Below the pieces are notes generated by a model. The model ran no database searches. It was not told where the DNA came from and was given only the letters and a program-made list of their open reading frames with translations. Shown here piece by piece: positions 1-64,000 of a DNA stretch of 64,000 nucleotides; the stretch's first letter is position 1; each line of letters begins with the position of its first letter. The stretch covers positions 34,930,002-34,994,001 of the forward strand of contig OY987242.1 of NCBI GenBank assembly GCA_963920765.1, given 5' to 3'. Made by a program: the position numbers and the translations under genes. The stretch is from Ulota crispa. Its lineage: Eukaryota > Streptophyta > Bryopsida > Orthotrichales > Orthotrichaceae.

Positions 1-491
1 AGGGTTCCTCTTCTTACAGCATGCGTCGGGATCTGGACTGATTCCATTTCATTTAAATCCGTGTGGCATTCTACATTGCACTGTACTTAAATTACTGCGA
101 GATTTTGAACAGTGCAATTTACTCTCGCACTATCGTGGTCTTTGTAAATAAACTCAGCTTGCGCATATGTTTCATCAGATTAATATAACCTACGGTGTAT
201 CTGCTCTACCTTGTATAATTCGAATTTATTTAACAGTGCCCCTCACGTTATGTCTTAATGCCGTAATCAGTATGAATTTTAAATACTATTCCGCTTTGCA
301 GCAATTAAATGAACGTGCGATTCCTTTGGTTTCATCTCGTGTTTCGCTCTACTTATCTGCAACCAAGAGCGAACCTTAGGTGATTAATTGCAGGTTGGTT
401 CCTTGGTAGGGTGAGGCCGTCTAAGGTGTTACTATATTGCTTATTTAGGTCGTGATGGTCTTTTCTAATTTGCTGTAACTACGATGTACAG

Positions 492-3119
492 GTTTGGGAT
501 AGCGGAACTGGGCAGCTGAAGTTGACTTTGACTGGTCATATTGAGCAAGTTCGAGGTATTATATTCTTTTGGTATAATCCACTCGTGCTTTCCTTATTCA
601 ATAAAGATCAATAACAATAATGTACGTAGGTAGGTGAAATTTAATGACTGATTGTGTTCTTTCGCTTTTTTGTCTTTGAGTCATGTTATGAAAATGGGTG
701 ACTGAATGGTTTTATACAGGTCTGGCAGTGAGTACTCGCCATCCATATATGTTCTCAGCTGGTGACGACAAGCAAGTCAAGTGCTGGGATCTTGAGTATA
801 ACAAGGCGAGTTCTGGCTTTTATGATTTGCATTGATGCATTGAATGCATGCTGGTGTTGCGACTGTTTATTTCAAAGTATGTATGTTATTTGCTGAACGT
901 CGTGCTATAACATTGTGCAGGTTATCCGGTCATACCATGGACATTTGAGTGGAGTTTACTGCTTAGCGCTTCATCCTACACTTGATGTTCTCATGACCGG
1001 TGGACGGGATTCAGTGTGTCGGGTATGGTGTTATTTGTCCTTTTCACTGGTCCTGACGTTTCATTTGGAAATTAAGCATTGTGAGTATTTTATTTTGGAG
1101 TTTGAAGTCCTTACACATAATATTTCTCTGTGCAGGTATGGGATATGAGAACTAAAGCACAGGTGTTTGCATTATCTGGGCACGAGAATACGGTTTGCTC
1201 TGTGATTACGCAGGCTACTGTAAGATTTCAATACTGCCTTTTTTGTCGATGCATGCATAATGCTCTGAGCCGTGTCGCATCTTGTGTCCATAGTAGTTGA
1301 TTGGGGAAGTTTAAGATTTCTGGACCTTGTAGAATTTGGAGCTAAGGTAGTTCTTCTCTAAGTAACTTATATGCCTAAACAGTGGATTATTGCTCTACCT
1401 TTGATCCATTGACGTGAGTGTTTTGTGCTTATGCATTTAAGGTAGTTTAATCATGTAAGTAATGAGGAGTAAATTTGCACTTCATGGATACGTTGTTGCT
1501 TGCTTGCGAAGTACCAGAATACTTACACAAATCTACTGATGCTTTGCACTTGTCCTTGGACCCAATATTTCAGGACCCACAAGTTGTAACAGGATCACAC
1601 GACACCACAATTAAGCTTTGGGATCTTGCAGCGGGTTTGTAACTAATCCTTCCTTGTATCTCAGCCCTTGGTTTTGAAATTTTCATTTGAACTGCTTCTT
1701 ATAGTCTGAAATTGTCACGTAACAAAGGCTGAAAGTTAGAAGTTAGATTGTTACATTTATTTTCCTAATCGTGCCTCATGTCATCTGTGCTTTTTACTCA
1801 GGTAAAACTATGTCAACGTTGACGTTTCACAAGAAGTCTGTGAGAGCACTGGCTATGCATCCATTTGAGTGAGTTTCAGCTCTCGTTTTGTGATGAGAAT
1901 ATATCTGAAAGCTAACTAAGTACTACATGCTGTTTTGGCTTGTTACGGTGTAGAAGTAGCGGATGTTTAGTCTTTTGTGTGACTTTTGAAATTTGACTTA
2001 AAGTTCTTTTTCTCTGCCGTTTTTGCAAGAGTCTATATTTGTCTCGTCTCATGAAATAATTTTATTTTCTCCTGGCTTGAACAGACATACCTTTACCTCA
2101 GCTTCAGCAGACAACATTAAGAAATTCCGACTGCCCAAGGGAGATTTTTTGCATAACATGCTGTAAGTGTTCATTGTACAATTTACCCAGGTTTCTTGTT
2201 ATTTGCTTTCATATACTCGTGACGAGCTAGTATGACCTTGATTTAATGGTCTTCATTTGTTGACCTTTTACATCCAACAGTTCTGGGCAGCTGATTTGTT
2301 CACATTGTGGATGTTGTAGCTAGTGTTTGTCTCGTGCAATTTTTGAAAGTCTATCAATGTGGTTGTGTAGTTCTTTCCATAGCGTATCCCTAGGTCTGCT
2401 GCTGATTATGTGGTGTTGTGGTGTTGGAATTTGCAGATCTCAGCAGCGTACAATTGTTAACTGCATGTCCATCAATGAAGACAATGTTATGGTGTCAGCA
2501 GGTGCATACCCCAGAACCGTTTGTGGACCTTTTTTTTGAAGTCCAAATGACTCTACCAGCGTATTTCAGTTGCGTATTTATTTCTGTTTACTTGAGATTA
2601 GACTTCTCACTTTTAGTATTACTAATGACGTGCAGGTGATAATGGGAGCATGTGGTTTTGGGATTATAAAAGTGGGCACAACTTTCAGCAAGCTCAGACA
2701 ATCGTGCAGCCTGGTAGTCTACTTTTTTCCATTTTCTCATACGTGCTTTTCCAGTTGTTGAGCCATGGGCAGGCCGACTCTTTTCATGGTCCGTTGCTTG
2801 TAAAACTTGCCTTTCTAACCTTTCAAGGAACATGGGATATCTGATTCTTGTCAAGCTCCATTTTGTGGATAGTTTTTAATTGCAATCGGCTTTATGCTCT
2901 TGAAGAAGCTTATTGACCACATGCACTGCTGTGATTTTGCTTTCAGGTTCGTTGGACAGCGAGGCTGGAATATATGCCCTTTCATACGATCAGACAGGCT
3001 CTCGGTTGATTACTTGTGAAGCAGATAAGACTATTAAATTTTGGAAAGAAGACGAGACAGCCACTCCAGAAACCCATCCGATCCACTTTAGGCCACCTAA
3101 GGATATGCGCCGGTTCTGA
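492..3119 (+). CDS. PRL1: PRL1 / PLRG1 / Prp46-type WD40 protein, 3' part
   Basis: This is the C-terminal 285 residues of pleiotropic regulator PRL1, a nuclear WD40 propeller protein of the Prp19/NTC spliceosome-activating complex that also acts as a DCAF adaptor for CUL4 ligases. Ten exons are readable: 492-555, 720-805, 921-1022, 1136-1219, 1574-1634, 1802-1868, 2085-2162, 2437-2501, 2636-2713 and 2947-3119, and all phases agree. Diagnostic stretches are [40 protein letters not shown] and the conserved C-terminus PKDMRRF before TGA. About five WD repeats lie in the window; the N-terminal part of a protein that is about 490 residues in Arabidopsis lies upstream of base 1. Bases 1-491 read as intron. 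All introns are GT-AG except 806-920, which begins with GC. Family identity is very secure. Confidence 0.95.
806..920 (+). other. GC-AG intron in PRL1
   Basis: The exon ends ...TATAACAAG and the intron starts GCGAGT, ending TTGTGCAG. Only a GC donor keeps the conserved join [13 protein letters not shown]. The nearby GT at 811 would add four bases and break the frame. GC donors are a known minor class, usually with a strong surrounding consensus as here. Confidence 0.85.
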
Positions 3120-3800
3120 TAGGTTTTCTCCAATTGAGGGATAGACTTTTGCAAGGACGTAGCAGCATTCCTCTGTTGATGGGGGTCTGAGGATTCTCCG
3201 GGATGCTTTTCAGGTAGAAATCCTGCATGCGTGGATGTTGTATCATATTTTTTTTCTATCCATACGCATTGGACATCTCGTATAACGCAAATAGTTTAGC
3301 ATATTCTGAGTTTGCCGAGAAACTATTCAATTCGTAGTGATTGAATCGTGTGATGCATACCTTTCAACTGGATTTCAAACGTTCCAACTAATTAGATTCC
3401 AGACCATGTTTCAGGCCTTGATTCGGGTCGGACTCGGTCATTTCTATCAGTTCACTTTCTCAATGGATGTTGTAAGAACTGTGGAAATACGCTTACTTCA
3501 TTTTTTTTGCCGAACCTACTTTTGTCTCGTTGATGATAACTTGAGAGGTTTTTGCCAGGATAGTTAGGCATAATGTGAGAATGAAGTCTAAACATGTTAA
3601 GTTATGAAAATGCATGACGATTAAGGAACTTTCAATTCCTCAATGCATCTTATTAGGGCTTGTTTGTTTATTGATGGTATATTATTACATGAGGCCGAAA
3701 GTTTGGGCTGATTTTGCATGTATTTTTGGAAGTGATTCAAGAACATCATTTAGAATCAGTCTTCGGTGGTGCAAGCGGGGATGGTGAACAGGCAACTCTC
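3120..3800 (+). other. PRL1 3' UTR and downstream spacer
   Basis: This stretch presumably begins with the PRL1 3' UTR. The rest is T-rich spacer with no coding pattern. I see no clear terminator or repeat in it. Confidence 0.4.
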
Positions 3801-3891
3801 AAACAATAGGGGTTTTCAGATATCTCAAAAAAAACGGTGAACAAATGGTCATGAATGAGGTTTTGTTCATGGTGAACGTGAAGTCATGAAA

Positions 3892-3945
3892 GTGAACGAC
3901 TCATGAGGACCTCCAGGAGGTCCTCATGACTTGTTCACGCGTGAA
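3892..3945. repeat. Two abutting palindromes
   Basis: Bases 3892-3938 form a hairpin with arms of about 22 bp centred on the A in ACCTCC-A-GGAGGT. The outer parts read GTGAACGACTCATGAG and CTCATGACTTGTTCAC. It overlaps a perfect 14-bp palindrome GTTCACGCGTGAAC at 3932-3945. GTGAAC/GTTCAC words recur from 3830 to 4430, and the outer edges near 3808 and 4431 carry TAGGGG-like and CCCCTA-like ends, so this may be a decayed transposon. Its family is not determined. Confidence 0.55.
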
Positions 3946-4785
3946 CAACGTGAAGTCTCTCTCCTTGCCTCTCCTGCTAGCTCTGATTGTGTTTTTGTTG
4001 CTCCAGCTCCCGCGCCCGTGTCCGTGCCCGCACAGTGCTTGTTTGAGTTGTTGCCTGGGCTCTTGCTCTGGGCCTCTGGCTCTCACTCCGCGCCTCTAGA
4101 TAGTTTGGATGCAGAGTTGATTGCCAGGTCAAGGTCATTCAAGGAATCGTGATGTGCGAGAAGCAACAATGGTGGAGCTGAAGAGATCTTGATTAGAAGC
4201 GGACAACTGTGGAGACTAAAGGTTCCAAATTAGAAGCAACGATAGTGGAGTTCAAGGGATCTGTACGGAATTAGTGATTGTGGGCAAAGTTGAAAGGGTG
4301 GTGAGTAGTTCACTACAATTCAAATATTTGGATGGGTGATCTTGAGAACATGAACGGTGGCTTGGCTAACTTGTTCACCAATTTCATTCACGTGAACAAA
4401 ATTGCCTCTGAACGACATATATGAACCCCCTAATAGTGTATCCATTGTACAGTAGTGCTTGGTTAACATGAAGGCATCCAGATAGAATTTCTTTTCATCT
4501 TACAGAAGCATTCACCATAGCAAAGCCATGCTTCTAGACTTCCTGCATGTGGGGCACCATAAAGGCAAATTTCTCTTACGTATACACTTTTTGTTCATAA
4601 AGTAGCCCTTGGACATTAATGCAAGAGGTGCTTTTTTCTTATGGAAACATTTTTTCTTACCCGGGCAAAGAACACGTGTTCCTGGCCTGATTGGGACAGG
4701 GATAGTCATGTTAGGGAAACATTTTTGTTACATAGGTTAATCCTATGGAGGCACCACTGTATAAAGATGGATTTTGTTCCTTTGC

Positions 4786-4865
4786 TCAACCCCTAAATGC
4801 CTATAGCATCAAATTTTTGGTGTGCAAAACACCAAAATTTGGTGCCTTGTGCATTTAGGGGTTAA
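4786..4865. mobile_element. 72-bp TTAA-target MITE (piggyBac/Kolobok-like)
   Basis: The element spans 4790-4861 and is almost a pure hairpin: CCCCTAAATGC at one end and GCATTTAGGGG at the other, with inner arms CACCAAAATTTGGTG-like. It is flanked by TCAA (4786-4789, one change) and TTAA (4862-4865). The ends match the larger copies at 27978, 32951, 44500 and 55278. Confidence 0.75.
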
Positions 4866-5399
4866 GAAATGAAGGTAGATTTTCCATTTGTTACTAGTTG
4901 TGATGGTTGTTACACTTTTGAAATCCTTTTGATTTAGAGGCACTATTTCTACAGTTGTACCTTTGGTACTTAATTAGGATTAATATGAATGATTAACATG
5001 AATCACTATGCATGGAATGATTTTACTTGTTCATTAGCAGTAGTGTGCATGCGCTAAAAAATGTACTTTAGTGTTACTTTTCCCATTACTTTTATGGACA
5101 TTTTGAAGAAATGCAAGAGATGACTAATTGGAGTACTTTTCGTGCAAAGCATATTTCAAAAGAATTAAAACAAGTATCAAAGTCATTGAATGGATCAATG
5201 TCTTATCTATAATTTTGTAGTTTTTTTGTTCCACCCTCGCTTATACAAGTGGAATGGTTGGAGACTATAAGATACAAGGTAGTGTGTTTGAATTGTGACC
5301 CTCTCTTGTAAAGCGTTCTATAATTAGTTCAAGAATGGATATGAAGTGGTCATTTAATGAACTTCTTTAGTCACTGAATGGATAGAAGAAAAAGTGTAT
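4866..5399. other. AT-rich spacer
   Basis: No coding pattern and no clear repeat ends are visible between the small MITE and the dispersed repeat at 5400. Confidence 0.4.
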
Positions 5400-6042
5400 T
5401 TTATTGCAAGAGCCAATCATGATGACAAGGCAAGTCATATGTTATACAAGTGTCTCAAGAGTTTTAATTGGGTGAAACACCATACAGGGTGTGGTGGCAA
5501 GCAATGTCTTACAAGCTACAACTAATCAATACTCATTGCAAACTTCCTTGTATGTGCTTTATGGTAAAGGGAAATTCAATAATAAGGATTCAAGCATGTT
5601 TTAAACCCTTGTTGGAGCAACTCTCACCAATTGTGCTAGTCATTGTTTTTTGTGCAATAGCAATTCAAAGCCCTAAAACTTAACCTACAAAGAAGTAAAA
5701 TCTTTAGTAATTTGCAAGTGTGTGCATTCACATCTAATCTTGCTACTCGCAAAATTTGAGACAAATCATGGGCTTATAGAATTTTGCAAAAATCATTAAA
5801 TAGCAACTACTTGCCAAAAATGAGATTTTGCCATCACAAGTTGTTTGATCAAATGTTATAATCTCCCATCTCTCATGATCAATTGTTCCCAAAATTTGCA
5901 ACCGTTTTCTAAATAGGCTTTCCACTATTTTCAAAGGTCACTTTTTGTGGATAATCCAATTGACCAAGATACGATTCATCAAAATTGTAGGTCTCCGAAA
6001 AGCTTGATTTTGGTGAAAATGGCCTGGGCGCTCCGGGGTTAA
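5400..6042 (-). repeat. Dispersed repeat, inverted partner at 53.2-53.9 kb
   Basis: About 600 bp from 5400 to 5990 matches the reverse complement of about 53205-53870. Recognisable shared words are AAAGTGACCTTTGAAA, GATGGGAGATTGTAA and TTGCCTTGT. The right edge reaches CTCCGGGGTTAA at 6042, which resembles the GGGGTTAA end of the TTAA-target family. Copies are well diverged and no open frame is shared. Confidence 0.6.
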
Positions 6043-6203
6043 ACGCTCGGATATGTGTAAGGTTAACTTAGACGAATTTTTTTCTTGTGGTTGTGTGCAA
6101 TTATTTGAGACTGTCTTGTAGGTCTATACATCCTTGTAAGTACTGTACTTCTCTTGCAAGTCACTTCGACCAGGCAGTTGATTCCTTGGAGGAATTACGA
6201 GCT

Positions 6204-6808
6204 ATGGCCGATTCGAGCACTCTAAATTTGCGTAACAAAGTGGCGATAGTGACAGGAGGAAGTGATGGCATTGGAAAAGAGATTGTACTCTCACCTTCAC
6301 TAGACTAGACAAGGGGCAAATGTGGTGTTCCACCTATCTGAGCAACAAGGAAAAAAAGCTACACAACTGGTTTCTGAAGTAACTTACAATCGAGAGGACT
6401 TGGGAAAACCATAGATAGCTGTGAAGACACATGTGAGCATTGAGAGGGATGTGAAAGATCACTTTGACAGGGCAGCAGAGGAAACCTCTGGTCAGATCCA
6501 CATCGTGGTCAACAACGCAGGTAAGCAATTTCTATCACATTCGCAAGTCCCCGAGATGCACAAAAGCGGTGTCTATAGATTTAGGGTTACCTCAATTGTT
6601 CTGTGTGGCGCCGGGGCCAGTGGCGACGGAGTTCTTCTAGCGAGGCAAAAGCCATGCCAGGAGATGATTGAGCAACAGTCTTAAGCTCCGCCACTGGAAC
6701 GCATTGACCAGCCCCAAAGACATTGCAAATGTGGTGCTTTTCCTGGCGAGTAAAGAAGGAGAGTGGCTGAACGTACAGGTGATTCGGGCAAATGGCGGTC
6801 TTGCTTGA
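6204..6808 (+). pseudogene. Decayed classical SDR (NADPH-dependent aldehyde-reductase-like)
   Basis: The remains of a short-chain dehydrogenase are clear. The start MADSSTLNLRNKVAIVTGG runs into the cofactor loop TGGSDGIG (6253-6276). Then GANVVFHLSEQQGKKATQ, HIVVNNAG and the C-terminal APGPVATEFF, SPKDIANVVLFLASKEGEW and QVIRANGG follow. The order fits plant aldehyde-reductase-like SDRs. It cannot make an enzyme: the frame shifts between GKEI and GANVV (about 6285-6320), a TAG interrupts after REDLGKP (6413), a TAG follows ATEFF (about 6638), and the central stretch with the catalytic Ser and YxxxK is missing. The NNAG codons are followed by a good donor GTAAGC, so the parent gene may have had an intron there. 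A functional spliced gene using distant exons is unlikely, because only about 150 bp separates NNAG from the C-terminal part. Confidence 0.8.
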
Positions 6809-6897
6809 ATTTTAGCGACACGTACATGGTCGAATTGCAGCAACGTATTCAGTTGCGAGAAGTTAGGATAGATAGATGCCCATCCTCGTATAAATCC

Positions 6898-6932
6898 AAA
6901 ACGGGGTTTAGGGTTTTTAGGGTTTAGGGTCG
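6898..6932 (+). promoter_or_regulatory. Telo-box-like TTTAGGG cluster
   Basis: GGGTTTAGGGTTTTTAGGG is followed by TTTAGGGT, giving three near-perfect plant telomere units. Similar AGGGTTTAGGG words recur at about 7277 and 7305. In plants telo-boxes (AAACCCTAA) sit in promoters and leaders of housekeeping genes, and short interstitial telomere tracts also arise at break repair. An ATG with an open frame follows at 7044 and a donor-like CAG/GTGAAT at about 7095, so a first exon is possible, but I cannot connect it to a gene. Confidence 0.45.
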
Positions 6933-8300
6933 GTAAGCTCTGTTCCAAAAAATGCGCGTTCTTACCACATTTTCAAGGAAAACCCAAAACGTCATCATCT
7001 GAGTGATCTTCTGTTTTCGAGCACAGCTTATGATCCTCCTTTGATGTCCGCAGTGTGTTCTGAACCAGAATGTCTTGCATCTATTTTATTACAGGTGAAT
7101 CTCTTACCTGTTGTTTGTGAAAATTGTACTTCTTTGCCTCTTTCGAACCGAGGAGTTTTCCGTGTTTTTCATTTTTTTGAAGTTCAGCGATGGGAATTGT
7201 GTTGTATGATTTTGGCTGTTTTAGGATCCCAGTGTCGATTCTTAGTTCTGCGATTTTTTGCCTCTAAGCTCGACGCAGGGTTTAGGGTGGTGTTGAACTT
7301 CTGTTTTAGGGTTTGGACCTCGTGGATGAAGTTGGTAGAATACTAGTCTTTTCACGATTATTTCTACTGGTATGAAGCTCTCTCATTTGAAATTGTAAGC
7401 TGCAGCAGTTTTAGTTCTTAATGTGATGAACACCGTCTCTGTGGCGCTGGCCGAATTACGAGGGCACGGTTGATGTTACACATTCTAACGAAGTTGAACA
7501 AAATACAAAACAATGCGTTTAGACTGTGAGATTCCACAGCCATCTATATTTTCTCAGGTTGTTCCATGAGTTGCTGCGCATTAGTAGCAAATTCACAACT
7601 GGATCGAATTTCCTGCGTCTTACGATCTCAAACAAAGCGTCAGACAGAGGTGGTGGGTGACAAATGGATGGGGGACATGCAATAACACAGATTAAAGAAA
7701 CACAAAGGTTACGCAGGCTCTCAGCCGCAAGCAAACGGTTACAGCCGAATGCGTAGTAATCAACACTGGTGTAACAATTATACGGCTAATTGGGTACATC
7801 AGAAAAAACACAAGATTTTAAATTATGTCGATACCTGAGGGTCACCGGCCTCATTAGATATCAGAATCACATGAAGAGATAAAACTCAGGCAGGTAAGGA
7901 TCAAGCTATTTCTCGCTAAGTTTGGTTCAAAAGACTAGAGCATTGCTCGTTGCTATCTGTACAATAATATGGGTGTAGGTGAAGCCTGAGCATCATGAAG
8001 TGCGGAGCAGACACATCGTTGGTGCTCTCTGTAACAAGAGAAACGAGAGCAAAAATTAAGATTGATTCCAAATACGAACCAGCAGAAGCTTCGAAATTTT
8101 GAAGAATGAAAACAGTTCCTCAAGTGGCGAAGAGTAGTCCTCACTGGCTCATTTTCCACTCTCACTGAGCAACATTCTCTGTTCATCTTTCATAGTACAA
8201 TGATACTAAACTCCCAAGAATTGTAACAACAGGATGTTGCAGTGTACGCCGTTGCTCGGCAGAGAGGGAAGAGAAATGGAGAGAACATACCAAACGTCTG
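6933..8300. other. Unassigned mixed-composition spacer
   Basis: The base composition is less AT-rich than the deserts further on, and short open frames occur on both strands, but none shows a family motif. It may contain untranslated exons of flanking genes. Confidence 0.3.
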
Positions 8301-8368
8301 AATGACGGTGCGGGGAATTAGCATGCAGAACGCTCGCGGAGTCCGTACCGATTCTATACCAGACTCGC

Positions 8369-9199
8369 CTAGTTCGACGATGGTCCACGCAGTCGTTTCT
8401 TCAGCGTTTTCTCACGCTCGAGGGCGAGCTTGGATTCCTCCAGGGCTAGCAACTTCTCGCGGTGCTTCTGCTCGTTCTCCTCCCGCGATCGTAAGGCAGA
8501 CACCAGAGGAAGGAGCGTCATGTTGAGGACCTCTTCGACATGAACCTTAATGGAGGAAGTTATCCCTGGCAATAGGTCAAGTACATCGAAGTGCCCACCC
8601 GATCTCTTTCTGCCACCAGTCTTTGGATCGGTTCGCTGAGAAGGAGTATGGTCTGCCACCATCTCTCCTTGAGATGCGCCAGCGATCCAGTTGTCTGGGT
8701 CAGGGTCCGAGAAATGTTTGAATTTTTTCGATTGGTTTCCTTCAATTCTCATATTGAACATAGGGTTTATAAAGGAACTACTTCGGTTATTTTCTCTAAG
8801 TCAAGACTTGAAACCGGTTTTGAGCATGTTTATAAATTGCAAACGGTTTTTTCTCATTCAACTGGCTAGCTTTGAACTAGCGGTTGATTCTTCTAGGACC
8901 TTGGTTGGGTTCGATTCTTAAACACTTTCCAACCAAATAGTAGGGAAAATTATACCTTCTTTGTCCAATTCTTCTTTGTCCAATTCTCAATCTTCAGAGG
9001 TTGGAACGTGGCACTCTCCTTAATTTCGGAGGTCTCTTTCAAAAAAAGAAAAGAAAAGAAAAAAGAAAAAAAGAAAAAAAGAAAAAAAACCTGCTGCATT
9101 GGGAATCAAAGAATCCGCGGAGCTGACGGCATCCTGCAATTTGTCGCCCTCCATCATATCCCCGCCTCCCATCGGCCTTATGGCTGAGTCTTCCTTCAT
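8369..9199 (-). CDS. Putative two-exon protein with trihelix-type coiled-coil tail
   Basis: The well-supported part is an open frame of 130 codons on the minus strand from 8761 to the TAG at 8369. It begins FNMRIEGNQSKKFKHF, has a charged middle with GGRKRSGGHFD, and ends in a Glu/Lys-rich helix (REENEQKHREKLLALEES then LALEREKTLKKRL). This resembles the tail of plant Myb/SANT-trihelix proteins and is like the tail of the protein at 13765. A possible first exon lies at 9091-9199 (MKEDSAIRPMGGGDMMEGD..., ending at a GCAG/GTTTTT donor). The join is not proven, and no DNA-binding domain is visible between them. It could be a truncated paralogue or a gene fragment. The function is unknown. Confidence 0.45.
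9041..9090. repeat. A-rich simple repeat (AAAAG)n
   Basis: A purine tract of AAAAG and AAAAAG units. On the minus strand it is a T/C-rich tract just after the putative donor at 9091. Confidence 0.9.
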
Positions 9200-9255
9200 C
9201 GCCTGCACTTCAAGGGAAACTATCCAAAATGACAAAACTATGTTCGGCTGGTTAA

Positions 9256-9361
9256 ATCTACAGAAATTGTCCAATTTGACAGTCTGAATTGACTAAATGT
9301 GTCCAAAATGACACATTTAATCAATTCAGACATGTCAATTAGGACACAATTTCTTGTAGTG
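9256..9361. mobile_element. CACTA-like MITE
   Basis: A near-palindrome. The right end on the minus strand reads CACTACAAGAAATTGTG, the classic CACTA (En/Spm) terminus. The left end is a decayed match, CTACAGAAATTGTCC. The core is a perfect hairpin GTCTGAATTGA...TCAATTCAGAC around CAAAAT (9281-9331). No target duplication is clear. Confidence 0.6.
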
Positions 9362-9480
9362 CTGCTTGACAGTCTTCCACCAAAAAACATCGTTTTGGTG
9401 AAACGGCACATGGGCATGTGACATTTTTTTAAGGCCGTCCAGAATTTATGGTACAGTAGAGGACTAGGTTCTTTGATAGA

Positions 9481-10011
9481 GTATTCGGTGGAACCGGTGA
9501 ACCATACATTTTTCTAGATAGAGATGCGTGGGACAGAGGGCTTGTAGTACCTGCCTACTCGCTTCAAATATTCAAAAATTTTTTTGCTGCGAGTTTTTTC
9601 AGAAAAACGCTGATATCAGCAAAAGGGAAGAAGCCTCAGTCTGCAGATGCGTTACGCAGCGTTTTAGTCATCAAGCAAGTGATGCCATAGAATTCTCGAT
9701 AGCATAAGCTGGCATTGAAGACAGTATGGTTTTTAGTATATCCCTTTTTTGGTTTTCTATTTTGCGTGGAGTACCTCTTCCACTCATAGATTGTTTCCAT
9801 GCTTCCATCTGGGTGTCCGTGATACCGCAAAAAAAAAAGATATATATCTATTTTTTTTTTTGCTTATGAAAATAGGTCTTCAAAAAGACGTTTTCCATTT
9901 TCGGCTTCTTATTCTGCCTTGTCCGCAAAGACTAGGCAGGTACTACGAGCCCTCTGTCCCACGCATCTCTATCTAGAAAAATGTATGGTTCACCGGTTCC
10001 ACCGAATGCTC
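9481..10011. repeat. Near-identical 77-bp inverted arms around a 375-bp spacer
   Basis: Arms 9481-9557 and 9933-10011 are reverse complements with only about two differences, which means a young duplication or gene conversion. Each arm carries the same open frame, containing GGTGEPYIFLDRDAWDRG. In the left arm it continues on the plus strand to a stop near 9684. In the right arm it is the end of a minus-strand frame running from about 10216. No protein family is recognised. Target duplications were not found. Confidence 0.8.
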
Positions 10012-10416
10012 GTAATTGGATGCTCTTGGGCATCTTTGCGCAATGCGCTTCAGGTGCTTTAGATACCCTTAAGTGCTGTGCCTTTGAAGCTTCGCCCTTT
10101 ACTTCAATTTTTATGAGCATAGCAAAAAGAAAAAAAATACTTTTGGGGATCTTGGTTCCTTCGTTGTCCTGGTTGCAAATTACAACACAGTTTTTTGGTA
10201 ACCTACACAACATCAACCATTCTATAGACGTTCATCACAGAACAATATTTAAACTTATCAAAGGAAGAGTCCCTAGGAAAGTGACCATTACCAACGAACT
10301 GTCTACGCGAAGGCATTTCCATGGCATTGTTCACCAAATACTGCTTATGAAAAAGGTCATTGATTCACACAGAGGCATTTCAATGACCATGTTCATGGCA
10401 TTGTCAAATATAGTGT

Positions 10417-10447
10417 AATTTGACATGTAATTGACATGTCAAATTCA
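10417..10447. repeat. Short palindrome
   Basis: AATTTGACATG, spacer TAATT, CATGTCAAATT form a perfect hairpin arm pair (the spacer includes part of the word GACATG). It lies just downstream of the HMA gene on the minus strand and could sit in its 3' UTR. Confidence 0.5.
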
Positions 10448-10599
10448 GCAAGCATAAGCACTGGAGGATGTTGATTATAATGCATATTTGGAACGATATC
10501 GTATTGATTTCGTAAAAATAAACAGCTCTTGATATTTTCACATGCAATGTGTAGTTTTCGCAAAACTACTGTGTCAAAGATTCCCAAGGTTTTCGCTTG

Positions 10600-11295
10600 C
10601 TATACCTCAAGCGCACTCCCAGTCATTGGCCACAGAGTGGAAATTTTCTTCACTTTCTGTGCCTGCTTCAGCACAATCTCCGAGTTCGTGGATGCTCTCA
10701 CCGTGACCTTGCCCTCATACATATCGCATGTAACGGTATCCACCCCTGCGTAAACCAGAACAAGAGGCTGCTCTCAGAACCATACAATTAGCATCATTTA
10801 GAACAGTCCGCCACACTGAAGTGGGGGGGTATGTACTATTACGCAGCAGAAATGAATGATACCGCTGCAGAAAACTCGATAAGATATTGTGTGTGCTCAC
10901 TCAGCTCACCATCCAATTTCTTGATCTTTTTTGTCATTTTTCTAGCGCAGGCATCGCAGCAGAGATAGGTCTTCAATTCGATGACCTGCGGCATGGGTTA
11001 AAACGAGTGTGAGGTCTGCCTGAGCCGCCCAGGAACGATCTCAGGATTGGACACGACAGAATGGTGTTCATCCTGAAAGAGATCGTGACTGGGAACAATT
11101 ACCAGCTGCAATCCTAAATTTTCAACACGATTATCGTTAGAGATAATTGAAAGAACCACGAATAGTTTACAACTTTACCTTTAATTCGTTGCACGTCCCT
11201 TCTTCCTGCTTGACCTCCTTTCCCTTTTCTTCGACCTCCACTTCCTTCTTCTTATGTTGTGATTCCCCCTGTTGCGCTGCTTCCTTCGGTCCCAT
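10600..11295 (-). CDS. Small heavy-metal-associated (HMA) domain protein, HIPP-like
   Basis: Three exons read cleanly on the minus strand: 11179-11295, 10910-10985 and 10600-10745 (339 nt, 112 residues), with GT-AG introns and matching phases. Exon 1 starts MGPKEAAQQGESQHKKKEV and is Lys/Glu-rich, as in heavy-metal isoprenylated plant proteins. Exon 2 has the metal-binding loop of the ferredoxin-like fold, YLCCDACARK (CxxC), followed by KKIKKLDG. Exon 3 gives VDTVTCDMYEGKVTV and VLKQAQKVKKISTLWP, matching the second half of the fold. Such proteins bind copper, zinc or cadmium in the cytosol. The reading ends SALEV and TAG, without the CaaX prenylation box of true HIPPs. If the GAG/GTATAG at 10606 is used as a donor instead, a further exon with that box could follow, but I did not find one. 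Confidence 0.75.
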
Positions 11296-13753
11296 TTCAT
11301 AAGACCTCCGTCCCGTTTCGTAATACCCCCCCTAAACGCAGCACCAAACAACCATGAGCCAAGAAACAAACGATCTCAGCAAGTATCCACCACGTTGATC
11401 TTTCCAAACATACGCAAAGGTTAAACGCACCTTGTAATCGAACCCATAGTTGCCAAAGAGGGTCGTCGGGGTGAATAAAGGCCGTGGACACTCCAAGTAC
11501 TCGTAATGCCTGATTTCTGGCATCTCTGACGGGGATCAAAATCGACTATGAACACCAGTTCCAGTTCCTCAGGCTCTGTATCTTCACAAGTCCTCCGTAG
11601 TGCTCTCCAACTTTTTCAAGGGAGATCATGTTGAGCGCTCTTACTACACCTTCCAGCTCAAACCCTCGAGAAGCGTTGCAGATCATCTCGCGTGATCGCA
11701 CTTGTAGGCATCTTCTCTGTTTATCACCACTTCGTTTGTGGCCGCGTGAGCTTTATCGACGTTTGCTTATCAGGTTGGGATATCGGGATGTCAAATCTGC
11801 TACCTGGGCTTAACAATCCCGATTGCAACAGCAACCACAAGTCATCACGTGGGCATGGCCCCACTCCACTCCACTTTACCAGATATACTACAGTACTCCC
11901 CTGGCACTGCAGTCGGAGCCTCGGAGGGAATCAATCCTTTTCCTACCATATTGCTAGGAACTGGGTGAACAGAAGTACAGACATTTCATTTTTTTAGTTC
12001 TTTTATCCCGATTTTAACTACACATGTAGATAGTCAGTCCATAATCAGTGTATTATGTCCAGGAAGTCTTCCAGGATACTAGTATGTTCGAGAAGAACCT
12101 GCTAAGCTGACTCAGCAATCGCAATCATGTACCACCAGAGCGTGAGCGATCACGTCACTGAGTGGATTTACCTGAGGCGTTGAAGACTGTGAAAAATCTC
12201 ATGAATCTGCTTCTTTTACTTAGACTCTGCGATAGGAGGCCCGATAGAAAATCAATTTGCCCGCTCGACTGAAGTTTGGGGATATTGCAAGTATGCCAGG
12301 TTTGAGCCGATCTGACCCAAAGTTCGAGCGTTGAGAGGCTCTTATTATCCGTCAGCGTGCTTCTTGTGACCGTCTGGAGTAGGAGAGCGAAATGAGAGCT
12401 TCTTCACTCTCGTGCAAGCACATCCTGACCAAGGTACGGTTTAGAATCACATTGTTGCAGGCACTGGGATGGAGAATCTATAAGTCACTCAAAATTCGGA
12501 ACCAAAGTCGATGTAGAAGATGAAGGAAGTTGTAATTATTTGGCAGGCAAGTTGAAGAAGATTTGACAGAGGCAGATTCTTGCATGTCTGTCTTCTCCCT
12601 TGAATTCTACTTAATACATCTCTCTTGAATTTTAATACAGCCCACACTTTGAGCGGCTCAATTGCAGGCATTTATGCAAAAGCGATTATCTCCAAAGTCG
12701 AATCTGCAGTGGAGCTCTGTTTGAGGAGGTTTGGAAGTCGATCCTGGGAGAGGTTTGAATCTCACTTATTCGTAGTCGTAAGAATCTGACTGACTGACTG
12801 AGGGTTTTGGTGCCTTTGTTATCATGTCAAGAATATTAAGAAATTTCAAGACCAATCTTAGACGGAAAACAGTCCTAATTTTGAGCTTCTGTGGACTTGA
12901 AAGCCAGAATTTTTAGCGCTGCTAAACAAATCATTTCAACATTAATGACTATTTCATTAATTGGTGAATGGAACTCCCAACTTCCAAGAGGGACCGTCGG
13001 ACCGAAACTATCATGCTGTAATGCCATTCTTCTTTTTCTCTTGATCACTTTGTATAACTTGGATTTCTAACCGAGTTTCCAAAATTGGCATAGGGACAAC
13101 ACCATCTGGGGCCTGGGCTCTTCTTCATACCGGTGCGAGGATCAGTTTAAGTGTTATTAACTTGCTAGAAGCTGGAGATGAGCTCGCTGTAGAATATATG
13201 AGCTGACACATCCCGTAGGACAAAATGTCAACTGACACTAGTCCAATGCTCAACTGAAGGTAAATGTTTCATGCTGCCTCCAACTGCTTGAGAAGAACGA
13301 AAATCATTCAAACACCATATTAGGTAAATTGGAAAAATGGAAGACCCATTTTTTACTCCACAGTATATGTAGGCATAGCTTTAGTTGAAAGTTGTAATTA
13401 TTTGAAATTCTTGGAGGCAATCACTGAGAATTCACTATTGCAAGAAAGTGCACCCTTGTTCATTCGTAATATGCTAAATTGTACATTCTGAGAGAAGTAG
13501 TGAAGGTCCCCAAAAGTACTGTTTTTCCCAATTTATTTAATTATAGTGTTTTTTGGTCCTGTTAGCCATATGCCCATATCGTCATGTTTAACTGAGCCAA
13601 ATTAGTGACATTCATTTGCACTGAGCTAAAAAAAACTAAAATTTTTTTAGATCTGAGGTTCCAGAGAGGCCCTGGAAAAGTGCTGGGATCTCCACTATTG
13701 TGATGATCATTAGTCTTCTTGAATGCCTAACCGTTTTTATTTCTGATTAAACC
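11296..13753. other. Spacer between the HMA gene and the kelch-trihelix gene
   Basis: This interval lies between two divergent genes and so should hold both promoters. A short ATG exon candidate at 12392-12433 (MRASSLSCKHILTK, donor GTACGG) could be a leader exon of the downstream gene but cannot be joined with confidence. No other family signal is visible. Confidence 0.3.
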
Positions 13754-13885
13754 ATGGAACTTCCATGGACAGTTCGCACGTTTTTGGAATCATTCAGGTT
13801 ATGGACAACGATGACAGGCATGTGCAATGGGACATCCCCTTCGTGCAATGGGAAGCAAATATCGGTCTACATACTGGGCAGATAG
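13754..13885 (+). other. Overlapping out-of-frame upstream ORF
   Basis: An ATG in strong context (ACCATGG) opens 11 bases before the main start and runs 43 codons to a TAG inside the main frame. If the transcript begins upstream, scanning ribosomes would meet it first, which would lower translation of the main protein. Alternatively the mRNA starts between the two ATGs. Confidence 0.45.
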
Positions 13886-15846
13886 GTGGAGATCAGGGTC
13901 TGGACGAGTCCTTTGGTGGAGAGTTTTCATTTGCTTGTCAGGATACTGCTGGACCAACATTCGAGCTAACATCAGCCGACCTCCCAGTATGTAATTTTCC
14001 TACCGTCACATCATTTTTGCAGCAGTCACTAAGTTTCGAAGATCGACATGAGGAGCCCACACGTATCCAAAAGGCGCTTGCCCCTGCTGACTCTATTTTC
14101 ATGGACAATAGACCCTGTTTCCAGTTGCGGACGAAGAATGAGCCTTGGAAGGAGGCATTCGAGAGGCTTCATTCAAATCTGGAGCGTGCTGAATATGGCT
14201 TTTTAGCCGCAATAGAAGCAGGTCATTCTCATACAAACTCCCCTCAAAATTCAGCAACAAACTTTTCTTCAAAGGTCTCCATGGTAGCTGGTGATCGAGA
14301 CGTGTTTTGTATGAGTATTGAGGATGCCTCAAGCTCCGCAAACCTGATTGTCTTCAAACCTCTAACGCAGCTCCAAAACCTGCCTCCTCTGACTCAACTC
14401 AGAAACCCTGTCCTCTTGCACGTCCTTACAGGTGATCACGGGCATTGCAAGGTTATCGTGGTTGGGGCTAGCACTAGCATCGATTCTCGTCATCCTGTGT
14501 CCTGCACTACCTATGTATACGATTCTAAAAAAGGTACATGGAAGAATCTGCCGGGCCCAAGTTTTGCGCTCAAAGAGTTCCAAACAGGTGCATATTATAT
14601 GGATTTCGAGGGCCGCAAGTATCTTTGCTGCGTTGCTGACGTCAACATGGAAGGTACAAAAGGGGTAATTTTGTTTGATATCGAGAACGAACTTTGGGTA
14701 CAACACTCCATTGAGCGTTACATTCCGCATGTCAAGGGGATGATACCCAAATCTGTTGGTAGCATTACCAGAGCCCAAATCGTAGGGTGTGGCCGGGAAC
14801 GTGGCGGACTTGTCTTTGTGTTTAGCGAGCAGGAGTGCGAGGGGGACAAGTATTTGTGCATTCACAAGCTCGATCCCGATAATTTTAACGGCGAAGATAG
14901 GTGGGAAGAAATTGTCATGAAGAAACAGACTAACCATGGACCAGCTTCGGTCGGACTTCAACCTATTCCTACGTTCCCTTGTGTCCCATTGACAGCAACC
15001 GTGATCATCGACAGTAGGGGAGATCCCATTGTGTTCAGCGAGCAAGAGTTAGATGAGCTTGTGTTCATCAAAATTAGCATGTACGAAGGCCATCTCGACT
15101 CCGATGAAGGAATTTGGGAAGAGATACAGTGTTTCTCGAGCAAACACTCGACGAGTAGACATCGAAGCAAAAACTGGGCCCTTGAGGAAAGGCTCGTATT
15201 ATTGAGGTCAAAGGAGGTTGCACCTGAGCAAGTTAACGGAGCACCCTGGAAGTTCACTTCGAAAGAACTGGAAAATCGTCGTTTTAACCGAGGCCCCCAA
15301 GGGTGCGAAAATCAGTGGGGTACTCTGTTGAAGAGCTACAAGGATCTGACAGAGGAACTTCGATCCAAGAATATTAATTCAGGTGACCAAAGTTCCTTGA
15401 AGGAGTTTTGGGAAAGGCAGGAACGCAAGGTGCGCAACACGTTCAACTCGGAATGTTATGAAATTATGCACAGAATTTTGACTGAAGGAACTCAAAATAA
15501 GAGGCCCTTGAAGCAAAAGGTACATGAAGCTGAAGCTAAACCTCAGGCTTCTCCTGCCAGCACTTCCAGGGCTCCTCGGTCTGAGATTTTGGACAATTCA
15601 GACGGTCACGGTAATGAGCAGAGATCGGGCAGTTCCACTGCCATGGATGGCGTGGTGGAGCTTATTGCCGGGGGTGGCCAGAATTACACGAATGACCAAA
15701 GAATTGAAGTTTTGAAGGAGATAAACAGAGAGAAAGAATTGCGATTCAAAGAGAACGAATTGCGATTCAAAGAGAAAGAATTGCAGATCAAGTCACAAAA
15801 GCTTGCCAGAGCCGCTCCTAAGCGTAGGAAGAGGAAGTTGAAGTAG
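13765..15846 (+). CDS. Kelch/F-box-associated propeller fused to a Myb/SANT-trihelix domain
   Basis: An uninterrupted 693-codon frame. Residues about 1-150 are acidic and unrecognised. Residues about 195-460 look like the kelch/galactose-oxidase-type propeller of plant F-box proteins: TTYVYDSKKGTWKNLPGPSF, FDIENELWVQHSIE, GGLVFVFSEQE and EGIWEEIQCF. No F-box is seen ahead of it. Residues about 469-570 form a trihelix/SANT-like DNA-binding domain with the expected tryptophans: KNWALEERLVLLRSKEV, GAPWKF, CENQWGTLLKSYKDL and LKEFWERQERKV. Residues about 645-693 are a Glu/Lys coiled coil with a repeated ELRFKE, then a basic nuclear signal PKRRKRKLK. Together this suggests a nuclear DNA-binding protein that uses a propeller to hold partners. 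The lack of introns in a region of intron-rich genes suggests a retrocopy or a fused single exon. The domain calls are by eye. Confidence 0.8.
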   Translation: MDSSHVFGIIQVMDNDDRHVQWDIPFVQWEANIGLHTGQIGGDQGLDESFGGEFSFACQDTAGPTFELTSADLPVCNFPTVTSFLQQSLSFEDRHEEPTRIQKALAPADSIFMDNRPCFQLRTKNEPWKEAFERLHSNLERAEYGFLAAIEAGHSHTNSPQNSATNFSSKVSMVAGDRDVFCMSIEDASSSANLIVFKPLTQLQNLPPLTQLRNPVLLHVLTGDHGHCKVIVVGASTSIDSRHPVSCTTYVYDSKKGTWKNLPGPSFALKEFQTGAYYMDFEGRKYLCCVADVNMEGTKGVILFDIENELWVQHSIERYIPHVKGMIPKSVGSITRAQIVGCGRERGGLVFVFSEQECEGDKYLCIHKLDPDNFNGEDRWEEIVMKKQTNHGPASVGLQPIPTFPCVPLTATVIIDSRGDPIVFSEQELDELVFIKISMYEGHLDSDEGIWEEIQCFSSKHSTSRHRSKNWALEERLVLLRSKEVAPEQVNGAPWKFTSKELENRRFNRGPQGCENQWGTLLKSYKDLTEELRSKNINSGDQSSLKEFWERQERKVRNTFNSECYEIMHRILTEGTQNKRPLKQKVHEAEAKPQASPASTSRAPRSEILDNSDGHGNEQRSGSSTAMDGVVELIAGGGQNYTNDQRIEVLKEINREKELRFKENELRFKEKELQIKSQKLARAAPKRRKRKLK

Positions 15847-16628
15847 AAATTTTCCTCCTTCTGTGCGAGCTAAAATAGAAACCATATCTAGCTCCCGGAT
15901 ACATGCTTTCAGTTCAGGTAGTGTTCTTCAGTTTTTAGTTGGTTTCGGATTCTACTTTGTGGAAGACAAATACTGTATATCCTTCTTTCCAGCTAATAGT
16001 CTCAGCATTTGCTACCTACACTACATGTGCTTAGCTAGTAAAACTACCCAAGCCAGATTCTAATTTTCAAGGTCAATGCTTCTACCTTTGCCTTGTTATT
16101 GCAGATAGGCTTTAACTGAAATGATTATTAATACAGATGGTATGATCACTGCTGTAAGGCTGACTGTCTGTGCCCCTGTCAAGTAGTTATAGAACTACCA
16201 GGATAGGCCCTTCATTCACAACCCAGGCACATGATGCCTATACTGCTCTTCTTTTGAATGGCTAAGCTTACATGAAATTTTGAAGCTAGAGCCGAACCAA
16301 TGTGAAGATGGAACATATGGATTCCGATTCTTTTAATTTAAAACTACACTTTGTACCAACTAATCTCAACGTTTGCTGATGAGTTTTCTTTTTCTGCTTT
16401 TTTTCTGAGGAACGAAAATCATACATTCCATTTTTTCAAGTTAATGTTGAGAAGTAGTTCAGGACCTTTTATTTTTTTGCTAAGTAGTTCAGTACCTTTT
16501 ATTTTTCTGCACAGGACAAGCAGAGAGTTCTCTCCACTATTGGAATACATCTACATAATTCGATACAGATTCATCTGGTTGTAGTTTGAAGGATGGCACA
16601 TCTGCACCAAAACTCAATGCCGTCGGAA
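15847..16628. other. Downstream spacer
   Basis: Presumed 3' UTR followed by AT-rich spacer. A short direct duplication, TTTTATTTTT...AAGTAGTTCAG, lies at about 16455-16505. No gene is recognised. Confidence 0.35.
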
Positions 16629-16793
16629 AACACTTGATGTTTTGAGTGTATCTGGACAACTGCCATATCCAGATACACTCCACATATCAAGTGTTCCTCT
16701 GATTTACTCCTTGAAAATACTTATTATTTGGTGTTTGGAGTGTATTTGATCCACAGGCTGGTCCGGATACATTCCAAATATCAACTATTTTTC
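16629..16793. repeat. Two tandem hairpins with GAGTGTAT stems
   Basis: Hairpin 1 (16629-16695) pairs AACACTTGAT with ATCAAGTGTT and GAGTGTATCTGGA with TCCAGATACACTC. Hairpin 2 (16713-16793) pairs TTTGGAGTGTATTTGATC with GTCCGGATACATTCCAAA less perfectly. The shared stem word also occurs in the hairpin at 38193, so these are probably members of one foldback MITE family. Confidence 0.65.
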
Positions 16794-17510
16794 TTGATCA
16801 TAAATTTTCGACAGTGGTTGCATCGAGATATACGAATGCCAACATCCTTTCACGTATCAAAATTCTTCCTGATCCAGTGGGATGGACAAAGCCTATCTCA
16901 CGAGACTCTCCAACTAAGAAAATATCAATATTATCAACGTTCAGATTTGTAATTGATTTTGTACAGTTGTATTCACATCTCAACCAGAATTTACTTCTTC
17001 CTTCATGTTATAAGTTCCAGATATTTGTGTATTAGTCAATTCGGATCTTTACCAAATTCAATCAGAAATTCCCACACAACATACTTTCTGTAACAGGAGT
17101 AGAGAAAAGCAGTATTCAACAATAAGAGGACATAAAAGTGTGCGGGTAAAAGTGTCAATTTATATAACAACTGTAAACAGGTGTCATGACCTACACAATG
17201 TCTCAAATAATGTGAAACTGCGATAATCTTCACAGCTTCCTACGCTACAATTCTAAATATCACTAATCCAATTATCTTCAGCAATTCACGAGTTATGCTG
17301 TGCAAATGCAGCAGTAACGTGTAACTAATTGAATTGCCAAAGCTCCATTTGAATCTTCATGAGAAAACCTAAACCACAGAAGGATTCTTCACGAAGAGTT
17401 CACACGTCCCAAGACCACGTCACTTACCTCCAGTGAGAAGAATCGCAGACCTAATCGAAAAGCTGATAACCAATTCTTGATATAAGAATACTGTACGCAC
17501 CTTTCGAAAT

Positions 17511-19636
17511 CTACTTCGATGCTTCACGTTGAGCATCAACCGACACTTGGTGAGCAGCATTTTGAGTGTCCACGGCTGTATCATGGGCAGCGTTCTGAGT
17601 ATCAGCAGCAGCAGCCTGCGTCTTTCCCACAAGAGATTCCTTCACACCCCACAATGTGTTGCCAACATTCTGCATCAAACCCTTCCCTTGGTCAATTACA
17701 GAGTTGGTAGTAGCACCCGTCTTGTTGGCAGCTACACTGGCGTTCGCAGCAGTTGCATCCTTCGCTGCAAGGGCCTTTTCCGCTGCAATGTTGTATGTGT
17801 TGGAAGTGGTATCAACAGTGACGTCTTTCGCAGCAATAGCCTTCTCCGCTGCAATGTTGTAAGTATTGGCAGCAGTATCCACCGTCACATCTTTCGCTGC
17901 AAGAGCCTTCTCTGATGCGATGTTGTAAGTATTGGCAGCAGTATCCACCGTCACATCTTTCGCTGCAAGAGCCTTCTCTGATGCGATGTTATAAGTATTG
18001 GCAGCAGTGTCAACCGTCACGTCCTTCGCAGCAAGGGCTTTCTCCGCCGCAATGTTGTATGTGTTGGCAGCAGTGTCAACCGTCACATCTCTCGCGGCAA
18101 GAGTCTTGTCCGCCGCAAGGTTATAAGTGTCAGCAGCGGTTTTGTAAACAGTGTCCTTCGCTGCAACAGCCTTGGTTGTCGCAGTGTTGTAAGTGTCTAC
18201 CGCAGCTTGCGCAGTCGTGTCCTTGGCCTGAATGGACTTGTCAGCAGCTGTATTGTAGGTGTCCGTGGTGGTAGAAACAACGGCATCCTTCGCCTCTACA
18301 GCCTTCTGTGCTGCGAGGTTGGCAGTGTCTGCGGCGTAGTTGTAAGCCTGGTTTGCCTTCTCAGCGGCCAGGTTGTACACTTCATTCGCCTTCTGAACTG
18401 TGGTATCCTTTGCAGCCAAAAGCTGATCCTTCGTCGCGTTCGATGTATCCACAGCCGTTGTTGAAGCAGCGTCGTAAGTCTCAGCGGATTTCTGCACGGT
18501 TGTATCCTTGGCACTGACGGCGGCGTTCGTCGCTTGGTTCGACTTCGCCACTACTGCGTCCTTCACTGCGTAAGCGGTTTGGAGGACGCTGTCTACTGCC
18601 TGTTGAACGTAGCCCTTCGTTGCCTGCGTTCCCTGTGCAGCCTTAACTTGTCCAGCGATAGAAAGGTTCTTGATGCCTTCCTGCGCTTCACTGACCTTCT
18701 GGCCTGTCACATCTCCAGCCTTTTGAGTGTTGGCAGCCACGGTATCTTTAGCTGAGACCGCAGTAGCGTAAACCTGATCACTCACGTTTTGAAGAGTGGA
18801 TTTCCCTTGTTGCGTAGCATGTCCAGCTGTCTGAGCAGCACTTTCGTACCCCGACTGAGCTGCATCCTTCGCTTCAGCGGCCTTTTGTTGCGTGTAATCA
18901 CTAGCTGTACTTGCGGCCTGTAAAACGCATAACCAAATACCATCACAATCAAGACCACACCTTCCAAAGAAAATGATTGTGACGACTCAAACTCAAGCTC
19001 AATGCTTCCATAAAATACTAATTAACAGAAAAAAGAACCAAATGTACTCAAAGAATATATCTCACCTGCTGAGTGTTGCCTTTAGCAGCCGCATAAGTGT
19101 CACCGGCCTTATCACCAGCTTGCCTGGAGTAATCTTGCGCAACATCAGCAGCTTGCGCAGCCTGGCTTTTGCCACTATCCACAGCATTTCCAGCAGCGTT
19201 TCCCGCGTCATTCAAAGTCCTATCAACATCAGTCTTTCTGCAAAGTCATCAAAAGACACATACGTCTTTAGTCTCAAAACAAACATAACAGTCACCAAAA
19301 CCTAGATCGCAGCAAATTTCTCAAAGAACAGATATAACACCATATTCCACCCATTTAACTTTCTTCCAGAAACCTACGAGGCGCAAGCCAAGACTAACTT
19401 CCACATCAACTAAATGGCAGAGTTTCGATCTACTAAATAAGAACGATCTCGCTCATCGTTAAACAGTACTCCTATCAGGACACACTCAACGCCGAACCTA
19501 TACTCAAACCAAACCCTAAACTATGAACATATATGTTAAGGCACGTCAAAAAACGGTCACAAAAACTAACGAGTGTACAGACATTGTGTAACCATGATTC
19601 TCACCCTTGAGCAGCGGCATCGTCAAAGGTGGCCAT
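17511..19636 (-). CDS. LEA_4 (group 3) late-embryogenesis-abundant protein
   Basis: Three exons on the minus strand: 19605-19636 (start MATFDDAAAQG), 19066-19237 and 17511-18917, with GT-AG introns and consistent phases, giving 536 residues. The protein is Ala/Lys/Thr/Asp-rich with no Cys-rich or membrane part and is built of 11-residue amphipathic units such as KDVTVDTAANT. Six almost identical 22-residue double units (YNIAAEKALAAKDVTVDTAA) lie in its second half. Such proteins are disordered in water, fold into helices on drying, and protect membranes and enzymes in cytosol or organelles. The C-terminus has GKGLMQNVGNTLWGVKESL and ends DAQREASK. No signal peptide is visible. The ABRE and CE3-like boxes upstream point to abscisic acid and drought induction. 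The family call is secure; the exact subgroup is not. Confidence 0.92.
17760..18110 (-). repeat. 66-bp coding tandem repeats of the LEA gene
   Basis: Between five and six units of 66 bp (22 codons) are nearly identical at DNA level, including synonymous positions. Two neighbouring units around 17900-17995 are almost the same, so the array has recently grown or been homogenised. Confidence 0.9.
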
Positions 19637-19831
19637 TTCGCTCCAGAAAACAGATCGAAGTTAGGTCAAGAAGGCTGAAGTATGTCCGCAAGCTTTTCCT
19701 CAGTCAACAAAATTGTCACAGGCTTCCGAAACAGAGTACAAGCAGATTAAAACGGGGTGAAGTTCAAAAAAAAGCGAGAGAGGAGGGGAAATATGGTGTG
19801 GAGATTGGAAAGGAGGAAAGAGACGAAGGAA

Positions 19832-19839
19832 ATATATAT
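19832..19839 (-). promoter_or_regulatory. TATA box of the LEA gene
   Basis: ATATATAT at about 195 bases upstream of the start codon is the only strong TATA-like run there. It would place the transcription start near 19805 and give a leader of about 170 bases. Confidence 0.55.
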
Positions 19840-19947
19840 CAAGACTGTTGAAATGGGAGCTGGAGAGAGGTTGCAGGAGCCGTTGACACTTGTCCGATCG
19901 CATGGAGCTGTTGGAGCCTTCTGATGCAACCTGGCCAACATTATTGC

Positions 19948-19955
19948 GCCACGTT
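19948..19955 (-). promoter_or_regulatory. ABRE (ABA-responsive element)
   Basis: On the minus strand the sequence is AACGTGGC, the ACGTGGC core bound by ABF/AREB/ABI5 bZIP factors. It lies about 110 bases upstream of the TATA box, in the orientation of the gene. Confidence 0.65.
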
Positions 19956-19987
19956 GCTGGCTCTTCGTGGGGAGGCATCTGGCTCGT

Positions 19988-19996
19988 GACACGCGT
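19988..19996 (-). promoter_or_regulatory. CE3-like coupling element
   Basis: ACGCGTGTC on the minus strand equals the core of coupling element 3 defined in the barley HVA1 LEA promoter. It sits 32 bases upstream of the ABRE. An ABRE paired with a coupling element is the usual minimal ABA-response unit. Confidence 0.6.
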
Positions 19997-20622
19997 CGGA
20001 TGATTAACGGTAAGATTGAATTTTAAATTTTTATTATAGCGGCAGAACGCTGGGGCCCGGGGGACGGGGATTGGGACTTTGTGAGTTTGTGACTTGTTGG
20101 CAACTCGGACACTGATCCCGAAAGGGGATTTGACAATTAAGAGAGCCCAAGAAGGTCCTAGTCGTTGTCTGTCATTGGTTGAATTTCTGCAGTCAGCCTC
20201 ATGAATTATATACTAAAAGTGAGGTCAAGTTTTTTGGAATTTATGTTAGGGCTACTTCACACTAAGGTAGGAGGCTCTAATTTGAAGCGGGCTCTAAAAT
20301 GGAGCATCTCCTTAAATGTACAATGTTTGTACATGTTGTTTTTTATAACCCTTCAACAATGTATATGCAATGTATACTTGAGGAGGTGTTTCATTTTAGA
20401 ACCCTATGGCCATTCAACTTCAAAATTTCATAACTAATTTCACAAAGTTCCAAAAATATGACATAACTTGGGTTAGATGCTGATTTTTCTTATTTTTCAA
20501 GAAAATTTTATTGAAAAGTATTTCACGACGTTTCACCTACCCAAAATTCAATTTTAGCCCTTAGATGCTTCATTTATGATCCTCCTACCTTACTAGATTG
20601 TGACATTCTTTCACTTTTTATG
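19997..20622. other. Promoter-distal spacer
   Basis: A short GC-rich patch (20040-20075) lies beside the LEA promoter, then AT-rich DNA begins. No gene is seen. Confidence 0.4.
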
Positions 20623-20940
20623 AAAGGAAAATTTCACATGGATACCCCTAAAGTTTGCAATATTTTCATAGATACCCCTGTTTTATCAGAAATATCACAA
20701 ATTCCCTTGGACCAAAAAATTTAGGCGTTTGTTTTGTTGTGCATGTCACTTCCTTCTCCCTTTGTGTGCACATTACTTCTTTCTTGTTATGCGTGTGCAC
20801 CAAGGAAGAAAGGAAGTGACATGCACAACAAAATAATCGCTTGAAAGTTTTGGTGCAAGGGTATTTGTGATATTTCTAAAAATGTAAGGATATTTATGAA
20901 AATATTGCAAACTTTAGGGTTATCTATGAAATTTTCCTTT
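20623..20940. mobile_element. 318-bp foldback element
   Basis: The ends AAAGGAAAATTTCA and TGAAATTTTCCTTT begin arms of about 150 bp that pair almost to the centre (TTTGCAATATTTTCATA with TATGAAAATATTGCAAA, CATGTCACTTCCTT with AAGGAAGTGACATG). It is a nonautonomous DNA element or MITE. No clear target duplication is present. Confidence 0.75.
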
Positions 20941-22031
20941 TTATTAATTGCTTAATGCCAAAGTCAAGTTATTATAAAAGGTTAAGAAACAAATACTAAA
21001 ATTTACAAAAACATTTCCACTTATACAATACTCTTCAATTTGAAAGAACATGATATTTTGTTCACATTGAATATATAAGACAATTGATGAAACAAATATA
21101 TGTTCACAAAATCAAAATCATCTTAAATCCCTATGCTATAAAGACATTTCCATTGGTGGCTCAAACACACTCAAAGTTCCAATGAAAAGTGTTGAGGCCC
21201 CTCTCAAAACCCTCTCAAGACACTTTGTCCTATCTTGTCTAGTAAGGGTCCTTCAAGACACTATTCATACTAAGTTCAATGAATTTTATCCTCTATTTTC
21301 CTTAATAAGTGGGCAAATGATTATTTATGGGACCTTTTGGAGTGCAAGGCCACTTTTTTGAAAAGCATGGGGGTGGAGATCAAGGTGCTTGAGGGCCAGC
21401 TAAAATAAATGGAAAACTTTGAAGGAGGCCAATCTGGTGGAGATGCTCTTAATTCTTATAATAGTAAGTAAACAAACCACTTTGGGGGAAAACAAAAAAA
21501 AAACAAAAACTATGTCACTACGGTATGGCCAAAGGTAAGGAGGTAGTCAATTTTCACAAATGAGATTGCAAGAAACAATTCTTTGGCCTCTTGACCCTAC
21601 ACACTAAGGTTGAAGTTTGAAATCACTTGCGTCCAAAATGTTTACATAGCATTACTTTTTTAGCCAAAACAACATCCTTTCTAAAAAAAGGTTGGGTTAA
21701 GCTAAAATGGATACCCACATTCTAGTTTAGAGGAGGTCATTTCTAACATTTATAAAAAAATGCCCCCTCTTACCTATCCGTTGGATAATTACGACCAGTC
21801 AACGTGCAACATAAACAAAAAACAAAAAACATTTGGTATACTGTGACGGGTGTTTTACCTAATATTTGGAAGGTGAAAGGACATTTTCAATGAACCTTAT
21901 TAGTTAACTCTTACTTTGTATTTTAAATTGAATACAAAGGGGTGGGGAGGGAGACAAAAAGACAATTGAAATGAACTCCTTTGAATATTTTTTAAATTTA
22001 AATCTGAAATTTAAAAATAGAAGAGGTATAG
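20941..22031. other. AT-rich desert
   Basis: No open frame with coding character and no repeat ends I can define. Confidence 0.4.
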
Positions 22032-22035
22032 ATTG

Positions 22036-22291
22036 AATGCGTTATTCCTTAAAATGGGAAAATGATGGGTACCATTTTGTACCTCACCTTAATCCAAAAT
22101 AGTCACTTTAAACCAGATTTGAAGGTATCAAATCCAGTCTGAGACACTAAGATTTTTTCCCTTGCAAATTCCTCCTCTCAAGTGAGGACATATGTACCAA
22201 AAAAACGCTAGAGCTCAAATTAAGTTGACCACGTTAATCCTTCAAAAATCCCAAAATGAATTCTTTTTTCCAATTTAACAAATAAGGTGTT
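22036..22291 (+). mobile_element. 4-bp-TSD MITE, copy 1
   Basis: Ends AATGCGTTATTCCTT and AACAAATAAGGTGTT. Flanks are ATTG (22032-22035 and 22292-22295). The internal motif CAAATTCCTCCTCTCA is shared by the family. Confidence 0.8.
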
Positions 22292-22295
22292 ATTG

Positions 22296-24429
22296 ACATG
22301 AAAAGACATATGCATTGAGTCTCCACTTAAAATTTCACCACTATTCATTTACCTTGGTAAATGGGTTTACAAGACTCATTTTTTCATAAAATAATCAAAA
22401 TTTGACAAGATCTTGGATGTTATACTGGAAGGTCTAATAACTTGTTAGGGGTTTGGATTTTTGGCTTGACCTTTGAAGACTTCACACTATGACTATTCAA
22501 GTTGAGAGGATGTACAAGTTCATTACCAAGAGTTTGGATTTTGAACGTGACCTTTGGAGGCTTCACATGTTGGCCAAAGGTTTTTGAAACAATATTTTAG
22601 TACCTATTTTCAATTTTTTTCTTTGACCACTTAACAAAGTTTGGGCACACAATCCCATGGCCTATGAACTAGGTTGGCATTTTGTGAAGCGGGTTACAGT
22701 ATTTTGAAGACAAGACTTGACAATGTCCAATTCTAAGAACTATGTCCAATTCATTTTCATGGATAAGTTTAATTTAAGTGGAATTGGTGGTAAACGTTTA
22801 AGGCTTTAGGTAATCCACATTGTACGATAGAATTAGAATTGCAAAGGATTTATGGAGTTTCTTCCTTCTTTATTATTTTTCTTGTGAACTTTGTAGGGGT
22901 GGGATTATGACCTCAATTTAGTGACCTTTAAGTCCTTTTAGCATGTAGGAAATGCCCATCCCCACATTTCCTTGTATTTAGTTATTAAGCCCATTCTTGA
23001 AACCCATCTAAGCTAGAATTTTGGTTGCCTTGGTCCTAGAATTTTGGTTGACTTGGTCCTAGAATTTTGGTTGACTTGGTCCTAGAATTTTAGTTGAATT
23101 GACCCTAGAATTTGTCAACCTAATACCTTATATCATAATTTGTGCGCAATTAGTACAAATACATTTGAGTGATTTAATTTTTCTTAGGTTCAACTATTTT
23201 TGTTGTGAAATGAATACATATATGAACTTTAAGTGGAATAAGTTTAAAAATTTATAAGAATTATGCCACATTTAACTACATATAGATTATTCATGTAAAT
23301 ATGGACATTATGTGTTCCTAAACATGTGATGGTTTTCCAATGTTTTTGAGAATGTTTTGCATAGTTTTGTCTCAATCTTTTGCATGTCTTATGTGTTGAA
23401 CGTATCCTTTGATGTTTTCTAAGTATCTCTCAATTTTTTGCAAAAATTAGGGCAATTTCTAAACTTTTACATATGGACATTGGAAAGTCTGTATTTAGTT
23501 GAGTGTAACATGATTACATTTTATTCAAAATTTTACTAAGAGAGTTGCCAATGACCATTAAGATAAATTTTGATGATAACAAATCAATTTGCAAATAAAT
23601 TACTAGAATGATCATGAATTGTTTTGACAAGGTTCGAAGATTTGAAATTAGAACTAATGTTTTTGTTTTGATTGAATGAAAATAAAAAATCCTTCTAACT
23701 TTAAAATGAAGTAAACCGTGTAGAGAACTTATGTTTATGGCAAAAGTTTTCAGAAGAACTACAAATATTCTACCATATTAGAAATACAATACTTAGTCTA
23801 ATATGATAAACCATTTATTAATGTTAAAATTGCATGATGATGGAGCTAAATTTGCAAGAACTTATAAATTTGGATAGAGGAGAAATAATTTCTCATTAAA
23901 TACTTCAAGCTATTAGCAATCTTCTTTTTGTCATCTAGCTCGAATTATTTATGAATTGTTTGAAATAAAACTTTGACTTCGTCAAATTGAATTTTTTTTC
24001 AAGTTCTCTTGTTGTATTTTAATAAAAAATAATAATCTATACTTGTGTATGTCCAAGACTTGTTTATAATTATATTAATTCATATCACAAAGAATCCCCT
24101 GGGCAGAGAATTCTCATCATTAAAACTGGTCTTCTTTGTGTCATTCTGATAAAATAGAATTTTGGTAACCACAATCATCTAAAATGACCTATGAATTGAA
24201 AATGCCGATTATTGTTGGAATCAAATTTGCAAAGTTCTGAAAATGAATACTAATTAAAATAATCAATAACAATAAAAACGAGGTTTTGTTTTATCAGCAA
24301 TATTATTGATTTTTCAACTTTGACATAAGATGATGATGTTGGTTCATAAATCTTTGTTAATACTGTAGTCATTTCAAGTTTATATATTTACTATTTATTT
24401 TAAATTAAAATATTTTTCTCAGTTACATG
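22296..24429. other. AT-rich desert with a minisatellite
   Basis: The only defined feature is the 23-bp tandem repeat. A weakly conserved stretch at 23264-23460 (CCACATTTAAC, CCAATGTTTTT) resembles 47187-47345 and 54655-54840, so an old dispersed repeat is likely. Confidence 0.4.
23013..23113. repeat. 23-bp tandem repeat, about four units
   Basis: The unit is CTAGAATTTTGGTTGACTTG plus GTC. The middle units are identical and the edge units are degenerate. Confidence 0.9.
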
Positions 24430-24433
24430 TTAA

Positions 24434-25324
24434 TCACTAAAATTCTTTTGTGTTTAGAGGTTCAAAACGCTTCAAAATGCTAGTCCCCAAACCAAGGTCA
24501 AAATTTTCATTGAAACTTATTTTTTAACAAACCCATCCATAGGATCCTTTGGTTGACTTGCACAAGTATACTGTCCCAAAATTTCAGAATTAATATCCCC
24601 ACCAATTGCAAGATCAATGTGCCTAAATTTCAAAATGTAGGTTTTTCTAATCCTTCCAAAAGGTGATATTTTGATTTTCAAACTTTTTAGAAAAAAGCAC
24701 ATATGTTGTATTTCTTGTGCAATTTTTGCAATATGTTGGAAAATGGGTTGAAAGCATATATAAAAAAAATTTTGGATTCATTTTTATAAAAATTGTGAAA
24801 GATATTGATGAATGAAAGATATAACTAATATGCTAATAAGTTTTGGAAGAATTTGAAAATTATTAATTCCAATGGTGAGAATGATCTAACAAACAATTAG
24901 TAACTTTATTTTTCATTTTCATTTGAATATTTTCAAAATTGAGAGTAAAAGATAACTTTATATGTTTTTTCTACCCTCTTCCTATCTTCATTGCCCACAA
25001 AAGAAAACTCCTTTTAACTCTTACCTCATTATTTGGAATTGAGTGATTCAAGTTTTTTGAGTAGGTATCAATTTATACAATTCTATAAAAAAAGTTAAAA
25101 AAATTAAGAATATATTTTTTGCTACCTGGTTTGACATTGAAATTGAAAAAACCTTCTAACTTTTGCAGTACTTATCCAAATGACATGAAATAAAGCTTCA
25201 CATGTAGATTATGATGAGTAGCATCCATCCTAAAAAATTCATGCAAAATTTCCAAATTATGAAGTCAATAGAGCCTGCCTGAGTTCTCATAAAGCCCAAA
25301 GTGGGTTTCTTGGGCCTTTAGGGG
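24434..25324 (+). mobile_element. TTAA-target element, long copy 1
   Basis: An 891-bp element homologous end to end with 32951-33859 in the opposite orientation. It is flanked by TTAA (24430-24433) and TGAA (25325-25328, one change). The right end is GGGCCTTTAGGGG. No transposase frame remains. Confidence 0.7.
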
Positions 25325-25328
25325 TGAA

Positions 25329-25810
25329 ATCATTCAGTTCTAGATTTTTGAGTAATAACCAAATAGTACCGTTTCATATAAAAATGTTTGTAAGAACATC
25401 TTGAAAAAACTCAAATTATGTAGTATGGTTTGATAAAAGAGGCCTTCTTGATTTCTTTGTCAAAATTATATAGCTAGTGAGATATTTGTAACTTAAATCA
25501 CAAGTGAAAACACCATGCCTTCATTTTTGTGGTTAGTGCCATTTATACTAATCTTATTTGCATTTTTTTACAGCAGCGATGTTTTTAGCTTGTAAAGATC
25601 TTGTAATAAAGGTGAACCTTAAATGAATTACAATACGCTAAATTATAGGATCGATCTCATCTCATTCAAAATAAAATTGTATAAAACTAAAGTACATTTT
25701 AAACAACAATTCCAAAACTGTTTAGAGAGCAGTAAAAGAAAATTAGGTGAATAAACATCGAACAGAAAAAATCTTGGTTTTCTCCTTTGATTATCTGTTG
25801 GGAATGCAAA
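25329..25810. other. AT-rich spacer
   Basis: No feature is recognised. Confidence 0.4.
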
Positions 25811-26045
25811 CTAAGGTAGTGGCACTCATCAGCGTGACCGTTCCCATGGGCGTCACTGACATCATAATTAAAAAATCAGATGCTTATGAGTGGATTAAGT
25901 GATGGTTATGGGTGACAAAGTGATGGTTGTGGGTGACTAGTATGACGGTTTTGAGTACCCATCTCACTATTTAAGAACCAACAAGTCTTGTTTTTAGCAT
26001 CTCTGACACATGATTCTTATAATTTCAATGATTTAGCACTTTGGA
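25811..26045 (+). repeat. Dispersed repeat, possible solo LTR fragment
   Basis: It matches the reverse complement of 49061-49277. It contains GTGATGG(T)TATGGGTGAC-type direct repeats and a TATA-like CTATTTAAGAACC, so it could be the promoter part of an old LTR. No internal retroelement region lies beside it. The family is undetermined and the copy is old. Confidence 0.5.
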
Positions 26046-27973
26046 AAATACCCACGCACACATGACTGTGTGGATAACTTCTCAAACTAAACTAATATTT
26101 TTTGTTCTCTATTTCCAATCTAATAATATAATTTTTGCCTTTGTTCAACTACCCTAACCATGCTAAAGTGCTTAAACTCATACTTATGGGGGCGACTACC
26201 TTAGTAACACTTGATTATTCCAAACACTTGATAGCACAAGAAGGTGAGTTTTGCAAAACAATGCAGTTATATTGTAATATTTCATTACAAATCTACCTAT
26301 TAATAAAAGCAAGTAAACTTGCTGAGGGACATAATCACATAACCACATCAAAGGCATGCTACCTTAATCCAAAACAAGTACATTATTTTAGGTTAATTTG
26401 ATTCTTGTAAACAACAATAAGTTTTTTCACGTTGCCCAACTTCATCTATCCAATTTTTGTGAATTTATATATAAATAACCAAATGTTTATACAACAAATA
26501 TATTTGAAGTACTTCATTTCAAGTGTTTTATTAATTTAAGAGTGCTAGTATTTTTGTTTAAAAGTAACTTTTGCAATTAAGAATAAAATAACTTGAAGAT
26601 GTTTTCAACAAACAAGTGCCATAGGATAATCTTGGAAAAGTTGCCATAGCTAAAAAAAAGACACTTCAAACTCTTATTACAAAGGACGTTGTGAAAACAG
26701 TTGTTAATTCAATTCAACCATGTCACAGTCAATTATGGATGGCACATTTAATTTTGGTTTTTCATTTTAATATGGAAAAAATGTTGGTTAGCGCAAAGAA
26801 AACTCCAACCTCAAAGATGTAATCAACAACTCGTTCACAACTTTTGCTTAATAACCATCTTTAGATTTTTATTCAAGGGTTGCATTTTGGTACACATCTT
26901 TATAAGGAAAAAAGCCTAAAAATTCTCCATATCAGACACATCAGCTCATTGTGCATCTCATGTCCAGATTTTATTGTAAGAATATACTGCCAAATTTTGT
27001 TTTTGGTTTTGTTTGTTTGTATACACGTTTGAGGCAGATTGAAAAATTAATAGCAAAAAAACATAGAAAAGAGAATATACAGCCAAGTTTGAGGGTACTC
27101 TGCATCAGTGTTATTTGCCCAATTACGGAAGCATCTGAGCTCAAGGAACAAAGTATGTGGAGCTTACCAATGCAAATGCGTATCCTAATTTTTATACTAA
27201 CTCATTGCATACAGTGGGAAGGCCAATCCTATTCACACTTGGCCAAAACTTTCTGGTTCACAATTAGAAAACCCTGCGCCGCATAACTTTTACTGCACGA
27301 CTGCACGTCCCTTGGAACAGATGACTAGACAAGGATATCCAACTCAATAAGGGGTTTCAAAGCTTAGGGAAACAGAGTTTGTATGAGACGTTTTTGCAGG
27401 TGAAAATCGAAGTTTTCTTCTTCAGAAGAAAACCAAAAAGACCGTGCATTCAACAAGGTGCAAAATAGTGTAAACATGGGCTCTCTTGTGTGAGAAATTG
27501 AGGAAAATTACAAGCAACCATCCTTGAAACTATTGAGAGATATTAAGATCTATTCTTTTATGATAAGGGCTGGAGGAAAAAACGGAGTTAGCTGAATACA
27601 GTAGTGTACCAAGCTTTGATGGTTTGATTCAGCCTTGACAACAAACACAAAGCACACCTCCCCTCTCTTCTGAGCAAAGCTCCCCAACAGGTTTTGCAAT
27701 CTGTTTCCTTGTAAGTCAATACAATAACATAACCTTTGGCATAGCATTAAGCACTTGGCATAGTATTAAGCAGAAGAATGAGAACCCGTGAATACCACAT
27801 GATGCTTTCTTGAAAAGGTTTGGAATAGATCCTACATAGAGTACATTTGGGGTATGTGCAAGCTTATCTTGTTCAATAAATTAGTTGCAGTGCCTGACTG
27901 AAATGGTAAATCATGGGCTGAATCATGTGCCAAAACAATTAAATCTGATTAGCAAGGAAGACTGCAAGCGTGC
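26046..27973. other. AT-rich desert
   Basis: Short open frames occur (26135, 26951) but they lack codon bias, motifs or splice context. Nothing is supported here. Confidence 0.4.
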
Positions 27974-28599
27974 TTAACCCCTAAATGCCCAAGGGACCAG
28001 ATTTGGGTCTTTAGAAATTTTTGAAGAAGAATAAAATCTTACCAAATAGTAATATAAGTTTGCTTTTAAGTCTATTTTCAACATCAAAAATCTGATTTTG
28101 AACATGAATATTGATGATTTTTCTACTCACAATTTTGTACTAGGGTGTCCACTGCAATCTTGAGTTTTCTAGTGTTGGAAGATCTTGAAAATGAGCCTCA
28201 AATACACTAGAGCTTGGAGAAAATCCACTTTAGAAAACTATTTAAAAATATATAAGAGTAGATTTTGAAAGCCATGAATTGATTAAAGTTAGACATGTAA
28301 TGACTTTAAACCTCATATTTTTTTGGTAATCAACTTTATAGATTTGACATGTGAAATGAGGATGAGAAAACTTCAAGTCACTTTTTTAGTTTTAACACCC
28401 TCATGTTTAAACATTATAATCTTTCAAACTATAAGTGATATCGTTGTGTTTTCTTCTTCCATGTAATTTCTAACCTATTTAGTTTAATTTGTATGGTTAC
28501 AGTTGAAAAAAACTTAAAATTTATGAAAAGGTTGATTGATTGTTCGGTTTTATGGAAATTCCAAGAAGCTCTGATAGGCCTTGGGCATTCAGGGGTTAA
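27974..28599 (+). mobile_element. TTAA-target element, 618-bp copy
   Basis: The element is 27978-28595 with ends CCCCTAAATGCCCAAGG and CCTTGGGCATTCAGGGG, flanked by perfect TTAA on both sides. Its interior is homologous to 55278-55910 (shared ATGAGCCTCAA, ACACTAGA, CTTGGAGAAAAT). No coding frame is present. Confidence 0.85.
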
Positions 28600-29226
28600 G
28601 CTATTTCTGAGGAATCTACACCATGGCATTCATAGTCACTAAGCCTCACTCATGTACAAACATTCGTGAACAAATGTGCTTACAACTCAAAAATCATGTT
28701 AATATTGCATGAAAACCTCTCGATGACGTGAGTATTCAGAAATGTAAGTTCTCAAAACGTGATGAGGTCTCGGACTGTGTGTTGAGGAATACGACTTTTA
28801 TCTATCTGACTTGCTAAATCTGTATCAAAGTAAAGCTCATTAAGGTCGGCACTGGAGTGACACAAGACAGGTAAATCTTCGGGAATGTAAGAGACTTCCC
28901 AGTTCGTGCCTGAGGCTCGTCGAGGTAGCTGACGCATTGGTTGACTTGAAGTCCTTCGCAGCTCACCTGCATTCAGGCCAACAAGGAAATATTCAGTTGC
29001 AGCAAAAGGATTATCTAGTTGCAGTAACTTATGGGAGATTCTCCCATATTAGGTAAATTGGAAAAAACAGTACATTCTGGGACTATTCACTTCTTTGCCA
29101 TTATGTACACTTTGGAATATTACAAAAAAACAAGCGTGCACTTTCTTGTACAATAGAGAGGTATTAATGATTGCATACAAGAACTTCAAATAATTACAAC
29201 TTTGAATTGTAGCTATGCCTACATTT

Positions 29227-29478
29227 AACGCCATATAAGGTAAATTGGGAAAAACAAAGATATCATTTTGTACTCCACCTCAATCCAAAATAGTCACCTC
29301 AAATCAGATTCAAAAGTATCAAGTTCAATCTAAGCCATTAAGATTTTTTTCCTCACAAATTCCTCCTCTCAGGTGAGAACACGTGTACCAAAGGTGGTTT
29401 GGGGTGATCACCCCAATTTTCCCAAATTTTCAAAAGTCCCAAAAGACCGTTTTAACGCAAATTACTTAATATGGTGTT
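29227..29478 (+). mobile_element. 4-bp-TSD MITE, copy 2, in the last ANTH intron
   Basis: Ends AACGCCATATAAGG and CTTAATATGGTGTT with ATTT on both sides (29223-29226, 29479-29482). It sits inside an older copy of the same family, whose remains are 29045-29222 (CCATATTAGGTAAATTGG) and 29483-29552 (CACCTAATATGGTGTT). Confidence 0.85.
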
Positions 29479-30387
29479 ATTTAGTATATGTGGGATTAAG
29501 GTGGAGTACAAAATGGTCCCTCCGTTTTTCCCAATTCACCTAATATGGTGTTAGCTGAATAATATGGTGTTAGAAGGAAAAATAAGGAATGAGTAACAAT
29601 CTAAGGGAGATATACTCGTCGCCATCTATTTAAGAAATCGGCACTCTTGAAAGACGTTAACTGCGAATATAGGTCAAATGGACACCTTGCAAAGATGTTC
29701 AGAACACCAGAGATTCTTAGAATAAACAGGTAATGAGCAGAGAGATTCTCAAGGTATACAAGGAATGAGGAATTACAGGACAGAGTCAATGGTGAGGGGT
29801 TGGGTGTAAAGTAGAAGAAAAATGGGAGAATCTGAAGTGAACTCCTAGTTAGAGGAGAATGGTAATTGCGAAGAAATCTCACCGGCTATTTGGGATGTGC
29901 ACTGATGAACAAGACCTCCAGCCAGACCTTTTTCGCCTGTCGACACCGACCGTGTAAACGATGGAGCGCTTGGCTGTCTCTGTAAAGTCTGAATACTCTC
30001 AGTCAACATCTGGATTTCAGTCTTGCTCACCATGGCTTTTCCCGGCAAAGGAATGTCAGAGAGCAATCGCAATTCTTTGCAATTCTCCAAAAACAATTCC
30101 AGGGTTTGCATTTGAACATCAGCTCTTGTGCAATTATGCAAAGTAGCAAGGCTCTCAGAAAGCGCCAAGTTTTTCACTCTCGAGAGCAGTTCTGTAATCC
30201 GGTACCTCATCTCGTCAACTACCTTGAAGCTATCCATCACCACCAGCACGAGCGCACCCTGGATTACCGAATGCTCGCCTGCCTCGGCTCTTGGCTCGCA
30301 TTGGTACAACTCCTGCAGCAAATTCTGGAGCGCTTCTACATGGTACAACAGCTCCTGAGTCTCCATGTATTGTATTAAACATCATAT

Positions 30388-30605
30388 TTGTTATAATGAG
30401 AGTTTTCCAATGAATTGAGAGTAATTTAAAAGAAATACAACTTGAAATTAAATTTTTTTAGGACAACTCGACAAAAGGCTTTAGGTCAATTGAGCTGAAT
30501 TGCCATAAAACCTTTCAGATTTGACCTGAAAGATTTTATGTCAATTCAGAAAACTCTCATTTTAATGTTTATTTTGAGAGGTCCCCATTCTCTCATTATA
30601 ACGAA
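30388..30605. mobile_element. 218-bp foldback MITE in the ANTH locus
   Basis: Outer ends TTGTTATAATGAGAG and CTCTCATTATAACGAA pair. Inner arms CATAAAACCTTTCAG and CTGAAAGATTTTATG also pair around ATTTGAC. It separates the third and fourth ANTH coding blocks. The target duplication is unclear. Confidence 0.7.
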
Positions 30606-30930
30606 TTTCCAGAATAATTCTGGTTTGCGTGATCTCGCCTTTCCACCTGTGGTCAAGATGGGTCTTCAACACAAGTTAGGGCGCATCGAAGCCTTTCATC
30701 CAAGAATTGTGCATAGTTTTTTACCCAAAGGCAGAACTTTCAAGCCTGGTTAGATGTGGAAAAACTCAGGTAATCCTTCCCTTCTCTGAGTGAGCTGAAA
30801 GCAAGCAAATCTTGGAACAAGAAACCGCCGTCTAGCATACTTCGATGCAAAATCACGAGGCACTTGGCGGCAACGGCCCAGTTTTGTGTCTTTTTGAGGC
30901 GCTTCACAAGAAGCCACGTGCAGAAAGAGA

Positions 30931-31311
30931 CTTGCATCCACGGTTGTCATATTGGACCTTTCGTCCGTACACCTGAAGTGTCCAGTTGAGCTCATGGTCA
31001 GTCTGATGTAGTCAACTCATAATTAACTTCAAAATATGATAAAAAAATGACAAAAAAAAAAAAAAAAAACTTACTTTGTGCATGTTGGTGACACTCATTG
31101 TTGCCAATATGAAGTCAAAAACGTGAATTCAAAACCATATCAAGTATTAAAAATGAAAAATAATAATTGGGTTCTTCCTATGTTAGGTCAAAAACCCTAA
31201 AAATGTCTTAAAAAACAAAAGAGGACGGACATGCCTGTCTGTGATGTCTGTTTTGTGCGTTTGCATGTGCTGTCGCCAAATCTTGCCCAAAGTAATAACC
31301 TTGCTTGCATC
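30931..31311 (-). mobile_element. hAT-like element inserted in the ANTH exon
   Basis: The element is 30939-31303 (365 bp). On the minus strand it begins CAAGGTTATTACTTTGGGC, and its other end, reversed, begins CACGGTTGTCATATTGG. A perfect 8-bp target duplication GATGCAAG flanks it (31304-31311 and 30931-30938). Ends starting CA and 8-bp duplications are hallmarks of hAT transposons. It is homologous throughout to 61575-61921. It carries a poly-A/T tract at 31049-31069 and no transposase. Confidence 0.9.
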
Positions 31312-31637
31312 CGAGACCTGTCACCCGCTGCAAGAATGTCGTCCACATAATTCTCCTCCGGCAAGCTCTCTTGATGATTCGTGGCCCTTACTATTGCCAA
31401 TTGCAAGTGCGAGAAAGGGCCGCTTGCTCTTGCCACACCTGTCGCAGTCTGGTCCTTTAACAAATCAAGTACAGCTGCTGCAAGCTTGGTCCGTCCTCTC
31501 AACCATTGCGCCACTGCCATACCCTAAATTGCCACTTTCTCGAAGTGGCCAACTCTCACAAAGCTTCACATGTGCAATGTAGCAATGGCCACATTTGCAA
31601 TTTCACCACCCTGCTCCTCTGGGGTACAATAACAAAA

Positions 31638-31780
31638 CATTAGAAGAAAATGTGCAATAAACAACTGGTCCTAAAGGATTGCAAATGCCTTAAACGACTG
31701 TAATCAAGTCATTATATAATTGTTTAAGACATTTGTAATTGTTATGAACCAGTCATTTAGGACACTTTTTTCTCCTAGTG
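31638..31780. mobile_element. CACTA-like MITE 2
   Basis: The right end reversed begins CACTAGGAGAAAA and the left end CATTAGAAGAAAA. The arms pair through AACTGGTCCTAAA and GCAAATGCCTTAAAC. A 3-bp AAA may be the target duplication. It lies just upstream of the ANTH start. Confidence 0.6.
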
Positions 31781-32354
31781 AAACCCCAAAAACTCCGCCT
31801 GTCTAATACTCTCTTTGCCATCGCCTTTTCTCCACAACCCTTTCCATCAACCTCGTGGCAAGAGAGTACTCCATCGACTGCCAAGCATACGAAAAATCGA
31901 ACAAAATTACAGTCTGGTCAAGGGCAACATAAAAATTACTGCAAATTGTCAAAAAAGTGCAACGACATAAACTTCTTCTGAAATCGCAATTATCCTTGAT
32001 CACGTCCCACAGTCGGCTCCGAATCTATCGAAAACACTAACACAATAGATTCAACAGAGCCCTCAAAAAGTTGTTCACATCGTAAACTCATCTGCGATAT
32101 GCCAACCAAAAGAAACACAATAATGGCCACAGTGGCAATCGAGCTTTTCTAGTTCAAAACGCCAATGACTTTACGATACTGTAGAGTTTATCAATTATAT
32201 GGTAAGGCTGTTTAGATGCGCTTATGATGCTCAAAGGTAGTCTTGTTAAGGAGCTATACTGAGTCAGGAATGAAAGAATACCGCATTAGAACAAAGTCCA
32301 GAGACTGAACTTTTTCCATGAATTCTTTAAGCATACTTTACATATTTTGTAGAT
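31781..32354. other. Spacer
   Basis: Moderately AT-rich; no gene or repeat recognised. Confidence 0.35.
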
Positions 32355-32364
32355 AACACCATAT

Positions 32365-32783
32365 TAGATACAGGGAATGACTAGGTGGACACCCCCAATT
32401 GCTACGCGGACACTCCATAGCTTGGCCTATTAAATTTGAGATTTATTATTATGCTAAAATATAAAATACAATCAAAGCAATAAATTTGCGTACATTTGTG
32501 TTTACAAGCATTGCAAACATACAACAAATCTACCTCATTTGTAACATGATCAAGAGTTAAACCAATACATGGAAGGAGCGACTAGTTCAACTCCTAACAG
32601 TGTCATAAATGAGGCAAATTTGTTGTATGTTTGCATTGCTTGTAGATATAAATGTAAGCTAAAATATTACTTTGATTTTATTTCATATTTTAGCGTAATA
32701 ATAATCTCAAACTTAATAAATTGGACTATGGGGGTGTTGGCATAGCAATTGGGGGGTGTCCACCTAGTTGCTCCCTAGATAAA
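32365..32783. mobile_element. 403-bp foldback element nested in MITE copy 3
   Basis: The element is 32373-32775. Long arms of about 165 bp begin GGGAATGACTAGGTGGACAC and, reversed, GGGAGCAACTAGGTGGACAC. Flanks are TAGATACA and TAGATAAA, an 8-bp duplication with one difference. Joining the flanks gives the host MITE's TAGATAAATTGGG. The 8-bp duplication suggests hAT. Confidence 0.8.
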
Positions 32784-32946
32784 TTGGGAAAAACAATACA
32801 TATTGGAATTTTTGAGAATTAAGGTGATCAACTTAATTTGAGCTTTAGTATTTTTTTTGGGTACACGTGCCCTCACCTGAGAGGAGGAATTTGGAAGGGA
32901 AAAAATCTCAGTGGATCATACTGAATCTGATACCTTTGAATCTGGT

Positions 32947-33863
32947 TTAACCCCTAAAGGCCCAAAGAGCCTACTTTGGGCTTTAGGAGAACTCGGGCAG
33001 GCTCTATTGACTTCATAATTTGGGAAATTTTCATTTATTTTTTAGGATTGATACTATTCATCATAATCTACATGTGAAGCTTTATTTCATGTCATTCCGA
33101 TAAGTAATGCAAAAGTTATAAGGTTTTTTCAATTTCAATGTCAAACTGAGCAGCAATATATATATATATATATATATGTAATTTATTTATAGAACTTTAT
33201 AGATTGATACCTACTCAAAAAAATTGAACCACTCAATTTCAAATAATGAGGTAAGAGTTAAAAGGAGTTTTATTTTGCAAGCAATGAAGGTAGGAAGAGG
33301 GTAGAAAAAACATATAAAATCATCTTTTACTCTCAATTTTGAAAATTTTCAAATGAAAATGAAAATTAAAGGTACTAATTGTGTTAGAGCATTCTTACCA
33401 TTGGAATTAACAATTTTCAAATTCTTCCAAAACTTATTAGCATATTAGTAATATCTTTCATTCATCAATACCTTTCACTTAACAATTTTTGTAAAAATGA
33501 ATCCAAAATTTTTTTTGGTTAAAATTTTCTAGATATGCTTTCAACTCATTCTCCAACATATTGCAAAAATTGCACAAGAAATACAACATACGTGTTTTTC
33601 TCTAAAAAGTTTGAAAAATAATACTTCACCTTCTGGAAGGACTAGAAAAGCTTACATTTTGAAGTTTAGGCACATTGATCTTGCAATTGGTGGGGATATT
33701 CATTCTGAAATTTTGATACAATGTACTTGTGCAAGTCAACCAAAGGACCCTATGGTTGGATTTGTTAAAAGGTAATTTTCAATGAAAATTTTGACCCTAG
33801 TTTGGGGACTAGTATTTTGAAGCAGTTTTGGGCCTCTAAACACAAAAGAATTTTAGGGGTTAA
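32947..33863 (-). mobile_element. TTAA-target element, long copy 2, nested in MITE copy 3
   Basis: The element is 32951-33859, beginning CCCCTAAAGGCCC and ending ATTTTAGGGG, with TTAA on both sides. Removing it leaves GGTTTAAGGTGAC, the uninterrupted sequence seen in other host MITE copies (for example near 37915), so the TTAA duplication is real. It is homologous to 24434-25324. Confidence 0.85.
33159..33179. repeat. AT dinucleotide microsatellite
   Basis: Ten or so AT units inside the long TTAA-target element. Confidence 0.9.
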
Positions 33864-33936
33864 GGTGACATTTTGGGTTTAAGGTGAAGTACAAAATGGG
33901 ACCCCAATTTATTCCCAATTTATCTAATATAGTAAT

Positions 33937-36900
33937 CAATGATTACTTGTGGTCGAGAAACAAGTCATGATTGTCAAAGCGCATTCGAGTTTGTGTGCAT
34001 CTAGAAGTTGGCAGGCTCTACAGAATGTGGCAGTTAATTCGAAAGTAGAGCGATCTGCATAATTGTTGGTTGCTAAACACACAACCAAATGTGCGCAAGA
34101 TTCAAAATTTTCACTGTCGAGTGCCCACCTTTTGTTGCTCCAAAGTAACTCTAGGCGAGATTTTGCAAACGCTGAGCGGGGCTGGGTGGTGGAAGAATTG
34201 AGGCGGCGGTGAGAATTTGCCGTGCGTGAATGTTCTTTTGAATTTGGACGGTGAGCATTCTATCAACATCTTTCCAATGGCAACTTTCTAAATTGGACGA
34301 CCGGTTTGAGCGGCCTTTCCAAAGTTTCCATTTCAATATTCTAATTGTTTTTCAATCTAGGATGGCTTCAAAATTATTTGTTAGAGGTCATCGTTTAATT
34401 ACCTGGCAAATTTTAGCCCAAATTGTACCTTGTGATTGGCTATCATCATACTACAAAAATCACAAAGACCTTTGTAATATCACATATTGACCTCTTTAAT
34501 ACGGCATCTAGTCTCTACGATATTATAGATACAATTTGAAGACTAACTAAATTTTTTACTTTGCATTCTATTTAACATATGAAACTCTTATTAAAGTTCT
34601 AATGGCAAATGCGTAGTATAGCAAGTGTGAACTGCTAGTAACATTAGAAAATTTTGGTGAAGAAATGAAGGACTTTGCCAAATTCCTTCTCAGAAGTTGG
34701 TGAAAGCCACCATATTAGTAGATTTCATGAACAAATGTGCACACATTGTTGATTCTATCCATTTCTTATCTATAATTTTCTTACCTTCTTGCATCCTTGT
34801 ATTGTTGGGTTCATATTGCATAATCAACAAAAAGATAAAATTGGTAACCTCTAGTAGAGGTTACCAATTTTGGCAAGTTTTGCATAACGTTTTGCTATTG
34901 ACTCTAAATTGTAATGGAGGCTCTTTTGCATCTAGAGAAGTTATCTTGAGGAAGTTTGAATAGATATCTTGTTTGAATAGCAAACTAATGATGCTGTTTG
35001 GTGCTTGTTGTGTTTTATGTGGTGACAACAATTTCCTACTCATTAAGAGAAAATCTTCACTTATGTTTTGAATAATGATTTATGTGATTCCATAATATTC
35101 CTTCAATAATTTGGCTATATTCTTTTAGCCACCATGATTGGTAGATATAATACTAAAATCCATGGTATAGAATCAACCTTATTTAAATGCAATGCAAGAC
35201 TAGACAACTACTAGATTACGAAAAAAATACTTGTAGGAAGGTTAATAATGTGAGATATGTAAGATTGAGTTCATCTCTATTTTGAATATAGTTTAGATCA
35301 AAATTATCAAAGAAGAGAGCATTTTACTTATTTCTAAAGCTTCACAATATTATGTAATCAATCAAGTCATTGTTCACAATAAATGGATAGAAGAAAAGTG
35401 TTTCACATATGTCAAAATTTTAACCTTACACCTTGTGAAACAAGCTATTCAAGTATTAAAAAGTAAAAGAATTAAAACATGTCACATGCATGCAAACAGA
35501 ATTTTCATCTATTTGCATTTATTGTATTTTTGTGTAGATTTCTAAAATCTTTTAGTCTAGATTTTAATAACAATTTTCTTCAAATATCCAATTATTTAGT
35601 GAAAACATGATAACATTTTTCATTGCTAGACATAAAATATTTTCAAATTAGTGTTTTAAAAACTAAACAATACATTAGATATTCAACATATCTAGATGTA
35701 AAATAAAACATCCTTGCCCTTAAAGAAACATGATAAGAGTTTTAGGACAAGAAGTATCAAAGCTATGATCTTGGGTTTAGCCACTCTTTAGTTTGCTTTA
35801 GTTGGTCTCTAGAGTGACACAATTAATCTGCATTGAATCCTAGTAGAAACATTTATGTATTGGAGGCATTGTCCTAGACAAATTAGAAAGACTAGATATA
35901 TATCAAGTATAGATCTCACATAGAACATCTAATTTCTAAATTTGCACTTATCTAATTGCCCTTTACATTGAAATTATTTTGTAAATGAAAAGAGACTTTA
36001 GAAAACATATGAAGATTTTGATTTTGTTATCTACATCTATTTCTATTCCTTTGTTTTTGTAGCCCACTCAATTGTGTTTAGAGAGAGTTTAGAGCTTGTT
36101 TAAAACATGCTTGTTTTTTTAATGTGCACTCACAACAAATGCACAATATAAGCTCAAATGAGTTCAACAAGATCAAATTTAATGTAATCAAGTTATCAAG
36201 GATTTAACATGAATGACCCAATATATAATCATCCCAAGATAATATGTCTAGTTTTTGCTCTAAGAATATCCTCTAAATTTTGAATCCTCCAACATTAACA
36301 TAGTTTCCAATCACCATATAGAATGTGGTATTCCTTATATCAACCTCGTAATTTGCTAGAATTTAGAAGGTCAAGTACATTGCAAGTTTACAACTCAAAT
36401 GTTTCAAAAATAAAAACAAATAAGGCAAAATTTTCACTATAATTATGATAACAACTTATAAGTTATAACTTCTTAATAGTAAGTATGATCAACATAATTT
36501 GAGGATAGATTTATGCTACAAGGGTATATTTAATTTTTTTATTCTCTTTGGAATAAGGTGATATAAATTCACATTCAATTAAATGGACTTTATTTTTAGT
36601 GACCTTCGAAATCACCTAAATACGCAAAAATGTGAAGATGTATCATTAATTATGTCTTAAAAGATATTCAATGATCATTTATGTAAATGAAAATTTCTAA
36701 ATTATAGGCAATTCATTATATGTTTGTATCCTCACAAATAAATTAACCATTGCATCAACCAATATTTTTCAATAGAATTTAAAATAAAAAATCTCAAATT
36801 TTGAATCAAATTGATTGGACATTATGTATTGTTTATTCTTACATTATTTGTTTTGCAATGATCATCCATTTGATAAATTGAGTCAAAAGGGGTAGCTTGA

Positions 36901-37006
36901 GTGTTTAGGAGTTGTTATAATATTAGAAGGTTCTTTTTTAATTTGAATGGATAAGAGGAGATGATTATTTCAAAGTGTTCAACAAGGATTTGCAAGGATG
37001 AGAACA
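33937..37006. other. AT-rich desert
   Basis: A less AT-rich patch at 34030-34330 has short frames on both strands without family motifs. A frame at 34697 (LVKATILVDFMNKCAH) faintly recalls hAT transposases but is too short to call. The rest holds nothing I can support. Confidence 0.35.
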
Positions 37007-37010
37007 AGTT

Positions 37011-37263
37011 AACATCGTATTAGGTAATCTAGGCAAAGGGTACTTTTGGGACTTTTAGGTTCTAGATGATCACCTTAGACCAAACTCAAGGTTTTTTTTT
37101 GGTACACGTGTCCTCACCTGAGAGGAGGAATTTGTAAGGGAAAAAATCTTAGTGGCTCACTCTAAATCTAATACCTTCAAATTTGATTTAAGGTAACTTT
37201 TTGGGTTTAAGGTGGAGTACAAAATGGTACCTCCCTTTTGCCTAGATTGCCTAATACGGTTTT
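37011..37263 (-). mobile_element. 4-bp-TSD MITE, copy 4
   Basis: Ends AACATCGTATTAGG and CCTAATACGGTTTT, with AGTT on both sides (37007-37010, 37264-37267). It is in the opposite orientation to copy 5, 470 bp away. Confidence 0.85.
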
Positions 37264-37734
37264 AGTTGAACAACCCACAATAGGTTACAAAGGCAATTCT
37301 TGTCAACTTTGTTGCACAGCTTCAATTAGTTTAAATTTTGTAAGACTTTGCTTTTTGTTCTATTGGAATGTTTAAATTTTTGAGTCTAGTAGTAGTAATT
37401 TGATGTTTAAGATTTGAAAAGCTCATGGTAACTTATTATGTGTTCAATCACACATTTTGCAATGATTATTTCAATGTTATTTCAAATGGATACACATGCT
37501 TTTTGTTGTAAGGTGTAAACATTTTATAATATTATGTAATGTTTTCTAGCTCCAGACTTTTGCAATAGCATGGCTCTAGTTTATCATTGACATTTTCACA
37601 AGGACTTCATAATTACCATGCATTTACTAGAGAAAAAACCTTTTTTGTACGAACCCATTGCAAAATGTTAGTTGATTGGAAATCTTGCTTATTGTGTAAT
37701 GTTCAAATCATGATTTGCCAACACATGAGACTAT

Positions 37735-37988
37735 AACACCATATTAGGTAAATTGGGAAAAAGGGAGGTACCATTTTGTACTCCACCTTAAACCCAAAAA
37801 GTCACCTTAAACCAACTTCAAAGGTATTAGATTTAGTTTGAGCCACTAAGATTTTTTCCCTCACAAATTCCTCCTCTCAGGTGAGGGCACGTATACCAAA
37901 AAAAACCTTGAGCTTGGTTTAAGGTGATCACCTAAAACCTAAAAGTTCCAAAAAGTACCCTTTCGCTTAGATTACCTAATATGGTGTT
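37735..37988 (+). mobile_element. 4-bp-TSD MITE, copy 5 (best preserved)
   Basis: Ends AACACCATATTAGGTAAATT and TTAGATTACCTAATATGGTGTT-like, 254 bp long, with CTAT on both sides (37731-37734, 37989-37992). Confidence 0.9.
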
Positions 37989-38192
37989 CTATGCAAGTAA
38001 ACTAGAGTATGATACTTGTAACTCAAGGTAAGTTTAGCAGGAGAGACTTACATATTGACTTAACGTCAATCATCAATCTAGATTATAACAACCAATAATT
38101 GAATAAGTTGAAACCAAGTTATAGATCATCAACAAAAATGAATTCTTCAACTCTTACTTTTGATCACTCTTGAGGAGAGAATAGAAAACTCC

Positions 38193-38304
38193 ATATTCAA
38201 TCAATATGGAGTTGTCAATTATATATGGAGTGTATTTGGACCAACACAAAGTCCAAATACAATACACTCCATATATAACTGACAACTCCATATTGATTGA
38301 ATAT
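38193..38304. repeat. 112-bp near-perfect hairpin
   Basis: Arms of about 52 bp read ATATTCAATCAATATGGAGT...GGAGTGTATTTGGAC and pair with GTCCAAATAC...GATTGAATAT across a loop of about nine bases. The right arm has a small internal duplication (ATACAATACACTCC). It shares stem words with the hairpins at 16629-16793. Confidence 0.85.
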
Positions 38305-39095
38305 ACGCTTTTGAAGCTTGCAAACTTGAAGAAATGAAATTTGCAAACTACACCAAATAGTGCATTTAAGTTGCCCCCATACCAATTTTTTGACATTTTG
38401 CACTAATTAAATATTTACCAAGAAAACAATAACATATATCAATAATTATTGTGATAAACAATGGAGGAAGCAAGCAAAAGCAAAGGTTGGGTGCAACAAC
38501 AAGTGCCACAACTAGAGAGCATGGAAGTTGAAATTTTAGACACAACTAGGAATTACTGTAGCTTAAAGAGAGTTGCATGCCCCTCTAACCTCTAGGTGAC
38601 CAAGAGTGAATCATGAGATAACTTTGTCAAGGTAAGACAACCTAATTGTTGAGGCAACCTAAAATGCACTATTATGCACTAATCACTATTTAGTGTAAGA
38701 GAAAAGAAACTGTGTACAACATTACTTGTGTTTGAGAACTTATAAGTCCTCCACCAGTCAATAGTTTATACCACACCATGTCAAGAGCTACAACTGCAAG
38801 AGCTACAACTGCAAGCTTGTCCAAAGTGGTATCCCGGTTCAGTGGTGAAAATCAAACACAAAAGTAAGTACTGATCAGGAACTAATCAAACAAGTTATTG
38901 CCGGAACTTGTCTTGAACAAGGTCTCAAGGTAAAGGTAGCAATTGGGAATGTCAGGAAGGTTAGTTAGATTCTAGATGACTAGACCACCACACCCAGCAG
39001 GTCCAGCTTCTCCCTCGATCTCGCACCTAGCCAAGCTCGGTAGAATCAGTCGGTTACAGACAGGCTCAAACAGTCACCAGCTCGTTTACGAACTA
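38305..39095. other. Spacer
   Basis: AT-rich DNA with a short tandem duplication (GAGCTACAACTGCAA, about 38786-38815). No gene is recognised. Confidence 0.35.
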
Positions 39096-39165
39096 ATTCA
39101 CGAGTTCATCCACAAGCTCACTTACCAGTTCATTCATGAGCTCATTAACAAGCTCATTTACCAGA
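39096..39165 (-). repeat. 12-bp tandem repeat at the 3' end of the 39-43 kb gene
   Basis: Units like GAGCTTGTTAAT repeat six times on the minus strand and would code LVNELVNELMNELVSELVDE in a frame other than that of the last exon. The stop codon at 39154-39156 lies within the array, so most of it is 3' UTR. Confidence 0.7.
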
Positions 39166-42100
39166 TGTTTGGCCTTCATGTCCAGGCGCAACGGGAGCAT
39201 TGATTTCGACATTGAACAACTTGAATCTGATGAAACCATCATCCACGGGCTGCTGCTCAGTGACTGGAGTTGACGAGAGATTCTGATGAGGAGGCGCACT
39301 TGAGGTGGTAGCATGTGACCCTGGATTGTTGAACGATGAAAGAAAATTGACAGTCTGGTGGTAAGGCGACTGCATGTTTGTCGTTGTTGTTGCTGGATGA
39401 GCATGAGTGTTGGGAACGAAATCAGTCGTTGGCCATGACGGCTGTTGTTGTTGTGCAAGAGTAAGATTGAAATCGTTGTGCAGGTGTAGCCACGACATGG
39501 GAACTGTCGAATCTTGCTCCATAAGCCTAGTGCGTGCTGCGTACTGATATCTCAGTTGAGCCTTGCCAAATTCCCAGGTGCAACTTTGGATTCTGTTGTT
39601 GATAGGCACAACCCCATTGCCATCATCTATCTGCACAAGCAAAGTTGTAAAGTACTAGCGTTATAAATTGTAGGTTTAAAGTTGGATATCAATAGCTGGT
39701 CAAAACTCAAATCCCAAAGTTTGATGTACTAGCTGAAATGCATGGAATTAGCCTGCTGAAACTGAATAGGTTTCAAGGGAATGGAGCCAGCCTTTGGAGA
39801 AATTTATCAGCTTACTGTAAACAGGCACAATAAAACCAACTTAAATTCCAAACTCCTAGATGGAAATCTGTCAAGCTCTCCAAGGTGGAACCAAAATTTG
39901 GGGCGGTTAACAAAGTATTGATGTGGAATATCCGTAAGTGTGATGAAAAGTGGAGGGTTTTCATCAGTAGAGTTCAGAGATTTCCCTCACAACTGTCTGT
40001 TTTGAGTTGTCTACGTGGGTGACAGAAGACTCTAGTGGTCCAGCTTAAGCTCACATCTAGAATCTAGGCTTTAGTGCTCAAGTCTTCAACCGGCCACCTC
40101 AAATTTTTTTATCAACACATGAATTTCAGTTTCTAAAGTTGTAGGCACTTATATATACTTGATTTCAAGTTTCTAAGCACACTTGTCGCACTCTTGAATC
40201 AGATATTTCAACCAATACAAACAATTAAGCATTGACAGCTTTGCAGATTGCAAGTCAATTCTGGAATGTACCTGAGATCCAGGGATGTCTCCATGGTCAG
40301 AAGGAGCTGCAATTGCTGTGGTTGGAGGTGCTGAAGAAGGACATGGGTTGCTACTTGGCAGTGTTGCTTTACTGGTAGAGCCCTTCTTGGTTTGTGGAGG
40401 CATCATTGAGTTAGATTTTGTCTTTGGCACACTTGTTGTGTTCTCCTCTCTTAGTTGAGCGGGCTCCACCGCTTCTGATCATTAGTCAATACACAAGGCT
40501 GATTATTTACATATGTTAAGAGAACAAACAACCATGGTACACATAGTTCAAAGCCAATGGCCATTGCTACCGTAACACAAGCTATCTTGCTGTTCTTGAG
40601 ATAAAATTCTGAGCAACCAGTTGTAGTTATACAATTCAGGTGACCCTCTGAAGTATGAACTACATGTTTTGCTTAGGAAGATTGTGAGCCTATACACACA
40701 AACTGAGCCCTAACTGTGATTCCTTGATCAAGTTTAGAGATTTCAGCTCCCAAAGCCTGCAAGAAGTGGCTAGAGTACATTTATTTGACACAGGATGAAG
40801 ACATTTTTTACACTCTTGTTGGAACATTCTTCAACAGTAGGATATAATTTGTTTAGTAAGAGGCATTAGATCATGCAAAGTAGAAGAAAAGCAGAGTGAG
40901 GTTTGTGTTTACCAAGATGTAGGGCGGGAGATTGTTGGGCTTGGGTCGAGTAAGTGGAAAACTTGGGAATTTGGTGAGTATCTTGGGTCAAACGCGCCAG
41001 TACTCCATTGGGATGTTGCACTGCTTCGTTGAAAACGTCTCTGCATGTGGATCATTACATGCAAGGAAAGCTCAAACTAAGTATACAAATACACAGAACA
41101 CAATTTTGTTTGCTATTTCAATAGACATAAAAGTCAAGAGGATGTAGCTACAACTAAAGTTAGGACTTCTTCTTTTGAAATAAATCACGTTTGAAAACTT
41201 TAAATTAAATCTCACTTCAAAGTAGAACTATGTAAAGCTGGTTCTCACAACTATCTGCTAAGCAAGTGAAAGTTTAGGTACAGTATGTGAGCATCCCACC
41301 TTAGCGTCCTCTGTTGGCCCACTGCCCCACCTCGATAGACCGAACTTAAACTGTTATATCCACTGCTTGTCCTCTTCCCTTGAAGTTTAAGCATTTGAGC
41401 ACCCGTGGGCTTTAGAATGGGAGTGCGATCCTCACCATCACCATCTAGTTGCCTAACGTCACTCACTGGAAACAACAGACTCTTGCAAAAATAAAAACAG
41501 CTCGAGCAAGGTGCTGTGGGGATGCATCGGTGGGTGCCACACATGAGAGACTGGAAGAATGCCTGCTCTCTCCTCCTCTCTTCAGCAAGACGGAACGCCT
41601 CAAGTGTTTCTGCTAACCACCATGGAGATGTCAAGATGCCCGGGACGTGGAGAGAAAGACCACCTTGCTGAGATGACTCGGTGGGAAACTCTGACTCAGG
41701 AGGAGCAGTGGTGCTGTCATTCAGTTTCCTGTATACTCCCACCCGTCGCTGTAAGGACAGGTCCTGTCAAGTCAAGGTAATACAATCCCAGGCTGATAAT
41801 TTTCGTTAATAGGCCCTGTCAACTGTCAAGGCCAGTAAATACACTTTCACACTGATTATTTTTGTTGATGATTTTTGTTGTTTTTAAGCAGCCCCAAATT
41901 GTGACGTTTTACGTGATAAAAGAATGGGACTCATACTGCACGTTTATGTGAACTACGCCATTGTTACTGAAAGTAAAGGAATTGCAGATTGCCCATGGTC
42001 ATATGCAACACACTAGCAAGTCTAGCATGCTCTAGTGCCTCCCACATTTTGATGTTCCAATGTCCAAGAACCATCTACCAAGACCAGAGATAGGCACGCT

Positions 42101-43026
42101 GGCACGGGCTTGTGGTTTAAGTCAGGCAACTGAAAGTTTATCATTCACAGTCAGCTTGTATAGGATCTCTTAAAATATATATTGATTCACTTCCTATTGT
42201 GCACATTGAAAGAAGCATTCCTCTTGTGTAAGCCTATTGCAAACAACGATCAAGATGGATATTTGACCCCTTAGCTTAAATGGTAGGAGGAATGGAGTAT
42301 GCACCTGCTGTGTATAATGTTTACATGTGAGATTCAGTGTGTGCAACATTCACTCGTGGGATGCAAGAGAAGCTGGCTGTGAACGTCACTATCACTGCAT
42401 GTCCCGTCTAACAAAACTTACTAAGAAGATCTTAAATACAACGCATTTGAACTTGTAATATAAATGACAACACGGCTAGATATTGCACACATTGGTAAAT
42501 AATGCAGGTTCTAAGGACTTACCGTGCCATGGTTGTCATAATTTGGCTGCATAAGGGTGTCACTTTCCCCATCAGAAACAGCGTGGCATTCTACGTCATT
42601 GGTAATCTGACACTGTAGCCTCAGAGTAGTGAGATGACTTTCCTGACCAGGGTGAGATTGGACGCTTGCCGTATAAGTCCTGTGACTCTCCCACGCGTCC
42701 ATCAGTCTGCCCTGATTGAACAATGAACTAACGGAGAGAGCAGCAGAAGCTGAAGTTGAAGCAGAAGCTGAAGTTGAAGCAGAAGCTGAAGTTGAAGCAG
42801 AAGCTGAAGTTGAAGCAGAAGTTGAAGCAGGCATAGTTGCAGTAGAATGACAATGTTGGATGGTGCTTCTGCTTGCGTTAATGGTTGTGGAACTCATGAC
42901 ACCAGCTGCTCCCTGAGCTACTGGGAAAGTGAATGAATGTTGTATCAGCCATGACGGCTTGGCCGCCTTCTCAGAGTTTTTCCTAGTAGTAGATGCCTGG
43001 TGATAATAGGAAAAGTTCTGCACCAT
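39154..43026 (-). CDS. Multi-exon Ser/Ala/Gln-rich protein, function unknown
   Basis: Exons with good splice signals on the minus strand are 42523-43026 (start MVQNFSYYHQ, or an acceptor at 43018), 41467-41748, 40913-41040, 40272-40474 and 39154-39630. The first three join in phase and the last two join in phase; the link between exons 3 and 4 is out of phase, so an exon near 40.6-40.8 kb is missing from the model. The protein has an AST/SAS repeat, a helix WWLAETLEAFRLAEERRREQ, the Cys-containing segment CGTHRCIPTAPCSSC, Pro/Ser/Gln-rich linkers, and near the end FIRFKLFNVEINAP. KLFNV resembles the R/KLFGV repression motif of plant B3 and class B heat-shock factors and similar words in ARFs, so a transcription regulator is a guess. 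No DNA-binding domain is visible. Confidence 0.5.
42745..42830 (-). repeat. 18-bp coding repeat (Ser/Ala/Thr)
   Basis: On the plus strand units of AGAAGCTGAAGTTGAAGC repeat about four times. In the gene's frame they encode ASTSAS repeats, a typical slippage-prone low-complexity stretch. Confidence 0.9.
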
Positions 43027-44366
43027 GTTGCAGAGTCTTGCCAGAAAGAATCAGCCAGCTCAAACGTGAGTTCTTGGGAAGAACTAGTTCTAACAGCCAA
43101 CTTTCAGAGTATGTCTTGTGCAAGCAGCCACAAATTCACAAGTTCCCTGCCTTCACGTCTTGAACCAAGATTCCTTCCTCAATAACTAACTGGAACCTGT
43201 TAAGGTCAAGCATACTAATTGAAAAGTATCGGATTGAAGAATTTGCATATAAAATGTCGATGATGCAAAAGTGTGCTACTCTACTTTCCCAAAGCCAAAT
43301 TGATCTACATGCAGGATCTTGTTTGAATAGTTCAAAGCTACTTGACAATTTTGTGATTGTCTAGCTATGTCTTACTCACTTCTTATTCTCCTGGAAACTG
43401 GCAGTATGCTCGTGAAACATAAATTATTCTTACAGAACAGGAACTGGCGGACATAGTTATTTGTTGTATGCACAGATAAATGGTCGTGTTGGATAGAATG
43501 GTGCATCTTAGAGCTATAATTTTGCAACACTCCAGTCAGTCCAGTGCTTATAAATCCTTTAACAAGACTAAAAGTCAAGCTTCTCGGCAAAACCTTAGAT
43601 AGAGACGCATGGCAGAGAAACTTCTATTAATCTCTTGAAAAATTGCTATGTTAATGTAACAGTTTGATATTCTTTCCCTCTCTAAGCAGATGCATAATTG
43701 AAATCATGACAATATTTCAAAGCATGTGAAAGTTGTGGGTGAACTTGATTGCTTACCGTATCGATTGACAAGCCAACTTTGCTCCCGTTTGTTTGTAGGT
43801 GACGGTGGTGTAGTATGTCTTCGATTTACAAGCGTTCGATTTACAAGCGTTCTGCGCCCTTGAATAAGAGGCCGATTCCTCTGAAAATGAAGCTTCAAAA
43901 TAAGTTCCACTGTGTCGTATCTCTCTCCCAAAATCTCTCTACAACTTTAGTCCAGAAAAATCCTCCACACCGAGTTTGAACACCAAATTGCGTGAGCAAG
44001 GCCTGTTGCAGCCAAGAGTGGTCCCGAAGCAATAATCGTGCTGAGCAGAAGGCGACGCCTTTGAAAGTGCTCTCATACACACCAAGTCATAGTCACATTC
44101 ACAAGTCGCTGTTCTCCTTAGTTAGATTCTTTCATACCTACCCAAAAATGACACATTGTTTGCCAGTAGTACCAACTGGTTAGCAAATTACATATTCAGT
44201 CTCTCTTACTAGTCACACACTCAGCTCATGCAAGAAATGGAAAAAACAGGCTTCATTTAAATAGAGCAATCGTGTATAATTGCATATGCACATTGAAAAC
44301 AGAAAGAAATAATTTATCTGATTATCTCCTACTATGTCTCAAAGTACAGACTTGTAAACTCGATGT
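43027..44366. other. Upstream region of the 39-43 kb gene
   Basis: This should hold its promoter and leader. A direct 15-bp duplication CGATTTACAAGCGTT occurs twice at about 43820-43850. A short minus-strand frame at 43895-44080 (MYESTFKGVAFCSARLL) might be a leader exon but has no family support. Confidence 0.35.
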
Positions 44367-44495
44367 CCATAATGTCATACTCGTTAATTTGGGAAAACGA
44401 TGGGTACCTCATCTTAATCCAAAACAGCCACCTTAATTCAATTAAGGAGGTCACCTTCAACCTAGTTAATGAACTTCTCTTCAAAATTTCAGAAG

Positions 44496-45045
44496 TTAAT
44501 CTCTAAAGGTCCAAGGGGTAAGAGCAAAACATAGATGTGTTATAAAATGATATGTATGTAATTTTGATGAGTTTGCTTCAAAAGAGAAAATAAGAATCAT
44601 AATTTTTAGTAATTAATTAATTATCCATACAATCAAACACTCAAAAAAAGTTTTGGATTTTTATGTAATGAATTTAGAAGCATTTACCATTTAATATTCA
44701 CCAAAATTACAAATTTTACTCATAGATTTCAAAATTTGGTATGATTGGTTAAAAATAGATATTCAATTCTAAACTTAAAAAATGCAATCTTTTGAAAGGA
44801 GAGAACATCATTAGTTTCCTAAAATTGCAAATTTTACAACACTAGCAAATATTGAAGTGTATGTCTTTGAAAATTTCTCTTTGGTGGAGTTTAACTTGGA
44901 TTGACATGATTCAAGTTAAGTTGGAAAATAGACTTGATTTTGTATTACAAGAAATAAATTTTTTTTTGAATTTTTTTTTGTCTTAGGTAGCTCAAAAAGA
45001 ACAGGCAGCAACCAAAAAATGGTCAATTGGGCACTTAGGGGTTAA
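44496..45045 (+). mobile_element. TTAA-target element, 542-bp copy, nested
   Basis: The element is 44500-45041, starting TCTCTAAAGGTCCAAGG and ending TTGGGCACTTAGGGG, with TTAA on both sides. It is inserted in MITE copy 6. Confidence 0.75.
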
Positions 45046-45046
45046 T

Positions 45047-45396
45047 AACACGATATTCATTAAATTGGAAAAAAACAGACATTTTGGGAATTCTTGCCCA
45101 TTTTTGTTGGGTGTGCACTTGATTGTTTTCCAATGAAATGGGATATGTATCTTCCAAAAATACGCTCTTTATTATCCAAGTAGTTGAGAATCTTCCAAAA
45201 ATACACTCTTTAATACCCAAAAAGCTAAGAACAAGATCTATTTGTTCCACAAAATAACAATATATCTGAAATTTTGGATACATAGTTCATTAACTACGTT
45301 TAAGTTGACCTCCTTAAACATTTAAGTTTACTTGAGAGGTTTTAGGTGAAATACAATTTGGGATTTTTTTTTTTCCAATTTAATGAACATTGTGTT
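45047..45396 (+). mobile_element. 4-bp-TSD MITE, copy 7, 350 bp, nested
   Basis: Ends AACACGATATTCATTAAATT and CCAATTTAATGAACATTGTGTT-like, with TAAT on both sides (45043-45046, 45397-45400). The left TAAT overlaps the TTAA of the neighbouring element, so this copy arrived later. Confidence 0.85.
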
Positions 45397-45605
45397 TAAT
45401 GAACTTTTTGTGCAAAATTTCAAAAGTTAATGAATTTACAGTCCAAAAAAGAGTATATTTTTGGAAGATATACATCTCATTTCATTGGAAAATAGACAAA
45501 CAATCAATGAATTCCCAATTCAATCAATATGGCATTCTCTAGAAAAAAAAACCAAAAGTCCCACTTTGTAAGTTTTTTCTCAAATTAATAAATATGACAT
45601 TCCAT

Positions 45606-46175
45606 GCAATTATAGGATCTACTATTTGGGTTTACTAGGTAGTGAACTCACTACCATCACCACATTAAAAAATGGTAAAGTTGGTATATTTACCACTTTG
45701 GAAAAATTGCAAACTAAGTGGGAATTATATGCAAAGGTGGGTAGTTATTACTTTACAATTTACATATTGGAACAGTCAAATAATTCTCAAGGGAAGGTTA
45801 TACTTTTTAGCATGAAAAACTACATGTCTGACAACTTGTGGAGAGATTCTAAAACAAGATATTTGTTAATTTGTCAAAAAGCCCCAATTTTGGAACTTCT
45901 GAAATTTTTATTTAGTTTAAAGGTGATTCAAGTGAATTGTATGATGATTTATTCAAGACCTTACATTGATGATGAAACGTCTTGAAGGAATACTCAAAAG
46001 ACCTTGCTTTAAATTACAAAAATGTTCTCACACAATGCAAAATTCAGTATCCTAAAATCCATTTTGGAAAATTGTTTTCCCCAAATTGACAAATATTATG
46101 TTCTAAGCAAAAAAAATCACAAAATATCAACATTTAGTTTGAAACCCAATTGAAACATAAGAGATAATATTATAA
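45606..46175. other. AT-rich spacer
   Basis: A 119-codon frame at 45626 has no family motif or codon bias. A stretch at 45900-46030 (ATGATGATTTATTCAAGACC) is repeated at 47745-47880, so it is probably repeat DNA. Confidence 0.4.
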
Positions 46176-46179
46176 ATAC

Positions 46180-46435
46180 AACACAATGTTCATTAAAAGG
46201 GGAATCATGTGTACCATTCTGTATTTCATCTTAATCCAAAATAGCCACCTTAAACCAGATTTGTAGGTATCAGATTCAGTTTGAGCCACTAAGATTTTTT
46301 CCCTCGCAAATTCCTCCTCTCAAGTAAGGCCACGTGTACCAATAAAAAACGCTAGAGCTCGGATTCAAGTGACCACCTTAATCCTTCAAAAGTCCCACCT
46401 TGTAAGCTTTTTCCAATTTTAATGAATATCATGTT
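46180..46435 (+). mobile_element. 4-bp-TSD MITE, copy 8
   Basis: Ends AACACAATGTTCATTAAAAG and TTTTAATGAATATCATGTT, 256 bp long, with ATAC on both sides (46176-46179, 46436-46439). The interior is close to copy 1. Confidence 0.85.
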
Positions 46436-46439
46436 ATAC

Positions 46440-49060
46440 ACAATAAATTTTAGGAAGAATGGCCAACCAATATGTAGTTAATTACTTTGCCTAAATTGTT
46501 ATTAGAATTATTACGTTTGATAAGTTGCAACAAAATAGGAGAAGATGTTGTAAGGAACAACAAGAGCACAACCTTTTTGAGAAAGGAATCCAAATGCAAA
46601 ATACTAGCAGCATTGAAGTCCTCCATTATGTGCATTTGCTATCCTCCAGTGGGTGCACGCAAATATTTTTTTGCAAGAGTGATTCTAAACAAAAGTTATG
46701 AATTGAGTTATATGAAATATGCAAATAGTTATGTTCAAAGAGCTATTTGATTGGTAATTGGTTCCAAAGAAAGTTAATGAATTGTGGCAATTAGGCTAAA
46801 GGAACTAATGGTTGAAAGCATCATAACTTTACCTAAGAAAATTTGATGTGTACGCTAGTTCTATCATGAACTACATGCAAGCATTAAACTAGACTTTGAG
46901 TTCTCCAAATTGATTTAGGCAAGGTTCCTTAAATTTAAAACACTTGTCTTGTTGTTCCTAACAAACTTCCTTGAGTTCCTTGGGTTCAAATTTGGAGCTT
47001 TATTTTTCACCTCAATAAGAACAAGTCTATGTTCCTCACCTAATTAGCTTTAGTGATGCGGTCATTTCAAGTTGCAATATTCATATAATTTTCACTTCCA
47101 TTGCTAGCTTTGCAATAGAAATTTTGTTTTCTCAAAAGAAAAAAGTAGGGACTTCTCATTATTTTAAAGATGTCTATGTGTTGCTTATGCCACATTTAAC
47201 GGATTTTGGACTAATCATGTAATTTTAGACTGTGTGCAAAGCATAGGAAAATCTCCCAATGTTCATGACATAAATTTTTGATGTTTTCCATAGACTTCTT
47301 GATGTATTAAATAGTAATCTTCCAATGTTTTTCATATGGATTATTATTTCTAAACTTGATAAGGTCTCACATTAATTAAATGCATGAGATTTCTTTTTTT
47401 TCAATAATTATCTACTTTATAATACCATATTATGTTACTACCTTATATAATAGATTTTTTTTACCTTTTGCTTTTTAGAGTTGTCAAGAAAATGCTTTTC
47501 TAGTTTTCTAGTAAGGCAATATTTCTATGTACATTTTGTACGTGAGTAAAGTGACTATGTAGATGATAGCTAACCCTTAATTATGAAAATCGAATATTCA
47601 ATTTGAACTTCTTGCTTGATTGCTTTTATTTTTATATAAAAATAATTTGTCAATGAGCAAAATTCATTCATTGGGAAAACATCTCAATTTTGGTAATTCT
47701 AAATTTTTCATTTTTAAGAGTCTTTAGACAATTTAGAGGGAATTTTATGATGATTTCTTCAAGACCTTACATCAATGATGATATATCTCAAAGGAATTAT
47801 CAAAAACTTGCCTTAAATTACCAAAATATACTCACAAATGCAAGATTTAGTATCTCAAAATCAGTTTTGAGAAAATGTTTTTCCAAAATTAATGAATATC
47901 CTAAATGTAGGATTATTTGGTTCCCAAAGAAGTCTATACATATTATTTTTATTTAAATATTTGAATTTGTGCAAAATATTTAGTATGCTTCTCATTCGAT
48001 CAACTTCTTAAACACTAAGTGATACATGATGCGACCTACAAACATAAAACTAGAGAATTTAGAAATATTAATTTATATTCAAATTTTTTTATTGCACTTT
48101 TTTTTATACTTTTGGCTTAGTTTTTAATGTAGTTGACAAAAGAAATTTAGTTCTTTTTTTTAAACACCAGGATTCATTTTTACTAAACATAGCCTCATAA
48201 TAAACCGTTAAAAATAACCATTTTCAAATTCCCTAATGATTTTATTTGACCCTTTTAATCAATAAAAAAAATTGAGATGTATGCTTTTAAAATTGAAACT
48301 TCTTTTGATTCTACCCTTTAATTTAGAGAGATTGACTAGTTAGTCATTTGGGATTACGTAATTCCACCAGTAAAAAAATGTTTTGTAAACAATTTGTTTA
48401 AACAACTATAAATATCTACCATTACAATTAAATAAGTTGATTGTAATTTTTGTGAACATGTATTATTGTTGTGGAATAGTTCTTTAGAAGACAATTTTCT
48501 ACTAATTTTCATTGTGAAATCAACTTATATTTGGCCAAATTGAATTATTGAATAGTAGACAAATCTGATACATGCTCTAGTTTTGAAAGAATCTACATCA
48601 AGTTCTTATAAAGAGGTGCATACTTAAATTTCAACGTACCTAGCTGTATACAATGAACGTTATACTTTCAAAGCTCATTGTTAATTCAACATCAAATTTC
48701 TACCATTTATGTTGAAAGAATCTAGTAATATGAACTAGTGGGTTGCATGCATTTTTGTAATTGTCTTTTACAAAATGTTTACTAAGAAACCTTTTCAAAA
48801 TTTAAAAATTACACAAAGAAAAAAGCAAATCTTTGCACTCTATGAAATATGGAAACCCATGAGTTTACAAAAAAATCTGTTTATCAACTTTTGATAATAA
48901 TTAAGGTAGGCGCACCCATAAGTGTGGAAATAAGTGTTTTGGAGTAAGTAAAGCATTTGACTAACTTTGAAAAAAATATTGTAAATTAGGAAATGGAAAC
49001 CAAAAATATTGGCATCAAAATCAAGGTTCCAATTGCAAGCATTTGTTCACAAAGATTTTT
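46440..49060. other. AT-rich desert
   Basis: Old dispersed repeat fragments only (47187-47345, 47690-47900). No gene is supported. Confidence 0.4.
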
Positions 49061-49277
49061 TAAAGTGCTAAGTCACTGAAATTGTAAGAACCATGTGTAA
49101 GAGATGCTATAAACAAGGCTTGTTGGTTCTTAAATAGTGAGATGGGTACTCAAAACCATCATGGAGTCACCCACAACCATCACTTTGTCACTCATAAATA
49201 TCACTTAGGTACCCCTAACTACTTTAACTTTGTCAGTGACACCCATGGGTGTGGCTACCTTATAAGCTACCACTTTG
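49061..49277 (-). repeat. Dispersed repeat, partner of 25811-26045
   Basis: The reverse-complement copy, with the same CTATTTAAGAACC TATA-like word and GTGATGGTTGTGGGTGAC. It may be an old solo LTR fragment. No internal region is adjacent. Confidence 0.5.
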
Positions 49278-52200
49278 TTTCTTATTAAATGATTGGACTT
49301 TCAATAGAACTTTGCACAACATGTGCAATGTGCAATAATTTATATAGTCTATAACATGTATAAATACAACTACATATACAAATTTTATAGTGTTAAATTT
49401 TGTTGCAATAATTGATTATTTTTTACTTTCAAAATTGTCCATATTTTTTAAGATTCATTCAACTAGTTTTCATTGTTAAAAATCCCAAATAGTCCAAAAT
49501 CTAAACAAGGGCTTTTAGTTTATCTATTATGTTGGACAATGGTCATTGGAGTGCAATTGGAAAATTGACTAGTAATGACATTTTCTTCTTAGGATTGTAT
49601 GAATGGCAATTAAATGATAATAAATTTTAATATGAGAAAGAGTTTTTTCTTAAATCTAACAAATTTTGAAGATAAGTTTTGTACCTTAGCATCATTTTGC
49701 CAATTATCAACTTTGAAGCTCAATGACATATTTAACTTTTCCACATGCAAATTTTGTATGAAATACCAAATTAGTTGAAATGGTGAAACAAGAATTCCAT
49801 TGACATGGCGCAAACAACCTAGAGGAGAGTAAGAAAACTGATAAGATTTTGGAAAGCCAAAAGGGCATTTAGAGTGGAAATTGTAATTAATATTGTGTTT
49901 CCAAATATTTTGCAATTCAAACCATAGCTAAGTCCCTCTTCTCTTCTCACTTTTCTTGTCCATGTGAAAATAGTGCCACAACCGGCAACATGAAGTCCTA
50001 GACATTTTAACAAAATTAATTTTGTAACCTTCTTTCTTGGAATTGCAAATACAAGACCAAACCTATATCTTGGCAATCTAGATTTGATTAAATTGCATGC
50101 ATGTATGATTTTTCATAGTTAAAAAAATTAAACAAAATCAACAAGAGTTGTGTCATAATTTGAAAGTTTAATATTAGGAAATGAAAATTGAAGGGACTCA
50201 TATTGGGACTTTGTGACTTGTTAAAAAAATCATGAAAAAATTCAAATGTGCTCAGCAAGAAAACTTCAAAAATTGTATCTATAGCATTTTGATAAAGTTT
50301 TGAACCGTTCATACAATTTTGGAGTGTCTCGAAAATATAAAGAGATTTCCCAATGTTGAGGAATATAGATTTTATAAGGTTTTTTTTAAGATTTCTTATG
50401 TTTTGCATTGATCTTCCTATAATTTGTATATATTGAGCTCACAACATCAATCAATCTCTACCTATTTTGCGTATGGGATCTTATTTTTGAACTTTTGATA
50501 GTCCAAACTCTAAATTAATTTTAAAAACCTATCTTTTATTAGTTTAGTACCTTTAAGCATTGCATTATCTGCATCAATAGCATCAATTGTAAGTTGTTCT
50601 TTTTTATCATTGAAACTATTAGAAGATCATGGTTCACACCGAGGTTCACGTATTTAATGATGATGATATATCGATTTAATTTTAATTGTGTTTGCCCTTG
50701 TTAAATATAGTCTTTCTCCTATTGAAAAGTTTAGGTACAAATAAAAAATAAAGCTCAGCTCAATTTCCATCTAGTTTTTATTAGAACGAATTAATATATA
50801 AAGAAATTATGTTTGAAATTTGAAAGCATTCTACTGAAACTTAATTCTCCCTAAACTCTTGGTGGCAATTTTAAGTTGTTTGTACTTTCACTTCTTCCTG
50901 GGTGTAAATGTGTAATATATATACTTTTTTCTTTGAACAATTTTAATGAGCATGCAATTTAATATCAATTTGATGTTTACTAAGTTCCATTAAAATTTGA
51001 AACATTGTTTAAAAGTCATTTCTCAAATTGACATAAATGGTGAACAAAAGATTGTGTAGGGACTTGCAATTACAAGTCCAACATGATTGAAAGTTTTTAC
51101 ACATACTTCCAACATACTTACGCAATTTAATCCTAAAAGCTCCAATGCATGCCAGCAAAAGATTTAGACTTAGAAGCTTTTGGGAATAGCTTTCTTCTTT
51201 TTGGGTAATATCTAAAATGTTGTATAAGGAAAAAAGCATTATACTTATCGAATTCTTATCCTTCACCCTTTCAAGAGTATATGTTCAACTTTTGAACAAT
51301 GAATGAAATCAAATATGTTTCATGTATATAAAATAATTTTGTTCATTTGTCCAAATGTTTTTTGATTATTGTTTGAATTTCTAGAATCAAATACGCTGAT
51401 GAATTCCAAAATATTCAATGCAAAGTTTTATTGTTCAAAGAATATTCAATAATTTGTTTTATCATACACTTAAACCTATTGCTATTCAAAAATGGCCCAA
51501 TAACATTAACAAGTTACAAACAAATTACATTCATGGAGCAGTTGCAAGAAACACTTATCCTGCTTTCTGTCCCCTTGCTGCACGACGTGTGGTTTTAGGG
51601 GTGTATCTTTTGCTTACTAACTTCTTTTCACGTGAAAATTTAGAGGAAGGTTCACATTGAAATTATTGACTTATTGTGTTTTTTTAGGTTTTTTTTAAAA
51701 TCATTCACTAATTTTAAATGGACCCCAATGGCATGTCTACCCTTGCCATTTTGTAGGTTTTCAATATTGCATTCAAGCAAAAAAAAGGAATTTGGTGCCA
51801 CAAATTTGGGGAGTTGTTCATCATTGAATGTTACATGGATTTGCCAAGGGGTTTCAAAAAAATGTAAATTATATGACCTCCACTTTCCCTCAAAGTAGAC
51901 ATCCATTGGACATGCTTTAGTCCATGGAAACAAACATTTTTCAAAACTTGTTTGCATCAGTCCATGCCCCTCATAAGGTACCCAAATGGCTATTTTTTGT
52001 TATAACTTTTAGATTTTTCTTGTAATTATTAAAATTGAAAAGGTGGTTGCCTTGAATTTCATCTATTTTCTAGTGCAGAGGCCTCCATAGTACTACTATA
52101 CCGTTACTGGCTTTACGTAGTACCACTGACCACTGACCACTAACATCATTTAAGGATGTGAATTTTTTTTTCATCCATTCATTGAATTGCCATTATTGAT

Positions 52201-53204
52201 AATTGGCCTTCCTAAATGACATGCCACGTGCCTTGTTCTCAATAGATTTGGGTTGGGAGGGACGGTTTAGATTTCCATTGCAATGGTACTATGTAGTACT
52301 TGCAGTACTAGTAGCACTGCCTAGTGTTACACCCAAAAGAGGCATTTTCACACAAAACCGTGAAGTGTTTCTTGCAACTACCCATATGACACAAACTTTT
52401 TCTCAAGGAGCTAGAATGCAATCCTAAGATGTGAAAAACCAAATACCAAACAATTAGAAGTGAATCAGTTTGTCATTTATGGAAGGGACACGAGCTCTAG
52501 ACTAGAAAGATGGACTTGAATATCAAAGGTGGATTATTGAGACAAAAGATCCCTCAAGCCTTGATTTGTTGTTATCCTCCTACTTGACAAAGCTAAAACG
52601 CTACTTCTAATTGTTGAAAAGGTTTCAAAAACAATTTATACTCTCAATCTTTGCTATCATTTTCTTTTGCCGAGCTTAGTCTTTTGTTCACAAATGTTAA
52701 AAGATATTTTTTCCCTGTTCTAGTATTACATGTTCATGACATTTTTTTAATATTTGCACATTTCATTCCAAACTATTCAATAATTTTAATTCAGAGTATA
52801 CAAGAGTGTATGCTTATTTCAAAACTAACTTTTCACCCAATGCTCAACCTTCAAAAATGACTTCCACCACTACCCAAAATAAAATAAAATGAAGAAACAC
52901 GTGATAGTGCTAGAAATAAAACTAAAAATAAGCCTTGAAGGCATTGTTCATGTGCAAATTTTGATTGAATTTAGAATGAATATTCAGGTTTCTTTTTTGA
53001 AACTTGAAAATAAACATAGATTCGTTTGATGTGGTTGTAGATATAATTGTATGAATTAAAACATATGACAAATAAATTGTAGTTCGAGACTTTGTTAACA
53101 TCACTACACTAAATTATTTTCTAGTTTATACTATATAATATATCTTCAAACTATTAGTAATCAACTACTCCTTGTTTCACCTAAATTAGGGTTTGAGGAG
53201 ACCT
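49278..53204. other. AT-rich desert
   Basis: Frames of up to 106 codons occur by chance in low-GC DNA, and none carries motifs. A slightly richer patch lies at 51530-51960 and 52060-52330. Nothing can be assigned. Confidence 0.35.
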
Positions 53205-53870
53205 ATAGCTTTTATGCATTATATCTCAATCTTTTGGATGATTCACAAAAAGTGACCTTTGAAACCAATGAGACACCTACTTGGAAAATACTTTGCAAAA
53301 TTGGAGACAATTGACCATAAAAGATGGGAGATTGTAATATTTTATTAAACAACATGTGATGGTAAAATCTTGTTTTTGGCACACTTGCTATTTGTTGATT
53401 TTGACAAAGTTCAAAAAGCCCCTATTTCATCTCAAATTTTGTGTGTAGTGAAACCAAATGTGAATGCTCACACTTGCAAATTATTAAAGGTTATACTTCT
53501 TTGGATGTTAAGTTTTGAAACATCAAGTTGTTATTGTGCAAAAGATAGAGACTGGTATAATTGATGAGGGATGCCACAACAAAGGTCTCAAACGCAATTG
53601 AATCTACAACTACCAAACCCCCTGCCATCACAAAGTACACACAAGCAAGCTTGCAAGAAGTATTCGTAACCTTTTGCACTATGTAAGGCGTTGTTTGTCA
53701 CCTTGCCTTTATGCAACATGTAAGGTACTATCTATCACCTTGCCTTGTGTGGTGTTCTATCCAATCAAGGTTCTCTAGGCACAAGTACGACGTCAGGCTT
53801 GTTTTTCCATTACTCTACTTGTATGAACAACAAGCCTTCGCTATTGTAATTTATAGCAAGATCAAAAAAA
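53205..53870 (+). repeat. Dispersed repeat, partner of 5400-6042
   Basis: About 650 bp in inverted orientation to the copy near the SDR remnant. No shared open frame remains. Confidence 0.6.
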
Positions 53871-55273
53871 ATAAATTTAGTCCCTCAAGTGGCTTGTGAA
53901 ATTGTGTGAGGACACTTTTGGTCCTCTAAGTTGTTTAGGAGTTAAAGCCTAAGGAGTACTTTAGAATTCAAAAATTAAGATTTTTTTGTATAAAATGCAA
54001 TTTAAAAAAGCAATTAATGAATAGTTTTTAAACAAGAATTGTAAGTGATGACAGTGGATCTACCATTTGTTGCAAAGTTTACATTCACCAATTTTTTATT
54101 GATAGATTCCAAAAGAAACAAATTAACATCCTTCCTAAACTTGATCAGAAATTTAGATGATGATAATTAACAGTTTTCAGTAGAATTATGTTCTTTAGAA
54201 ATTGAAGTGGTGGATTTTAGTTGTGGTGGCCTTTAAAGGTAGTTAATCGTAAAAAAATATAGAAGTTATTTTTGAAGAGTAATTATTTGAACTAAAAATA
54301 TTGAGCTTCACATCAAAACAAATTTTGTATTCTTTGGATTGTGGAACACTTGCTTTTGATAATTTATCTTGATGAAAGATAAAAAATCCATCCTAGAATC
54401 TAGTTACACGTATATGGATGAGAATTTTTTTTATTTCAAGTAAGAGAATTGTTTGCGTTTATTTATTGTGAAAAAAATGCACTCTTAGTTCATAAAGGGT
54501 TAAGAAATCAAATAAAGAAAGACAAGAAAAAATTCTTAAAATTTAACTTCAATAATTATCAATGACTCCCCATCCACATGGCTTGACAATTATATACAAT
54601 AATAATGAAATACTTGCCATATGTATATGAAATTACATAAGTTCATAGGATGCTACCAAGATGCAATTTTAAATAAATTTGGATTATCTATGCAATTTTG
54701 GATTATGTTTGCAAACAATTGGGAGATTTCTTGACACAAGGAACATAGATCTTCCAATGTTTTACATATGATATATGCAAAACATTGGGGACTCTCCCAA
54801 TTTTAAACAATATCTCCAAACTTTTTCTTAGATTATTGTATTTAAACTATAGTAGTATAGAATTAGCAAAACATGTCAATAGCCAGATTTTGGTGTAATT
54901 TCTTGCTAAATTGAATTACCAAATACCATCTTATTATCTTAAGCACCTCATTTCATTAGTTGAAGTGGAAAGAAATAAAAGCAAATTGTGACGTAATTTG
55001 GAGTACACCATATCAATTGCCAAGTTCAACATGAAACTACTTGAATTTTTGAAGTTGTGATTTGCTTAAAAACAAGTTATAATTCAATCTAGAGTTGTGA
55101 TTAAGGCAAAATTGGAAGTTGATGCCATTTTCAACAAGTGAAAAGTTCACTCTTGAGAGTTGAAATCTAACAATTCCAACAAAACTAATGTTATTGCAAA
55201 CTTTAAGTGCATTTTTCATTTTCTTTTGCCTCTTTGCAATAAGTCTTCCAAAAGTTTTAGAAACCATGGTGCT
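53871..55273. other. AT-rich desert
   Basis: Nothing beyond a weak old repeat at 54655-54840. Confidence 0.4.
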
Positions 55274-55914
55274 TTAACCCCTCAACACCCAAGGGGGCGA
55301 TTATTTTGCCCCGCTGAATTTTGTGTAGGGATATAGAAAGTTTTATCAATATTTTTTGTGTGGTTATTATTATATCTAAATTGTTGTTGAAGTCTAGTTT
55401 CAGCATCAAGAGCCTCATCTTGAAAATGAATTAACATGATTTGTCTATTCAAGATTTTGTGTAAGGGTGTCCATTGCAAATTTTCACTTTCTAGTGTTAA
55501 AGACTTTGGAAATGAGCCTCAAGTACACTAGAACTTGGAGAAAATTTTGCATTAAAAATTCATTTAAAAAAATTGTAGAATAGATTTTGAGAAGCCATAA
55601 ATTGATTGGGGTTATGCATGTTATACTTTACATACTTATATTTTTTGGTACCCTCAATTTTAGGTTTGAGATGCAAAAAGAGGATTGAAAGACTTCAAAT
55701 CACTTTCACAGTTTTAACACTGTCATGATCAAACATTATAATCTTTCATTCCATAAGTGATATAGTTGTGATTTCTTTTTGTATGAAATCTTAACATGTC
55801 TACTTTGAATTTGTACGGTTACAAATTGATAAGATTAATCAAAATGCCAGCATTTTGTTCACTTTCAAGCAAATTCTGAGATACTCCAAAATTCTAGGAG
55901 CGTTGAGGGATTAA
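55274..55914 (+). mobile_element. TTAA-target element, 633-bp copy
   Basis: The element is 55278-55910, starting CCCCTCAACACCCAAGG and ending GAGCGTTGAGGGA, with TTAA on both sides. The interior is homologous to 27978-28595 in the same orientation, with many substitutions. Confidence 0.8.
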
Positions 55915-58900
55915 ATCTTGAAATTGTATTATTGTTAAAATAAATAATATGCTCATCATTCTTTGAAATATTTACACATTTCTTTTAATATGATCTGTTT
56001 TTCTTTCATCAAACACCGCAAAGGCGCAAACAACGTGATAAAATCCTCCTTTGAGCTTTTATATTCATCATTCACATCTAAAAAAGAGAAGAACAATTGA
56101 ATATGAGTGGTTCCATGCTTTGGTTTTGGTGTAAACCACCCTTCATATTGCTATAAATGATTAGAACCAAATTAAAATTCTTTATAAGAAAATTTATGTG
56201 TTAAGTTTGTATTCTCACCAAATAAATCACAAGATTATGTTCCCATTGTGTTTGTTTTTTACAATAGGGATTCAATATTAGCATGGAAGCTATAAATGAA
56301 ATGTCTTCTAACACCTTTTGAGTTACAAAAAAATTCAGTACCGTTAGTAGTTTGCTTGTATACCATGGAACACACATTTTTTATAAAATATGAGTAGAGT
56401 TGTAAAGCTTTGTTTTCTTGAACACAATCTCAATTTTTGTGTTATTTTTTGTTTGATTCTTCTAAATACAAATAGCTTTGAATTAAATAAAAATGAGTAT
56501 TTAGCAAATTTGAATGATTTTTGAATTGAATCTAGTAAAATAAATGTGTATGCCATTAGTAGAATAGGTAGAAAAAAACAAAATAAAAATAATTGAAATC
56601 AAATTTAAAAATAACCAATGGTGTTCATTCATTTTTTGAAATCAAATCAATTTGCCTCTTCATCTCCCCTTTGTATGTGAATTTTAAATCTTAAGTTAGA
56701 AAAATGTTCAATGGGTTCCACCCAAAGGTTTCCTATCACACCCAAACTCCATGTCATAGCCCTTTCACTTTGCCCCTTGGCCCCTAGCCAATTACAAATT
56801 AAAAATTGGTCATTCTTATTACCAATACTAAATGGACATGTCACCAACGTGAGTTTTTTAATTAATTGTAGACTAATGTTTGAAATACAAAAAGTTTTCA
56901 ATTAGGCATGTTAAATTTAGAATTTCAGAAACTTAAATAACAAAAATCCCTTAAAGTGTTTGTAAGTACTTGTAATGGGTATGGTTGCCTTAATCATGGG
57001 ATCAAATCAAGAAATTGGGGTATTTGCTTTTTTGTTCTATTTATATTGAAGAAGTGAAAATTTACATTCAACTCAATTCATTTCATTCTTAAAGGTATTG
57101 AAATAGAATAAAATCATAAATATCCAAAATATATATATGTAAATATTGTTATAAAGTGGAACTAAGTTAATAAATCATTTAAAATTTTCAAATAAAAGCT
57201 ATAAATTAGAATTTGCAACATTCATATAAATATATGCTGGCTAGGATCTTTCACTAATAATAACTAAAATTGCTTTGATTTGCATATCATGAGCTGTTGC
57301 ATGCAAACAAAACATTTGGAGATACTTGCAAATCATCAAGAGACATGTCCAAATCAAATGACATACAAAACTTTCCAAAAAAATGTATCCAGATTTTTAC
57401 GTAGTCTCCAATAGTTAGAAGCATATAAAGTTCATTATTACATGAATTGTTTGCAACTAGTGAAACTTGTCATTTGCTAATCATAAAACAAAAATATTCA
57501 AGTTCTAATTATAAGTTTTAAAAGGCTTTCTCACCATAATTGTCTAATACCCATCAATTTTCATTTTTTCAACCAATCCTTCACGTCTCTATATTAGATA
57601 TTACCAATGTTTATACTTTGAGTATTTTTATTTTTTTGAGAATATGATTGGTTTTTATCTTGTAGAATTTGGAGTGCAACCGATTTTATTTTATTATTAA
57701 CAGTTTCAATTGCTAAACTTCTCTCCAAACTTTGATTCAACTTCATCACAGCAATTGCAAAGGTTGGGAGAGGTAATTATTAGAATTTTAGAATTTAAAT
57801 TTTTTTTCTCCCTTTTTTTTAGTTTGGATTGTCAAAACCATGATTCTATATAGGCTAAAATCTAAATGACAAATCATCTTGAATAATGGAAGTAGCAATT
57901 TCTTTTATTCATGCATCATTTGATTATATAAATCACAATTCACAAACTCCATAGTGTCGTTTTAACTCCAAGGATCACCATAGACTTAAAATTTTAAGAA
58001 TTGCATGTTGCCTTTTGTCATGGACAAGTCAAAGCAAACAAAGAGAAAAAAATTTCTTGTGAATTTGTTGTTTTTGTTTTTGTCATTTTTTTGTTTTGGA
58101 TTTGCTCTAATTTGTCTAGTTTTAAGCTTTAGCCAATCCAAGATTTGACTCAATGTATTTTTAATTTGTTCTTAAATTTATTTTGCAATGTATGGTTTTT
58201 TTATTAAGTATAACTAAGATTAGACAATATGTGTTTCCAAGATTTTTTTGATTACTTTTATTTCATTTCATCACAAATCTTGACTTCTTCTTTTGAGTCT
58301 AGGTGCTTAGTGCCATTCAACACTCTGTACAATTTATTTTGCAGCTTGTGCATTTTCTTTATAATTTTTTTAATGTAAAACAATTTTTGGATGTCATTAA
58401 CACAACTTATGCATTGGTCTTTATTAGCTAGACATGCAATTTGGTCGCATTTATTTGTTTATTTTTAGTGTAATCCTCAAAAGAAAATTTTGGTTGTCTT
58501 TTAGTTCTAAATTGGGAGAGGTGAATTTTGAACAAAAAAGATTGGCTAAATGCTCAAACCATGCTTGTAATTTAATAGACAATTATAATTACTGATGAAT
58601 CTTAAACTCATCTTACTTTTCTCTAGCTTGGAAATGGTGAACCACCATTCATTTGCTAGCTTTGTTTTGCATCTAAACAACATAGCAAGAAAAGAAACTT
58701 TAATACTAAATTTCAGACGTTGAAGGAAAAATGTATTAATTATTCAACTTGAGGAACAAAGTCAACAAACCAGTTGTGTTACAATTACACGTGCAAAAAA
58801 CAAAAAATAAAAATTGGATATATCAAAAGTTCTTTGGGACCTTTGGAATTTTAGTAACACATGACAAAGTGTATCAAAGTAAACTGAAAGCAAAGATTGA

Positions 58901-61566
58901 AAATTGTGTGCTTACTTTTTGACAACTACCAATCTTTATTTAATCAATAGAATTTATATTCATAATTTTAAATAGGATCACTAGAAATCTTCCGTGAACA
59001 AGTATTTCATAATCCCATATTATGATCATGAATCTCGACCGACCTAATTGATACTTTATAAACTAAAGTTGCATAGAAAATCAAATCAAATATTATTCTA
59101 CACAATGCAAAGGCTTGTAAGAAAAGATTTGGCTAGAACTTTGATTTGTATACGAGTGTATTTTTCAAAAACAAGAGAATACACAAATGCTAAGATTAAA
59201 ATGGTGTTCAAATGATGATGAATACACTTAAACTTCTACATTTGTTAAACATTACTTTTATAAAACAAATTTATGAAAGAATTCCATAAATGACAAAGAA
59301 GTTGCATTCATTCCTTGATAAGTGAGTGTGACACCTTAGTGAGCAAAAGGACACAAAAAGTGGTGCCTTGACCTTTGCAAAAAAACTTAGTGTTAAAATG
59401 AGAAGTAGTTTTGAGTAAAAAGGATGTTGTATAACTTTGTTCATCACAAAGTAAATAACAAACCTCTACACTCTTATTGAATTTAATAAATGTAACTTGT
59501 GGGTCCAAGAAACGCAAGGATGTGAATTGTAAGAAAAAATATTGGCTTTTAAAATTTGTAGTGTCTAGCTCTTCACACCATGCCCTTAAAGAGGAGGGGC
59601 TTAAGAGTACTATAGGGTTGAAAGACAAATCCATTATGTAAATAGAGCAAGCCATACATTACTGAAATTTAGAATGTTAAGATTTTTAGATTGGTAAGAT
59701 CCATGAGGATTAAAACTAGTAATTGAAAATCATGGCCAAGGAGAGAATACTGCACCATTCCTCCTCTCAAGTAACCTATATTTGTGAGACAATCATTATT
59801 TGTGAAATTTTTTTTCAAATGAATAATGTGGAATTGTGGATAGACCATTTTTATTTAATTAAAGACTAGTTCACAAAACTGGAATTATTTGTTTCATTTA
59901 AAATCACACACTAAAGGTTATTTTGGTAAGAAGTCCAATTGAAATTTAACGGTCATACTTTTGGATAGTGAATAAAAAAGAGGTGGTTGTCCACACCTTA
60001 GGTGCTCTTGGAAGTTCCCTTGGATCTACACCATGGGAAGGAGGGAGGCGCCAAACTCATAAAGAGTATATATTTTGATAAGGATTAGTTTCCCTCTATT
60101 TCAACATCTTACTAGATTGGATAGAGTTTAAGATTTGTAGTGTTGTTGGGTTTGTGTGCTTCACCTCCTTTATTGTACTATGGTGTGCCCACTTAGACAT
60201 CTTTTGCTAAAAATCAATTGTTATTCCAAATCCGTATTTACTTGCTACAAATATATCTTGCTTCCTTTTATGCAAAATAAAATGCCTTCTTAGATTATGA
60301 TGGATGAATATTGATGATGGAATTACAATATGAATGTGAAATGAATATCGTTGAGAGTTGAGCATTAAATAACCACAAGTAGTATAGTTACTGAATAGTG
60401 CCACTATGAAGACTTGAATATGAATGGAAGTTCTACGTATGTTCCCAAGTAGCATGTTTGATTATATAATAGAAGTTGGACAATAGGAGTTCTAGGTGAG
60501 TATGGAATCAAAACTTGAACAAGAGTGAACAATGAATTTGCTTGACTTGTACAATGTTAACAAGTCATGACCATGAAAAATTAAGTAGTTGAACTGTTGA
60601 ACTAATTAAGAGTTCTTGATAGGCTTTAAAAGAAGAGAGGAAACTTGAAAGACAACAATTATCCATAAATCATTAGTGCTAGTATAAGTTTTGATTTTTG
60701 AATTGTATATATCTAAGTAGGTCTTATAAAAGTTTCAATTGCAAACCAAAGAATTATTCTAAAACTCATATATATAAATGTTTGAAATTTATCAAACTAA
60801 AAAAACACATTATCATTATACAATAATAAAAAGGGGGTAAGAAGTGGGATTTTAATTAGCTTGAAGGGCTAAAATGCTGCAAAGACAATTTGCATTTTAT
60901 TTTGCCTCAAAACACAAACTTGAGATAGATGTCAAGTACAATCTAGCTAGCAAGACGGTGTGTGAGAAAGGTTAGAAACCCAAGTTTTAACAATGTTGGA
61001 ATAAAAAAATATTACATTTTACTAATTGGTTTATAGCTGCATTGTTCTTTTGCAAGATAAAAACTAATAGCAGCAAGTTTTTAAATTATTTTAAAAAGTG
61101 TTAAATTGATTTTGGAATATTCATATAATATTGGATTTAGCATGTTTTTGAACATCGAAAGACCTTCCTATCTTTAGAATAGATTTCTTGATGTTTTGCA
61201 TTTAGAAACTTTGTTTCTCTTTTGGATTATTTCATTTAGATTTTAATAGTCCAAAATTCGTCAAATGAGGCGCTTTTTTAATCTTTAGTACAACCAATTT
61301 GCAAGAATCTTTATCTTTGATAGTATAAAAAATCAGATATTTAAATTCTGATGTATGTTCAAATTTACGATACATTCTTGAAGCTAAGGATCAAACTTTG
61401 ATTTTGCTTAACAAATCCTATCATTCTCAACAAATGCTTTTGTATAATAGCTCATAGTGTTTTGAACTTGTTAGAGCCAACAATCTCTATTCCAATACGG
61501 AAAGAAACCAGGAGAAAGCTAAGCTTGCTATTAAAACAAAATTACAGTGAGATTAGTTCACAACTT
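55915..61566. other. AT-rich desert
   Basis: More than 5 kb without a supported gene or definable repeat ends. Open frames (56647, 59308, 60207) lack family motifs. Confidence 0.4.
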
Positions 61567-61929
61567 GTCCAATGCAGGGTTGTTACTTTAGGCGAGTTGA
61601 GGCTGTTGGATAGCATGAATAGGCAAACAAATCAAACCAAATGGGCGGATTAGGGCATTTTTAGGGTTTTTGACCTAAAAATGGAAAAATTAAATTATAA
61701 ATTTTCATTTTTATTACGTGATATGGCTTTGAATCCATGTTTTGACTTCATGTTGGCAACAATGAGTGTCATTAGCGTGTACAAAGTAAGTTTTTTTAGT
61801 CATTTTGGACCATTTTTTAAAATCAACTACAAGCTGACTTCACCGGATGGACTATGACCTCAATTGGACATTTTGGGCGGATGAGCGGCAGGCGTACAGG
61901 CGGCCCAATGTAACAACCATGATCCAATG
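61567..61929 (+). mobile_element. hAT-like element, second copy
   Basis: The element is 61575-61921 (347 bp), beginning CAGGGTTGTTACTTTAGGC; the other end, reversed, begins CATGGTTGTTACATTGGG. It is flanked by GTCCAATG and ATCCAATG (8 bp, one difference). It shares GGGTTTTTGACCTAA and GGCAACAATGAGTGTCA with the ANTH insertion. Confidence 0.85.
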
Positions 61930-64000
61930 GATATTATTGAGGTTCCAAAAGGGTGTCATGTTGAACTTGATTAAAAAATCTTTAAGAAATCTAAATGGAC
62001 TCTGTAGGAGTTATCTTCAAGGCAAGTATTCCAAAAATTCACTGTATTCTCATTTTGGTTACGGACATAAAAAAATGTTTTTTTGTTTTTTTTTGAAATA
62101 GAAGCATTTTTGGTTTGTCCAATATCAAATCTTGAGAAATGTATGATTTGTGATTTGCAAAATGGTCTAATCATTTGGTCTTTGTCTACTCTTTTAACGA
62201 GGATTTTCATTTTTAAAATTCACACTATCTCAGCCTCAACAGCGCTTATAATGGAATTTAAATCTATTTTTAGTGAATCAAACAATTCAAAGTCTTTAAT
62301 TTGTTTATTAACATCTTGCTTACAAGATATTAGACTCCCAAGATTAGACAATGATTGCATTTTGCAATTATAGATGCTTTGAATTGATTAAATATGTGTT
62401 GAGATGTTTTTTGACTTTTTGAGAGAACCAAACTCAAAAACAAAAATTCAAATAAAAGGATGATGGATGTTTTTAAAGTTTACTAAAAAGGTGAGATGAT
62501 AATAGGGTGATGGCACAATCAAGGTACCCAAAAAGGATTGCTTAAGTGAGATTTGGCCATAGTCATGATACTTTTGTTATTTATTACGTATTACTAGAGA
62601 GTTCTATGCTCTTAGTTTTTTGGCAAGAAGTTGCTTATATTTGTAAATTAGTAGAAAAAAAAATACATTATTTCAAATGATGAATGTTATCATGTCCAAA
62701 TGAGCAATTTTGTAAGAAGTTCTGGAAATGTCTCATTTCATCAAAATGAAGTAAAGGACTCATCTGGACTACAAATTTGGTTAGTCGGAATTAGGTTAAT
62801 GCATTTATAGTTGTGCAAGCATCTATGGTCCATGAATTTAAAGTGTATCAGTCCATACATTATTAAAATTAGTTGTGGTGAATTCTTTTAGGGACATTTT
62901 CATGCAAGTTTTTCCACGTCCAATAAAGAACATTAAAAAATTGTAAATTTTCTTTTTAAGTGTCATAAGCATGCACACAAACTTGTTCTAGGTGCACATA
63001 TGGTCAAAATTATTTAAATGTTAATAGTTCATTTTAGGGAGCCATTACAAATTACAAGTAAAAAGAAGTCCGGATCAAGACATTTGGATTCTAATCACTT
63101 TTATGGTGTGAAAAAGAATCAAGAAAATCCTTTTGATGGAAGGAACACTTTCTAAATGAATGTCTTAACATAAAGAAAGCTTAAAAAAAATATCTCATCA
63201 CTTGCAAGTTCTTTTTTTTCCCTAAACAAAAATAATTTGGACTCACAAGACGGAAGTCTTGTCTGGAGGTCTAGGGAGGCCATATTGGGGTATCTTGATC
63301 GTGCCATCACCCAAATCTAACAATCCTTTATTAGAAAAAATAGTAAGGTAAAAATATTGCTAGAAACAAGAGGATGATGTAATACAAAAAATGCAATAGG
63401 TGTTAGAAATGAAGATAATCAAATTCTTGACTTCATCATTAAAAGAAAAAAACATGCTTTAATTTTGATAGTAGATAGCTTTGTAAAGTCAATAATAAAA
63501 GTTAAAAATAAAGTAAAACATTAGTTTACAAATAGATAGTTTGCAACTTCTAACTCATCAATGAGTTTTCAATAAAGAACGATTTCAAATAATGTTCATC
63601 ATCTTAATGTATTGCTATAAGCCTATATGCCTATTTATGAGGCAAACTAGATTTGTTTATGAATACTCTTTATAAAAAAATCCAAAAGTCCTAAAATGTC
63701 ATTTTTCCCCAATTTAATGAATAACATGTTTGAGACCAAAATAAAAGATAAATTAGACCCATTTTCAAATCCAATTTTTTTCTAGATTCTTGTTCTTATT
63801 TTCATATTTTCAAAATTTGTCTTTAAGAACATTTATCTATTCAATTTGATGATAATCATACACATGTTCCAACTCAAAAATATTCTTATTAGCTACAAAA
63901 ATAACTTGTAAATATTGTTTGAAAATGAAGACTAGTTCAAAATTTGTTCAAACAAAACAAAATTACAAAATTTAGATTTCAACTTGAAATCACAAAAACT
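61930..64000. other. AT-rich desert to the window end
   Basis: A word CCCCAATTTAATGAATAACATG at about 63705-63726 looks like one end of the 4-bp-TSD family, without a partner. Nothing else is recognised. Confidence 0.4.

What the first reader, a model, noticed from the sequence alone, without database searches (positions are those of the whole stretch)
30931..31520. A hAT-like element split an ANTH clathrin-adaptor exon and left a perfect 8-bp duplication
The gene's first block ends ...GDRSRMQ and the second begins VSFCTWLLVKRL. Both junctions carry GATGCAAG. Taking one copy of the duplication and removing 365 bp gives a continuous ANTH helix of the right length. No GT-AG intron does this: the only canonical in-phase choice (donor 31324, acceptor 30931) deletes seven residues. 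This records a gene-breaking insertion with its footprint intact, suggesting it is fairly recent compared with the surrounding decay.
Basis: partly seen in the sequence, partly recalled or inferred. Interest (0 to 1): 0.78.

Follow-up and report, generated by a model that had tools for sequence, protein, structure and literature searches.

The report
Small hAT-type transposon splitting an ANTH pseudogene
A 365-base DNA transposon that cannot move by itself, of the kind that duplicates 8 bases where it lands, sits in the first coding block of an already damaged clathrin-adaptor gene, probably of a plant; the case is well documented in the sequence but ordinary.

Summary
The gene is on the minus strand; GATGCAAG occurs at 31304-31311 and 30931-30938 with 365 bp between. 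Keeping one copy gives a match to Pfam ANTH without net gap (69.5 bits; 60.7 and 54.1 for the two in-phase GT-AG readings). The strongest evidence is new: a second, full-length copy lies at 61575-61921 in the same window, with matching ends and its own 8-bp duplication, 7 of 8 identical. The insert is therefore a dispersed repeat, not a private intron. Both copies run CA...TG with imperfect inverted ends (13 and 16 of 22), which fits a hAT-type MITE; no transposase was seen, so superfamily membership rests on ends and duplication length. The gene also carries a nonsense codon and a second interruption, so it is a pseudogene and this insertion need not be what broke it. New member of a known kind; low interest.

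The parts
30939..31303 (-). non-autonomous hAT-type element (MITE), 365 bp, given in the sense of the gene
   Evidence: second full-length copy in the window, TIRs and TSD
31304..31311 (-). target-site duplication GATGCAAG, on the 5' side in the sense of the gene
30931..30938 (-). target-site duplication GATGCAAG, on the 3' side in the sense of the gene
31282..31303 (-). 5' terminal inverted repeat, CAAGGTTATTACTTTGGGC...
   Evidence: 13 of 22 against the other end
30939..30960 (+). 3' terminal inverted repeat, read inward CACGGTTGTCATATTGGAC...
61575..61921 (+). second copy of the same element, 347 bp; TIRs 16 of 22
   Evidence: blastn 76.7% over 236 nt, E 2e-46; end-to-end alignment
61567..61574 (+). 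left 8-bp duplication of the second copy, GTCCAATG
   Evidence: 7 of 8 identical to the right one
61922..61929 (+). right 8-bp duplication of the second copy, ATCCAATG
31304..31520 (-). first coding block of the ANTH gene (MAVAQW...GDRSRMQ)
   Evidence: Pfam ANTH together with block 2; alone 12.7 bits, below the cut-off
30690..30930 (-). second coding block (SFCTWLLVKRL...DER), with an in-frame TGA in SNQA*KFCLWV
   Evidence: alone, with X at the stop, 44.9 bits to ANTH model positions 35-115
29845..30366 (-). third coding block (METQELLY... to a stop), open, C-terminal part of ANTH
   Evidence: the ORF that holds it, 29845-30381: Pfam ANTH E 5.9e-17, 62 bits, model positions 150-257
30386..30606 (.). 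second interruption, with 17-nt inverted arms (94%); probably another MITE, or an intron that holds one

Best explanation
A short non-autonomous DNA transposon of the hAT type (MITE), moved by a transposase supplied from elsewhere, inserted by cut-and-paste into the first coding block of an ANTH (AP180/CALM-like) clathrin-adaptor gene. The staggered 8-bp cut at GATGCAAG was filled in, leaving one copy on each side. Shown here: the repeat nature of the insert, the matching ends of two copies, the 8-bp duplications, and the reading across the empty site without net gap. Inferred: the transposase class, the cut-and-paste step, and that the gene had no intron at this point. The effect is a disrupted reading frame; none of the in-phase GT-AG or GC-AG pairs found restores the full protein. 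The gene is a pseudogene with at least one more disabling lesion, so which came first is open.
For: Second copy at 61575-61921: 76.7% over 236 nt, E 2e-46, aligned end to end (260 identities, 67 mismatches, 58 gap columns), with coinciding ends and its own duplication, 7 of 8. TIR consensus CANGGTTGTTACNTTGGGC from the four ends. TSD-plus-TIR search: 1 case in the window, 0 in each of 30 simulated sequences. ANTH 69.5 bits for the empty-site reading against 60.7 and 54.1 for the two GT-AG readings. No gap at the junction in the 4 PDB alignments shown, of 6 distinct sequences matched. In rice the NPF-less ANTH subfamily has few or no introns (PMC8076639, passages); I see no NPF in the three blocks as translated. 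Plant hAT MITEs have been classed by their 8-bp TSD and a few sit in exons (PMC7385995, passages).
Against: No transposase: 21 of 21 ORFs of 120 aa or more gave no hAT match in Pfam at E up to 0.1, though shorter or broken remnants were not scanned. No third copy in the window (five further profile hits, E 1.2 to 5.6). TIRs are imperfect, 13 of 22 in this copy. The Hermes/Ac-type target pattern nTnnnnAn is met at one of two positions in each duplication. Direct repeats near intron borders are reported for every one of 213 introns examined in one study (PMC11782384, abstract), so the repeat alone would prove little. No genome is held for this window, so no empty site or autonomous partner could be sought.
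Confidence: 0.93

Rival explanations
1. An ordinary GT-AG intron. The most natural version has donor CAAG|GTTATT at 31299 and acceptor GCAAG|TC (AG ending at 30931), with a later 4-bp CAAG repeat at the donor spoiling the frame.
For: GT lies 4 bases inside the segment and AG ends the downstream GATGCAAG. Direct repeats of 4-30 bp at or near intron borders were found for each of 213 introns in one study (PMC11782384, abstract).
Against: The same segment recurs at 61575-61921 with coinciding ends and different 8-bp flanks. The CAAG is the element's own terminus; its counterpart in copy 2 is CAGG. Splicing there as it stands shifts the frame to an early stop. The two in-phase GT-AG pairs lose 7 residues or add 29 codons and score 9 and 15 bits less.
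Confidence: 0.03
2. The insert is a DNA element of another superfamily with 8-9 bp duplications, for example a Mutator-like element with a 9-bp TSD (GGATGCAAG).
For: The direct repeat at the gene is 9 bp long. No transposase has been linked to the element.
Against: In copy 2 the 9-bp version (TGTCCAATG, GATCCAATG) matches 7 of 9, and with a 9-bp TSD the two TIRs fall one base out of register; the 8-bp version gives symmetrical CA...TG ends in both copies (read).
Confidence: 0.05
3. The ANTH gene is cargo of a larger transposon (Pack-type), since inverted repeats flank it at 29301-29392 and 32857-32948. This would be in addition to the small insertion.
For: 92-nt inverted arms, 83% complementary, 3464 nt apart.
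Against: The arms belong to a dispersed repeat with further copies at about 22050, 37011, 37734 and 46189 in either orientation. The two flanking copies end differently; the right one abuts a separate 0.9-kb repeat at 32943-33863 that recurs at 24430-25332.
Confidence: 0.04

Closest known systems
Plant hAT MITEs such as BniHAT-1 and BniHAT-2 of Brassica nigra (PMC7385995, passages)
   Same: short, AT-rich, non-autonomous, 8-bp TSD, short TIRs; one and three members reported in gene exons
   Different: sequences not compared; this element is shorter (365 and 347 bp against 673 and 666 bp), and its copy number in the genome is unknown
Maize Ds1 and other Ds elements that behave as introns (Dennis 1988, Wessler 1991, Giroux 1994: seen only as entries in the reference list of PMC3260210; content recalled)
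   Same: Ds1 is about 400 bp (abstract of PMC3260210), hAT type, inserted in transcribed coding sequence; here too a GT lies close to the 5' end and an AG in the downstream TSD
   Different: splicing at those sites here would leave 4 extra bases and shift the frame; no transcript data
Introners (PMC9860276, passages)
   Same: non-autonomous element with TSD and TIR in coding sequence; one splice site can come from the TSD
   Different: no frame-keeping splice found here; that survey reports introners, among animals and land plants, in two groups only, both animal

Membership tests
hAT superfamily, non-autonomous (MITE) | 8-bp target-site duplication (as stated in PMC8961557) | tested here: met
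   8 of 8 at the gene, 7 of 8 at the second copy
hAT superfamily, non-autonomous (MITE) | short terminal inverted repeats, 10-25 bp (as stated in PMC8961557) | tested here: met
   imperfect: 13 of 22 and 16 of 22, all matches within the first 19 positions; consensus CANGGTTGTTACNTTGGGC
hAT superfamily, non-autonomous (MITE) | terminal motif YARNG (recalled from Rubin et al. 2001; paper not held) | tested here: inconclusive
   CAAGG and CAGGG fit; CACGG and CATGG miss at the third base (ends)
hAT superfamily, non-autonomous (MITE) | target pattern nTnnnnAn of Hermes (PMC10368747) and hobo/Ac-type elements (PMC8961557) | tested here: inconclusive
   GATGCAAG has the A at position 7 but not the T; GTCCAATG and ATCCAATG have the T at position 2 but not the A
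hAT superfamily, non-autonomous (MITE) | an autonomous relative with a hAT transposase sharing the ends | not testable with these tools
   no genome held; within the window, 21 of 21 ORFs of 120 aa or more (list) gave no hAT match at E up to 0.1
MITE | several copies of similar length with the same ends | tested here: met
   two copies, 365 and 347 bp, coinciding ends; two is the minimum, genome copy number unknown
spliceosomal intron | GT-AG (or GC-AG) borders giving the conserved protein | tested here: not met
   8 in-phase stop-free pairs in the range scanned (2 GT, 6 GC), none with the gap-free junction; the two GT ones score lower, the six GC ones were not scored
ANTH domain gene | match above the Pfam gathering score | tested here: met
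   blocks 1+2 joined: 69.5 bits; the ORF of block 3: 62 bits; cut-off 21.5

The most novel reading that the evidence does not exclude
The element is a near-miss mobile intron of the Ds kind: its 5' end brings a GT donor four bases in and its target duplication supplies the AG acceptor, so transcripts may be spliced there. Where the same family lands in a frame-compatible way it could act as an intron, which would be an introner-like family in a land plant.
Probability: 0.04. Interest if true: 0.6.

Novelty: new member of a known kind. Interest (0 to 1): 0.2.

Why it matters
It is a clear record of a small DNA transposon landing in coding sequence, with two copies whose ends are defined. I could not tie it to a named family: 40 papers hold one of the four 12-base ends, and by their titles none of the 10 listed is about transposons (30 not seen). 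For annotation it matters because a gene finder could call the element an intron and produce a false ANTH gene model. It does not change any view of how such elements work.

Tried and rejected
Own-genome search for more copies, an empty site or an intact ANTH paralogue: not possible, no genome held. Further copies in the window: the profile of the two copies found those two (by construction; E 3e-115 and 8e-111) and five others at E 1.2 to 5.6. A TIR pattern with up to 3 mismatches gave 10 matches against 7.5 expected (21 of 100 shuffles reach 10); at 0 mismatches it found three of the four known ends, from which it was built, and nothing else. ANTH paralogue in the window: tblastn gave nothing beyond the gene itself (best other E 1.3 for block 1 and 3.9 for block 3); the block-2 query in that call was in the wrong frame, so the negative does not hold for block 2. 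Pack-type capture: rejected, the flanking inverted repeats are two of several dispersed copies. Second interruption (30386-30606): removing 205 bp between its TTATAA motifs brings blocks 2 and 3 into one frame but leaves three stops in the loop; removing 219 bp does not. No clear TSD, so MITE or intron stays open there. A 31-nt, 71% direct repeat between the element and block 1 was judged chance, without a test. Dating by lesions: 1 nonsense codon in blocks of 324 sense codons fits d of about 0.02-0.05, but d = 0.10 still has a 9% chance of at most 1; this leaves out the three stops in the loop. It points to a later death of the gene than the element divergence does, weakly. Intron positions in plant ANTH genes: searches (15 of 878 papers listed; 1 paper) gave one paper that I opened, the rice one. 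A first paper search for the element's ends asked for three of six terms and so could not show absence; one search replaced it.

Full report
What was claimed.

Checking the sequence. On the minus strand GATGCAAG stands at 31304-31311 and 30931-30938; the 8-mer also occurs at three other places in the window. Between the two lie 365 bp. Translating with one copy kept gives one frame through GDRSRMQ-VSFCTW. Pfam ANTH: 69.5 bits, residues 39-152 on model positions 2-115, 114 against 114, so without net gap. Block 1 alone scores 12.7 bits (below the cut-off of 21.5) and block 2 alone 44.9, so the join adds about 12 bits over their sum. In the range scanned, two in-phase stop-free GT-AG choices exist; they give 60.7 bits (donor 31324, seven residues lost) and 54.1 (donor 31216, 29 codons gained). 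Six GC-AG pairs were also in phase; none gives the gap-free junction and they were not scored with Pfam. The PDB comparison finds 6 distinct chain sequences of CALM/AP180/LAP type at E 0.006 to 0.011; the four alignments shown have no gap at the junction, which falls at NEMNVN|IPQL.

The decisive evidence. A blastn of the insert against the window finds a second copy (76.7% over 236 nt, E 2e-46). Aligned end to end it runs from 61575 to 61921 (347 bp), with ends that coincide with those of the insert. It is flanked by GTCCAATG and ATCCAATG, 7 of 8 identical. Both copies run CA...TG. Inward, the ends match at 13 and 16 of 22 positions, with a four-end consensus CANGGTTGTTACNTTGGGC. A search of the window for the combination (exact 8-bp repeat, CA..TG, TIR at least 13 of 22, 200-600 bp) returns this element alone, and nothing in any of 30 Markov sequences. 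The thresholds were set after seeing the element; copy 2 fails them because its duplication is 7 of 8. The insert is therefore a dispersed inverted-repeat element with an 8-bp target duplication. Plant hAT MITEs have been classed on that duplication (PMC7385995, passages), and hAT elements in general have 8-bp TSDs and TIRs of 10-25 bp (PMC8961557, passages). In a survey of 207 plant genomes, in the families where insertion sites were compared with genes, exons were the least frequent place for MITEs (PMC12550479, passages), so the site is uncommon but not unheard of.

What is less certain. No transposase is linked to it; 21 of 21 ORFs of 120 aa or more in the window gave no hAT match in Pfam at E up to 0.1. 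The terminal motif YARNG (recalled) fits two of four ends. The target pattern nTnnnnAn (PMC10368747, passages) fits at one of two positions in each duplication. A 9-bp Mutator-like reading is weaker, because the second copy then matches 7 of 9 and the TIRs lose register. Direct repeats near intron borders have been reported for each of 213 introns examined (PMC11782384, abstract), so the repeat at the gene alone would not decide; the second copy does.

Age. The two copies differ at 67 of 327 aligned sites (20.5%; K2P 0.24). This dates their common source, not the insertion. The TIR consensus has 17 decided columns of 19, hence 34 scorable positions for the two ends of a copy; the gene copy departs at 4 and copy 2 at 1. 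An intact 8-bp duplication has a 17% chance at 10% divergence per copy and 43% at 5%. So the footprint does not show recency. On the other side, the gene has one nonsense codon in blocks of 324 sense codons, which by itself fits d of about 0.02-0.05 (P of at most 1 at d = 0.10 is 9%). The three stops in the loop between blocks 2 and 3 are not in that count. The two lines pull in different directions and neither is decisive.

The gene. Block 2 contains TGA in SNQA*KFCLWVKNY, opposite a tyrosine in the CALM/AP180 alignments shown and, from recall, tryptophan in plants. Between blocks 2 and 3 lies a stretch with 17-nt inverted arms at 30386-30402 and 30590-30606 (94%). Taking out 205 bp there gives a common frame but leaves three further stops. 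The third block is open, and its ORF matches ANTH at 62 bits. This is a pseudogene with several lesions, and the hAT insertion is one of them. In rice, ANTH genes without NPF motifs have few or no introns (PMC8076639, passages), which fits an uninterrupted ancestor but was not tested for this species.

Splicing. The element brings GT at its fifth and sixth bases (CAAG|GTTATT, 31299), and the downstream duplication ends in AG (GCAAG|TC). Using both would leave four bases and shift the frame to an early stop. The arrangement recalls Ds elements of maize that act as introns (titles in the reference list of PMC3260210; content recalled) and introners (PMC9860276, passages), but here it does not keep the frame.

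Verdict. Observation confirmed. Insertion and hAT-like class well supported. Recency, and the role as the event that killed the gene, not supported. Ordinary; new member of a known kind.

Noticed in passing
30386-30606: A second interruption of the ANTH gene with 17-nt inverted arms (94%) and an inner hairpin (24-nt arms, 92%); probably another MITE, or an intron that holds one. No clear target duplication.
   Followed up: partly
32372-32776: A nearly palindromic element of about 400 bp (self-inverted, 76%) with TATCTA on both sides; it interrupts the repeat copy to the right of the ANTH gene.
   Followed up: partly
29226-29553, 32780-32950, 22045-22293, 37011-37264, 37734-37988, 46189-46437: A dispersed repeat family in both orientations, pairs 79-94% identical; two copies happen to flank the ANTH pseudogene as inverted repeats.
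   Followed up: partly
24430-25332 and 32943-33863: A 0.9-kb inverted pair, 88% identical.
   Followed up: no
13311-13541 against 29048-29227 and 29501-29552: The stretch at 13311-13541 matches both sides of the repeat at 29227-29500 but lacks its middle, which looks like an empty site or an internal deletion.
   Followed up: no
17511-18986, minus strand: A long ORF with repeated LEA_4 motifs (Pfam E 6.8e-24), in a stretch of internal direct repeats.
   Followed up: no
13747-15843, plus strand: A 699-aa ORF with a weak Myb/SANT-like match (E 9e-5, below the cut-off) and a marginal Kelch match.
   Followed up: no
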